From Gemmatimonadota bacterium (lineage in GTDB: Bacteria; ARS69): DNA of 43,006 nucleotides. Below the pieces are notes generated by a model, which worked only from the letters and a program-made list of their open reading frames with translations, was not told the origin of the DNA and made no database searches. Shown here one piece after another: positions 1 to 43,006 of the stretch (position 1 is the stretch's first letter; each line of letters starts with the position of its first letter). The stretch lies in contig JASLLL010000001.1 of assembly GCA_030747075.1 (NCBI GenBank), positions 142,868-185,873 of the forward strand, given 5' to 3'. The position numbers were made by a program, and so were the translations under genes.

Positions 1-2
1 CG

Positions 3-1331
3 CTGGAAGGCCCCGAGAACCTCTTTCTCGACGGAAACCCCAAGCTCAGCATCCCCATGTCGATCCGCCTCGATCATGCGGCGGACCGCGCGACGCTGAA
101 CCTGAACGGAGAGACCGTGGAACTCGAGCGCGGCAAGCTCTCCGAGTGGATCACGCTCTCGTTCACGGCCGCCCCCACTGTGAAGGTGACCGGGTTGTGT
201 CGCATGATGGTGACCGAGATGGATGAGCACTTCTCGCTCTATGTCACGCCCATCAGTCTGGACCCGGAAAAGCCCGCCATGCCGGTCTCGCATCCTTCGT
301 ATTACGCCACCTACCTGGCCAAGCGGATCGGGCCGTTCTCCACGCTCGGACTCGCCGAGGACACCTGGGCGCTGAACGAAGGAGTGACCGACGACGGCAC
401 CTTCCTCCAGCAGACGCTGGACATTGATGACGAACGCAAGGCGATGTTCTTCGCGGAACTCGACCGCCTCCGAAAGGGCGCGCTGGTCTGCGTCTTCGAT
501 GCCACGGACCGCATCCAGCACATGTTCTGGCGTTATACGGAGAAGGGGCATCCGGCGGCCCGCGGAAAGGAAGACGCGGAGCATGCGAACGCCATCGAGG
601 AACTCTATCTTCGCAACGATGTCCTGGTCGGGGAGGTGCTCGACCGGGTGGGCAAGGATGATGTCCTCATGGTGCTCTCCGACCACGGCTTCACCTCCTT
701 CCGGCGCGGCGTGAATCTCAACGCGTGGCTTCTCGAGCACGGATATCTGGCGCTGAAGGAAGGCGCCGACGGGTCCGCCGAGTGGTTGCGCGATGTGGAC
801 TGGTCGAAGACGCGCGCCTATGCGCTCGGGCTGACCGGGATGTTCCTGAACATCCGCGGGCGCGAATCCGAAGGCACCGTGGAGCCGGGCGAAGAGGCGG
901 AGGCGCTGAAGGCGGAGATCGCGGAGAAACTGCATGGTCTGGCCGATGCGGAAGCCGGGGAGACCGGCATCAACGAAGCGTTCGACACGGCAAAGCTCTA
1001 TCAGGGACCGTACCTGCAGAACGCGCCCGACCTGCTCATCGGTTACAACCACGGCTATCGCACTTCGTGGGACTGCGCGAGCGGGGTCGTGTCCGGCCCC
1101 GTCTTCGAAGACAATGTGAAGGCATGGAGCGGCGATCACTGCGTGGATCCGCGCCTCGTGCCCGGAGTGCTCTTCTGCAATCACGCCATCGATGATGACG
1201 ACCCCGCGCTGTTGGACATCGCGCCGACCGCGCTGGAACTGTTTGGCGTTCGCGCACCGGACCACATGGACGGGAAGGCCCTGTTCGGCGCGGACCGTTT
1301 CGGCGGGAAGAAGAAGGGAGGCGGCGCATGA
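3..1331 (+). CDS. Alkaline-phosphatase-superfamily hydrolase (type I phosphodiesterase/nucleotide pyrophosphatase-like), 5' truncated
   Basis: The reading frame is open to the left edge of the window, so the N-terminal part with the metal-binding Asp and the Ser/Thr nucleophile lies outside; the ATG at 57 is internal. The visible part carries the C-terminal metal-site signatures of the alkaline phosphatase superfamily: LSDHGF near nt 680-700 and SGDHCVD near nt 1128-1148. It aligns along its whole length with the next gene (shared blocks such as Y-V-[ST]-P-[IV] followed by DP-E-[KH]-PAMP, then D-HGF, then AWSGDHC), so the two are tandem paralogues. Family members hydrolyse phosphodiester or phosphomonoester bonds with two bound metals; the substrate cannot be read from sequence. 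The C-terminus is basic and Gly-rich (GGKKKGGGA). The stop overlaps the next ATG as ATGA, so the two are translationally coupled. Confidence 0.85.
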   Translation: MEGPENLFLDGNPKLSIPMSIRLDHAADRATLNLNGETVELERGKLSEWITLSFTAAPTVKVTGLCRMMVTEMDEHFSLYVTPISLDPEKPAMPVSHPSYYATYLAKRIGPFSTLGLAEDTWALNEGVTDDGTFLQQTLDIDDERKAMFFAELDRLRKGALVCVFDATDRIQHMFWRYTEKGHPAARGKEDAEHANAIEELYLRNDVLVGEVLDRVGKDDVLMVLSDHGFTSFRRGVNLNAWLLEHGYLALKEGADGSAEWLRDVDWSKTRAYALGLTGMFLNIRGRESEGTVEPGEEAEALKAEIAEKLHGLADAEAGETGINEAFDTAKLYQGPYLQNAPDLLIGYNHGYRTSWDCASGVVSGPVFEDNVKAWSGDHCVDPRLVPGVLFCNHAIDDDDPALLDIAPTALELFGVRAPDHMDGKALFGADRFGGKKKGGGA

Positions 1332-3331
1332 CACGCACGCTGCGGGCAGGGATTGTGATGGCGCTGGTCAGCGTGGCGATGGCCGCCCCGGTGGCGGCCG
1401 TGCGCGGGCCGGCCGAACGCGTCATCGTGCTCGGCTTCGACGGAATGGACTACGACCTTCTCCAGCGTCTCATGGACGAAGGCAGCATGCCGAACTGTGC
1501 GCGCCTCGCGACCGAGGGTTCCTACGCGCCGCTCGGAACTTCCGTGCCGCCGCAAAGCCCGGTGGCCTGGTCGAACTTCATCACCGGCATGGACGCGGGC
1601 GGGCACGGCATCTTCGACTTCATCCACCGCGACCCGAAGACGATGGTCCCGTACCTCTCCACAAGCCGCACCACCTCCGGCGGGGAAGCGCGGAAGCTGT
1701 TCGGCAAGTGGCAACTCCCCGCGGGAGACACCATCGAACTGTTGCGGCATGGAACCGCGTTCTGGGAAGTGCTGGAGAGCGCGGGCGTCGAGTGTACCGT
1801 TCTCCGAATGCCCGCGAACTTCCCTCCGTCCGGCACCGCCACCCGCGAACTGAGCGGCATGGGCACCCCTGACATCATCGGAACCTACGGGACCTTCGCG
1901 TTCTTCACCTCCGACGACACCCCCTTCGTCGGGCAGCGAATCACCGGCGGCAAGGTCTACCCGGTGTCCACGGCCTCGGGGGTGGTACACGGCAAGCTGC
2001 ACGGCCCGGACAACCCCTTCCTGGTGGAGCGCACGAAGGTCGCGGCCCCGTTCACTGCCGCCATCGACCCTGAGCGCGACGCCATACTGCTCACGGTTGG
2101 CGACGAAGAGCGCGTCATGGAAGCGGGCGAGTGGTCCGGCTGGATCCCGATCGAGTTCCACCTCGACTTCGGGAACCGCATTCTGGACTTCGCCCTGGGA
2201 GAGACGCTCCACGGCATTGCCCGGTTCTATCTGAAACAGGTGCGGCCCGTGTTCCAGTTGTATGTCTCGCCGGTGAACATGGACCCGGAGCATCCCGCCA
2301 TGCCGATCTCGACGCCAGACGCTTATGCCGGAGAACTCGCACGCGCAACCGGCGACTTCTACACGCAGGGAATGCCGGAAGACACGAAAGCCCTCACGCA
2401 GGGAATCCTCACGCCGGAGGAGTTCCTGGCGCAGGCGAAGATCACCGGGGACGAGATCATCGACCAGTACGACTATGTGCTGGAGAACTTCGACGGCGGG
2501 TTCCTGTTCTACTACTTCGGGAATCAGGATCAGGTCGGGCACATGATGTGGCGCACGATGGACCCGGATCACCCGTCTTACGACGCGGCCCGCGATGAAC
2601 CGCTGGCGGATGCCATTCCTTCCATCTGCCGGGATCTCGACCGGGTCGTGGGGACCACACTCGACCACATGGACCCGAACACGACCCTGATCGTCATGTC
2701 GGATCACGGTTTCTCCAGCTGGAAGCGCGCGTTCCACCTGAACACATGGCTTCGCGAACACGGGTTCCTCAAGCTGATCGACCCTTACCGCACCGACGAC
2801 CCGGGTCTGTTCGCCAATGTGGACTGGACGCAGACGCGAGCGTACGGGCTTGGAATCAACGGGCTGTATGTGAATCAGCGCGGGCGCGAACGGTGGGGTA
2901 TTGTCGAGGAGTCGGAAAAGGGCGCTCTTCTGGAGGAAATACGGATCGCGCTTCTGGACACCGTGGACCCGAAGAACGGGGAGTACGCCGTCACGAAGGT
3001 GTACCTCCCGGAGGTGGCCTACAAGGACCGCGGGCATCTGGAGATCGGGCCGGATATGCTGGTGGGGTACGCGAAGGGCGTGCGCGGTTCCAACGAGTCC
3101 GCGCTGGGTGAAGTGCCGCCGGAGGTCTTTGCCGACAACATGGAGGCCTGGAGCGGCGATCACTGCATGGACGACGAGTCGGTCCCCGGTATTCTCCTGA
3201 CCAACCGGACGCTTCGGCGGTCCGCGACGAATCTGGGGAATCTCGCGGCGTCGATTCTGGCGGAGTTCGGCGTGGAGGACACCATGAAGGAGCGTCTGGA
3301 ATCGGTGGGTTACGCTTCCGGGAAGGACTGA
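1328..3331 (+). CDS. Exported alkaline-phosphatase-superfamily hydrolase (type I phosphodiesterase-like)
   Basis: This 667-residue protein begins with a basic stretch and a hydrophobic segment ending near AAPVAA (about residues 1-24), a probable Sec signal peptide, so it should act in the periplasm or at the surface. The first metal-binding motif is GFDGMDY (about residues 37-43). The nucleophile region PQSPVAWSNF (about 77-86) and GHGIFDF follow, then MSDHGFSSW (about 456) and SGDHCMD (about 611), the His/Asp metal ligands. The order is that of type I phosphodiesterase/nucleotide pyrophosphatases. It is a paralogue of the gene before it. The C-terminus, KERLESVGYAS, resembles the end of the small protein encoded next. 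The start is supported by the ATGA overlap. The substrate is unknown. Confidence 0.85.
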   Translation: MTRTLRAGIVMALVSVAMAAPVAAVRGPAERVIVLGFDGMDYDLLQRLMDEGSMPNCARLATEGSYAPLGTSVPPQSPVAWSNFITGMDAGGHGIFDFIHRDPKTMVPYLSTSRTTSGGEARKLFGKWQLPAGDTIELLRHGTAFWEVLESAGVECTVLRMPANFPPSGTATRELSGMGTPDIIGTYGTFAFFTSDDTPFVGQRITGGKVYPVSTASGVVHGKLHGPDNPFLVERTKVAAPFTAAIDPERDAILLTVGDEERVMEAGEWSGWIPIEFHLDFGNRILDFALGETLHGIARFYLKQVRPVFQLYVSPVNMDPEHPAMPISTPDAYAGELARATGDFYTQGMPEDTKALTQGILTPEEFLAQAKITGDEIIDQYDYVLENFDGGFLFYYFGNQDQVGHMMWRTMDPDHPSYDAARDEPLADAIPSICRDLDRVVGTTLDHMDPNTTLIVMSDHGFSSWKRAFHLNTWLREHGFLKLIDPYRTDDPGLFANVDWTQTRAYGLGINGLYVNQRGRERWGIVEESEKGALLEEIRIALLDTVDPKNGEYAVTKVYLPEVAYKDRGHLEIGPDMLVGYAKGVRGSNESALGEVPPEVFADNMEAWSGDHCMDDESVPGILLTNRTLRRSATNLGNLAASILAEFGVEDTMKERLESVGYASGKD

Positions 3332-3380
3332 GTCGGGTCAGGTCAGCGGGGCGGTCACGCCCGGCGGAAGGAGTGTTGCG

Positions 3381-3575
3381 ATGTTTGGGTCGAACCGTGT
3401 GAAGCTCGACAAGGACTTGATCGAGAAGGTGAAGAAGTACGCGGAGATTGCGGGATACTCCTCGGCGGAAGAGTTCATCACGCACGCCCTGGAGAAGGAG
3501 CTGGCTCAACTCGAAGGCGCGGACTCCGAAGAGGAGATCAAGAAGCGCCTGCAGGGTCTGGGCTACATCTCGTAG
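3381..3575 (+). CDS. Small ribbon-helix-helix-like protein
   Basis: This is a 64-residue protein with a strong ribosome binding site (GGAAGGAG, about 8 nt before the ATG at 3381). Residues 5-40 have the pattern of a MetJ/Arc/CopG ribbon-helix-helix: a short strand (NRVKLD), a helix (KDLIEKVKKYAEIAG), a turn with YSSAEEF, and a second helix (ITHALEKEL). Such proteins normally bind DNA as dimers, or serve as antitoxins. No toxin gene lies next to it, so an antitoxin role is not supported. The last 15 residues, EEEIKKRLQGLGYIS, are acidic then basic and resemble the C-terminus of the upstream hydrolase (KERLESVGYAS), which may mean a shared protein-protein tail. It sits 49 nt after the hydrolase and 25 nt before the next gene, so it is probably in the same operon. 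Confidence 0.65.
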   Translation: MFGSNRVKLDKDLIEKVKKYAEIAGYSSAEEFITHALEKELAQLEGADSEEEIKKRLQGLGYIS

Positions 3576-3600
3576 GCCCGCAAGGTAGAATGGAGAAGCG

Positions 3601-4440
3601 ATGTCGGTCGTGAATGGCATTCTGAGGGCGCTCTTCGACGGCGTGCTCTTCCCCTTCCGGGGGATGGCGGCGGTAGTGGGGCTTGCGGTGGTCTCCGCGA
3701 TCGCCGCGGTCGGCGTGCTGCTCGTTTATCGCCTGACCTCCAATCAGGCGGGCATTTCCGCCGTGAAAGCGCGCATTCAGGCGGGCGTCTACGAAGTGCG
3801 GCTCTCCGGCGACGACCTCGTCCTCACGCTGCGAGCCATGGGCGGCATTCTCGTCCGGAATCTCCGCTATCTGGGGCTGTCGCTCGTGCCGCTCGCATGG
3901 ATGATCATCCCGTTTGTGCTGGTGCTCGCGCAGTTGAACTTCCATTACGCCCACGGCCCGCTGACTCCGGGAGAGCCCGTGGTCCTCAAGGTGGAGCTGG
4001 ACCCGGAGTGGGCGGCGGACCTCGGCGGCGAGAGCCGGCCCCCGGTCACGCTGGACGCACCCGAAGGGCTTCGCGTGGAGACAGGCGGCGCGTGGGTCCC
4101 CTCCGAGGCGACGCTGGCGTGGAGGATCGTCCCGGAACGCACCGGAAACTGGGAAGTGACCGTGCGTGCGGGTGACAGCGCCTTCGGCAAGTCCGTCCAC
4201 GCCACGCCCGGCGTGCACCGCCGCGCGCCGGAGCGGCTTGCGGCCTCGTTCCTCGACCAGTTGCTCTATCCGGCGGAGACCGCACTCCCGGCAGACGGCC
4301 CCGTCCGCGCCATTCGCCTTGCCTATCCCGCGACGGATGTCAGCCTGTTCGGATGGAAGACGCACTGGATGGTCGTGTTCCTCATCCTGTCGATCGTCTT
4401 CGCGCTGGCGTTCCGCAAACGCTTCGGGGTGGACTTCTAG
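3601..4440 (+). CDS. Membrane protein of unknown function
   Basis: This 279-residue protein has hydrophobic segments at about residues 20-45 (MAAVVGLAVVSAIAAVGVLL), 83-118 (NLRYLGLSLVPLAWMIIP followed by FVLVLAQL) and 255-271 near the C-terminus. A soluble, probably extracytoplasmic region of about 130 residues, rich in beta-type sequence (EPVVLKVELDP), lies between the second and third. The N-terminal layout, with a charged helix (AGISAVKARIQAGVYEVRL) before NLRYL and a Pro-rich membrane segment, weakly recalls the DUF106/EMC3-YidC superfamily, but I would not assign it. A TGGAGAAG ribosome binding site precedes the ATG. It is the last gene of the hydrolase operon, and its stop is followed by a strong hairpin at 4488-4519. 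Confidence 0.7.
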   Translation: MSVVNGILRALFDGVLFPFRGMAAVVGLAVVSAIAAVGVLLVYRLTSNQAGISAVKARIQAGVYEVRLSGDDLVLTLRAMGGILVRNLRYLGLSLVPLAWMIIPFVLVLAQLNFHYAHGPLTPGEPVVLKVELDPEWAADLGGESRPPVTLDAPEGLRVETGGAWVPSEATLAWRIVPERTGNWEVTVRAGDSAFGKSVHATPGVHRRAPERLAASFLDQLLYPAETALPADGPVRAIRLAYPATDVSLFGWKTHWMVVFLILSIVFALAFRKRFGVDF

Positions 4441-4487
4441 GCCCCCCGGCTATCCGACAGCGGGCTGCCCCATTCCTCCTGACACAC

Positions 4488-4519
4488 GGAAGGCCGGTCC
4501 CGCCTGGAACCGGCCTTCC
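4488..4519. terminator. Perfect hairpin between converging genes
   Basis: GGAAGGCCGGT (4488-4498) pairs perfectly with ACCGGCCTTCC (4509-4519) around a 10-nt loop. It lies between the stop of the membrane-protein gene on the plus strand and the end of the orphan FlgD-like ORF on the minus strand, where a bidirectional terminator would be expected. Neither side has a U-tract, so this is a structural call only. Confidence 0.5.
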
Positions 4520-4541
4520 GCGCTGGCGTGGACTCCGTCGT

Positions 4542-4886
4542 CTACCTTTCGACAATCACCTTCATGGTGCCAGCGTTGTCGAATGTCTCGAAACGAAGGT
4601 AGTAGACGCCCGCGGGAACTTCCCCGCCGTCCGCGGACGCTCCGTTCCAGGTGGTGGCATGCACGCCGTCCTGGTGGATATCGCGGACCAGTGTGCAGAC
4701 GCGCCGTCCGTCCGCGTCGTAGAGGGCGAGTTCGGCCGGATGTTCCTCACTCACGCCGTTCCCGCGAACTCCGAAAGAAATCTGGAGGTTTCCTCCTGTG
4801 TACGGCACGGGCCACGCTGACAATGTGATTCCCTTGACGATTCCGTCGGGGTTGGACACGGGGGGAGCCTCCTCGAATGCAAACAT
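4542..4886 (-). CDS. Orphan FlgD-like/T9SS-type C-terminal domain, probable gene remnant
   Basis: The 114-residue ORF is little more than one FlgD-like Ig domain of the kind found at the C-terminus of exported FCB proteins: ALYDADGRRVCTLV, then a WNG motif (TTWNGASADG), then VPAGVYYLRF and a short final strand ending in VIVER. There is no signal peptide or preceding functional domain. In-frame sequence upstream of the ATG contains a TGA (4905-4907), with CCEM just before the start, and nothing recognisable further up. The ATG has no clear ribosome binding site. I read it as the surviving 3' end of a larger surface-protein gene; a very small standalone protein is the alternative. Confidence 0.5.
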   Translation of the reverse strand: MFAFEEAPPVSNPDGIVKGITLSAWPVPYTGGNLQISFGVRGNGVSEEHPAELALYDADGRRVCTLVRDIHQDGVHATTWNGASADGGEVPAGVYYLRFETFDNAGTMKVIVER

Positions 4887-4969
4887 CTCGCAGCAATGTC
4901 CCGATCACGCGGGGACTTCTCCACGCCCCCCCCGAGGGGAGAGCCGGAAGAACCCGGCGCGAAGGGTAG

Positions 4970-4998
4970 ATTCTCTCACAGATAGTCGGAAGATTCAA
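4970..4998 (-). promoter_or_regulatory. Weak sigma70-like promoter candidate
   Basis: On the minus strand TTGAAT (4998-4993) and GAGAAT (4975-4970) are 17 bp apart. Each hexamer matches 4 of 6 consensus positions. It lies about 85 bp upstream of the orphan FlgD-like ORF. The rest of the 139-bp gap between this ORF and recO holds no recognisable gene. Confidence 0.25.
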
Positions 4999-5025
4999 CT
5001 GGACGCTTGAGTGTGTCTTTCCCTG

Positions 5026-5841
5026 CTATTCCTCAAAACCCCTGGGGGGCGTCGTACCCCTCCAGAGGGGGTCCAGAAAGGCCCGCGCCCGGAAGGACGA
5101 GGGGCGGCCGTGGTGGTACGCCAGGACGCCGTCGAGGGCGGTGCGGGCTTCCAGTACGGCCGCCTCGGAGGGTCCCCGGGGAGCGGCCACCACGAACGAC
5201 AGGTCCGCCAGAATGGAACCCCGGAGGAGACTCACGGCCTCCGCACCCAGTCGCCGGCCGCCTTCCGCGTCCCGGCACTGACGGCAGAGAACCCCCCCGC
5301 GACGCGCGGAGAGCGATACGCGGTCTCCCAGGCCGTCTCCCCCGCACTCGACGCAGACCATGAGTTCCGGGGCGATCCCCAGCGTCGCCATCACATGGGC
5401 CTGAAACGCAACCGGCAGCGCCGCGGCCCGCGCGCCCTCTCCCTCGGGAAACGGAGCCACCTCGGTGAGAATGCGAAGCGCCGACAGAAGAAGTTCGTAG
5501 ATCTCGACCGATGCCGCGCCCGGAGGGGCTAGTCGGTCCACGAGTTCCACACAGCTCGCTGCGGCCGCATATCCCAGGACATCAGGAAGAAGCGAGTCGA
5601 AGCTCTCCAGCAGTTCGCAGGTGTCCAGATAGACCAGGTCTCTCCCCGGGCGGGGTCGATAGCCCACCTGCGACCGCGCGAAAAGACCCATCCCCGCCCC
5701 GAAGCGGCTCCCCGGCTTTCGGGCACCTTTGGCCATCACGGCGACCTTCCCGGCTTCGCGCGTGAAGAGCGTCACGACCCGGGAGGAGTCGCCCTGCTTC
5801 ACATGGCGGATGACGATGGCGTCGGTCCGGATGCGTGTCAC
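5026..5841 (-). CDS. recO: DNA repair protein RecO
   Basis: RecO works with RecR and RecF to load RecA on SSB-coated single-stranded DNA. The 271-residue protein has the N-terminal OB-fold signature (MTRIRTDAIVIRHVKQGDSS, then VTLFTREAGKVAVMAKGARK) and a helical C-terminal domain. Its four-Cys zinc site is C163-x2-C166 (VCVECGG) and C186-x2-C189 (LCRQC), present in many but not all RecO proteins. The length is normal for the family. It is the last core gene of the phoH-ybeY cluster, 39 nt after mgtE on the same strand, a position that fits the common bacterial phoH-ybeY-era-recO gene order, though era is absent here. Confidence 0.93.
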   Translation of the reverse strand: MTRIRTDAIVIRHVKQGDSSRVVTLFTREAGKVAVMAKGARKPGSRFGAGMGLFARSQVGYRPRPGRDLVYLDTCELLESFDSLLPDVLGYAAAASCVELVDRLAPPGAASVEIYELLLSALRILTEVAPFPEGEGARAAALPVAFQAHVMATLGIAPELMVCVECGGDGLGDRVSLSARRGGVLCRQCRDAEGGRRLGAEAVSLLRGSILADLSFVVAAPRGPSEAAVLEARTALDGVLAYHHGRPSSFRARAFLDPLWRGTTPPRGFEE

Positions 5842-5880
5842 GGTCCGCGCCGCGGGTTCGCGAACATCGGGTCTCCAGGA

Positions 5881-7221
5881 CTAGAGCATGAAAGACGCAA
5901 AGCTCAGGTAGATGAGAATCCCGAGGATGTCGTTGCTGGTGGTGACGAAGGGACCGGTGGCCAGCGCCGGGTCGATTTTCAGGCGATCCAGCACCAGCGG
6001 CACCAGCGCCCCCACGCTGGTTGACACGAAGATCACGACCAGCATGGACCCGCCGACCACCAACCCCAGCCGGAAGTCGCTCCAGCAGAGCCATGTTGCG
6101 GAGAAGATGCTCACGGAACAGACGGTCCCCGTGAGAACGGCCACGCCGGCTTCCCGCAGGAGACGCCGGGCCGCCTCGCCGGAGGACGGTTCCCCTCCCG
6201 CCAGCCCGCGCACCATCACCGCGCTCGACTGCATCGCCACATTCCCCGCCATGGCCATGATCACCGGGATGAAAAACGCCAGCACGATCACCGACTCCAG
6301 CTTCGCCTCAAAGCTGGACAGGACCAGCGCCGACAGCACGCCTCCGCCAAGCCCGGCCAGCAGCCACGGCAGGCGGAGCCCGGCCTTGCGAACCACCGAC
6401 TCCTCGTGGAACTCCTCGCCGGTTCCCGCGAGACGCGAGTAGTCCTCCTCGGCCTCCTCGTGGATGACATCCACGATGTCGTCCACCATGATCCGCCCGA
6501 GAAGCGTCCCGTCCCGATCCACCACCGGCACCGAAGGAAGATCGTACTTCTTGAAAATCTGCGCGACTTCCTCCTGGTCCATGTCCGCCGGAACCGCGTG
6601 CGTCTCTTCGTCGATGAGTTGCTCCACGAGATCGGCCGGCTTCGCGAGAATCAACTGCCGCAGATGCAGCCGCCCCGCAAGTTGGCCCTGCGCATTCGTG
6701 ACATAGACGAAGAAGAGGTCGTCCTCGATTTCATCCGAGGCCGCGCGGATCTTTTCGATGGTCCACGCGACCGTTCGATCCCGGCGGACCGACACCACCT
6801 CCAACTGCATGATGCCGCCCGCGGTGTCTTCCGCGTAGGTGAGCAGGCGCGCGATTTCCTCGCGATCCTCCTCCTCCAGCAGCCCCACAACCTCGTCCGC
6901 CTTGGCGTCTTCCAGTTCGGAGACCACATCCGCCGCGTCATCGGAGGCCATCTCTTCCACGACGCCCGCGATCTCCCGCGGTGTCAGCCGTTCCAGGATG
7001 TCCTCGCGCGCCTCCTCAGGCACTTCCACCAGAATGTCGGCGGACACTTCCTCCGGGAGCGCGTGAAGAATGCGGATGACTTCGTCTTCGTCCAGCCGTC
7101 GCGCGGCCTCCGCGACATCCGCGGCGGGGGTCTTCTCCACCAGCGCAACAAGACCCGCACGATCGCCGGTCGCGAGGAGGTCCGTCAGGTGCCGGGCGAG
7201 GGTGGCGGGATCAGTTTCCAC
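5881..7221 (-). CDS. mgtE: Magnesium transporter MgtE
   Basis: This 446-residue protein has the three MgtE parts in order. First is the N-terminal acidic helical-repeat domain (about 1-130, with LPEEVSADILVEVPEE). Second is a CBS-domain pair (about 135-265, including AGGIMQLEVVSV and VPVVDRDGTLLGRIMVDDI). Third is a C-terminal membrane domain with about five helices (about 285-446, including PVIMAMAGNVAMQSSAVMVR, the pore helix region). Family members are Mg2+ channels closed by Mg2+ binding between the N and CBS domains. The start is a GTG at 7221-7219 preceded by GGAGGGGAGA. It lies in an operon with a CNNM/CorC-like gene, a second family linked to Mg2+ handling. Confidence 0.95.
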   Translation of the reverse strand: METDPATLARHLTDLLATGDRAGLVALVEKTPAADVAEAARRLDEDEVIRILHALPEEVSADILVEVPEEAREDILERLTPREIAGVVEEMASDDAADVVSELEDAKADEVVGLLEEEDREEIARLLTYAEDTAGGIMQLEVVSVRRDRTVAWTIEKIRAASDEIEDDLFFVYVTNAQGQLAGRLHLRQLILAKPADLVEQLIDEETHAVPADMDQEEVAQIFKKYDLPSVPVVDRDGTLLGRIMVDDIVDVIHEEAEEDYSRLAGTGEEFHEESVVRKAGLRLPWLLAGLGGGVLSALVLSSFEAKLESVIVLAFFIPVIMAMAGNVAMQSSAVMVRGLAGGEPSSGEAARRLLREAGVAVLTGTVCSVSIFSATWLCWSDFRLGLVVGGSMLVVIFVSTSVGALVPLVLDRLKIDPALATGPFVTTSNDILGILIYLSFASFML

Positions 7222-7254
7222 GCGGCTCTCCCCTCCGCCACGCAGAGAGAAGTG

Positions 7255-7878
7255 TCAGGAGGACGGGCTCTCGACTTGCGGGGAAGCCCCGCCCCACGGC
7301 GGGGCCACCGCTCCGCCGGAGACCACGAGCTTCAATCCCTCTTCCACCGTCATGGAAAGGGCGACCGTGTCGCTCTCGGGAATGAACAGGAGAAAACCCG
7401 AGGTCGGGTTCGGGGTGGTGGGGACAAACACATGCACGAGCCGGCGGCCGGTTGCGCTGGCCAGTTCCCCGCGATGCTCCGAAGTCACAAACCCGAGCGC
7501 CCAACACTCCCTCCGTGGGTATTCGAAAGCGACGACCCGCTCGAAGAGGTTCGCCTTGTCGGCAAGAACCGCTTCCCCGATCTGCTTCGTTCCAAGATAG
7601 ATCCTACTGAAGAGCGGCACCTTCGCAAGGAGTTGTTCGGCTCGCGAAATGAGCGTCCTGCCCACGATGTTCGACGCGAAGAGCCCGGTCAGCAGCACGA
7701 AGAGGATGACCGCCAACAGGCCCAGCCCGGGAATCTGGAAACCGACCCACCGGGTGATGTGTGGGCTGACCATGATGTCCAGGGTTACGAACAGCTTGTA
7801 CAACACCCACAGCGTAACGCCCACCGGCGCCAGCGCCACCAGGCCGGACAGGAAGTACTTTCGCAATGTCGGGATCAT
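7255..7878 (-). CDS. DUF502 family membrane protein
   Basis: This 207-residue protein begins MIPTLRKYFLSGLVALAPVG, followed by VTLWVLYKL, the typical N-terminus of the DUF502 family. It has two membrane helices (about 10-32 and 50-70) and the conserved stretch LLAKVPLFSRIYLGTKQ (about 83-100). A cytoplasmic or periplasmic beta-rich domain with VFVPTTPNPTSGFLLF and the family-typical SMTVEEGLKLVVSGG (about 175-190) follows. The molecular function of the family is not established. A G-rich site (CGGGGGGTGGG) precedes the ATG. It sits between the CNNM-type gene and mgtE on the same strand. Confidence 0.9.
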   Translation of the reverse strand: MIPTLRKYFLSGLVALAPVGVTLWVLYKLFVTLDIMVSPHITRWVGFQIPGLGLLAVILFVLLTGLFASNIVGRTLISRAEQLLAKVPLFSRIYLGTKQIGEAVLADKANLFERVVAFEYPRRECWALGFVTSEHRGELASATGRRLVHVFVPTTPNPTSGFLLFIPESDTVALSMTVEEGLKLVVSGGAVAPPWGGASPQVESPSS

Positions 7879-7905
7879 CCCACCCCCCGTGACACCGGCT
7901 TGGGA

Positions 7906-9153
7906 TCACGCACGCGCGCCATCCTGCCGCTCGATCCGCACACGCACGATGCGCTGCCGGTGCGTCCTGTCGATGACAAACCGCAACCCGTCGTGGTCCA
8001 CCACTTCCCCCTGCGAGGGTACCTTCCCGACGAGTTCATAGAGGAAGCCGCCGAGTGTGTCACTGTTTTCCGTGGGAAGGCGGAGGTTCAGCTCCTCGTT
8101 CAGGTCGTCCAGATCAATCTTGGCGGCCACTCGGAACGAACCATCCGACAGCGGTTCGAAGAGTTCTTCCTCGGTGTCGTACTCGTCCTGAATCTCCCCG
8201 ACGATCTCCTCCAGCACATCTTCCATCGTGACCATTCCGGAGGTGCCGCCGTACTCGTCGACCACGATCGCCAGGTGAGCGCGTCGTTCCTGAAACTCCC
8301 GGAGAAGTTCATCGATCCGCTTGGATTCCGGGACAAAGATCGCCGGTTGCATGGATTCCCGGGCCGCCGGGTCCGCGCCCGTGCTTTCTTCGCAGATGAG
8401 CTGCTTGACATGAACGACCCCCACGATCCGATCCACCGACTCTTCAAAGATCGGAATGCGCGAATGCCCGTGTTTCGAGACAAGTTCCAGAAGCTCCGAG
8501 CGCGGCGTGTCCGCCTCCGCCATGACCATGTCGATGCGAGGGACCATGACTTCCTTCGCGCTGGTGTCTCCAAACTCGAAGACGGAGTGCAGAAGTTCCC
8601 GCTTCTCCTCTTCCAGTCCGGCCGCGTCCTCCTGCTCCTCGGTCACCGCCTTGAGTTCCTCCATCTCGACCAGTTCCTCCGCCGCGTCGGCCGACAGTCT
8701 CCCCCCGATGCGATCCACCACCCGGGTGGCGGGCCGGAAGGCCCATTGGATGGCGGAGAAGGACCGGGCCAATCCCAGTGCCGCCGCTTCCGGCCGGGCA
8801 GAGGAAAGCGAGCGTGGGATCACCCGACCGACGATGCCCAGGAAGAGCCCGCCGGCCATCGTCGCGAAGAGGGCGGCAATGGGCGTCTCGGGGCGCCACG
8901 CCCCCACGGCCAGCGCCAGGCAGAAGACTCCCGCGCCCAGGAAGGTGCTCCCGGCCAGCGTGACCGTCAACACGATGCGCCGCGGGTGGCGCGTCAGATC
9001 CTGCACGCGTTCCGCGCGACCGTTCCCGCCATCGATCATGCGGCGCATCCGGGTCTCCGTCAGCGACAGGAGTGCCTGCTCCGCCGCGGAGACGACCCCC
9101 AGCAGTGCCGCAAAAACCACGAGCCCGAGCAGCCCGGCGAGCGCGGTCAGCAT
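7906..9153 (-). CDS. CNNM/CorC (HlyC)-type membrane protein with CBS pair
   Basis: This 415-residue protein has an N-terminal CNNM transmembrane domain (about 1-155, starting with LTALAGLLGLVVFAALLGVV) and a linker with FEFGDTSAKEVMVPR, a family hallmark. A CBS pair follows (about 200-320, with HSRIPIFEESVDRIVGVVHV and VDEYGGTSGMVTMEDVLEEI). The C-terminal CorC_HlyC domain (about 335-410) contains LGGFLYELVGKVPSQGE. Such proteins are linked to Mg2+/Co2+ efflux or homeostasis; the old haemolysin label is historical. Its ATG overlaps the stop of ybeY by 7 nt. Confidence 0.93.
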   Translation of the reverse strand: MLTALAGLLGLVVFAALLGVVSAAEQALLSLTETRMRRMIDGGNGRAERVQDLTRHPRRIVLTVTLAGSTFLGAGVFCLALAVGAWRPETPIAALFATMAGGLFLGIVGRVIPRSLSSARPEAAALGLARSFSAIQWAFRPATRVVDRIGGRLSADAAEELVEMEELKAVTEEQEDAAGLEEEKRELLHSVFEFGDTSAKEVMVPRIDMVMAEADTPRSELLELVSKHGHSRIPIFEESVDRIVGVVHVKQLICEESTGADPAARESMQPAIFVPESKRIDELLREFQERRAHLAIVVDEYGGTSGMVTMEDVLEEIVGEIQDEYDTEEELFEPLSDGSFRVAAKIDLDDLNEELNLRLPTENSDTLGGFLYELVGKVPSQGEVVDHDGLRFVIDRTHRQRIVRVRIERQDGARA

Positions 9154-9623
9154 GATGCGCTCCGCGACAGATACCGCTTCAAGTACTTCTCCTGACGGCG
9201 AAGCATCTTCCTGCGCGACTCCGGCGTGTCATGTTCATACCCCAGGACATGGAGCAACCCGTGAACGGCGACCCGCGCAATCTCTTCATCCGTTGCGCAG
9301 TGGTTCTCCGCGGCCTGTCGCCTTGTAACGGCTTCGCAGACATGGATCTCGCCCAGAACGCCGTGATTGAACGGTTCATCCAGATACGAGAAGGAGAGGA
9401 CATCCGTTTCGGAATCGACGCCACGGTATTCATGGTTCGTGCGCCGCATGACCGACGCGCTCACGAATGACACGGACACGGACCCGCCGGGCGCATTCTC
9501 GCCGGACAGCACGGCAAGCAGCGTTTCGCGGAATCGCCCGCGATCGACCCCGTAATCATGGCGAAGTCCGCGAACGGAGAGGGTGTGCTCCTCCCGAACG
9601 CGGCCGGGTGACGGAGGGTGCAG
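9147..9623 (-). CDS. ybeY: Endoribonuclease YbeY (16S rRNA 3'-end maturation)
   Basis: YbeY is a zinc-dependent endoribonuclease for 16S rRNA processing and ribosome quality control. The metal motif is HGLLHVLGYEHD, matching HGxLHLxGYDH, and the upstream block NHEYRGVDSETDVLSFSY is the family signature. The first ordinary start codon in frame is a GTG at 9512, but the YbeY N-terminal strand and helix (LSVRGLRHDYGVDRGRFRET) are encoded upstream of it. No ATG, GTG or TTG exists in frame between 9512 and the TGA at 9644-9642. I therefore use the in-frame CTG at 9623-9621, which gives 158 residues, a normal length. This start overlaps no good ribosome binding site and is uncertain; it lies just after the phoH stop, so coupling is possible. 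Confidence 0.85.
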   Translation of the reverse strand: MHPPSPGRVREEHTLSVRGLRHDYGVDRGRFRETLLAVLSGENAPGGSVSVSFVSASVMRRTNHEYRGVDSETDVLSFSYLDEPFNHGVLGEIHVCEAVTRRQAAENHCATDEEIARVAVHGLLHVLGYEHDTPESRRKMLRRQEKYLKRYLSRSASC

Positions 9624-9631
9624 TGAATCGT

Positions 9632-10681
9632 CTATTTCGAGTCACCGCCTTCCGATGGTGGCGAGTCTTCCGGTGCGGACCGCTTCCCCCGGGCATTCGG
9701 ATCCGTCCGTCCGTAGAACTCGTCGAACGCATGAATGATCTGCTGCACAAGATGATGCCGGACCACATCTTCCTCGCCGAACCGGGTGAAGCGAACCCCG
9801 CTCACCCCTCGAAGAATGTACCGGATCTTCAACAGCCCGGACTCCGAAGTGCGCACCAGATCAATCTGGGTGTCGTCTCCCGTGATGACCGCCTTTGAGT
9901 TCGTGCCGAGCCGCGTGAGGAACATCTTCATCTGCGGGAGCGTGGTGTTTTGCGCTTCGTCCAGAATCACGAAGGCGTTGTCCAGCGTGCGGCCCCGCAT
10001 GTACGCCAGCGGCGCAATCTCGATGGTCTCGTTCTCCAGCAACTTGCTCACGCGTGCCGACGGGATCATCTCGTGCAGCGCGTCATAGAGCGGGCGAAGA
10101 TACGGACCGACCTTCTCCGAAAAGTCCCCCGGAAGGTAGCCGAGGCTCTCGCCCGCCTCCACCGCCGGTCGAACCAGGAGGATGCGGTCCACCTCCCGTC
10201 GGTTCAGCGCCGAAAGCGCGGCCGCGACCGCCAGATAGGTCTTGCCGGTTCCCGCCGGACCCACCGCGAACACGAGGTCGTGCTCTTCCACCGCACGGAG
10301 ATACTCCGCCTGGTGGACGGTCTTCGGCCGGATGTCCTTGCGAAGCCCGAGGAAGGGCCGGACGGAACCCGCCCCGTTGAGCGATTCCAGCGCACTGCCG
10401 TTTCGGTCCCGGACCATGCGAACCGCATAGCGCACATCCGGCGCACTCACGAGGCGCCCGTCGCGCACGATCGACATGAGGTGGTCGAAGACCTCTGCCA
10501 GCGCGTCCACCTCCGGCGGGGTGCCCTCCAGCAGGATATCCGGCCCGCGTGCCACAATGGTGACATCGAACAGGTCCCGAAGGGCGCGAAGGTTGGAATC
10601 GTTCAGACCGAAGAGGCTGACGGGAGACAGATCACCCAGATGGATGCGTCGACCTTCGTCGGTCCCGGGTTGCTCGCTCAA
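9632..10681 (-). CDS. phoH: PhoH-like ATPase
   Basis: This 349-residue protein carries a P-loop (AVGPAGTGKTYLAVAAAL, about residue 138-155), Walker B (VILDEAQNTT), and the PhoH signatures RPAVEAGESLGYLPGD and ITGDDTQIDL. The N-terminal 100 residues contain a KH-like segment (LRDLFDVTIVARGPDILLEG) as in PhoL/YbeZ proteins, which act with YbeY in RNA metabolism. The start is TTG at 10681-10679, with GGGAGA 6 nt before it; the overlapping ATG is out of frame. It is the first gene of the run phoH-ybeY-CNNM-DUF502-mgtE-recO. Confidence 0.92.
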   Translation of the reverse strand: MSEQPGTDEGRRIHLGDLSPVSLFGLNDSNLRALRDLFDVTIVARGPDILLEGTPPEVDALAEVFDHLMSIVRDGRLVSAPDVRYAVRMVRDRNGSALESLNGAGSVRPFLGLRKDIRPKTVHQAEYLRAVEEHDLVFAVGPAGTGKTYLAVAAALSALNRREVDRILLVRPAVEAGESLGYLPGDFSEKVGPYLRPLYDALHEMIPSARVSKLLENETIEIAPLAYMRGRTLDNAFVILDEAQNTTLPQMKMFLTRLGTNSKAVITGDDTQIDLVRTSESGLLKIRYILRGVSGVRFTRFGEEDVVRHHLVQQIIHAFDEFYGRTDPNARGKRSAPEDSPPSEGGDSK

Positions 10682-10866
10682 TCATTCTCCCTGTGGTTCA
10701 CGGTCACGCAGTGGCACCGACACCCTTCTATCATCGGAGAGGAAAGGCGCCATTTCCAGCAAGTTCGACCGGGGGAGGGAGAGGTTGCTCGCTTTTCCGC
10801 AAATCTGCAAGAAAACGGCGTCCTCACGGCGAGGCCGCCCGCGGACGGCCCGAATCAACCGAAGAA

Positions 10867-10907
10867 GGGGCCGCACCCGCGGCACTTACGCCGACGGACG
10901 CGGCCCC
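10867..10907 (-). other. GC-rich hairpin in phoH leader, attenuator or terminator candidate
   Basis: GGGGCCGC (10867-10874) and GCGGCCCC (10900-10907) form a perfect 8-bp stem around a 25-nt loop that can itself pair GGC with GCC. On the minus strand the stem is followed by TTCTTCGG, a short pyrimidine-rich run. It could end readthrough from the LysM gene or act within the phoH leader. Confidence 0.35.
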
Positions 10908-10956
10908 TCAACCGGCGCCTCTGGCACCGGCGCTCCCCCTACGGGGTGCTGAAACC

Positions 10957-10985
10957 AGTGTACCCGCCTCCGGGGTCCAAATCAA
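10957..10985 (-). promoter_or_regulatory. Sigma70-like promoter candidate for phoH operon
   Basis: On the minus strand TTGATT (10985-10980) and TACACT (10962-10957) are separated by exactly 17 bp. The position, just after the hairpin that follows the LysM gene and upstream of phoH, is where the operon promoter is expected. Confidence 0.4.
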
Positions 10986-10987
10986 GA

Positions 10988-11008
10988 GGGGCGCGAACCA
11001 CGCGCCCC
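10988..11008 (-). terminator. Rho-independent terminator-like hairpin after LysM gene
   Basis: GGGGCGCG (10988-10995) and CGCGCCCC (11001-11008) form a perfect 8-bp stem with a 5-nt loop, 50 nt after the LysM gene stop. On the minus strand the stem is followed by TCTTGATTT, moderately U-rich. Confidence 0.55.
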
Positions 11009-11058
11009 CCGGTACTCATGGCCTTGTCGTCAGGACCGATGCGTCAGTCCCGCATGGC

Positions 11059-11751
11059 TTAGGGAATCGTGAGAACCATCCCAGGGTGAATCAGGTCCGG
11101 ATCGGAGATCTGGCCTCGATTCGCCTCGTAGAGAAGTTCCCATGCCGCCGCCGACCCGAGAACCTCCCAGTAGGCCGCGATCCGCTGAAGGCTCTCGCCT
11201 TCGATCACAACATGCGTATCCGGACTACCGCGGGGAATCGAAAACACCTGTCCCGGGAAGATCCGGTTCGGGTCGTCGATGCCATCCCGGTTGCCCCGGT
11301 AAATCCGCTTCCAGCGGTCTTCGCTCCCGTAGATTCGCTGCATCCCGGAAATGCGAATGAGGAAGTCGCCCGGCACCACCGTGTACGAACGCGGAAGCGC
11401 CTTCCGTTCCGCGAGCGCCGCCGCCAGTTCGGCCACCTCGCTCTCGGCCGCTTCGTTGGATGCGGTCAGCGCCGCCAGCTGGCTCTTCAACGCGGCCACA
11501 TCTTTGCCGACTCCCGGCATCGACGCGTTCGCCGCTTCGGCGTTGTCGTTCTGGATGTCGATCTCGCGACCAAGCGCCTCGCAGTATGCGGTCGCTTCGT
11601 CTCCCGAGAGATCCTTGTACTCCTCTTCCGTCAGGTAATCCGCCCCGGAGACATCCCAGGCGCGTGCGTCCGTTGCGGCAAAGCCTCCGCATACGAGAGC
11701 GCCCGCGACCAGCGCCGCCAGGAGTCCGAACTGCTTCGTGATTCGGTTCAT
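11059..11751 (-). CDS. Exported coiled-coil protein with two LysM domains
   Basis: This 230-residue protein has a signal peptide (about 1-31, hydrophobic LLAALVAGALVCGGFAA, cleavage near ARA-W). A segment of about 40 residues rich in Ala/Glu heptads follows (VAALKSQLAALTASNEAAES), a probable coiled coil. Two C-terminal LysM-type modules come last (about 122-170, SYTVVPGDFLIRISGM to IFPGQVFSIP; and about 180-230, HVVIEGESLQRIAAYW to LIHPGMVLTIP). LysM domains bind N-acetylglucosamine chains of peptidoglycan, so it probably sits in the periplasm on the cell wall. A GGAAAGGAG site precedes the ATG. The neighbouring gene upstream encodes a coiled-coil lipoprotein, so the two may form an envelope-tethering pair. 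Confidence 0.88.
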   Translation of the reverse strand: MNRITKQFGLLAALVAGALVCGGFAATDARAWDVSGADYLTEEEYKDLSGDEATAYCEALGREIDIQNDNAEAANASMPGVGKDVAALKSQLAALTASNEAAESEVAELAAALAERKALPRSYTVVPGDFLIRISGMQRIYGSEDRWKRIYRGNRDGIDDPNRIFPGQVFSIPRGSPDTHVVIEGESLQRIAAYWEVLGSAAAWELLYEANRGQISDPDLIHPGMVLTIP

Positions 11752-11779
11752 CTCGATCCTGCTCCTTTCCGGCGTCCGG

Positions 11780-12058
11780 TCAGTCTTCCAGTTTCTTGAG
11801 TTCCGTCTCGATCATCGCTTTCTGTTCCGCCAGCGACCGTGCCTTCTTCTTTTCCGCGACGACACGACCCTCCAGGTCTGTGCGCTGCGCGTTCAGTTCA
11901 TCCAGCCGGGATTGCGCGTTCGCGGCCTGGCTTGCGGCCGCGTCCACCGCCGAGATGTCCGTCTCGCACGGAGGGTTGCTCCCGCACCCGATGAGAACCG
12001 GCATGGTCCCGACGATCAGCGCCAGGAATAGTGCCGTGGAGAGAATTCTTGCGGTCAT
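11780..12058 (-). CDS. Small coiled-coil lipoprotein
   Basis: I chose the ATG at 12058 because AAAGGAGG lies 8 nt before it and it gives a clean signal peptide: MTARILSTALFLALIVGTMP, then the lipobox LIGC. The mature 65-70 residue protein is almost all heptad-like helix (DAAASQAANAQSRLDELNAQ and AEKKKARSLAEQKAMIETEL), reminiscent of Lpp-like outer membrane lipoproteins. It lies 28 nt upstream of the LysM gene on the same strand and should be co-transcribed with it. No family can be named with confidence. Confidence 0.8.
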   Translation of the reverse strand: MTARILSTALFLALIVGTMPVLIGCGSNPPCETDISAVDAAASQAANAQSRLDELNAQRTDLEGRVVAEKKKARSLAEQKAMIETELKKLED

Positions 12059-12179
12059 GCGTTCCGCCTCCTTTCGGTGATCCTGCCCGTCGTTCGGCCC
12101 CGGGGGCGCCTTGCACAAAGCGGCCGTGCCGGGAGCCTGAAACTCCGTGGGGGCAGACTCAAGGCAACCGCTCCCGTTG

Positions 12180-13985
12180 TCAAGCGGACCCGCTGTCCCC
12201 GGAGTCCGTCGAAGGAACCACGCGAATCCCGAGATCGCGAAGAAGATGTTCCTCCACCACAGAGGGAGATTCGTCCATGGGAGAGGTCGCCCGGTGGGTC
12301 TTCGGGAATGCGATCACATCCCGCAGCGACGAGCAACCCGTCATGAGCATGAGAATCCGGTCCAACCCGAGCGCAATCCCCCCATGCGGCGGGGCGCCGT
12401 AGTCGAAAGCACGCAGCAGGAATCCGAACCGCCGCTCCGCTTCTTCCGCGCCGACGCCGATGACGGAGAGCGCACGCTCCTGAAGATCACGCCGGTGGAT
12501 CCGGATGCTGCCCGAACCCAACTCCACGCCGTCCAGCACCAGGTCGTACAGTTTTCCGGTGGCGCGTCCCGGATCCTGATCCAGCGTCTCCACACATTCA
12601 TCGTGCGGCATGGTGAAGACATGGTGGCACGCGCTCCAGGGGCCGTCGCCTTCCCGCTCGAAAAGCGGGAACCGGTTGACCCACAAGAACGCGGGGGGTT
12701 TCCCTTTGGTCCACTCCCGCCGACGCCCCACCTCCCGGCGCACGAGATCCAGCGATGCGTGGACCACACCCTCCGGACCCGCGACGAACAGAAGAAGGTC
12801 TCCGCCGCGCGCCTCCGCACGCCCCAGCAGCGCGCCGGACACTCCATCGAAGAACTTCGAAATCCCGCCGGTGAGGTTTCCGCCATCGTCCACCTTCATC
12901 CAGGCGAGTCCTTTGGCGCCGCCGCCCGACGCCGTCTCCGCCAGTTCGTCGAGAATCCGTCGCGACCAGTCCGCGCCGCCCGGCACGCGGAAACCCTTCA
13001 TGCGCTCCCCGCGCTCCGCCACAGTGCGGAACAGGTCCGATGTCGATTCCGCGGCCAGATCCGCCGCTTCGAAAAACGCCGGGCCGCAGCGCGTGTCGGG
13101 CTTGTCGGAGCCGTACATCTCCATCGACTCCGCGTGAGTCAGCCGGGGAAAGGGCGTCTCCACTTCCACATCCAGCGCCTCCTTCCACAGGTGCGCCATG
13201 AGCCCTTCGACGAGGCCGTAGATGTCCTCCTCGTCGACAAAGCTCATCTCCAGATCGATCTGCGTGTGCTCGGGTTGCCGGTCGGCCCGGAGGTCTTCGT
13301 CGCGAAGGCAGCGCGCAAGCTGGAAGTACCGGTCGAACCCGGAGCACATGAGGATCTGCTTGTAGAGTTGCGGCGACTGCGGAAGCGCGTAGAACTGTCC
13401 CTGCTGGATTCGGCTCGGCACCAGGTAGTCGCGGGCGCCTTCCGGTGTGCGCTTCACGAGCATCGGGGTTTCGATCTCCAGAAACTCCCGCGAATCCAGA
13501 AAGCGGCGCGCCTCTGTGGACACGCGATGCCGAAGCGCAAACACACGCTGCAACCGCAAGCGCCGAAGATCGAGATAGCGATGCTTCAGGCGGAGTTCGT
13601 CCCCGGCTTCCGCCGCGCCTTCCACCTGGAACGGCAGTTCCGGCGCCGGGTTGACGACCGTCATCTCCTTCACGGCGACTTCCACCTTGCCGGTGGGCAT
13701 GTCCGCGTTCTCCGTGCCCGGCGCACGCGGTGTGACCACTCCCGCAGCGGACAGCACGAACTCGTTGCGCAACTTCCGGACAAGCTCCGCCATCCCCTCG
13801 TCCGCGTCTTCGCCTGCATGAACCACAAGCTGCACCACCCCGTACCGATCACGAAGGTCCACGAAGGTCATCCCGCCGTGATCGCGAACACGCTGCACCC
13901 ATCCGGCAAGACGCACTTCCTCGCCCGTGTGTTCCTCTCGCAGTTCCCCGCAGGTGTGTGTGCGCAGTTGCGTGCGAAGGGTCAT
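12180..13985 (-). CDS. aspS: Aspartyl-tRNA synthetase
   Basis: This 601-residue bacterial-type class IIb synthetase has an N-terminal OB anticodon-binding domain (about 1-105, with VRLAGWVQRVRDHGG and FVDLRDRYGVVQLV). The catalytic core has motif 1 (FLEIETPMLVKRTPEGARDY), motif 2 (YFQLARCLRDEDLRADRQPE) and motif 3 (GGIALGLDRILM). The bacterial GAD insertion lies between motifs 2 and 3 (about 280-420). It charges tRNA-Asp; whether it also misacylates tRNA-Asn cannot be settled by eye. Its ATG overlaps the hisS stop (ATGA). The presence of archaeal-type gatDE elsewhere in the window makes the tRNA-dependent amidation status of this organism interesting. Confidence 0.96.
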   Translation of the reverse strand: MTLRTQLRTHTCGELREEHTGEEVRLAGWVQRVRDHGGMTFVDLRDRYGVVQLVVHAGEDADEGMAELVRKLRNEFVLSAAGVVTPRAPGTENADMPTGKVEVAVKEMTVVNPAPELPFQVEGAAEAGDELRLKHRYLDLRRLRLQRVFALRHRVSTEARRFLDSREFLEIETPMLVKRTPEGARDYLVPSRIQQGQFYALPQSPQLYKQILMCSGFDRYFQLARCLRDEDLRADRQPEHTQIDLEMSFVDEEDIYGLVEGLMAHLWKEALDVEVETPFPRLTHAESMEMYGSDKPDTRCGPAFFEAADLAAESTSDLFRTVAERGERMKGFRVPGGADWSRRILDELAETASGGGAKGLAWMKVDDGGNLTGGISKFFDGVSGALLGRAEARGGDLLLFVAGPEGVVHASLDLVRREVGRRREWTKGKPPAFLWVNRFPLFEREGDGPWSACHHVFTMPHDECVETLDQDPGRATGKLYDLVLDGVELGSGSIRIHRRDLQERALSVIGVGAEEAERRFGFLLRAFDYGAPPHGGIALGLDRILMLMTGCSSLRDVIAFPKTHRATSPMDESPSVVEEHLLRDLGIRVVPSTDSGDSGSA

Positions 13986-15253
13986 TGTCCGCCTCCCTCC
14001 GGCCCCAGACTGTCGGCCAGTTCCGACAGCGGAACCTCCCGCTGCTCTCCCGTTTCCAGTTCCTTCACCGCGACGGCATGGCGCGTCGCCTCTTCTCCGC
14101 CGATCAGCACGACAAAGCGCGAACCACGCCGGTCGGCCGCCTTCATCTGCCGACCAATCCCGGCGCCGGAAAACGACACCTCCGCGCGCACGCCTTTCCG
14201 TCGAAGATCGCGTGCAAGCAAATGCGTGTCCGACCGCGCCTCGTCCCCGATCGCCACGAGAAACGCCGTCGGGCCTTCAGGCGAAGGCTCCCCCTTCGCG
14301 GCGTCCAGCACCATCGCCAGCCGCTCCAGCCCCAGCGCCCACCCGACGGCGGAGACCGGCGGCCCGCCCAACGCCTCCACGAGCCCGTCGTAGCGCCCCC
14401 CTCCGCATACGGTGGATTGCGCGCCGAGGCCTTCCGCTTGAATCTCAAATGTCGTGCGCGAGTAGTAGTCCAGTCCGCGAACCAGCGTCGGAACCACGCG
14501 GTACGCGATCCCCAGCGCATCCAGTTGCTCCTTCACCGCCGCAAAGTGCTCCGCGGAATCCTCGCCCAGGAAATCGAGAATGGACGGGGCTCCCTCCAGT
14601 GCTTTTCGCGTCTCCCGGTTCTTCGAGTCCAGCACGCGCAGAGGGTTGGTCTCAATGCGCCCGACACTGTCTTCGTCCAGCCGGTCCGCCACCGAACGAA
14701 GGAACTCCACCAACGCCTCGCGGTACCGCACGCGATCCTCGCCGTCTCCCAGCGAGTTCACCTCCACCACGAGATCCGAAAGCCCCACTTCGCGCAGGAA
14801 CTCACACGCGACAAGAACAGCTTCCGCATCCGCCATGGGGGAGGCCGTGTCGAGAATCTCCACCCCAAGCTGATGAAACTGACGCTGGCGGCCCTTCTGC
14901 GGGCGTTCGTATCGGAACATAGGCCCCGCGTACCAGAGCTTGTGCGGCATGGGCAGGCGACCGCGCATCCCGTGCTCCAGAAACGCCCGGGCGACACCCG
15001 CCGTGTTTTCGGGTCGCAGCGTCAACCGCTTTCCGGAGCGGCTCTCGAAGGTGTACATCTCCTTGCCGACGATATCCGTCGCGTCTCCCACTCCGCGCTC
15101 GAACAGTTCCGTGCTTTCGAAGACCGGCGTGCGAATCTCCTGAAAGCAGGCTGCTCCGAACACGCGGCGTGCCGCGGACTCCATTTCCTGCCACCGGGCA
15201 ATCCCCGGCGAAAGAAGATCACGAGTCCCGCGCGGTGCCGCAAACGCTGCCAA
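13982..15253 (-). CDS. hisS: Histidyl-tRNA synthetase
   Basis: This class IIa synthetase has motif 1 (FQEIRTPVFESTELF), motif 2 (FRYERPQKGRQRQFHQLGVE), the HisA signature (LVRGLDYYSRTTFE) and motif 3 (GWALGLERLAMVL), then the C-terminal anticodon-binding domain. I place the start at the TTG 15253-15251, which gives M-A-A-F-A-A-P-R-G-T-R-D, the normal HisRS N-terminus, with GGAG 7 nt upstream; a longer open frame upstream lacks homology. The protein is then 423 residues, typical of the family. It overlaps the end of the VanZ-like gene by 35 nt and is coupled to aspS. Confidence 0.95.
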   Translation of the reverse strand: MAAFAAPRGTRDLLSPGIARWQEMESAARRVFGAACFQEIRTPVFESTELFERGVGDATDIVGKEMYTFESRSGKRLTLRPENTAGVARAFLEHGMRGRLPMPHKLWYAGPMFRYERPQKGRQRQFHQLGVEILDTASPMADAEAVLVACEFLREVGLSDLVVEVNSLGDGEDRVRYREALVEFLRSVADRLDEDSVGRIETNPLRVLDSKNRETRKALEGAPSILDFLGEDSAEHFAAVKEQLDALGIAYRVVPTLVRGLDYYSRTTFEIQAEGLGAQSTVCGGGRYDGLVEALGGPPVSAVGWALGLERLAMVLDAAKGEPSPEGPTAFLVAIGDEARSDTHLLARDLRRKGVRAEVSFSGAGIGRQMKAADRRGSRFVVLIGGEEATRHAVAVKELETGEQREVPLSELADSLGPEGGGQ

Positions 15254-15659
15254 CGGACTTCTCCTCCCGACTGAAGTACCACCCTGCGGCCGCCCCGAGG
15301 GTGTCGGCCAGAAAATCGAACGGGTCCTGCTGCCTCCCCGGGACGAATCCCTGATAGAACTCGTCCAGCGCCCCCATGAGCGCACCGAAGAACAGCGTCC
15401 AGGCGAACGCCCGGCGCGGGGTCCACGCCTGACGATCGAAAGTCCCGCTCAGCAGCCAGCCGAACACAAAATACTCGCCGAAGTGCGCGAGTTTGTCGCG
15501 AATGGCGATGCCTTCGTGAGTCGTGCGAAGATCCTGAACGGACGACGCTCCCAGAATCACCGCCGCCCAGAGAAGGGGCGGAAGCCAGCCGGGAATGCGC
15601 CCTGGCCGTGATGCAGTCGACTCGGTAATGGCACGCCTCCGGGCCAGAGGGAGCCGCAT
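15219..15659 (-). CDS. VanZ-like membrane protein
   Basis: From the ATG at 15659 the protein has 146 residues with four hydrophobic segments. It carries the VanZ-family signatures DKLAHFGEYFVFGWLL (about 56-71), MGALDEFYQGFVPGRQ (about 94-109) and DPFDFLADTLGAAAG. The relatives of VanZ include a teicoplanin-resistance factor, but most family members, including this one, have no proven role. A longer frame reaches 15845 but its extra residues are Arg/Pro-rich and unlike coding sequence of the family. It overlaps hisS on the same strand and faces away from the TetR gene. Confidence 0.8.
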   Translation of the reverse strand: MRLPLARRRAITESTASRPGRIPGWLPPLLWAAVILGASSVQDLRTTHEGIAIRDKLAHFGEYFVFGWLLSGTFDRQAWTPRRAFAWTLFFGALMGALDEFYQGFVPGRQQDPFDFLADTLGAAAGWYFSREEKSVGSVCGTARDS

Positions 15660-15804
15660 CCCGGGGCCGGGGACGGATACCGGGCGCCTGGACGCGATGG
15701 GGCACACCGTGGCCGATCCCGGGCTATCGGGCAAGGGCGGAATCCGCTTCCCGGCTTTGCGGGCTGCGCCTAGGATACGAACGAGCGTTCGCCGGGAGGA
15801 AGCC

Positions 15805-16458
15805 ATGGCCGTGGACATGACCCCAGCACCCGTTCGCCGGGGCAAGCGCTCCCGCGAGGAGAGCGGCCGGGGCGCACTGGTCGCGCACGCGGTCCAGTTG
15901 ATGTCCGCGGAAGGAATCCACGGAATGTCGATCGGCGCGCTCGCCCGGCGCTCGGGTTACACCAAGGGCGGCGTGATGGCGCACTTCGAGACGAAAGAGG
16001 AACTCGTTGTCTCCGCGCTGGAAGAAGCCGTCACGATGGCGCGCGGCTTCTTTCGTGAAGAACTCCGCGACGCGGCCACCCCCGGGGACAGACTTGCGCG
16101 CACACTCGACGCGTACGGGAAGTACTGGATGTCGGGGCTCTTCGAGGGCGGCTGTCCGTTCGTGAATCTCGCGGTTCACGCGGTGGACGGGGAGAGCGCC
16201 GTCGGGCGCGCGCTTCACGGCGCAGCCCGGACATTCGTGGAGGACTTCGCGGGGGTTGTGCGGCTCGGGCAGGCCACCGGCGCGTTTCACGCAGGCGCGG
16301 ATGCCCAGGCCGCCGGCGCGAGGATCATGGCGCTCTGCGTCGGGTGCGGATGGTTCTATCGGATGACCGGCGACGGGTCCATCTTCGCCCGGACACAACC
16401 CGCGCTGATGGGAGTCCTCGCGGAACTGCACGCGTCGGTGCCCGAGAAGGTCCGCTAG
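15805..16458 (+). CDS. TetR/AcrR family transcriptional regulator
   Basis: The ATG at 15805 is preceded by GGGAGGA and gives a 217-residue protein. The N-terminal helix-turn-helix is clear: GIHGMSIGALARRSGYTKGG, followed by VMAHFETKEELV (about residues 36-70). The ligand-binding half contains the GGCPFVNL motif common in one TetR subfamily. Such proteins are usually repressors of neighbouring genes. The divergent VanZ-hisS unit starts 145 bp away. The TSUP permease follows tail to tail, with the two stop codons directly abutting (16456-16458 and 16459-16461). The ligand is unknown. Confidence 0.9.
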   Translation: MAVDMTPAPVRRGKRSREESGRGALVAHAVQLMSAEGIHGMSIGALARRSGYTKGGVMAHFETKEELVVSALEEAVTMARGFFREELRDAATPGDRLARTLDAYGKYWMSGLFEGGCPFVNLAVHAVDGESAVGRALHGAARTFVEDFAGVVRLGQATGAFHAGADAQAAGARIMALCVGCGWFYRMTGDGSIFARTQPALMGVLAELHASVPEKVR

Positions 16459-17211
16459 TCACCCGGCGATCAGCCTTGCGGCGGCCAGCACCGCCATCAC
16501 CACGAGTGCCGCGCGAATCCACTTCGGCCCTCTCCGCACGGCCATCCGCGCACCCCACCACGCGCCGACCATGTTCCCCGCACCCAGCGGGATCCCCACG
16601 CTCCAGTCCACCTGCGCGTGGTCGGCAAAGACCCCGACAGAGGGAACGGTGTACAGCAAGACCACGACCACCTTGATGGCGTTCGCGGACACCAGATCGA
16701 ACCCCCCTCCAAGGACGAGAAGCGCGAGGAGCGGAATGCCGACGCCCGCCTGAAGGAACCCGCCATAGAATCCGATCACGGCAGCCAGCGGCAGCATGAC
16801 GCTCGGACGGAAGGAACGACCCGACGACTCCGCCCGCCCCCAGGACGCGGGGCGCACGAACAGCGTGCCCACCACCGCCAGCAACAGACCCGCGGCGATG
16901 AGGCGAAAGGGCTCCGGGTCGATCCGCGCGGCCACCCATGCGCCCAGCAGCGCCATCGGCAGCGCGGGGGCTACCAGAAGAAGCGCATCCCGCGGGAAGA
17001 AGAAGCCCCGCCGCGCGTACGACGGCACCGCCACCAGATTCTGCATCACGATGGCGACGCGGTTGGTTCCGTTCGCCACCTGTGGGGGAAGCCCCAAGAG
17101 CAGGAGCAGCGGAAGCGTGAAGAGCGAACCGCCCCCTCCCACCGTATTGAAGAACCCGGCCACAGCACCGGCGGCAAAGAGTGCGGGAATCCATGCGGGA
17201 GAATCCATCAT
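16459..17211 (-). CDS. TSUP (TauE/SafE) family permease
   Basis: This protein of about 250 residues has seven to eight membrane helices in two related halves. It carries the family motifs GFFNTVGGGGSLFTLPLLLL (N half, about 20-40) and GFYGGFLQAGVGIPLLALLV (C half), each followed by an N-rich turn (ANGTNRVAIVMQN and SANAIKVVVVLLY). TSUP proteins export sulfite, sulfoacetate or related anions, or take up sulfur compounds; the substrate cannot be told here. I use the ATG at 17211, although one codon later and an upstream GTG at 17247 are possible; none has a strong ribosome binding site. Confidence 0.9.
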   Translation of the reverse strand: MMDSPAWIPALFAAGAVAGFFNTVGGGGSLFTLPLLLLLGLPPQVANGTNRVAIVMQNLVAVPSYARRGFFFPRDALLLVAPALPMALLGAWVAARIDPEPFRLIAAGLLLAVVGTLFVRPASWGRAESSGRSFRPSVMLPLAAVIGFYGGFLQAGVGIPLLALLVLGGGFDLVSANAIKVVVVLLYTVPSVGVFADHAQVDWSVGIPLGAGNMVGAWWGARMAVRRGPKWIRAALVVMAVLAAARLIAG

Positions 17212-17259
17212 CGGGTCATTGGAACGCGGACGGGCCGATCTGTCCACGCCGGGAAGCGA

Positions 17260-18015
17260 CTACTCCGTACCACGCATCGTGGCGAGGTTCTCGCGGGCCT
17301 TTGTCGCCAGCGCCCCTTCGGGTTCGTCGCGGATCACGATACTCCACGCGCTCGTGGCCAGCGCGTCCAGACCCAGTTCGTAGTACACCACGCCCAGATT
17401 GAACCGGGCGCGCGTGTATGCGGGGTCCTCGCGCACGGCGTGAAGGAACTGCGCCGCCGCCGACTGAAGGTCGTTCCCCCGATAGTACACAAGCCCCAGA
17501 TTGTAGTGTGCGTCCGGAGACCCCGGGTCGAGACGCAACGCCTCGGTGATCTCCGCTTCCGCTCGAAGGAGGTCGCCCTGCCGATAGTGAATCAGACCCA
17601 GGTTGTTTCGAACATCGGCGTCCTCGGGGTCGCACTCCAGGGCCCGCCGGTAGAACCGCTTGGCGTTGAGATCGTCCCCGAGTGTGTAGTAGAGAAGGCC
17701 GATCCCGAAGTACGCCTCCGTGAAGGTCGGCGAAATCTCGATGGCGCGCAGGTAGTGCTCCAGCGAAAGCTCGTAGTTGTCCTCCTCGAAGAGGTACATC
17801 CCGATGTCGTAGTGAACCTCCGCCGGATAGGCGGCGTGGCAGTGGTCGCGAAGGAAGCGGCGCTGGGCCATGTCGCTCCAGATCACCTCCTGCGCCGGAA
17901 GGTAACCGGCGGCAGCGGGAGCAGGCGCGGGAGGGATGGCGGCCTGAGGGGAGAGCGCTGCCAGGAAGGCAACGCGCGGCCAGCCAGTGCGGAACCACCA
18001 CAATCTTCGCAACAC
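17260..18015 (-). CDS. Exported TPR-repeat protein
   Basis: From the GTG at 18015 (or the TTG right after it, which is better spaced from GGGAGGG) the protein has about 251 residues. A short hydrophobic leader (WPRVAFLAALSPQAAIPPAP) suggests export. The body is five to six consecutive tetratricopeptide repeats (AEVHYDIGMYLFEEDNYELS, AYFGIGLLYYTLGDDLNAKR, VRNNLGLIHYRQGDLLRAEA, AHYNLGLVYYRGNDLQSAAA, ARFNLGVVYYELGLDALATS), each ending in a D-P or similar turn. TPR stacks are protein-protein scaffolds; no partner is evident. It precedes the TSUP gene on the same strand by 48 nt. Confidence 0.85.
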   Translation of the reverse strand: MLRRLWWFRTGWPRVAFLAALSPQAAIPPAPAPAAAGYLPAQEVIWSDMAQRRFLRDHCHAAYPAEVHYDIGMYLFEEDNYELSLEHYLRAIEISPTFTEAYFGIGLLYYTLGDDLNAKRFYRRALECDPEDADVRNNLGLIHYRQGDLLRAEAEITEALRLDPGSPDAHYNLGLVYYRGNDLQSAAAQFLHAVREDPAYTRARFNLGVVYYELGLDALATSAWSIVIRDEPEGALATKARENLATMRGTE

Positions 18016-18313
18016 ACCCTCCCGGCAGCATCCCCGAGGGAGACGGGGCGACCGGAAGGACCGCAAGGAACGCGCCAGAACAGTCGTTTCTGCGGCTTCT
18101 TGCGAAGATTGGGCTGAGGTGGGCTATCCGCGGAACTACGGCCGGTTCAGCCCGGCCGGTTCCGGACCCGGAGGGAGGGCGGGGCGGGCTGGCGCCCCGA
18201 AATCGGGGACATTCCCGCTGGCGTGCGGGGCGGATCCCACGCAGAAAGCCCTACCCCGGGAGAACCTGGAGCAGGGCATTCCGTGGATGACGACGAACAG
18301 CGAAGGCCGGCGA
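18016..18313. other. Intergenic region with two hairpins
   Basis: No gene is supported. GGCCGG (18140-18145) pairs with CCGGCC (18152-18157) and CCCCG (18195-18199) pairs with CGGGG (18204-18208). They lie downstream of the minus-strand HTH gene and upstream of the TPR gene, so one may end the first transcript. Confidence 0.35.
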
Positions 18314-18499
18314 CTATTCCGTCGCGAACATCTCGTCGAGAACTTCCTTCTTGAAGCGCCACTGGCCCCCGACCTTGATCCCGGGAATCTTGCCACGCTT
18401 CACCAGTCGGTAAAGGGTCCACTTCTTGATGTGAAGGTAGTCAGCGGCTTCCGTAATATCCATGATGCCGTTGACGCTGCGTTCGATGTTGTTCTCCAT
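18314..18499 (-). CDS. Excisionase-family (MerR-like) single-domain HTH protein
   Basis: This 61-residue protein is almost entirely one winged-helix DNA-binding domain of the excisionase/HTH_17 type: MDITEAADYLHIKKWTLYRL, then VKRGKIPGIKVGGQWRF and a final helix KKEVLDEMF. GGGGAG precedes the ATG. Despite the family name, no integrase, att site or phage gene is near, so a stand-alone regulator is more likely. A perfect palindrome lies 40-57 nt upstream of its start. A second protein of the same type is encoded at 26053-26283. Confidence 0.85.
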   Translation of the reverse strand: MENNIERSVNGIMDITEAADYLHIKKWTLYRLVKRGKIPGIKVGGQWRFKKEVLDEMFATE

Positions 18500-18538
18500 G
18501 GTATCTCCCCGTCGTCATCGGTCAGGGCGGGCGTTGCA

Positions 18539-18556
18539 CGATCAACACCTTGATCG
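18539..18556. promoter_or_regulatory. Palindrome upstream of HTH gene, operator candidate
   Basis: CGATCAA (18539-18545) and TTGATCG (18550-18556) form a perfect inverted repeat with a CACC spacer, inside the 255-bp gap upstream of the HTH gene. The position suits an operator for autoregulation. The rest of the gap (18557-18754) shows no gene. Confidence 0.4.
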
Positions 18557-18754
18557 TCCGTTTACCCCGCCCTCTTTAGGGTTTCCTCGGCGCGCTCGGC
18601 GCTCTCTTGTTCCCTGTGCCTGAAAACGGCGGATTCATCGGCTGGATTGAGTGGAGAATGGGCAGATGCGGGGATTTTTTCGGTGAAACACCGGATCCGC
18701 AGAGGAGCGGGCCGGATCGGGTCTTCCCCGAATCCGGCCCTGGACGCGTTCGTG

Positions 18755-19654
18755 TCAGGTCCGGGGGGACGCCACCCCGGCCTTCGATTGCACCCTCCGT
18801 TCCACAAACCGTGCGAAGTTCGTGGAAGTGACCACTTGCTGGGAGACCGGTACGCCTGTCGTGATGCGTCGGCTCTCCATTCCCGAGAAGTACTCCAGAA
18901 GCTGGTTGCAGACCTCCAGCCCGATGCCGCGAGCCGCCAACCTCCTGCGAGCCTCGTCCCCCTCGACCCTCACATGGCAGACCCGGCACCCCAACGCCTC
19001 GGTGAGGACCTCCGCGCACCGGTCGGGGGTGAGATCCTCCGGGCCATACAGTTCCTGCACGGACTGTCCCACCCAACTGCTGTCCAGTATCCGCGCCACC
19101 ACCGACAGGACGACATCCCGGCCGGCAATCATCGGGATCTGCGCCCCGCCTGAAAGCGGCAGGTAGAGCGTCCCTTCGTCCCGGATGGAGTCGAGACTCC
19201 AGATAAGATCCTCCATGAGGAGGACGGGTCTTAAGTGCGTGATGTTCTTCGATGCCTGATTCAGGAGTATTTCGACATCGTGCAACCCGTTGGCGTGGCC
19301 TGCGCCACGACTCAGGTGGGCTCCAAAGGCGGACAGGTTGATGACGCGGGGGATCTCGTTGGCGCGGATCGCTTCGGCGGCGATTCGACCCAGTCTGTTC
19401 TGGTAGGCGCGCGGGTTCTTCTCTCCCGCCCCTGCGGGCGTGGCCCAGAAGAGAATGTCCGCAAGTCGCAGGGCTCTCTTCACAAAGGAAGCGTTCTCCG
19501 GGCTTCCTTTCCGCACGAGCAGTCCACGATCAATGAGATCCTGAACTCCCGCGGGGTTTTCTGAGAGGGCGACCACTTCGGCGCCGGTGTCGATCAGCAT
19601 GGACACCAGCGAATGGCTGAGCTTTCCTTCAGGGGCAGCAACGATGATCTTCAT
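18755..19654 (-). CDS. NmrA-like/atypical SDR nucleotide-sugar-epimerase-fold protein
   Basis: This 299-residue protein has a Rossmann start (MKIIVAAPEGKLSHSLVSML, then AEVVALSEN). The layout matches NmrA-like NAD(P)-binding proteins: a strand ending in a small loop, FWATPAG (about 75-81), VINLSAFGAHLSRGAGHANG (about 104-123), ITHLRPVLLMEDL (about 138-150) and a C-terminal part resembling the NmrA substrate region. The Gly-rich GxxGxxG loop is replaced by APEGKLS, so cofactor binding is uncertain. Members act as redox-sensing regulators or oxidoreductases. AAGGGG lies before the ATG. It stands alone, divergent from the DUF523 gene. Confidence 0.8.
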   Translation of the reverse strand: MKIIVAAPEGKLSHSLVSMLIDTGAEVVALSENPAGVQDLIDRGLLVRKGSPENASFVKRALRLADILFWATPAGAGEKNPRAYQNRLGRIAAEAIRANEIPRVINLSAFGAHLSRGAGHANGLHDVEILLNQASKNITHLRPVLLMEDLIWSLDSIRDEGTLYLPLSGGAQIPMIAGRDVVLSVVARILDSSWVGQSVQELYGPEDLTPDRCAEVLTEALGCRVCHVRVEGDEARRRLAARGIGLEVCNQLLEYFSGMESRRITTGVPVSQQVVTSTNFARFVERRVQSKAGVASPRT

Positions 19655-19703
19655 GATCCATTCCCCTTGCGAGATACAATCACGGGTCCCGGGGGAACGC
19701 CTC

Positions 19704-19733
19704 TTGTAGGCATGGCGTACCCCAATCTATACT
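19704..19733 (+). promoter_or_regulatory. Sigma70-like promoter candidate for DUF523 gene
   Basis: TTGTAG (19704-19709) and TATACT (19728-19733) are 18 bp apart on the plus strand; the -10 matches five of six consensus positions. It lies about 75 bp before the chosen start of the DUF523 gene. Confidence 0.4.
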
Positions 19734-19808
19734 CACATCCCGCTGCGTATTCCATGCCGGTGAGTGTCGTTTCTCTCTCCGCCTGCCCCTTTGGAGCTGT
19801 CCGTTACG

Positions 19809-20342
19809 ATGGGTACCCAAGCGCGCATCGTCGTCTCCGCCTGCCTGCTGGGTGAGCGCGTCCGCTACGACGGCGGGCACTGCCGTGCTGAGGCAATCCT
19901 CCGGAAAATGGGACCGTCCGTGGAGTGGGTTCCGCTCTGCCCGGAGGCCGATGCCGGGTTGGGAGTACCTCGTGAGACCATCGACCTCGTGCGGGCGGGG
20001 GGTGCGCTTCGCCTCCTCGGCACCGAGACGCGCACCGATCACACTCAGGCCATGCGCCGGTGGGCCACGAAACGCGCGAAGGCACTCCGTGAGGCGGGCG
20101 TGGACGGATGCGTTCTGAAGGCGCGGTCACCGAGTTGCGGAGTGGGCAGCGCGCGAGTTCTGGACGGACACGGAGCGGAACACGCGCGGGAAGACGGGAT
20201 GTTCGCGCGGGCTGTCCGGGAGGCCATGCCGAGTCTCCCCGTGGCGGAGGAGTCGGACCTCGAGGAACCCACCGCCCTGCGGGAGTTCCTCGAAGCCGTC
20301 CTCCACCATGCCCGGGAGAGGGCCGGGTCGACTAGCGGGTGA
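19809..20342 (+). CDS. DUF523 family protein (TudS-like thiouracil desulfidase)
   Basis: The 177-residue protein starts MGTQARIVVSACLLGERVRY and carries the DUF523 signatures: SACLLG, WVPLCPEADAGLGVPRE, and LKARSPSCG. The three Cys (in ACLLG, PLCPE and PSCG) are the ones that hold a [4Fe-4S] cluster in characterised TudS desulfidases, which remove sulfur from thiouracil or thio-UMP. The second Cys of the usual CLLGxxCRYDG motif is Val here. The ATG at 19809 is chosen by homology; a GTG 45 nt upstream is possible. The last 11 nt overlap the tail of the converging beta-propeller gene. Confidence 0.85.
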   Translation: MGTQARIVVSACLLGERVRYDGGHCRAEAILRKMGPSVEWVPLCPEADAGLGVPRETIDLVRAGGALRLLGTETRTDHTQAMRRWATKRAKALREAGVDGCVLKARSPSCGVGSARVLDGHGAEHAREDGMFARAVREAMPSLPVAEESDLEEPTALREFLEAVLHHARERAGSTSG

Positions 20343-22839
20343 CGATCAACTTCCTGGAGATCCGCTCTTCCCCCGCCTTCAGCACCGCAAAGTAGACGCC
20401 GGACGGCACATCATCCGTGAGCCAGTCGGCCATTCGGATGAGTCCGTCGCCTGCGGGAATCTCCGCAACGCGACTGACCAGTCGGCCTGCGACATCGTGA
20501 ATGTCGAGCGTCACGACCCCGGCATACTTCGCGGCAAACCGAAGCGTGGCCTGATCCGTCACCGGGTTCGGCCAGGGCGCGTCGAGCATGAGATTCCGCG
20601 GCCCCGCCTGCACGCCCGTCTCCACGCCTGTGCTCATGGAGGTGATGTCCACCTCCCACATTCCGCGCCCATAGGTGCCCGCCACGAGTTTGCCGCCCGA
20701 GCGGTGAATCTCCAGATCTGAGACGACGACATTCGGGAGGCCGGTCTCAAACGGGGACCAGCTTCCTCCGGCATCGAGCGATGCCCAGACGCCGACATCG
20801 GTTCCAATGAACCAGTGGTCCGTGTTCGACCAGTCCACCGCGATCGCGTTCACCGGCTGGGAGGGGAAGTTCGACGACTTGTCGGTCCAGGTGGATCCGC
20901 TGTCGGTGGTGAGCGCAATGTGGCTGGTTCCATCTCCGTAGCCGGAGAAGACGACGATGGCGGAGTTCGTATCGGTCGGGTGCGCCAGTATCTTCGTCAC
21001 GCCCCCGGTCGAAAACCCGTACGGCGAAGCCTGCGTCCAGCTCCCTCCGTCATCGGTCGTTTGATACACTCCGGACCCCGCAGTCCAGACGACATTTCCA
21101 TCTACCGGGCTGATCGAGATCCAGGTGGCGGTCTGCCCGCCGACATTGGTCCAGTTGGATCCGCCGTTCAAGGTGCGGAAGATCCCGTCGCTGGACGAGG
21201 TGTAGAGATGGTTGGGTGTTACCTGGTCTTCATCCACCGGGGCGACCCACGCGCCGGTGCCCGTGATGCCGCTGTTGATCTGTGACCATCCCGTACCGCC
21301 GTTGGAGGTCTTCCGGTGGTCTCCGTAATAGAGTTCCGCGTAGATCACATTGGCGGAAGTGGGCTTGACATTGCAGACCATCCCGTCGCCACCGAGGATG
21401 TAGGTCCAGTTGGATGTTCCGGTCCACTTGTCGGTGCCATTGTCCTGGCTGCCGCCCACGGCAATGGTCGGGCTCGATTGCGCCACGCAGATGTCGTAGA
21501 ACTGGAAAGTCACGAGTCCGTTGTTCAGGTCCGTCCAGCTGGTGCCATCGTTCTGTGAGCGGTAGATCCCGCCGTCGTTCGCGACCCAGAGATTCGAGTT
21601 GCTCCCCGGCTCGTAGCGGACTGCATGGTAGTCCACATGAACCCAGTTCCCGATCTGGCTGTAGCCCGTCCCGCCGTTGGTGGACCGATAGAGACGCACG
21701 CCTCCGGCGATGATGCGGTCGGCGTTGTTCGGATCCGCCGCGAGGATCAGGTTGTACCAGCCCTGCCCGCCACCGATGTTGGGGTTGGCGCCAGAGCGTT
21801 GCGTCCAGGTGGAGCCGCCGTCCGTAGACCGATAGACGCCGGTCGTCCCGCCGTTGCTCGAGTTCTCGGAGTAGAGTGCGTAGATGTAGTCGGGGTTGGC
21901 GGCGGTCACCGCGATCTTCGACTTCCCGACCGTCCAGGACGAGGGCTGCCCCGTTCCGGCCTTTGCCCAGGTGAGTCCGTCGTCGGTGGAGATCTTGACA
22001 TTGTTTCCCGACGCGGAGGACCCCTTGACCGTGTAGACGGTATTCGGGTCTCCCGGCTTCCACTTGACATCGTAGTAGTCGTCGCCGGTCTTCACATCGA
22101 TCCAGGTGTTCCCATCATCCGTGGAGCGCCACAGGCCGTCCATCGCGCCCGCGAGAATGGTCCCCGTCGTGGCGTTTGCCTCCATGGCGTGGAAGCCGCT
22201 GTTGCTTCCCGATGGCTTGGTGTAGTCCGTCGTGTTCCAGGTGGCGCCCGCGTCGGTCGACTTGAGAATGCCGACGCCGTGGACATCGCCGTTCGCGCCC
22301 TCGCCCGTGCCGATCAGGACAATGTCCGGATTCCAAGGCAGCACGCAGACCGCGCCAATGGCGATCGACGGGATCTCGTCGGAAATGGGCGCCCAACTCG
22401 ACCCGTAGTCCGTGCTCTTCCAGAGTCCGCCGCTGGCGGAGCCCGCATAAACGATGTTCACATCGCTCGGGTGGAAGTCGATATCGAGCATTCGCCCGGC
22501 GTAGTTGCCCGGCCCCAGCGAGAACCAGGTCGACCTTGAGGAGGCGGGCCGCGCCGCTTCCATCTCCCGCTTCGCTTCCCAGGCCTTCCAGCGCGCGTCC
22601 GGGGCCGGGCCTTCCCCGTTCACAAGTCGCTGCTCGCGGAACCACTTGATCCGGTTGTACGGCTTCCAGCCGCTGCCGCGCGTGTCCTGAAGTTCGGGAT
22701 GGGCCTCGAAGTGTCGGGCCATGCCGTCGATCCATGCATCGGTCCGGTCGACTTCCGGCGCGGAAACGGCGGGGGCGGGCAGCGTCGCAAGAAGGGCGAC
22801 CATCACCACCGTCGCCAGCGAGATTCGAAGTGTATTCAT
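20332..22839 (-). CDS. Exported Asp-box (BNR/sortilin-like) beta-propeller with FlgD-like C-terminal domain
   Basis: From the ATG at 22839 the protein has 835 residues. A signal peptide comes first (MNTLRISLATVVMVALLATL, then PAPAVSA). The body holds about twelve Asp-box motifs of the form S-x-D-x-G-x-x-W, for example LWKSTDYGSSW, LWRSTDDGNTW, VYRSTDGGSTW, VYQTTDDGGSW and VWASLDAGGSW. They are spaced about 45-60 residues apart, as in VPS10/sortilin and sialidase-like propellers. The last 75 residues form a FlgD-like domain (VTLDIHDVAGRLVSRV, then DVPSGVYFAVLKAG and RKLIVTR), the likely sorting or anchoring signal. No enzymatic site is evident. It should be secreted or cell-surface, with binding or adhesive function. 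Confidence 0.87.
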   Translation of the reverse strand: MNTLRISLATVVMVALLATLPAPAVSAPEVDRTDAWIDGMARHFEAHPELQDTRGSGWKPYNRIKWFREQRLVNGEGPAPDARWKAWEAKREMEAARPASSRSTWFSLGPGNYAGRMLDIDFHPSDVNIVYAGSASGGLWKSTDYGSSWAPISDEIPSIAIGAVCVLPWNPDIVLIGTGEGANGDVHGVGILKSTDAGATWNTTDYTKPSGSNSGFHAMEANATTGTILAGAMDGLWRSTDDGNTWIDVKTGDDYYDVKWKPGDPNTVYTVKGSSASGNNVKISTDDGLTWAKAGTGQPSSWTVGKSKIAVTAANPDYIYALYSENSSNGGTTGVYRSTDGGSTWTQRSGANPNIGGGQGWYNLILAADPNNADRIIAGGVRLYRSTNGGTGYSQIGNWVHVDYHAVRYEPGSNSNLWVANDGGIYRSQNDGTSWTDLNNGLVTFQFYDICVAQSSPTIAVGGSQDNGTDKWTGTSNWTYILGGDGMVCNVKPTSANVIYAELYYGDHRKTSNGGTGWSQINSGITGTGAWVAPVDEDQVTPNHLYTSSSDGIFRTLNGGSNWTNVGGQTATWISISPVDGNVVWTAGSGVYQTTDDGGSWTQASPYGFSTGGVTKILAHPTDTNSAIVVFSGYGDGTSHIALTTDSGSTWTDKSSNFPSQPVNAIAVDWSNTDHWFIGTDVGVWASLDAGGSWSPFETGLPNVVVSDLEIHRSGGKLVAGTYGRGMWEVDITSMSTGVETGVQAGPRNLMLDAPWPNPVTDQATLRFAAKYAGVVTLDIHDVAGRLVSRVAEIPAGDGLIRMADWLTDDVPSGVYFAVLKAGEERISRKLIVTR

Positions 22840-22998
22840 GGGTGGGATTCCTCTCGGTCCTGGATGTCTGATGGGAACGCACGGTCGGGGAGGAGACGCG
22901 TGAGCACAATCCTGCGTGGATACTACCACACTTGGCGACAAATCTCACGCCGGGCGGAAGCGGAGGGCGTAGCGAGGGGCTGAGTCAGGGTTCAGGCC

Positions 22999-23027
22999 GC
23001 TCAGGGGGCGAGCGCCACCCCCTGAGC
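22999..23027. terminator. Perfect 10-bp hairpin after the thioredoxin gene
   Basis: GCTCAGGGGG (22999-23008) pairs perfectly with CCCCCTGAGC (23018-23027) around a 9-nt loop. It starts 9 nt beyond the stop of the thioredoxin-like gene (minus strand). It lacks a U-tract, so termination is inferred from position and strength. Confidence 0.5.
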
Positions 23028-23036
23028 GAAAATGGT

Positions 23037-24233
23037 CTAGTCCGTCTCACCCGCCAGTTCTGCAAAGCGGGTTTCCTGCCCCTTGTAATGCTCGTTCTCG
23101 GGATCCTCTTTCCGCGCAACACGCATGGTCGCAAGGGCTTCCACCGGGCGGCCCCGGGCGTTCTGGATCTCCGCAAGGGTGTCAAGAATATGTCCCCTCG
23201 CGCTGCCCTCCGACGACAACTCCACGCCACGGGTGGCCAGTTCCTCCGCCTCTTCCAGATTCACGCCGTTCTCAAAGCACCACCACGCGAAGCTGTTGAG
23301 TTCACGCGCGTCCTCCCGCCAGCCCTCCTCAAGGAGTACCCGCTTGTGCCGGAGCGCCGCTTCGGCATCTCCGTTGACACGCAGTTCGTAGTCCGGGCGA
23401 AGCGCAAGCACCTGCTGCGCCACGCTCTCATCTTCCGAGCCTTCCGCGCCCTCGACGGCCGCCTTGATGTAGGGCGTCGCAAAGTCTTCATCGCCCAGCA
23501 CTCCTTCCGCCCAGCGAATGATTGACGACACGCGCAGAAGGTCCGTCGGGGTCGCCTTCTCGGAAGCCACCACCGCATCCGCCGCCGCGGCAATCTCCTC
23601 CTGCGTCCCCTCGCCATTCTCCATGAGGTGGTAGATGCGGCACCGGAGGATGTCGTCCTCGCGCTTCACATCCTCCCGCGATTCCATTTCGATCGCCTTC
23701 AGATAGAGCGCGATCGCCGCCTCATACTTCCCCTGCGATTCCTCAATGCGGGCCAGTGACACCGCCCCTGCCCCGGTGGGATTCTCACCGAATCGAACGC
23801 GCTTCTCGTCGATCGTGGCCAGGTCCGCTGTCGCGCTGGCAAGGCGTTCGGTGAACCCGTCCGCATCGCCGTATCCGGCCCACACATCGATGGCCGCCCC
23901 CTCGGCGTTCATCAGAACGAAGGTCGGGAAACCGCTGACCCCGTAACGGGCCGCGAGGTCCACGCCCTCGCCCTTCTCGGCATCCACCCGGAAGAGGATG
24001 ACCGGTTCCAGCGCCTTCTGCATGTTCTCATCGCTATCCACCGCACGGGCGAATGTCTTGCAGGGGCCTCACCAGTCGGCGAAGAAGTCCACAAGCAGCG
24101 GGACATTGCGAGACGCGGACCAGGCTCGGGCCTCTTCGAAGGTGGTCGGTTCGGTCGGCGCCTTCGTCCGGGAGCAACCCGCAAGGGCGACCCCAATCCC
24201 GGCGACCAGGAGAACGCGGGTGGAGATATGCAT
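23037..24233 (-). CDS. Selenocysteine thioredoxin-like lipoprotein with TPR region (in-frame UGA)
   Basis: Read with the TGA at 24071-24069 as selenocysteine, the frame gives a 398-residue protein. The ATG at 24233 follows AAGGAAA by 5 nt and starts a lipoprotein signal peptide (hydrophobic VLLVAGIGVALAG, lipobox LAGC with Cys20). A thioredoxin fold follows: PLLVDFFADW, then U55-G-P-C58-K. The TGA replaces the first, nucleophilic Cys of canonical WCGPCK. The fold continues with VILFRVDAEKGEG and the cis-Pro loop VSGFPTFVLM (about residue 87). Residues 150-398 are helical with TPR-like repeats (IEESQGKYEAAIALYLKAIE, and near the end RGRPVEALATMRVARKEDPE). Without recoding, a gene finder would start at the GTG at 24041 and lose the signal and active site. 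A hairpin fitting a bacterial SECIS lies just after the TGA. A role as an envelope thiol or peroxide reductase is inferred. Confidence 0.85.
24036..24071 (-). promoter_or_regulatory. Bacterial SECIS-like element with UGA codon
   Basis: On the minus strand the UGA (24071-24069) is followed by 14 nt, then AUUCGCC (24054-24048), the loop CGUGC (24047-24043) and GGUGGAU (24042-24036). All seven positions pair (two are G-U). The loop begins 21 nt after the UGA and has G at its second position, within the known limits for bacterial SECIS (about 16-37 nt, G among the first two loop bases). The loop contains GU, as in the SelB-binding loop of E. coli fdhF. Confidence 0.7.
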
Positions 24234-24351
24234 TTCGGTTTCCTTTCGTGGGGGAATGGGAGACGAAGGCTAGCACCGGGTGGAGAACGCTGCAACCGGC
24301 GACGCGGGATGGGATGCCGACGCGCGTGCGGCAACCGCGCATCACGCCGGG

Positions 24352-24588
24352 CTATTGCGGGATGGGGTGCTCGTAGCCGCACTTCCGGCAGACGGGAGAG
24401 GGGCGCTTCAGCAAGAGCCACATTCCCATGAGGAAGAACACCAGAAAGAGCGGTGGAAAGGAGAAGGACACGAGGAATACGGTCAGCAGCAACAGCCACA
24501 GCCCGCAACCCGGTCCCCGAAGACGCGCGGGGCCTTCGTACTCGCAGTTCGGGCAGCGAACCGGGGATGCCCCGAAGAAGAGTGCCAT
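24352..24588 (-). CDS. Small membrane protein flanked by two CxxC zinc-ribbon halves
   Basis: This 78-residue protein has CPNC at about residues 12-15 and CRKCG at about 68-72, separated by a strongly hydrophobic stretch of about 40 residues (GLWLLLLTVFLVSFSFPPLF, then LVFFLMGMWLLL) that could make one hairpin or two membrane helices. The arrangement CxxC, membrane segment, CxxC recalls LITAF-type and other split zinc ribbons, but I cannot name a family. GGAGA precedes the ATG. It lies 12 nt after rarA and 118 nt before the thioredoxin gene on the same strand. Confidence 0.7.
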   Translation of the reverse strand: MALFFGASPVRCPNCEYEGPARLRGPGCGLWLLLLTVFLVSFSFPPLFLVFFLMGMWLLLKRPSPVCRKCGYEHPIPQ

Positions 24589-24600
24589 GTCGCCGTCTCC

Positions 24601-25944
24601 CTATTCCGTGTCTTCGTCTTTGCCGCGAGCGCGCCCGCGCCCCAGCACTTCGCGTACACGACGAGCGATGTCCGCCTCTTCGCCGAGTTCCCCGGGGACA
24701 TAGAACGATCTCCCGCGAAGCTCTTCGGGAAGATAGTCGTCCGGCAGGAAGTGTCCCGGGGCTGAATGCGGATACCGGTAGCCGCTCTTTTCTTTCCCGG
24801 TCATGCGCATCACGGGAGGCACCTCGAACGATTCACCCTGCTCCGTGATGGCGTGCATGGCGGCATCAATCGCGGAAATGGCGCTGTTGGACTTGGGGGC
24901 CGTCGCCACGAAGATGGCTGCCTGCGCGAGCGGAATCCGGGCCTCGGGCATTCCCAGGTATTCCACCGCGTCGAATGCGGCCACCGCCACGCGGAGCGCG
25001 CGCGAATCCGCCAGCCCGACATCCTCCGCCGCCGTCACCAGAATGCGCCGCGCCACGAAGCGCGGATCCTCCCCCGCCGCCAGCATCTTCGCCATCCAGT
25101 AGATGGCCGCGTCCGGGTCCGACCCGCGCAGGCTTTTCTGGAGCGCGGACGCATGGTCATAGTGGCGACCCGACGCGCGGTCGTAGAGCACGGTATTCTC
25201 GCGAGCCAGTGCCTCCACTTCCTCTTCGGTGATCTCCGACGCGTCCGCAACCGCCGCTGCGGCCGCCTCCAGCAGATTCAGCGCAATCCGGGCATCGCCG
25301 CCCGAACGGCGCACCAGCGCCTCCCGCGCACCTTCAGCAAGCGTGAGTTCCCGCCCGCCCAGTCCGCGCTCTCCATCCGCCAGGGCGCGATCCGCCAGTT
25401 CAAGAATGACCGCCCGCGGGAGCGGATCCAGCCGAACCACATGCCCCCGCGAACGCAGCGGTGCGTTCACCTCAAACGACGGGTTCTCGGTCGTCGCGCC
25501 CACCAGGACCAGATCCCCACTCTCCACGGCCGGGAGAATGGCGTCCTGCTGGGCCTTGTTGAAGCGATGGATCTCGTCGATGAAAAGCACCGTCCGGCGC
25601 CCGCTCCGCCGGAGCGTCTGCGCACGAGCCACCGCCTCGCGGAGGGCCGCGACCCCGGAGGAGACCGCTGAGATCTCGCGAAACTCGGCGTCCGCTTCGC
25701 GGGCGAGAACCCGGGCGAGCGTGGTCTTCCCGCAGCCGGGCGGTCCCCAGAGAATGAGCGACGGCAGCGTCCCCGCGCGGAGAGAGCGGCGAAGGGGCGT
25801 CTCCTTTCCGATGAGCGCATCCTGCCCGAGAACTTCGTCGAGCGAACGGGGGCGCATTCGATCGGCGAGCGGCGCATCGGAAGGCGGATCCGCGGGCGCT
25901 CCGGAGGGGGTGTCGAAGAGCGAAGGCGGGACGGAATCCTGCAC
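24601..25944 (-). CDS. rarA: Replication-associated recombination protein RarA (MgsA)
   Basis: This AAA+ ATPase acts at stalled replication forks. The GTG at 25944 is chosen because GGAGG lies 7 nt before it, giving 447 residues. Motifs in order are PLADRMRPRSLDEVLGQD, Walker A WGPPGCGKTT, Walker B VLFIDEIHRFNKAQQD, sensor 1 VGATTENPSFE and sensor 2 region GGDARIALNLLE. The C-terminal MgsA tetramerisation region has YDRASGRHYDHASALQKSLR, EDVGLADSRALRVAVAA and GYRYPHSAPGHF. All conserved residues I looked for are present. It is followed by a small zinc-ribbon gene in the same direction. Confidence 0.94.
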   Translation of the reverse strand: MQDSVPPSLFDTPSGAPADPPSDAPLADRMRPRSLDEVLGQDALIGKETPLRRSLRAGTLPSLILWGPPGCGKTTLARVLAREADAEFREISAVSSGVAALREAVARAQTLRRSGRRTVLFIDEIHRFNKAQQDAILPAVESGDLVLVGATTENPSFEVNAPLRSRGHVVRLDPLPRAVILELADRALADGERGLGGRELTLAEGAREALVRRSGGDARIALNLLEAAAAAVADASEITEEEVEALARENTVLYDRASGRHYDHASALQKSLRGSDPDAAIYWMAKMLAAGEDPRFVARRILVTAAEDVGLADSRALRVAVAAFDAVEYLGMPEARIPLAQAAIFVATAPKSNSAISAIDAAMHAITEQGESFEVPPVMRMTGKEKSGYRYPHSAPGHFLPDDYLPEELRGRSFYVPGELGEEADIARRVREVLGRGRARGKDEDTE

Positions 25945-26052
25945 GCGGGAACCTCCGGAGAGCGGGACGGAACGGGGCGCCGGCCCGTGTCTCCGATGGA
26001 ACCACATCTCCCGTCCGCGCGCATCCGGGTTCCGGACAGGCTCCGGCGGGAA

Positions 26053-26283
26053 CTACCGGTCCGTGCCGTGTTCCTCCGGCGCGTCGTCGTGAGTCGGTGT
26101 GAAGAAGAGGCTCTCGATGGCCTTGGGATCGAATGCCCACTTCCCGTTCCGCTTCACCGCCGGAACGCGACCATCCTTCACGAGTTTGTAGAGAGTGGCG
26201 CGGGTGATGTGAAGACTCGCCGCGGTTTCCCCCGCGTCCAGAAGGTCGATCTGCACGACAGTCCTCCCCGGTTTGGGAATCAT
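26053..26283 (-). CDS. Second excisionase-family single-domain HTH protein
   Basis: The 76-residue protein has one HTH_17-type domain: LLDAGETAASLHITRATLYK, then LVKDGRVPAVKRNGKWAF and a final helix DPKAIESLFF, with an acidic tail (THDDAPEEHGTDR). It is similar in sequence and layout to the protein at 18314-18499. The ATG at 26283 follows GGAAGG; the GTG at 26256 has an even better GGGGAGGA site and may be the true start. It lies between the PorV-like barrel gene and rarA on the same strand. No recombinase is near, so it is probably a regulator rather than an excisionase. Confidence 0.8.
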   Translation of the reverse strand: MIPKPGRTVVQIDLLDAGETAASLHITRATLYKLVKDGRVPAVKRNGKWAFDPKAIESLFFTPTHDDAPEEHGTDR

Positions 26284-27190
26284 GCTGGTGCCTTCCGTGC
26301 GAATCGGCGTTTCCATGGGACGGGTTGAGCATTTCCCGACCGGAACTGACCGATTGTGACACCCCCCGGAGGGTGATTCCCGTGCGAACGGTCCAGCCCG
26401 GGACGGCGGATCGCTCGATGGCAAGCTCCGTGGAAACCCGCTTGTGACGAACCGTGAAGCCGCAGGAGAGCGTTTCCGGGGACTCCTGAGCGCCCACCAT
26501 GAGGGCGAGGCCGGACGAAACATCCCAGGACACCCCTCCGCGAAGGGAAGCGGGAAGGCCGGACCTTCCCACCAGTTCCGCCACGGCCCGAACCGGACCC
26601 GCCCTGGCGGCCGCGCCGACCGCCGTCCGGGCCCACCCCCACGAACCCGAGGCGTCCCCACCGCCCAGAACCGATTCCAGGAGCGCGCCCACCACCACCC
26701 GGGAACCCACCCGAAAGCGAAGTCCGGCGTCCAGCGCCCCCGCACGGCGCGCGGGAATCTCCCGGCCTCCCGTCTGCAGGAAACGCACGGCACCCCCCAC
26801 CGATGCGCCGGACCCCGCTTCCCACCCAAGGGCCACGCGGAAGTCCTGCTCCGACCAGCCCGGCGCCTGAAAACGCCACGCCCCAGCGCCAAACGCAAAC
26901 CGGCGGTGTCGTCCCCGGGCGGCGACCCGCGCCTCGGTGAGATCTTCCAGCCCGAACGGACGCGACGCGGACGCGGAGAGAATCCACCTGTCCAGGAAGA
27001 GCGGCGCCGGGTTCCCGAAGACCGGGTCGTCCAGCACGCTGCGAACTCCCCCGAGAGCCGCCCCCGCGGGTGAGACCGGCTCCCGCTCATAGGCCGCCGG
27101 CGACGGGCGGGCCGCGCCGAAGGCCGCCAGCACGACGCACGAAAGCGGCGCCACCCGGAACGGCCGCGCGAAGAATGCGCGCGCCTTCAT
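26280..27190 (-). CDS. PorV/PorQ-like outer membrane beta-barrel, 3' end uncertain (possible frameshift)
   Basis: The ATG at 27190 overlaps the stop of the lamin-tail gene (ATGA). A signal peptide is followed by AYEREPVSPAGAALGGVRSV, then LDDPVFGNPAP. This Gly/Ala start with an NPA motif is typical of PorV/PorQ/UPF0164 barrels. Alternating beta-strand sequence follows (RRFAFGAGAWRFQAPGWSEQ, ASVGGAVRFLQTGGREIPAR, RVVVGALLESVLGG, ALMVGAQESPETLSCGF). After GWTVRTGITLRG the frame does not stop but runs on through the next two genes as far as 25472. A one-base shift at the six-G run (26362-26367) would instead give GVTIGQF and a stop at 26280, overlapping the ATG of the HTH gene. I used that end. 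Confidence 0.65.
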
Positions 27191-28839
27191 CGGTCCAGCA
27201 CCACGGCGGCACGCGCGGGCCGGACCCCCGCCGTCTCCGCAACCACCAGGTAGACTCCGCGCGGAAGCGCCCCACCCTGCCCATCCGTACCGTCCCAGAC
27301 GGCCCGGAACGCTCCTTCCGCATCCGCCCAGCTTCGGAGATCGCGAAGAAGGAGGCCGCTGGAATCGTGGACCCGGATGGAACAGACGCGCCCGGGGGGC
27401 GGGGCTCGCCCCGGCAGGATGAACCGCAGCGCCACCGTCTCCCCGCGCATCGGGCGAAACGGCGAAGGCGACGCGACCAGCGCTCCCCCGGAAGGGAAAG
27501 TCTCCGCCGGGCGGTCTCCGGTGCGCGAGTTCGGGAAGCCGGGACTGGCGCCGCGCGGCGCGAGACTCGGCCCCCAGACGGATGGATCCTCGCCCGGAAG
27601 AGTCACCGACACGCGCTCCCATGAGATGCCCAAACCGATTCCTCCCGGCCACGAGGCCACCGCGACCTCTTCCCCGGCAAGAAGGAGCGCCACGCGATCC
27701 GCCACCGGTTCCCCCGTGTGGTTGAGCGGGGGCCATGGCGACGCCGTGCCCGTGGGAACGCCCGGCGGCAACGGCCAGCGCGACCGGAATGCGGCCGAGT
27801 CCGCGACAAGCACGGCGCGCCCGTGCGCGGGAAGGTGTCCCACCACCTCACCCGATCCCCCGGACCGATCCGTGAAGACAAAGTGCGAGAGGTCCGCCAT
27901 CCAGCGGCTGCCCGAGACCAGTTCCACCCATTCCGACCCCCCGGCGTCGGGGCGCGGATAGACCTCCGTGATGTGAAGGGTCTGGCCATGGCCGGTCCAC
28001 GCGCCCGCGGTGTCCGGGAACGCGGGTTCCGGCGCGGGAAGGTGCGCCCCGGCGGGCGGCGATGCGTAGGCTTCGAGTGTGTCGCGCCCGCCTGAAGCAA
28101 GCGCCCCGCTTGACGCCGCCCGGGCCAGCGTCTCCCCGGGATGCACCGCGCACGCCACGCGCACCGACGGCACCACCGCTCTCCGGCCGACATTCCGCAC
28201 CACGAACACGAACCGGAACCCGACGCCGGGCGGAGTGCCGGGCGGCGGCAGTTGCGCAGACACGCCCGCCAGTGCGCTGTCGGGGGCGTTGAAAGCTCCC
28301 GGGCTCGGGGGGCGCGGGGTGAAGTCGGCCGCGTTGTTGCCGGTGTCGAAGGCGTCCGGCAATCGGGCCAGGGAGAGCCCCGGCACATCCGGGGCCGCCG
28401 TCCCCTCACTGAGCGTCGTGTCCAGCCCGGCGCCCCACCCGAGCAGGTCGGTTTCCCCGTTCGGCCCCCGAAGGCGACACGCGTCCGGGCCATTCTGCAG
28501 GTCCAGCTCGGCCACGGCGTCCGGCGCGGGCGCAACCCCGGCCTCTCCCACGACGAAAAGCCCGAGCGCCGCGCGATCCTCCGCCCCGCCGACCCACTCG
28601 ACCTCCCACTCTCCCGGCCGCGCACCGTTGCCCGTCTCCAGCACCCACCCGGCCAGCGACGCATCCAACGCGGTGCCGGAGGCGGACGCGATTTCGACAA
28701 ACTCCCGTCCTGTATCCGTTCCGTCGGGATCGTAGAGCACTTCGTTGAGAACGAACGCGGGACGCGCGGGAATCGGGCGCACCACCGCCACGGACGCACC
28801 CGTGGCGAGGACGATCACGCAGGCGGTAGCGGACTTCAC
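27187..28839 (-). CDS. Exported lamin-tail-domain protein with FlgD-like C-terminal domain
   Basis: The GTG at 28839 follows GGAGAGG and gives 550 residues. It has a hydrophobic leader (TACVIVLATGASVAVV). A first lamin-tail domain spans about 28-170 (VLNEVLYDPDGTDTGREFVE, later LSLARLPDAFDTGNNAADFT), and a linker of about 130 residues with CARDB-like features (FRFVFVVRNVGRRAVVPSVR) follows. A second lamin-tail domain spans about 310-455 (LHITEVYPRPDAGGSEWVEL). The C-terminus is FlgD-like (IRVHDSSGLLLRDLRS, FRAVWDGTDGQGGALPRGVY). LTD domains occur on bacterial surface proteins, often with nucleases, but no nuclease motif is seen here. It is translationally coupled to the PorV-like barrel. Confidence 0.85.
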   Translation of the reverse strand: MKSATACVIVLATGASVAVVRPIPARPAFVLNEVLYDPDGTDTGREFVEIASASGTALDASLAGWVLETGNGARPGEWEVEWVGGAEDRAALGLFVVGEAGVAPAPDAVAELDLQNGPDACRLRGPNGETDLLGWGAGLDTTLSEGTAAPDVPGLSLARLPDAFDTGNNAADFTPRPPSPGAFNAPDSALAGVSAQLPPPGTPPGVGFRFVFVVRNVGRRAVVPSVRVACAVHPGETLARAASSGALASGGRDTLEAYASPPAGAHLPAPEPAFPDTAGAWTGHGQTLHITEVYPRPDAGGSEWVELVSGSRWMADLSHFVFTDRSGGSGEVVGHLPAHGRAVLVADSAAFRSRWPLPPGVPTGTASPWPPLNHTGEPVADRVALLLAGEEVAVASWPGGIGLGISWERVSVTLPGEDPSVWGPSLAPRGASPGFPNSRTGDRPAETFPSGGALVASPSPFRPMRGETVALRFILPGRAPPPGRVCSIRVHDSSGLLLRDLRSWADAEGAFRAVWDGTDGQGGALPRGVYLVVAETAGVRPARAAVVLDR

Positions 28840-28965
28840 GGCGGCCTCTCCTTCTGCGCCGCCGCACCCGTGGGAAGGGACGCAAGGTGCGCGGGGGCGC
28901 ACGCTCCGTCAAGGGGGGCCACGCGCGCGTTGCGCGATTCCCGATCCCGGGCCATTCTCCGGGGC

Positions 28966-29688
28966 ATGAGTCGCCGACCCCGCATAGGAATCACGCCCGA
29001 CATCCGCATCGATGAGCGCAACGGTCGCCCGCTCGCCTTTCTCCACCGGGAGTACGGGGAGCGAATCTCGGACGCGGGCGGTCTTCCGCTGATGATCCCG
29101 CCGCTGGCGGACACGGCGCTCGTGCCGGATCTCGTGGCCGCGCTCGACGGAGTTCTGATCGTCGGCGGGGAGGACATCGACCCGCGCCGATACGGCGGTG
29201 AGCCGGATGCCGCGCACATCCCGCTGGCTCCGGGCCGCGAGGACTTCGACTTCGCGCTGGCGGATGCACTTCTCGCCGGAGACCTCCCGTGCCTGGGGAT
29301 TTGCTACGGCTGCCAGTTGTTGACGGTGGCGTCGGGCGGGTCGCTCATCCAGGACATCCCCACACAGATCCCTGACGCGCTGGAGCATGGCGGAGCGTGG
29401 CCGGACCTTCCGGAGCACGAGGTCACCCTTGTTCCGGGAACGCGACTCTTCGGACTCCTCGGCGACGAAGAGGCAACAACGACCGTCAACAGCTCCCACC
29501 ACCAGTCTCCCGATCGCCTCGGGGGCGGAATGGTGGTCGCCGCCATCGCCCCGGACGGAGTGATTGAGGCCGTCGAACTCCCCGGAAAGCGCTTTCTCGC
29601 GGGCGTTCAGTGGCATCCGGAACTCATGCCGGATAGACGCCTCCCGAGTCGCCTTTTTGAGGGGTTCGTGGAAGCCGCCGACGCCTGA
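28966..29688 (+). CDS. Class I glutamine amidotransferase-like hydrolase (peptidase C26, PuuD-like)
   Basis: This 240-residue protein is a stand-alone type 1 glutamine amidotransferase of the gamma-glutamyl-gamma-aminobutyrate hydrolase group. It begins with RRPRIGITPDIR, then GGVLIVGGEDIDPRRYGGE (family signature around DGVLIVGGEDIDP). The nucleophile elbow is LGICYGCQLL (Cys about 108), and VNSSHHQS and GVQWHPEL supply the His-x-Glu of the triad (about 219-221). Family members hydrolyse gamma-glutamyl compounds; the substrate is not determined. The ATG at 28966 is chosen by homology; upstream residues in the same frame are not homologous. It is divergent from the lamin-tail gene. Confidence 0.9.
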   Translation: MSRRPRIGITPDIRIDERNGRPLAFLHREYGERISDAGGLPLMIPPLADTALVPDLVAALDGVLIVGGEDIDPRRYGGEPDAAHIPLAPGREDFDFALADALLAGDLPCLGICYGCQLLTVASGGSLIQDIPTQIPDALEHGGAWPDLPEHEVTLVPGTRLFGLLGDEEATTTVNSSHHQSPDRLGGGMVVAAIAPDGVIEAVELPGKRFLAGVQWHPELMPDRRLPSRLFEGFVEAADA

Positions 29689-29917
29689 TCCCGCTCGTTC
29701 TTCCTGCGTCCGCAGCCCGCCGCAGCCGACCAAGGTCGAGGCCGGTCGGGACGGGAGATGGGGGCTGGACTTGGGGGGGGCGGACCGTTAGATTCCCCGG
29801 GCTTGAAATCCGTCGCGAGCGCGACCAACACGATCCCGGGGGGTTGTCGCCGCGGCTCATCAAAGTGTTTTCCCCGGGCAGGACACCGACCTTTCTGGCT
29901 TCGGATGGGGTTCCGCC

Positions 29918-31099
29918 ATGATCGCAGGAGTACCCAGAGAATCATTCCCGGGCGAACGCCGTGTCGCCCTCACTCCCGCAGCACTGCCATTGCTTGCCAA
30001 GGCGGGTGTTTCGGTTCTCGTTGAGGCCGGAGCGGGGAGCGCCGCCGGTTATCTTGACGCGGACTTCGAAGAGAAGGGCGCGAAGATCGCCGCCTCGCGC
30101 GAGGAGGTCTTTTCCTCCGCCGAAGTCATTCTTCAGGTGAGGACGCTGGGCGCCAATCCGGAGGCGGGCCGCGCGGACCTGGAGCTGATGCGCAAGGACC
30201 AGGTCGTGATCGGATCCGCGGACCCGTTGGGTGAGCCGGGTGCCGCGCGCGATGTGGCGGCCACCGGTGCGGTTCTCTTCGGGCTGGAGCTCATTCCGCG
30301 TATCACGCGCGCCCAGAGCATGGACATCCTGTCGGCCATGGCGACCATCGCCGGGTACAAGGCCGTGCTCGCGGGTGCGGATCACCTGCCGCGGATGTTC
30401 CCGCTCATGATGACCGCCGCCGGGACACTGGCTGCCGCGCATGTGTTCGTGGTGGGTGCGGGTGTGGCCGGGCTTCAGGCCATCGGGTCCGCGCGGAAAC
30501 TGGGCGCCATCGTCCACGCGTACGATGTCCGCCCCGCCGTGAAGGAGCAGGTGGAGAGCCTGGGCGGGAAGTTCGTCGAGATGGAACTGGAGGCGGGGTC
30601 GTCGGAGGACAAGGGCGGTTACGCCAGGGAAATGGACGAGGAGTTCTACCGGAAGCAGCGTGAGTTGATGGGACGCGTCGTCGCGGAGAGCGATGTCGTC
30701 ATCACCACCGCCGCCATCCCCGGGAAGAAGTCGCCCGTTCTCATCACGAAGGAAATGGTCGCCGGGATGAAGCCCGGTTCGGTCATCGTGGATCTGGCCG
30801 CGGAGCGCGGCGGAAACTGCGAACTGACGAAGGCCGGTGAAACAACTGTGGAGCACGGCGTGACGATCCTCGGCCCCACCAACCTCCCGTCGGAGGTGCC
30901 CTACCACGCCAGCCAGATGTACGGAAAGAACATCGCCACCTTCCTGCTCAACATGGTGAAGGACGGCGAACTGGACATGAACCCGGAAGACGAAATCGTC
31001 CGCGACACCATGCTTGCGCGCGGCGGAGATGTCGTCCACACGCGGCTTCGCGAACTCCTCGGCATGGAGAACGCCGCCGCAACGGGAGGAGATGCCTGA
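29918..31099 (+). CDS. pntAA: Proton-translocating NAD(P) transhydrogenase, alpha-1 subunit
   Basis: This 393-residue dI subunit binds NAD(H). It has the AlaDH/PNT N-terminal domain (MIAGVPRESFPGERRVALTP) and a Rossmann domain with VVGAGVAGLQAIGSARKLGA followed by the acidic end of strand two (HAYDVR). The RQD-type loop region (AITTAAIPG-like ITTAAIPGKKSPVLIT) and GSVIVDLAAERGGNCE are also present. The length fits the three-gene form, in which the membrane part of alpha is a separate protein. The stop overlaps the next ATG (TGATG). The complex makes NADPH from NADH using the proton gradient. The 229 bp before it holds no gene. Confidence 0.94.
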   Translation: MIAGVPRESFPGERRVALTPAALPLLAKAGVSVLVEAGAGSAAGYLDADFEEKGAKIAASREEVFSSAEVILQVRTLGANPEAGRADLELMRKDQVVIGSADPLGEPGAARDVAATGAVLFGLELIPRITRAQSMDILSAMATIAGYKAVLAGADHLPRMFPLMMTAAGTLAAAHVFVVGAGVAGLQAIGSARKLGAIVHAYDVRPAVKEQVESLGGKFVEMELEAGSSEDKGGYAREMDEEFYRKQRELMGRVVAESDVVITTAAIPGKKSPVLITKEMVAGMKPGSVIVDLAAERGGNCELTKAGETTVEHGVTILGPTNLPSEVPYHASQMYGKNIATFLLNMVKDGELDMNPEDEIVRDTMLARGGDVVHTRLRELLGMENAAATGGDA

Positions 31100-31380
31100 T
31101 GGATCTCATCGGTCTTCTGACGATTTTCGTGCTCGCCGTCTTCGTCGGGTTCGAGATCATCACGAAAGTTCCGCCGACACTGCACACCCCGCTGATGTCG
31201 GGGTCGAACGCGATCTCCGGGATCGCGATCATCGGGGCCATCCTCTCCACCTTGAAGGGGAGTGACCAGATCACGCTGATCCTCGGATTTCTGGCGCTGG
31301 TCTTTGCGACAATCAATGTGGTCGGGGGGTTCCTGGTCACCAACCGTATGCTCGAGATGTTCCAGCGGAAGAGGGGCTAG
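31099..31380 (+). CDS. pntAB: NAD(P) transhydrogenase, alpha-2 membrane subunit
   Basis: The 93-residue protein has three membrane helices (GLLTIFVLAVFVGFEIITKV, NAISGIAIIGAILSTLKG, LGFLALVFATINVVGGFLV) and the conserved VPPTLHTPLMSGSNAISGI segment followed by TNRMLEMFQRK at the C-terminus. It is part of the proton channel. It overlaps pntAA by one base and is 3 nt from pntB. Confidence 0.94.
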   Translation: MDLIGLLTIFVLAVFVGFEIITKVPPTLHTPLMSGSNAISGIAIIGAILSTLKGSDQITLILGFLALVFATINVVGGFLVTNRMLEMFQRKRG

Positions 31381-31383
31381 GCC

Positions 31384-32790
31384 GTGATCACCAGATTCCT
31401 GATTGAACCCGGATATGTCAATCTGGCCTATGTCCTCGCCTCGGTTCTCTTCATCCTCGGCCTGAAGGGTCTGACGCACCCGCGCACGGCCGTTCGGGGG
31501 AACCGTCTCGGCGCGCTCGGCATGTTCGTCGCCGCGGTCGCCACGCTGGCCGCAAAGGGACTCGCGTTTGAGTACATTCTCGCGGGCGTTGTTCTGGGCG
31601 CACTGATCGGAGCCATCGCCGCGGTCAAGGTGGAGATGACGGCCATGCCGCAGATGGTCGCGCTCTTCAACGGCTTCGGAGGAATCGCGTCGATCTTCGT
31701 CGCCGGTGCGGCCTTCCTGGTGGCCCAGGCGTCGGGTGATGCGCTGGGGATGCAGATCGTCATCGCGACGGCTGCCTCCGGTCTCATCGGCGCGGTCACC
31801 TTCTGGGGAAGTCTCATCGCCTACTCGAAACTCCAGGGGTTGTCGATCATCCCGGACGGACAGGTGTCCTACCCGGGCCAGAAGTTCGTCAATCTCGTGG
31901 TCTTTCTCGCTTCGATCGCCGCGGCCGTCTGGCTGGTGCTCGACCCGTCGAACACCGCGGCCTACTGGGTGCTGTGCGCGATCGCCTCGCTTCTGGGCGT
32001 GCTCCTGGTCATCGCGATCGGCGGCGCGGACATGCCGGTGGTGATCGCACTCCTCAACTCGTACTCGGGGCTGGCCGCGGCCGCCACGGGTTTCGTGCTG
32101 AGCAACACGGTGCTGATCATCGCGGGTTCGCTGGTCGGTGCTTCCGGCATCATCCTGACGAACATCATGTGCGTCGCCATGAACCGGTCGCTGGCCAATG
32201 TGCTCTTCGGCGTGTTTGAGACCGGCGAGGTCGCCTCCGCCGACGAGGTCTACGGCGGCAAGGTCAAGTCCGCCAGTCCGGATGAGGTGGCGATGCTCTT
32301 CGACAGCGTGCAGCACGCGGTCGTCGTTCCGGGATACGGGATGGCCGTTGCGCAGGCGCAGCATATCGTGCGGGATCTCGCGAACCTGCTGGAAGAGCGC
32401 GGGTGCCGTGTCGACTTCGGCATCCATCCGGTGGCGGGCCGCATGCCCGGGCACATGAATGTGCTCCTGGCCGAAGCCGATGTGCCGTACGACAAGCTCA
32501 AGGAGATGGACGCCATCAACTCCGAGATGGATCAGGTGGATGTGTGCATGGTCATCGGGGCGAACGATGTCGTGAACCCGATGGCGCGCACGGATCCGGG
32601 GTGTCCGATCGCCGGAATGCCCATCATCGATGTGGACAAGGCGCGAACGGTGGTGATCGTCAAGCGGAGCCTGTCGCCGGGCTTCGCCGGGATCCCGAAC
32701 CCGCTCTTCGCCATGGATAACACGCTGATGATGTTCGGCGACGGCAAGGCCGCCATTCAGGAACTGGTGACTGCGCTGAAGGAAGGATAG
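31384..32790 (+). CDS. pntB: NAD(P) transhydrogenase, beta subunit
   Basis: The 468-residue beta subunit has an N-terminal membrane domain of eight to nine helices (from YVNLAYVLASVLFILGLKGL) containing the proton-path stretch NSYSGLAAAATGFVLSN. The C-terminal NADP(H)-binding dIII domain has VVVPGYGMAVAQAQ, GIHPVAGRMPGHMNVLLAEA, VIGANDVVNPMA, and KRSLSPGFAGIPNPLF. All signatures are intact. A GC-rich hairpin follows the stop. Confidence 0.95.
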   Translation: MITRFLIEPGYVNLAYVLASVLFILGLKGLTHPRTAVRGNRLGALGMFVAAVATLAAKGLAFEYILAGVVLGALIGAIAAVKVEMTAMPQMVALFNGFGGIASIFVAGAAFLVAQASGDALGMQIVIATAASGLIGAVTFWGSLIAYSKLQGLSIIPDGQVSYPGQKFVNLVVFLASIAAAVWLVLDPSNTAAYWVLCAIASLLGVLLVIAIGGADMPVVIALLNSYSGLAAAATGFVLSNTVLIIAGSLVGASGIILTNIMCVAMNRSLANVLFGVFETGEVASADEVYGGKVKSASPDEVAMLFDSVQHAVVVPGYGMAVAQAQHIVRDLANLLEERGCRVDFGIHPVAGRMPGHMNVLLAEADVPYDKLKEMDAINSEMDQVDVCMVIGANDVVNPMARTDPGCPIAGMPIIDVDKARTVVIVKRSLSPGFAGIPNPLFAMDNTLMMFGDGKAAIQELVTALKEG

Positions 32791-32822
32791 CGCACCGCCG
32801 TTTGAGCGGCAGAGAAACCGGG

Positions 32823-32842
32823 GGGCGGTCTGACGGCCGCCC
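32823..32842. terminator. Hairpin between converging pntB and channel genes
   Basis: GGGCGGTC (32823-32830) pairs with GGCCGCCC (32835-32842), one G-U pair, with a TGAC tetraloop, in the 63-bp gap between the convergent genes. The plus-strand flank is TCTCGTGCTC, with no clear U-tract. Confidence 0.5.
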
Positions 32843-32853
32843 TCTCGTGCTCG

Positions 32854-33942
32854 CTACTCGTCCGACGCGCTCCCCACATACTCCCGGAGGCTCGCGATCT
32901 GCTCCTCGCGCCCGAGGACAATCATCGTGTCCCCGGCTTCCAGCCGCGTCTCCGGGCCTGGGTTGTAACTCGGCGCGTCTTCGGAGAACCCCCGGCGCAA
33001 CGCCAGCACGACCAGCCCGGTGCGCTGCGGGATGCGCGCTTCCGAAAGACTCCGCCCGACAATGGACGCGCCCTTCGGGATGGTGGTCTCTTCAAGCCGG
33101 AGCGCAATGTCCGAGCCGAGCGTCGCGGCATCCAGAAAACTCACGATGCTCGGCCGCACCAGCGAGGCCGCCATCCGCTTCGCCCCGGTGACCGGCGGGG
33201 AGATCACATGGTTCGCCCCGGCACGGCGGAGTTTCTCCAGCGATTCCTCTTCGTTCGCCCGGGCGACGATCTCCATGTCCGGACGCATCCCTCGCGCCGT
33301 GAGGCAAAGGAGGAGGTTGTCGGCGTCGCTGGACAGACACGCGGCCAACCCTTTCGCACGGACCACTCCCGCCGTTTCGAGCGTTCCTTCCCGTGTCGCG
33401 TCGGCCTCGATCACGGGAACGCCCTCGCCGGTGTCCCGAAGCGTCGCGGCCCGGTCCGGGTCGACCTCGATCACGACGAAAGGCACGCCCTCGGTCGCCA
33501 GTTCCTCGACGAGCACGCGCCCGACGCGCCCCGCTCCGCAGACAATGTGATGGTCGGACAGACTCTCGATTCTCTTCATGTTCCTTCGCCTCCGAAAGAC
33601 ACCCGCGAAGTCCATCTCGACGATGAATGCGGTGATAAGCGCCCACCAGATCCCCAGACCGACCACGCTGAGCGCAAGCAGCGCGACGGTGAACACCCGG
33701 CCCGCGTGGCTCAACGGATGCACTTCCGCGTATCCCACGGACGAAGCCGTCACGACAGCCATGTAGAACGCGTCGAAGCTCTTCCACTTCTCCAGGGCCA
33801 CATAGCCCGCCGTGCCCGCCGCGATCACGCCCATGGAGAAGAGGAACGCCCAGAAGAAGCGTTTCCCGAACGGGAGCAGCGTCCGCCGGAGGGACGCGCG
33901 ATGAAGGTCCGGGGCGATCGGCCGCGGATGAGTCGGTCTCAT
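32854..33942 (-). CDS. Two-helix ion channel with RCK (TrkA-N and TrkA-C) domains
   Basis: From the ATG at 33942 (GGAGGA 8 nt upstream) the protein has 362 residues. Two membrane helices (about 30-52, FFWAFLFSMGVIAAGTAGYV; about 85-112, VFTVALLALSVVGLGIWWAL) flank a pore loop ASSVGYAEVHPLS. A cytoplasmic RCK N-domain (about 132-250, IVCGAGRVGRVLVEELATEG, then VIEVDP and VIEADAT) and a TrkA-C domain (about 275-360) follow. This is the layout of MthK-like K+ channels. The selectivity filter is GYA-E rather than GYG-D, so ion choice may differ. It faces the MscS gene across a 112-bp divergent promoter region. Confidence 0.9.
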   Translation of the reverse strand: MRPTHPRPIAPDLHRASLRRTLLPFGKRFFWAFLFSMGVIAAGTAGYVALEKWKSFDAFYMAVVTASSVGYAEVHPLSHAGRVFTVALLALSVVGLGIWWALITAFIVEMDFAGVFRRRRNMKRIESLSDHHIVCGAGRVGRVLVEELATEGVPFVVIEVDPDRAATLRDTGEGVPVIEADATREGTLETAGVVRAKGLAACLSSDADNLLLCLTARGMRPDMEIVARANEEESLEKLRRAGANHVISPPVTGAKRMAASLVRPSIVSFLDAATLGSDIALRLEETTIPKGASIVGRSLSEARIPQRTGLVVLALRRGFSEDAPSYNPGPETRLEAGDTMIVLGREEQIASLREYVGSASDE

Positions 33943-33950
33943 CCGCCCAT

Positions 33951-33995
33951 TCCTCCGGTCTCCGGGCGAAGTGGCAAGATTTTCCTCCGGTCTCC
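33951..33995. repeat. 13-bp direct repeat in divergent promoter region
   Basis: TCCTCCGGTCTCC occurs at 33951-33963 and again at 33983-33995, 32 bp apart (about three helical turns), between the channel and MscS genes. The copy nearest the channel gene includes its ribosome binding site (GGAGGA on the minus strand), so part of the similarity may come from that constraint. The spacing would suit a regulator bound on one DNA face. Confidence 0.4.
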
Positions 33996-34054
33996 CCCGG
34001 GAAGTTGCGGTATCTTCCGTGGGCTTGCTTCTCCGAAATCCCGAGGGGGTGTCC

Positions 34055-35242
34055 ATGAAGGGGCGTCTTGAACACCACGCCCGCCTGGCGGCTTTCGCCG
34101 TCGCGTGGTTTCCGTATTCCGCCATGGCACAGGAGTCCGGCGCCGCGTGGATCCGATCCACGATGCCCGCGCAACTCCGGCATACCGGGTTCCTTCTGGA
34201 ACACTGGCAGTGGCTCGGCCTGCTCGCGGTGGCGCTGGTCGGCGTGATTGTGGACCGCACGGTGCGTCTCGTGCTGGCCAACTCCGGATCGCGCATTCTC
34301 CTGCGCCTCGCGCCGGAGAGCGACGCCGCGTCCATCCGCCCCTTCGTGCGCCCGGTCGGGCTCCTGGCGATGGCGCTCTTCTGGGGCGCGGGTCTGGGCG
34401 GACTGGACCTCCCCGCGGCCACGCTCGCCGCACTGCTCGTCGCGGTGAAGGTGCTGGCGGCGGCGGCCGCCGTGTGGACGGTCTACCGCTTCGTCGATGT
34501 CGGAAGCGCGTATTTCGAGGGCCGCGCCGCGACCACCTCCACACGCTACGACGATGTCCTCATCCCGCTCATCCGCAAGTCGCTCAAGATCTTTATCGCG
34601 GCGTTCGGGGTCGTCTTTGTCGCGGACAACCTGAATGTGAACATCACCAGCCTGCTTGCCGGGCTGGGACTCGGCGGTCTGGCCTTCGCGCTGGCCGCAC
34701 AGGATACCGTGAAGAACCTCTTCGGATCGCTGACCGTCCTGCTGGACCGACCGTTTCAGGTGGGCGACTGGATCGTGATCGATGATCTGGAAGGCACCGT
34801 GGAGGAAGTCGGGTTCCGGAGCACACGCATCCGCACCTTCTACGATTCGCTCATCACCATGCCCAACGCGAACCTCATCAACTCCGCCGTCGACAACCTC
34901 GGCGTCCGAACCCACCGCCGCTGGAGCACGAAGATCTCGCTGGCGTACTCCACGCCGCCCGATCGGATTGAGTCGTTCTGCGAAGGCGTCCGCGAACTCA
35001 TCCGCACCCACCCGGAGACACGGAAGGACTACTTCCATGTCTACCTCAACACCTTCTCGGAATCTTCGGTGGATGTGTTGCTGTATGTGTTCTTCAACAC
35101 TCCGGACTGGGCGAAGGAACTGGATGCGAGGCACCGACTCTTCCTCGATATCCTGCGGCTCGCGGAGAAACTCGGCGTGGAACTGGCGTTCCCGACGCGC
35201 ACGGTTTACCTGCGGCAGGATGAAACGCCGGTTGCCCCGTGA
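34055..35242 (+). CDS. MscS-family mechanosensitive ion channel
   Basis: The ATG at 34055 follows GAGGGGG and gives 395 residues. A signal-like or first membrane segment is followed by further helices. The pore-lining TM3 region is SLLAGLGLGGLAFALAAQDT, then VKNLFGSLTVLLDRPFQVGD, the MscS signature. The beta domain is DWIVIDDLEGTVEEVGFRST, then TFYDSLITMPNANLINSAVD, and an alpha-beta C-terminal domain closes the protein. These channels release solutes during hypo-osmotic shock. The stop overlaps the GTG start of gatE (GTGA). Confidence 0.92.
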   Translation: MKGRLEHHARLAAFAVAWFPYSAMAQESGAAWIRSTMPAQLRHTGFLLEHWQWLGLLAVALVGVIVDRTVRLVLANSGSRILLRLAPESDAASIRPFVRPVGLLAMALFWGAGLGGLDLPAATLAALLVAVKVLAAAAAVWTVYRFVDVGSAYFEGRAATTSTRYDDVLIPLIRKSLKIFIAAFGVVFVADNLNVNITSLLAGLGLGGLAFALAAQDTVKNLFGSLTVLLDRPFQVGDWIVIDDLEGTVEEVGFRSTRIRTFYDSLITMPNANLINSAVDNLGVRTHRRWSTKISLAYSTPPDRIESFCEGVRELIRTHPETRKDYFHVYLNTFSESSVDVLLYVFFNTPDWAKELDARHRLFLDILRLAEKLGVELAFPTRTVYLRQDETPVAP

Positions 35243-37308
35243 ATCGCTTGGTGGATTACGAAGCCGTCGGGTTCCGGTGCGGGCTGGAGGTGCACCAGCA
35301 GCTCCTGACGGACCACAAGATGTTCTGCCGCTGCCCCGCCGGACGCTACACCCGCGACCACGACGGCACCATCCTGCGGCACATGCGGCCGACGCTCTCG
35401 GAACTGGGTGAGTACGACGGCACCGCGCTGATGGAGTTCAAGACGCGGAAGAACATCGTCTATCTTCTGAACGCCGAGAATGTCTGCACCTATGAGATGG
35501 ACGACACCCCGCCGTTCCTCGTGAACGAGCACGCGCTGGACATCGCCATCGAACAGGCGCTGATGCTCGGGTGCGACATCGTCGACGAAATCCATATCGC
35601 ACGGAAACAGTATCTGGACGGGTCGATCCCCACGGGGTTTCAGCGAACGGCGATCGTGGGAGTGAACGGGTCGCTTCCGTTTCGCGGTCGCGACATCCGC
35701 ATCATTCAGATGAGCGTGGAAGAGGACAGCTGCCGCGAAGTCTCCGACCAGGGACACCTGATCGTGTGGCGCACGGATCGGCTGGGGATGCCGCTCGTGG
35801 AGGCGGTCACGGCTCCGGACTTCCGCACGCCGGAAGAGGTGGCGGAGGGAATCCTGCTGATCGGGCGGGTGTACCGGTCCACGCTGCATGTGCGGACCGG
35901 CATGGGCGCGAGCCGTCAGGATGTGAATGTGTCCGTGCGCGGGGGGCGGCGCGTGGAGATCAAGGGGGTACCGAAGGCCGGGTGGGCGCCTCGACTGGTC
36001 CACGGGGAAGCGGTGCGACAGTTGAATCTCCTGGCGATCCGGGAGGAGATGGAAAAGCGCGGATTCCGGTGCGCGGAGGATGTGGTCGCGGAAGACGCGG
36101 ATGTGACGGACCTCTTCGCGGAGTCGGACTGGCCCGCGCTGCGAGCGGACGGCTGGGCGCGCTTCGTGGAGGAGTCCGGGCGGCGGGCCGGGATGGAGTT
36201 GGGCGGCGGGCCGTTCACGGTGCGTGCGCTGCGGCTTCCGGGGCTGGCGGGGCTGGACGCGCACGAAACGCAGCCGGACCGCGTATTCGCCGATGAACTC
36301 GGCGGCCGCGTGCGGGTGATTGCCGGGCTGGACCACCCCGCGCCCGCCTTGACCGACGGCACCTGGGTGGAGCGCGGAGGCGTCCCCGGCGAACTGGAGA
36401 AGTTGCGCGCGCGGATGGGGTGCGCGGACCGGGACGCCGTGGTGCTGGTGCGCGGGCCGGAGTCGGATACGGAGACGGCGGTCGCGGAGATTGCCGCGCG
36501 GTGGGCGGAAGCGACCGGCGGCGTGCCGCATGAAACGCGCCAGCCGTTCGAGAGCGGGCACACCGACTTTGAACGCATCCTCCCCGGCGCGGACCGGATG
36601 TACCCGGACACGGACAGCCCGCCGACGCGCGTCACGCGCGAACGAATGCGCGCCGTCGCCGACACGCTGCCGCCGCCCCCGTGGGAGCGGGAAGCGCGGT
36701 ACGCCGCCCTCGGCGTGCCGGAGAGCACGGTGCGGTATCTACTGCGCCGGGGCGGCGCGGCGCGGGTCGACGCGGCGGTGGCGGCCTGCGGCGGGAACGC
36801 GGGCAGCCGGTCGGCGCGCGTGAGTGCCGGGGTGGACGCGGGCGACCCTGCGCGGGCGGCAGCGCGGCGGGCGTGTTTCCTCTTCGGCGAGCGCTGGAAG
36901 GGGTGGGCGCGCGCGGGCGTGGATGTGGAGAGCATCGGGGAGACGCGCTGGACGGCGCTCTTTGCGGAGACGGAGCGGCGACCGCTGGCGCGTGAGGCCG
37001 TGGGGGCGCTGGTGCGGGTTCTCGCGGGCGATGCGGAATCGACGGTGGCGGACGCGGCGGGTGCGCTGGGGATCGGGGAGGAGCCCGACGGGTGGCGGGA
37101 GGCGGTCACGACCGCAGTAGCGGAGCGCCGCGAAGAGCGGCGCGGGCTGGACGCGGCCGCACGCGCGCGGCACCACACGGGGCGCGCACTTCGGGAGTTG
37201 CGCGGAAAGGTGCCGGTGGCGGAGGTCGCGGGGGCGGTCGGCCGCGCGCTGGAGCGCGGGGCGCCGGAGGCGGGCCGCGCGAGGACCGGCGGGGGGGCGG
37301 CGGCATGA
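35239..37308 (+). CDS. gatE: Glu-tRNA(Gln) amidotransferase subunit E (archaeal type)
   Basis: GatE, with GatD, converts Glu-tRNA-Gln to Gln-tRNA-Gln. This 689-residue protein starts with the GatB/E cradle domain (GFRCGLEVHQQLLTDHKMFC, then RCPAG, which shows the Cys pair of the zinc site; GSIPTGFQRTAIVG; IQMSVEEDSCREV; GLPLVE-like GMPLVEAVTAPDFRTPEEV; RQDVNVSVRGGRRVEIKGVP). GatE rather than GatB is indicated by a GAD-type AspRS-like insertion (about 290-430) before FERILPGADRMYPDTDSPPT, and by the partner gatD. A YqeY/tail-like helical region closes it. The C-terminal third is exceptionally GC-rich and Ala/Arg-rich, and longer than in typical archaeal GatE. The GTG start overlaps the MscS stop; the stop overlaps gatD (ATGA). 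Confidence 0.92.
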   Translation: MNRLVDYEAVGFRCGLEVHQQLLTDHKMFCRCPAGRYTRDHDGTILRHMRPTLSELGEYDGTALMEFKTRKNIVYLLNAENVCTYEMDDTPPFLVNEHALDIAIEQALMLGCDIVDEIHIARKQYLDGSIPTGFQRTAIVGVNGSLPFRGRDIRIIQMSVEEDSCREVSDQGHLIVWRTDRLGMPLVEAVTAPDFRTPEEVAEGILLIGRVYRSTLHVRTGMGASRQDVNVSVRGGRRVEIKGVPKAGWAPRLVHGEAVRQLNLLAIREEMEKRGFRCAEDVVAEDADVTDLFAESDWPALRADGWARFVEESGRRAGMELGGGPFTVRALRLPGLAGLDAHETQPDRVFADELGGRVRVIAGLDHPAPALTDGTWVERGGVPGELEKLRARMGCADRDAVVLVRGPESDTETAVAEIAARWAEATGGVPHETRQPFESGHTDFERILPGADRMYPDTDSPPTRVTRERMRAVADTLPPPPWEREARYAALGVPESTVRYLLRRGGAARVDAAVAACGGNAGSRSARVSAGVDAGDPARAAARRACFLFGERWKGWARAGVDVESIGETRWTALFAETERRPLAREAVGALVRVLAGDAESTVADAAGALGIGEEPDGWREAVTTAVAERREERRGLDAAARARHHTGRALRELRGKVPVAEVAGAVGRALERGAPEAGRARTGGGAAA

Positions 37309-38696
37309 CGAAGCCGGACGCGCTGAAAGGATACGGGGGACGCGCACGGGAGAAGCTCACGGAGCTCGGCGTCGGGGTCTGGAGCGAGGTTCGCATCACG
37401 AACGACGCGGGCAGCGTCTTCGAGGGCGTCATCCTTCCCCGCAGCGGGAACTTCGACGACCTGCACATCGTGGTGAAACTGACCACCGGATACAATGTCG
37501 GCGTCCATGTGGACCGCATCGTCGCGGCGGAGGAACTCGGGCGGAAGGAAGCGGTGTACAAGATCCCCGAGCGCGAGTTTCCCGTGACCGAGAACCTGCC
37601 GAGCGTCACGCTGCTCGGCACCGGGGGGACCATCGCGTCCCGGCTGGACTATCGCACCGGAGCCGTCATCCCCGCCTTCACTCCCGGGGAACTGTACGGC
37701 GCGGTGCCGGAACTCGCGGATCTCTGCAATCTGACCACCAGGAAGCTCTTCGGCGTGTTCAGCGAGAACATGGGCTGGCAGGAGTATGTGGCGCTGGCCG
37801 AGGCGATCGGCGCGGAAATCGAAGCGGGCGTGGACGGGATCGTCATCGGCCACGGTACGGACACGATGGGGCATACGGCATCCGTGCTGACCTTCATGGT
37901 GCAGAACAGCCCGGTTCCGATCGTTCTCGTGGGAAGTCAGCGCTCAAGCGATCGCCCAAGCTCCGACGCCGCGCTCAATCTGATCCACGCGGTGCGAGCG
38001 GCGGCACACGGAGAGGTCGCCGAAGTTCTCATCTGCATGTTCGGCCCGACCTCCGACCGCTACGGCCTTCTCCATCGCGGAACCCGCTGCCGGAAGATGC
38101 ACAGTTCCTACCGGAGCGCGTTCCGCACCATCGGCGACATCCCGATCTGCCGGGTCTCCGAAGACTCCTTCGATCTGTTGACGGACGACTTTGCCCGCAG
38201 GGACCCCTCGCGGAGCGTTCGGATTGATACGGCGCACGAAGAGCGCGTCACCATCCTCTACTACTATCCCGGCATGAGCCCGGATCTCGTGGACGCCATC
38301 GTCGAGAAGGGATACCGGGGGATCGTGATTGCGGGCACCGGGCTGGGCCATGTGAACCGGCCACTCTACCCCGCGCTGGAGCGCGCGGTGGCCGCCGGCG
38401 TTCATGTGGTGATGACGGTCCAGACCTTGTGGGGGTACGCGCAGATGTATGTGTACGACACAGGCCGGGATCTTCTCGATCTCGGGGTCGTGCCGCTGGA
38501 CAACATGCTGCCGGAAACCGCCGTGATGAAACTCGGATGGGCGCTCGGGCACACGGACGACCGCAAGGAAGTGAGCCGCATCATGCGCACCGTCGTGAAT
38601 CACGAGATCACCCCGCGCGAACCGCACAACGGGTACCTCATCCTCCAGGGCGGCCTCCCGGAGACGCGGGAGTGGGTCTCCGGGCACTGGAAGTAG
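37305..38696 (+). CDS. gatD: Glu-tRNA(Gln) amidotransferase subunit D (archaeal type, asparaginase-like)
   Basis: GatD supplies ammonia from Gln or Asn for GatE. The 463-residue protein has the GatD-specific N-terminal beta-barrel domain (about 1-90, VWSEVRITNDAGSVFEGVIL and FDDLHIVVKLTTGYNVGVHV). Then comes an L-asparaginase I-type domain with both catalytic motifs: LLGTGGTIAS (first Thr, about 105-110) and VIGHGTDTMGHTAS (second Thr-Asp, about 180), plus GSQRSSDRPSSD. The N-terminal domain separates it from ordinary asparaginases. The ATG at 37305 overlaps the gatE stop. The order MscS-gatE-gatD is tightly coupled. Confidence 0.93.
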   Translation: MTKPDALKGYGGRAREKLTELGVGVWSEVRITNDAGSVFEGVILPRSGNFDDLHIVVKLTTGYNVGVHVDRIVAAEELGRKEAVYKIPEREFPVTENLPSVTLLGTGGTIASRLDYRTGAVIPAFTPGELYGAVPELADLCNLTTRKLFGVFSENMGWQEYVALAEAIGAEIEAGVDGIVIGHGTDTMGHTASVLTFMVQNSPVPIVLVGSQRSSDRPSSDAALNLIHAVRAAAHGEVAEVLICMFGPTSDRYGLLHRGTRCRKMHSSYRSAFRTIGDIPICRVSEDSFDLLTDDFARRDPSRSVRIDTAHEERVTILYYYPGMSPDLVDAIVEKGYRGIVIAGTGLGHVNRPLYPALERAVAAGVHVVMTVQTLWGYAQMYVYDTGRDLLDLGVVPLDNMLPETAVMKLGWALGHTDDRKEVSRIMRTVVNHEITPREPHNGYLILQGGLPETREWVSGHWK

Positions 38697-38705
38697 CACC
38701 CCCGG

Positions 38706-40709
38706 TCATCGGTTGGGCGCGGCACCCTCCACCCGCGCCATCCCCGCCTTCGCGGCACGGGAACGCGGGTCGATCCTGAGCGCTTCCGAATAGTGCCGGC
38801 GCGCCGACGCGAAATCTCCGGCTCGTCGGTCGAGATCGCCCAGGTAGGTCGCGGCAACGGCGCGATCGGTGCCGCACGCGTGCGCGTAGTGGAGATCGCG
38901 GCGGGCGCTCGCCGGGTCCGCATCCAACAGCATCCTCGCGCGGGCGAGGCGAAGGCGTGCGGAGCGCGGGAAGAGGTCCAGCGCGCGGGTGAGTGTGGCC
39001 GCGGCTTCGGATTCGCGTCCGCGTTCGAGTTCCGCGATCGCCGCGCGAACCGCTCCCGCTTCCGAGGGCGGAGCGCGAAACGCCGAGACTTCTCCCGGCG
39101 CGGGAAGCGCGGACTCCGGCGGCAGCACAAACCCCCTGAAGACGCACACACCGAGAACCAGAAGCGCCGCGAAGAGAAGCGCGAAGACGCGACGCTCCCG
39201 CCCCCGGAGAATCGCGTGCGCGGTCAGTACTCCGCAGGGGACGGCCGCCAGAAGAAGCACCGGGCGCCCCAGCGCGAGCGGCCCGAAGAGATACGCCGAG
39301 AGCGCGGCGCCACCGAGGGCGATGCGCGCTCGACGCGCACCGAGAAGGGTGGCGAGTGTCTGAACGCCGCCCTCGCGGTCGCCCTCTTCGTCGGGAAGAT
39401 CCTTGATGGAGACGACGAGCGCGGAACACAGGAAGAGGAAAGCCGCCACGCCGCCCGGAAACGCCGCGACGGTGTGCCGCCCCGCAAAGACCGAGAACCC
39501 CAGATACGCCGAGAGCAGAATGCAGAACGAGATCGCCAGCGCATTCAGCGGAAAGAACCGCTTCATGCGAAACGGGGGCGACGAATACAGGAAGCCGACC
39601 GCATGTGCGGTCATCGTGATGAGAAACGGCGCGTAGCCGAGGGTCGCCGCGAACGCAAGCGAGAGAATCCCGGCCGCGGCCGCCGCGACCCGTGCTTCGC
39701 CTTCGTCGAGAATCCCGAGAGTGAGGCTGGTGCGTTTTCGGGAGACGAGATCGAGGGGCCGGTCGAAGAGGTCGTTCGTGAGAAGCTGCGACTGAAAGAG
39801 GAAGAAGATCGTCGCCAGTACCCCAAGGAGCGCGGGCGCGAGGAAGGGGTCCGCAGCCAACGCGGGATAGTGCGGGCGCAGAAAGACGAAGCCGAGCAGG
39901 AGCCCGAAGCCGGTCACGAAGAGATAGAACGCGGTGCGGAACGGACGCGCGGCGATCAGGAGGTCGCCGAGTCGCGTGCGGTGGTGGCGGGCGAGGGCCG
40001 CCAGAAGCACCGTGGAGGAAACGAGCAGGTGGAGCAGCGCGTACTTGCCACTGTCGGAGAAGACCAGACCGCCGGGCGTGAAGAGCGCGCTCTCGGGCGC
40101 CCCGCCACGCCCCGCGAGAAGTGCGTAGAGCGCGGGGAGAGACCCGGCCGCCAGCGCGGAGAGGTAGACCGCCAGGAAGCCGACGACGGGCGAAAGGCCG
40201 CCGGGACGCTTCGCGCGCAGGTACGCAGCCCCCCCGATGCACGCCACGAGGATCTCCACTCGCATTCCGGGGGACACTCCGGGGAGGTCGGCTCCCGGCC
40301 AGAAGGTCAGCGCGGCGGCGCGGGCGGCGGCGTGGAGGTCCGGAAAGTAGTGGAGCAAGTACCCGTGCGACCGGATCGCCGCATCCACCAGCGGCGGAAT
40401 CAGGATGACGGGAGAGCAGAGCAACACGGCCCGGGCGGTGCGGGCCATCGATGTGCGCGCCGACACGGACAGGAATAGCGCGACCAGCGAGAACACGGTC
40501 AGGTAGAACGCCGGACCGTGAAGGAAGGTCATCTCGACGGACGCGACCGTCTCCAGGCGAAACCCGAGGGTTTGCGATTCCTCCAGCACACCTTCGGCGA
40601 TTCCGCGCAGGTAGGTGGCTGCCAGGAAGACGGCGGCGGCTCCCCCCGCCCCGCCGTCTTCCATCCGCGCGATGCACCCCGCGATGCGCGCGCCCGGACT
40701 GCGCGTCAT
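38706..40709 (-). CDS. UbiA-family prenyltransferase-like membrane protein fused to extra membrane domain and TPRs
   Basis: This 667-residue protein has three parts. Residues about 1-270 form six to eight membrane helices with no family I recognise. Residues about 275-545 look like a UbiA-type intramembrane prenyltransferase: first Asp-rich motif NDLFDRPLDLVSRKR (about 325-339), YSSPPFRMKRFFPLNALAIS, and second Asp-rich motif KDLPDEEGDREGGVQTLATL. Residues about 575-667 are soluble TPR-like repeats (AIAELERGRESEAAATLTRA and AATYLGDLDRRAGDFASARR). The UbiA motifs bind Mg2+-prenyl diphosphate, so attachment of an isoprenoid chain to an unknown acceptor is plausible. It starts 22 nt after the subtilase gene and is probably co-transcribed with it. 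Confidence 0.85.
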   Translation of the reverse strand: MTRSPGARIAGCIARMEDGGAGGAAAVFLAATYLRGIAEGVLEESQTLGFRLETVASVEMTFLHGPAFYLTVFSLVALFLSVSARTSMARTARAVLLCSPVILIPPLVDAAIRSHGYLLHYFPDLHAAARAAALTFWPGADLPGVSPGMRVEILVACIGGAAYLRAKRPGGLSPVVGFLAVYLSALAAGSLPALYALLAGRGGAPESALFTPGGLVFSDSGKYALLHLLVSSTVLLAALARHHRTRLGDLLIAARPFRTAFYLFVTGFGLLLGFVFLRPHYPALAADPFLAPALLGVLATIFFLFQSQLLTNDLFDRPLDLVSRKRTSLTLGILDEGEARVAAAAAGILSLAFAATLGYAPFLITMTAHAVGFLYSSPPFRMKRFFPLNALAISFCILLSAYLGFSVFAGRHTVAAFPGGVAAFLFLCSALVVSIKDLPDEEGDREGGVQTLATLLGARRARIALGGAALSAYLFGPLALGRPVLLLAAVPCGVLTAHAILRGRERRVFALLFAALLVLGVCVFRGFVLPPESALPAPGEVSAFRAPPSEAGAVRAAIAELERGRESEAAATLTRALDLFPRSARLRLARARMLLDADPASARRDLHYAHACGTDRAVAATYLGDLDRRAGDFASARRHYSEALRIDPRSRAAKAGMARVEGAAPNR

Positions 40710-40731
40710 GCTCTTCCCGCCCCCGGTTCCG

Positions 40732-42582
40732 CTAACGGATTCTCACCAGTTTCCGCGGTGCGCTCACGGTGCCGTCCGCGTAATGCACGCGGAAGAAGTA
40801 CACACCCGACGGCGTGGTCATCCCGTCCGCATCCTGCCCATCCCAGATGAGAAGGTCGCCGCTTCCGGGAAGAGTGCGAACAAGCCGCCCGGAGAGGTCG
40901 TAGACTTCCACCGAGCGCACTTCCGAGACGCGGCCCGGTGCGAAGAGCAGCGACACCTCGCCGCCCGACGGGTTCGGCAACACGCGCACGGCGGAATCGG
41001 ACGAGGGTCCGGTGGCGACACTGCTCGACGACCAGTCCGCCAGCGACGCGGAGAAGTCCACGCGCCCGTGCCCGGTCTCGATGTCGAATCCGGCGGGCGG
41101 GATGTCGTAGCAGTGGTCGTAGATCTGGTCGTAGATCTGGGTGGCCGAGTAGGCGGGCGCCACCGACCGGACAAGCGCGCCCAACCCCGCCACGAGCGGC
41201 GCCGCGAGCGAGGTACCGGCCGCTCCGGCCAGCATGGGATCCCCCGGGTTGATCGACCCGGACCCGTTCGCGTCCGCGACGCTTGCCACATACACGGACC
41301 AGAAGAGTTCCAGCCATGTGGACCCGGAGACATCGCCGCTGGCTGCCACGCAGTCGAGCCAGTTCCCGTGCGTGGTGATGGATGTGCGCGCGGAGTCGTC
41401 ATGCTTCGCGCCCCCGACGGCACAGCACTCGGAGTACGCCGCGGGATACGACTGCTCGTTCGCCCCGGAGTTTCCGGAGGCGACAAACACCGGAATGCCC
41501 GCACTGATCGCCAGTTGAATCTGCGTGCGGACGCTGTTCATGGCCGAGGGGCCACCCAGAGACGAACTGATCACATCGGCTGGCGCACGGCGGGCATACT
41601 CGAACGCGGCGGCAATCATCGCTTCGGTGCCCGTTCCCTCCGGCGACATGCAGCGCGCCATCGCGATCTTCGCGCCACCGGCCGCTCCGGCAAAGCTCGT
41701 CCCGTTGTTGATGACGCACGCGGCGGCCCCGCTGGTCATGGTGCCGTGCCCCACGCCCGCGTCGGCGTACCCGTCAAGGTTGTTGTCGTCGCCGTCGCCG
41801 CAGGACGGGTCCCCGGCGCGCACATCCGGGTCGGAGTCCTCGCTGGGCGATCCCCACAGGTCGCCGACCCAGTTTCCCGCGAAGTCATACCCGTGCATGT
41901 CGTCGACATATCCGTTTCCGTCATCGTCGACGCCGTTGCCCGGCACCTCGCCCGGATTGGTCCAGATGTTGTCGGCAAGATCGGGGTGGTCGAGATCGAG
42001 CCCGGAGTCGGTCAGGACGATCAGCGTGTTCTCTCCGGTCGTGGCGGTCCACGCATCTTCGGGATTCACCTGAATCATCCAGTACTGATCCGGCGCGCTG
42101 TCGTTCGGCCAACTTGCGGGCCAGGTGTAGTAGGGATCGTTCGGCGTCATGAGACAGGAGAAGAGATGGTTCGGCCGCGCCCATTCCACAAGACCGCTGG
42201 ACTCGTATGCGGCCACGGTGTCGAGCACATGCGCGCGCGCTTCTTCCAGCATCCGGCGGCAGGTCTCGTGGTCACCCGCGTCGCGTGCGGCCCGGCCCGC
42301 GTCCGGCGAGTGAATCATGGGGAACTCGACGACATCATAGCCGAGATCGCGGCCGACCCGGTGCATCGTCGCCCCCCGGTTCATGCAGAAGTCCGCCGCT
42401 TCCGTACGGGTGATCCCGGAATCGAACTTCACGAGAATCTGGTTCAGCATGAACTGCGGTTCGTCCGGCGCAACAAAAACGGGCAGCGGAGATCGAACGG
42501 GAAGGTCGGTGGCGATCGCGGTCGATGCGGCCGTCACGGCAGCCATCGACAGCATCCCGAATGCGAACCAGGCTCTTCTCAT
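40732..42582 (-). CDS. Secreted subtilisin-like serine protease (S8) with FlgD-like C-terminal domain
   Basis: From the ATG at 42582 the protein has 616 residues. A signal peptide (MRRAWFAFGMLSMAAVTAAS, then TAIA) is followed by an inhibitor-like propeptide (about 35-115, NQILVKFDSGITRTEAADFC). The S8 catalytic domain has D in VLTDSGLDLDHPDL, H in VGHGTMTSGAA and S in GTSLAAPLVAG. The Asn oxyanion motif is VFVASGNSG. Residues in GNGVDDDGNGYVDD and DGDDNNLDGYAD are Ca2+-type Asp/Asn loops. The last 75 residues are FlgD-like (VRSVEVYDLSGRLVRTLPGS, then LIWDGQDADGMTTPSGVYFF). It should be secreted and probably surface-held. A good promoter candidate lies about 140 bp upstream. Confidence 0.93.
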   Translation of the reverse strand: MRRAWFAFGMLSMAAVTAASTAIATDLPVRSPLPVFVAPDEPQFMLNQILVKFDSGITRTEAADFCMNRGATMHRVGRDLGYDVVEFPMIHSPDAGRAARDAGDHETCRRMLEEARAHVLDTVAAYESSGLVEWARPNHLFSCLMTPNDPYYTWPASWPNDSAPDQYWMIQVNPEDAWTATTGENTLIVLTDSGLDLDHPDLADNIWTNPGEVPGNGVDDDGNGYVDDMHGYDFAGNWVGDLWGSPSEDSDPDVRAGDPSCGDGDDNNLDGYADAGVGHGTMTSGAAACVINNGTSFAGAAGGAKIAMARCMSPEGTGTEAMIAAAFEYARRAPADVISSSLGGPSAMNSVRTQIQLAISAGIPVFVASGNSGANEQSYPAAYSECCAVGGAKHDDSARTSITTHGNWLDCVAASGDVSGSTWLELFWSVYVASVADANGSGSINPGDPMLAGAAGTSLAAPLVAGLGALVRSVAPAYSATQIYDQIYDHCYDIPPAGFDIETGHGRVDFSASLADWSSSSVATGPSSDSAVRVLPNPSGGEVSLLFAPGRVSEVRSVEVYDLSGRLVRTLPGSGDLLIWDGQDADGMTTPSGVYFFRVHYADGTVSAPRKLVRIR

Positions 42583-43006
42583 GGGTGCCCCCCCGGGGAA
42601 GTCGTGAGTGACGCGCTGCGAGCGGCCACCGCCCGAGGCGCTCTGAAGAACGCGGGGCGCGAAGGGTGCGTTGCGGTGGTGCGAAGTGCCGCACGGGCGC
42701 GCGCCGCTCAGGGGGCGATTATGCACGAGGGGGGGGGATGGTTCAATGCCGGGCGCGGGGGAGGTGGGTTGGCCATGCTACACTCGCGCCCTCTCCGTGA
42801 GGTGCCCCATGGCCAGACCCGCAACCACCCGCGCATGGCGCCCGCTGCCGCTCTGGGCGCGTGTGCATCCGGCCCCGCCCCGGCCCGCGGCGACCTACTG
42901 CGAAGAGACCGCCTCCTTGACACTGCACGCTCCCCGCGCGCCAAGCACGCACGACCACCCCACGCTGGGCATCCCCGCGGCGATCGGTTAGCCTCCCCGC
43001 ACGCCG
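42583..43006. other. 424-bp 3' flank of window, no supported gene
   Basis: This stretch lies upstream of the subtilase on the minus strand. It holds one promoter candidate (42746-42718) and a G-run (42729-42737). Plus-strand open frames here are Arg/Pro-rich and look like chance frames in GC-rich DNA. A gene starting beyond 43006 cannot be judged. Confidence 0.5.
42718..42746 (-). promoter_or_regulatory. Sigma70-like promoter of subtilase-UbiA unit
   Basis: On the minus strand TTGAAC (42746-42741) and CATAAT (42723-42718) are exactly 17 bp apart. The -10 matches five of six and the -35 four of six consensus bases, the best match I found in the window. It would give a 5' leader of about 125 nt. 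Confidence 0.55.

Follow-up and report, generated by a model that had tools for sequence, protein, structure and literature searches.

A putative selenocysteine-containing thioredoxin-TPR protein in a Gemmatimonadota genome and its relatives in several bacterial phyla

The gene and its in-frame TGA

The window (the whole stretch of DNA that was analysed, 43,006 nucleotides) contains on its minus strand a frame from an ATG at 24233 to a TAG terminator at 23039-23037, which translates into 398 residues. Its sole internal stop is a TGA at 24071-24069, corresponding to residue 55. The surrounding residues read FFADW-U-GPCK, so that the TGA lies at the first Cys position of the thioredoxin W-C-x-x-C-K motif. 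The first-pass annotation had pointed to this single TGA, to a LAGC lipobox 5' of it and to a cis-Pro and TPRs 3' of it; the translation and the Pfam matches bore this out, and the same TGA was found in 19 of 30 homologues. The features of the locus are listed below.

23037..24233, minus: selenoprotein gene encoding a signal peptide, a UxxC thioredoxin domain and a TPR superhelix (translation, Pfam, alignment, AlphaFold2)
24241..24246, minus: AAAGGA, resembling a ribosome binding site, 7 nt 5' of the ATG (read in the sequence)
24174..24233, minus: signal sequence, residues 1-20, ending in the lipobox LAGC at residues 17-20 (sequence; low-confidence N-terminal helix in the AlphaFold model)
24069..24071, minus: TGA as putative codon for Sec, residue 55, at the first of the two redox positions in UGPC (19 homologues likewise have TGA here)
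24060..24071, minus: redox motif UGPC, residues 55-58 (31/31 aligned sequences have C58)
24035..24055, minus: SECIS-like hairpin of 7-8 bp with the 5-nt loop CGTGC at 24047-24043 (comparative folding; bSECIS constraints of PMC13188914)
23826..24143, minus: thioredoxin-fold domain, residues 31-136, with the invariant cis-Pro P103 (Pfam, alignment, structure model)
23043..23813, minus: all-helical TPR superhelix, residues 141-397 (Pfam, structure model)
23271..23291, minus: family signature FAWWCFE, residues 315-321 (alignment)
22997..23029, minus: strong 14-bp hairpin directly 3' of the stop codon, terminator-like without a T run (-29.1 kcal/mol, z -5.0)

Pfam placed a thioredoxin domain within about residues 31-130, with PF00085 matching residues 42-118 above its cut-off (E 2e-14) and PF13098 matching the same domain with E 1.6e-11, and gave weak TPR matches C-terminal to it. 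The AlphaFold2 model, built from 31 sequences, had a mean pLDDT of 93.4; in it a signal helix is followed by a thioredoxin fold reaching approximately residue 136 and by an all-helical superhelix over residues 141-397. The best structure matches in the PDB were thioredoxins or DsbD-gamma for the N-terminal part and TPR superhelices for the C-terminal part, and the full-length model had no good PDB structure match. The PF00085 match above cut-off, the WxxxC-type motif of the active site, the invariant P103 and the agreement of the model with solved thioredoxins place the protein in the thioredoxin superfamily. In the FAWWCFE signature, W317, W318, F320 and E321 were invariant across the 31-sequence alignment and C319 was at least 90% conserved.

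Using the lipobox pattern [LVI][ASTVI][GAS]C, a clear lipobox was found only in the window protein (LAGC, residues 17-20) and in one homologue (L039), and by its sequence C20 of the window protein is likely lipidated. Since most homologues carry an ordinary signal peptide in place of a lipobox, we infer that export is a trait of the family and that lipid anchoring, as judged from these N-termini, is not. The earlier reading of the gene as a lipid-anchored selenothioredoxin with a TPR scaffold thus held for the selenothioredoxin and TPR parts; the lipid anchor stood for the window protein and failed as a family trait.

Homologues and the distribution of Sec and Cys

The window protein was aligned with 30 homologues of 31-40% identity. 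Codon 55 was TGA in 19 of them, Cys in 10 and Ser in one, in answer to the concern that random residues might be found at this position. None of the 19 TGA homologues had any internal stop besides the single TGA at codon 55. P103 was invariant across the alignment, and the two residues between the redox positions of UxxC varied among members (GP, PS, NT, AA, RW and GG). The comparison sets defined by taxonomic family and by phylum were the same five genomes, among which two same-family orthologues kept the TGA (FYATW*GPCK in G001 and FFTTW*AACK in G004). A second copy in G004 has Ser at this position (WSYSCK). Another family copy (G003:C154, L013 and L024) lacks the active-site region and has a broken frame, as a result of either a deletion or an assembly error.

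A scan of GTDB genomes with the family sequences returned approximately 31 strong matches, in Zixibacteria, Eisenbacteria, Krumholzibacteriota, Acidobacteriota, Calditrichia and MAGs labelled Gemmatimonadota. The TGA form was present in at least 19 further genomes across several bacterial phyla, and the Acidobacteriota isolate Sulfidibacter corallicola has the Cys form. A read error, the possibility raised when the gene was first described, is rejected by means of the homologues, since assemblies made independently of one another share the TGA. Purifying selection maintains the protein encoded beyond the TGA: dN/dS in this part was about 0.18 over 343 codons for the closest pair (L042/L056) and about 0.3 to 0.6 for further pairs.

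A maximum-likelihood tree was computed with the active-site columns excluded. Seven changes of the Sec label were required on this tree, three of them forced by the starred branches alone, with many deep branches unsupported; because of these changes, Sec and Cys appear to have been exchanged repeatedly in the family. The Cys gene L044 (TGC; Zixibacteria, L044:2570-3739) grouped with L037, a Sec gene, as its sister (support 99/92). Sec and Cys copies also occur together: one genome (G016) carries both on a single contig (L054:383-1546 and 4872-6053), about 3.3 kb apart and 61% identical downstream of the codon 55 position, and has an additional Cys copy (L048). A Holophagae MAG has three related thioredoxin-TPR copies in tandem (L060:2300-6077), two of which are only 24-26% identical to the query.

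A SECIS-like hairpin and the recoding machinery

Directly 3' of the TGA the same hairpin could be formed in all 20 Sec genes. It begins 13-14 nt after the UGA and has a stem of 7-8 bp and a 5-nt loop C-G-[U/G]-G-N, with 21 nt from the UGA to the loop. Folding of the aligned genes with RNAalifold gave this hairpin, and both sides had changed in four of its pairs. When the structure was named, 90.6% of the stem cells were paired across the 20 Sec genes, compared with 34-54% with a slid partner; five stem pairs were changed on both sides in this test, and the observed covariation score was reached by no shuffle. The Cys/Ser set was 54.5% paired, which was no better than its own controls. Under a null in which synonymous codons were drawn from each gene's own usage with the protein kept, 134 of 140 core pairs were observed against 103 expected (z 8.5) and the hairpin energy had a z of -8.4, although the z values from covariation and from codons are inflated by the shared ancestry of the 20 genes. 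The Arg codon in the loop was CGT or CGG in 20/20, whereas the commonest Arg codon elsewhere in these genes is CGC.

A covariance model was built from the 19 homologues with the window left out, and was run on the whole host genome. The window site scored 50.3 bits (E 1.5e-13), a score that includes coding similarity, and the next match scored 17.3. The Cys gene L044, which folds the full hairpin, scored 33.9 bits, and the remaining Cys genes scored about 17 bits or less. Because it keeps the complete hairpin, L044 is apparently a recent Sec-to-Cys replacement with the SECIS-like element still in place.

The published bSECIS model calls for a stem of 4-16 bp, a loop of 3-9 nt with a G in its first two positions, a distance of 16-37 nt from the UGA and an energy at or below -7.5 kcal/mol (PMC13188914). 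The window hairpin agrees with it, having a 7-8 bp stem, the 5-nt loop CGTGC, a distance of 21 nt and -8.4 kcal/mol over 48 nt. Taken alone, the window hairpin (48 nt, -8.4 kcal/mol) had no stability advantage over shuffled sequences of the same base composition (z +1.0). The element came from the comparison of homologues and not from an Rfam model, and an Rfam search of the window gave no match.

The host genome (2.67 Mb in 61 contigs, 100% complete) was searched for selA, selB, selC and selD, as had been proposed, and all four were present. SelA lies at C13:52985-54070 (E 8e-134), SelB at C18:11597-13474 (357 bits in frame), SelD at C4:62873-63799 (E 5e-109) and tRNA-Sec at C8:22144-22237 (anticodon TCA, called SeC, 73 bits). 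The selC gene is on a different contig from selA; neither the window nor the surroundings of selA gave a tRNA with ARAGORN. A second tRNA-Sec match over threshold (C3:152095-152179) was dropped, being a tRNA-Leu by ARAGORN. In the SelD gene itself (G000:C4:62873-63799, L033) a TGA interrupts the frame at the position known to hold Sec or Cys (HCAG*ASK), and a strong hairpin comes after it (-24.8 kcal/mol, z -4.3); the host SelD is therefore probably a selenoprotein as well.

Among the 19 genomes with the TGA form, SelA was detected in 15, tRNA-Sec in 16 and SelB in 17, and at least one of these in 18; SelA was thus undetected in the assemblies of four. The exception was G016, in whose assembly SelA, SelB and tRNA-Sec were all undetected. 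The Cys form cannot be taken simply as a sign that a genome has lost Sec, since SelA was also present in six of the eight Cys-only genomes.

Judged on the sequence evidence, the gene at 23037-24233 very probably encodes a genuine selenoprotein with Sec at active-site residue 55. UGA is reassigned in some bacterial lineages, and a suppressor tRNA might decode this codon as Trp, Gly or Cys; however, such decoding is very improbable given that SelA, SelB, SelD and tRNA-Sec are present, that each gene has one TGA, at the catalytic position only, where 10 homologues have Cys, and that in several homologues the reading frame itself terminates with TGA. It can hardly be credited that a recent nonsense mutation or a miscall produced the TGA and that the protein is not made: real pseudogenes do carry stops, and the family copy on G003:C154 has lost its active-site region and has a frame break, but here 19 homologues belonging to several phyla share the TGA at this codon and have no further internal stop, dN/dS after it is well below 1, and the hairpin 3' of it is under RNA-level constraint. 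The first-pass annotation had likewise argued against a decayed gene.

Relation to known selenoproteins and proposed function

A 2026 review lists 119 prokaryotic selenoprotein families, including Sec thioredoxins and other UxxC proteins of the Trx fold, and describes no Trx-TPR selenoprotein among them (PMC13188914). No description of a Sec/TPR protein, or of a lineage-specific one, was found in a literature search, and no NCBIfam model passed its cut-off with the window protein. The earlier remark that a lipid-anchored selenothioredoxin joined to TPRs was not known as a described family agrees with its absence from this inventory and with the lack of an NCBIfam model over cut-off.

The closest known systems differ from it in several respects. 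The Sec thioredoxin (Trx, PF00085, UxxC; PMC13188914 Table 1) has the Trx fold with Sec at the first redox position, and the window protein shares the UGPC motif with it; unlike that protein, the window protein is predicted to be exported and has an additional ~260 TPR residues with FAWWCFE. It scored 50.3 bits against the TrxA equivalog TIGR01068, below the cut-off of 96.8. The Sec thiol:disulfide interchange protein (PF13098, UxxC) and the thiol-disulfide isomerase-like selenoprotein (cd02966), both in Table 1 of PMC13188914, also combine the Trx fold with UxxC, and are set apart from the present family by their descriptions, which list no TPR domain. The Trx7/PDZ selenoprotein (NF041199) likewise joins a Thioredoxin_7-type domain to a second domain, but has CxxU and PDZ where the window protein has UxxC and TPR, and the score against this equivalog was 11.2 bits with a cut-off of 300. 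The C-terminal (gamma) domain of DsbD, a periplasmic Trx fold, was among the better sequence and structure matches; in contrast to DsbD, the window protein lacks the membrane domain and has Sec for Cys and TPR for the DsbD scaffold.

These genes probably form an undescribed multi-phylum family of exported UxxC thioredoxin-TPR proteins, with its own conserved SECIS element (loop CGKG), repeated interchange of Sec and Cys, Sec and Cys paralogues on the same contig, and one lineage in which Sec was replaced by Cys with the SECIS element kept. Standard gene calling would end or mis-start such a gene at the TGA, and the protein is therefore probably missing or truncated in annotations, among others those of Zixibacteria, Krumholzibacteriota, Eisenbacteria and Acidobacteriota. 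The family would add an exported selenol redox protein to lineages with little-studied selenium use. With its Sec, Cys and Ser members, and with what appears to be a relic SECIS element in one of the Cys genes, it makes Sec/Cys exchange directly testable.

Sequence evidence shows the signals for Sec insertion, the recoding machinery, the domain order and the export signal, and on this basis a mechanism can be proposed. The UGA at codon 55 would be read as Sec by tRNA-Sec(UCA) on SelB, with insertion directed by the hairpin that begins 13-14 nt after it. The product would be exported and, in this host, probably lipid-anchored. The U55 selenol may then attack disulfides or similar oxidised groups of a substrate, with C58 resolving the selenenylsulfide, and the TPR superhelix probably holds a client or partner protein. 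The host genome encodes a DsbD-type protein whose membrane cysteines are intact, and a DsbD-type membrane reductase of this kind would most likely keep the thioredoxin domain reduced. We give roughly even chances to the resulting picture of a periplasmic UxxC selenol-disulfide reductase fed by DsbD, in which the substrate, the electron donor and the direction of the reaction are inferred.

The protein might instead act mainly as a disulfide isomerase or oxidase, or as an enzyme reducing peroxides or sulfoxides, a reading to which we attach appreciable though lesser weight. The residues between the two redox positions tune the redox potential of Trx-fold proteins and vary widely in this family, and the top PDB sequence matches were protein disulfide isomerase domains, both of which favour such a role. 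The structure matches, on the other hand, include the reductive DsbD-gamma and thioredoxins, and this together with the DsbD-type protein of the host speaks for the DsbD-fed reductase, although neither point is decisive.

In the window, the gene is flanked upstream by the gene of an MgsA-type ATPase and downstream by that of a sortilin-like secreted protein. Inspection of the neighbours at 19 loci revealed no shared partner gene and no hint of the substrate or the electron donor. Since the neighbourhood varies by locus and a strong hairpin stands directly 3' of the stop codon, the gene is suggested to be a single-gene unit. The adjoining gene at 20332-22941 (minus strand) encodes a large secreted protein with sortilin/VPS10-like repeats and, at its C-terminus, a secretion-sorting tail (PF18962). 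Further along the window, at 19764-20342 on the plus strand, lies the gene of a Cys-containing protein resembling DUF523 / 2-thiouracil desulfurase; DUF523 with Sec is listed among bacterial selenoproteins (PMC13188914).
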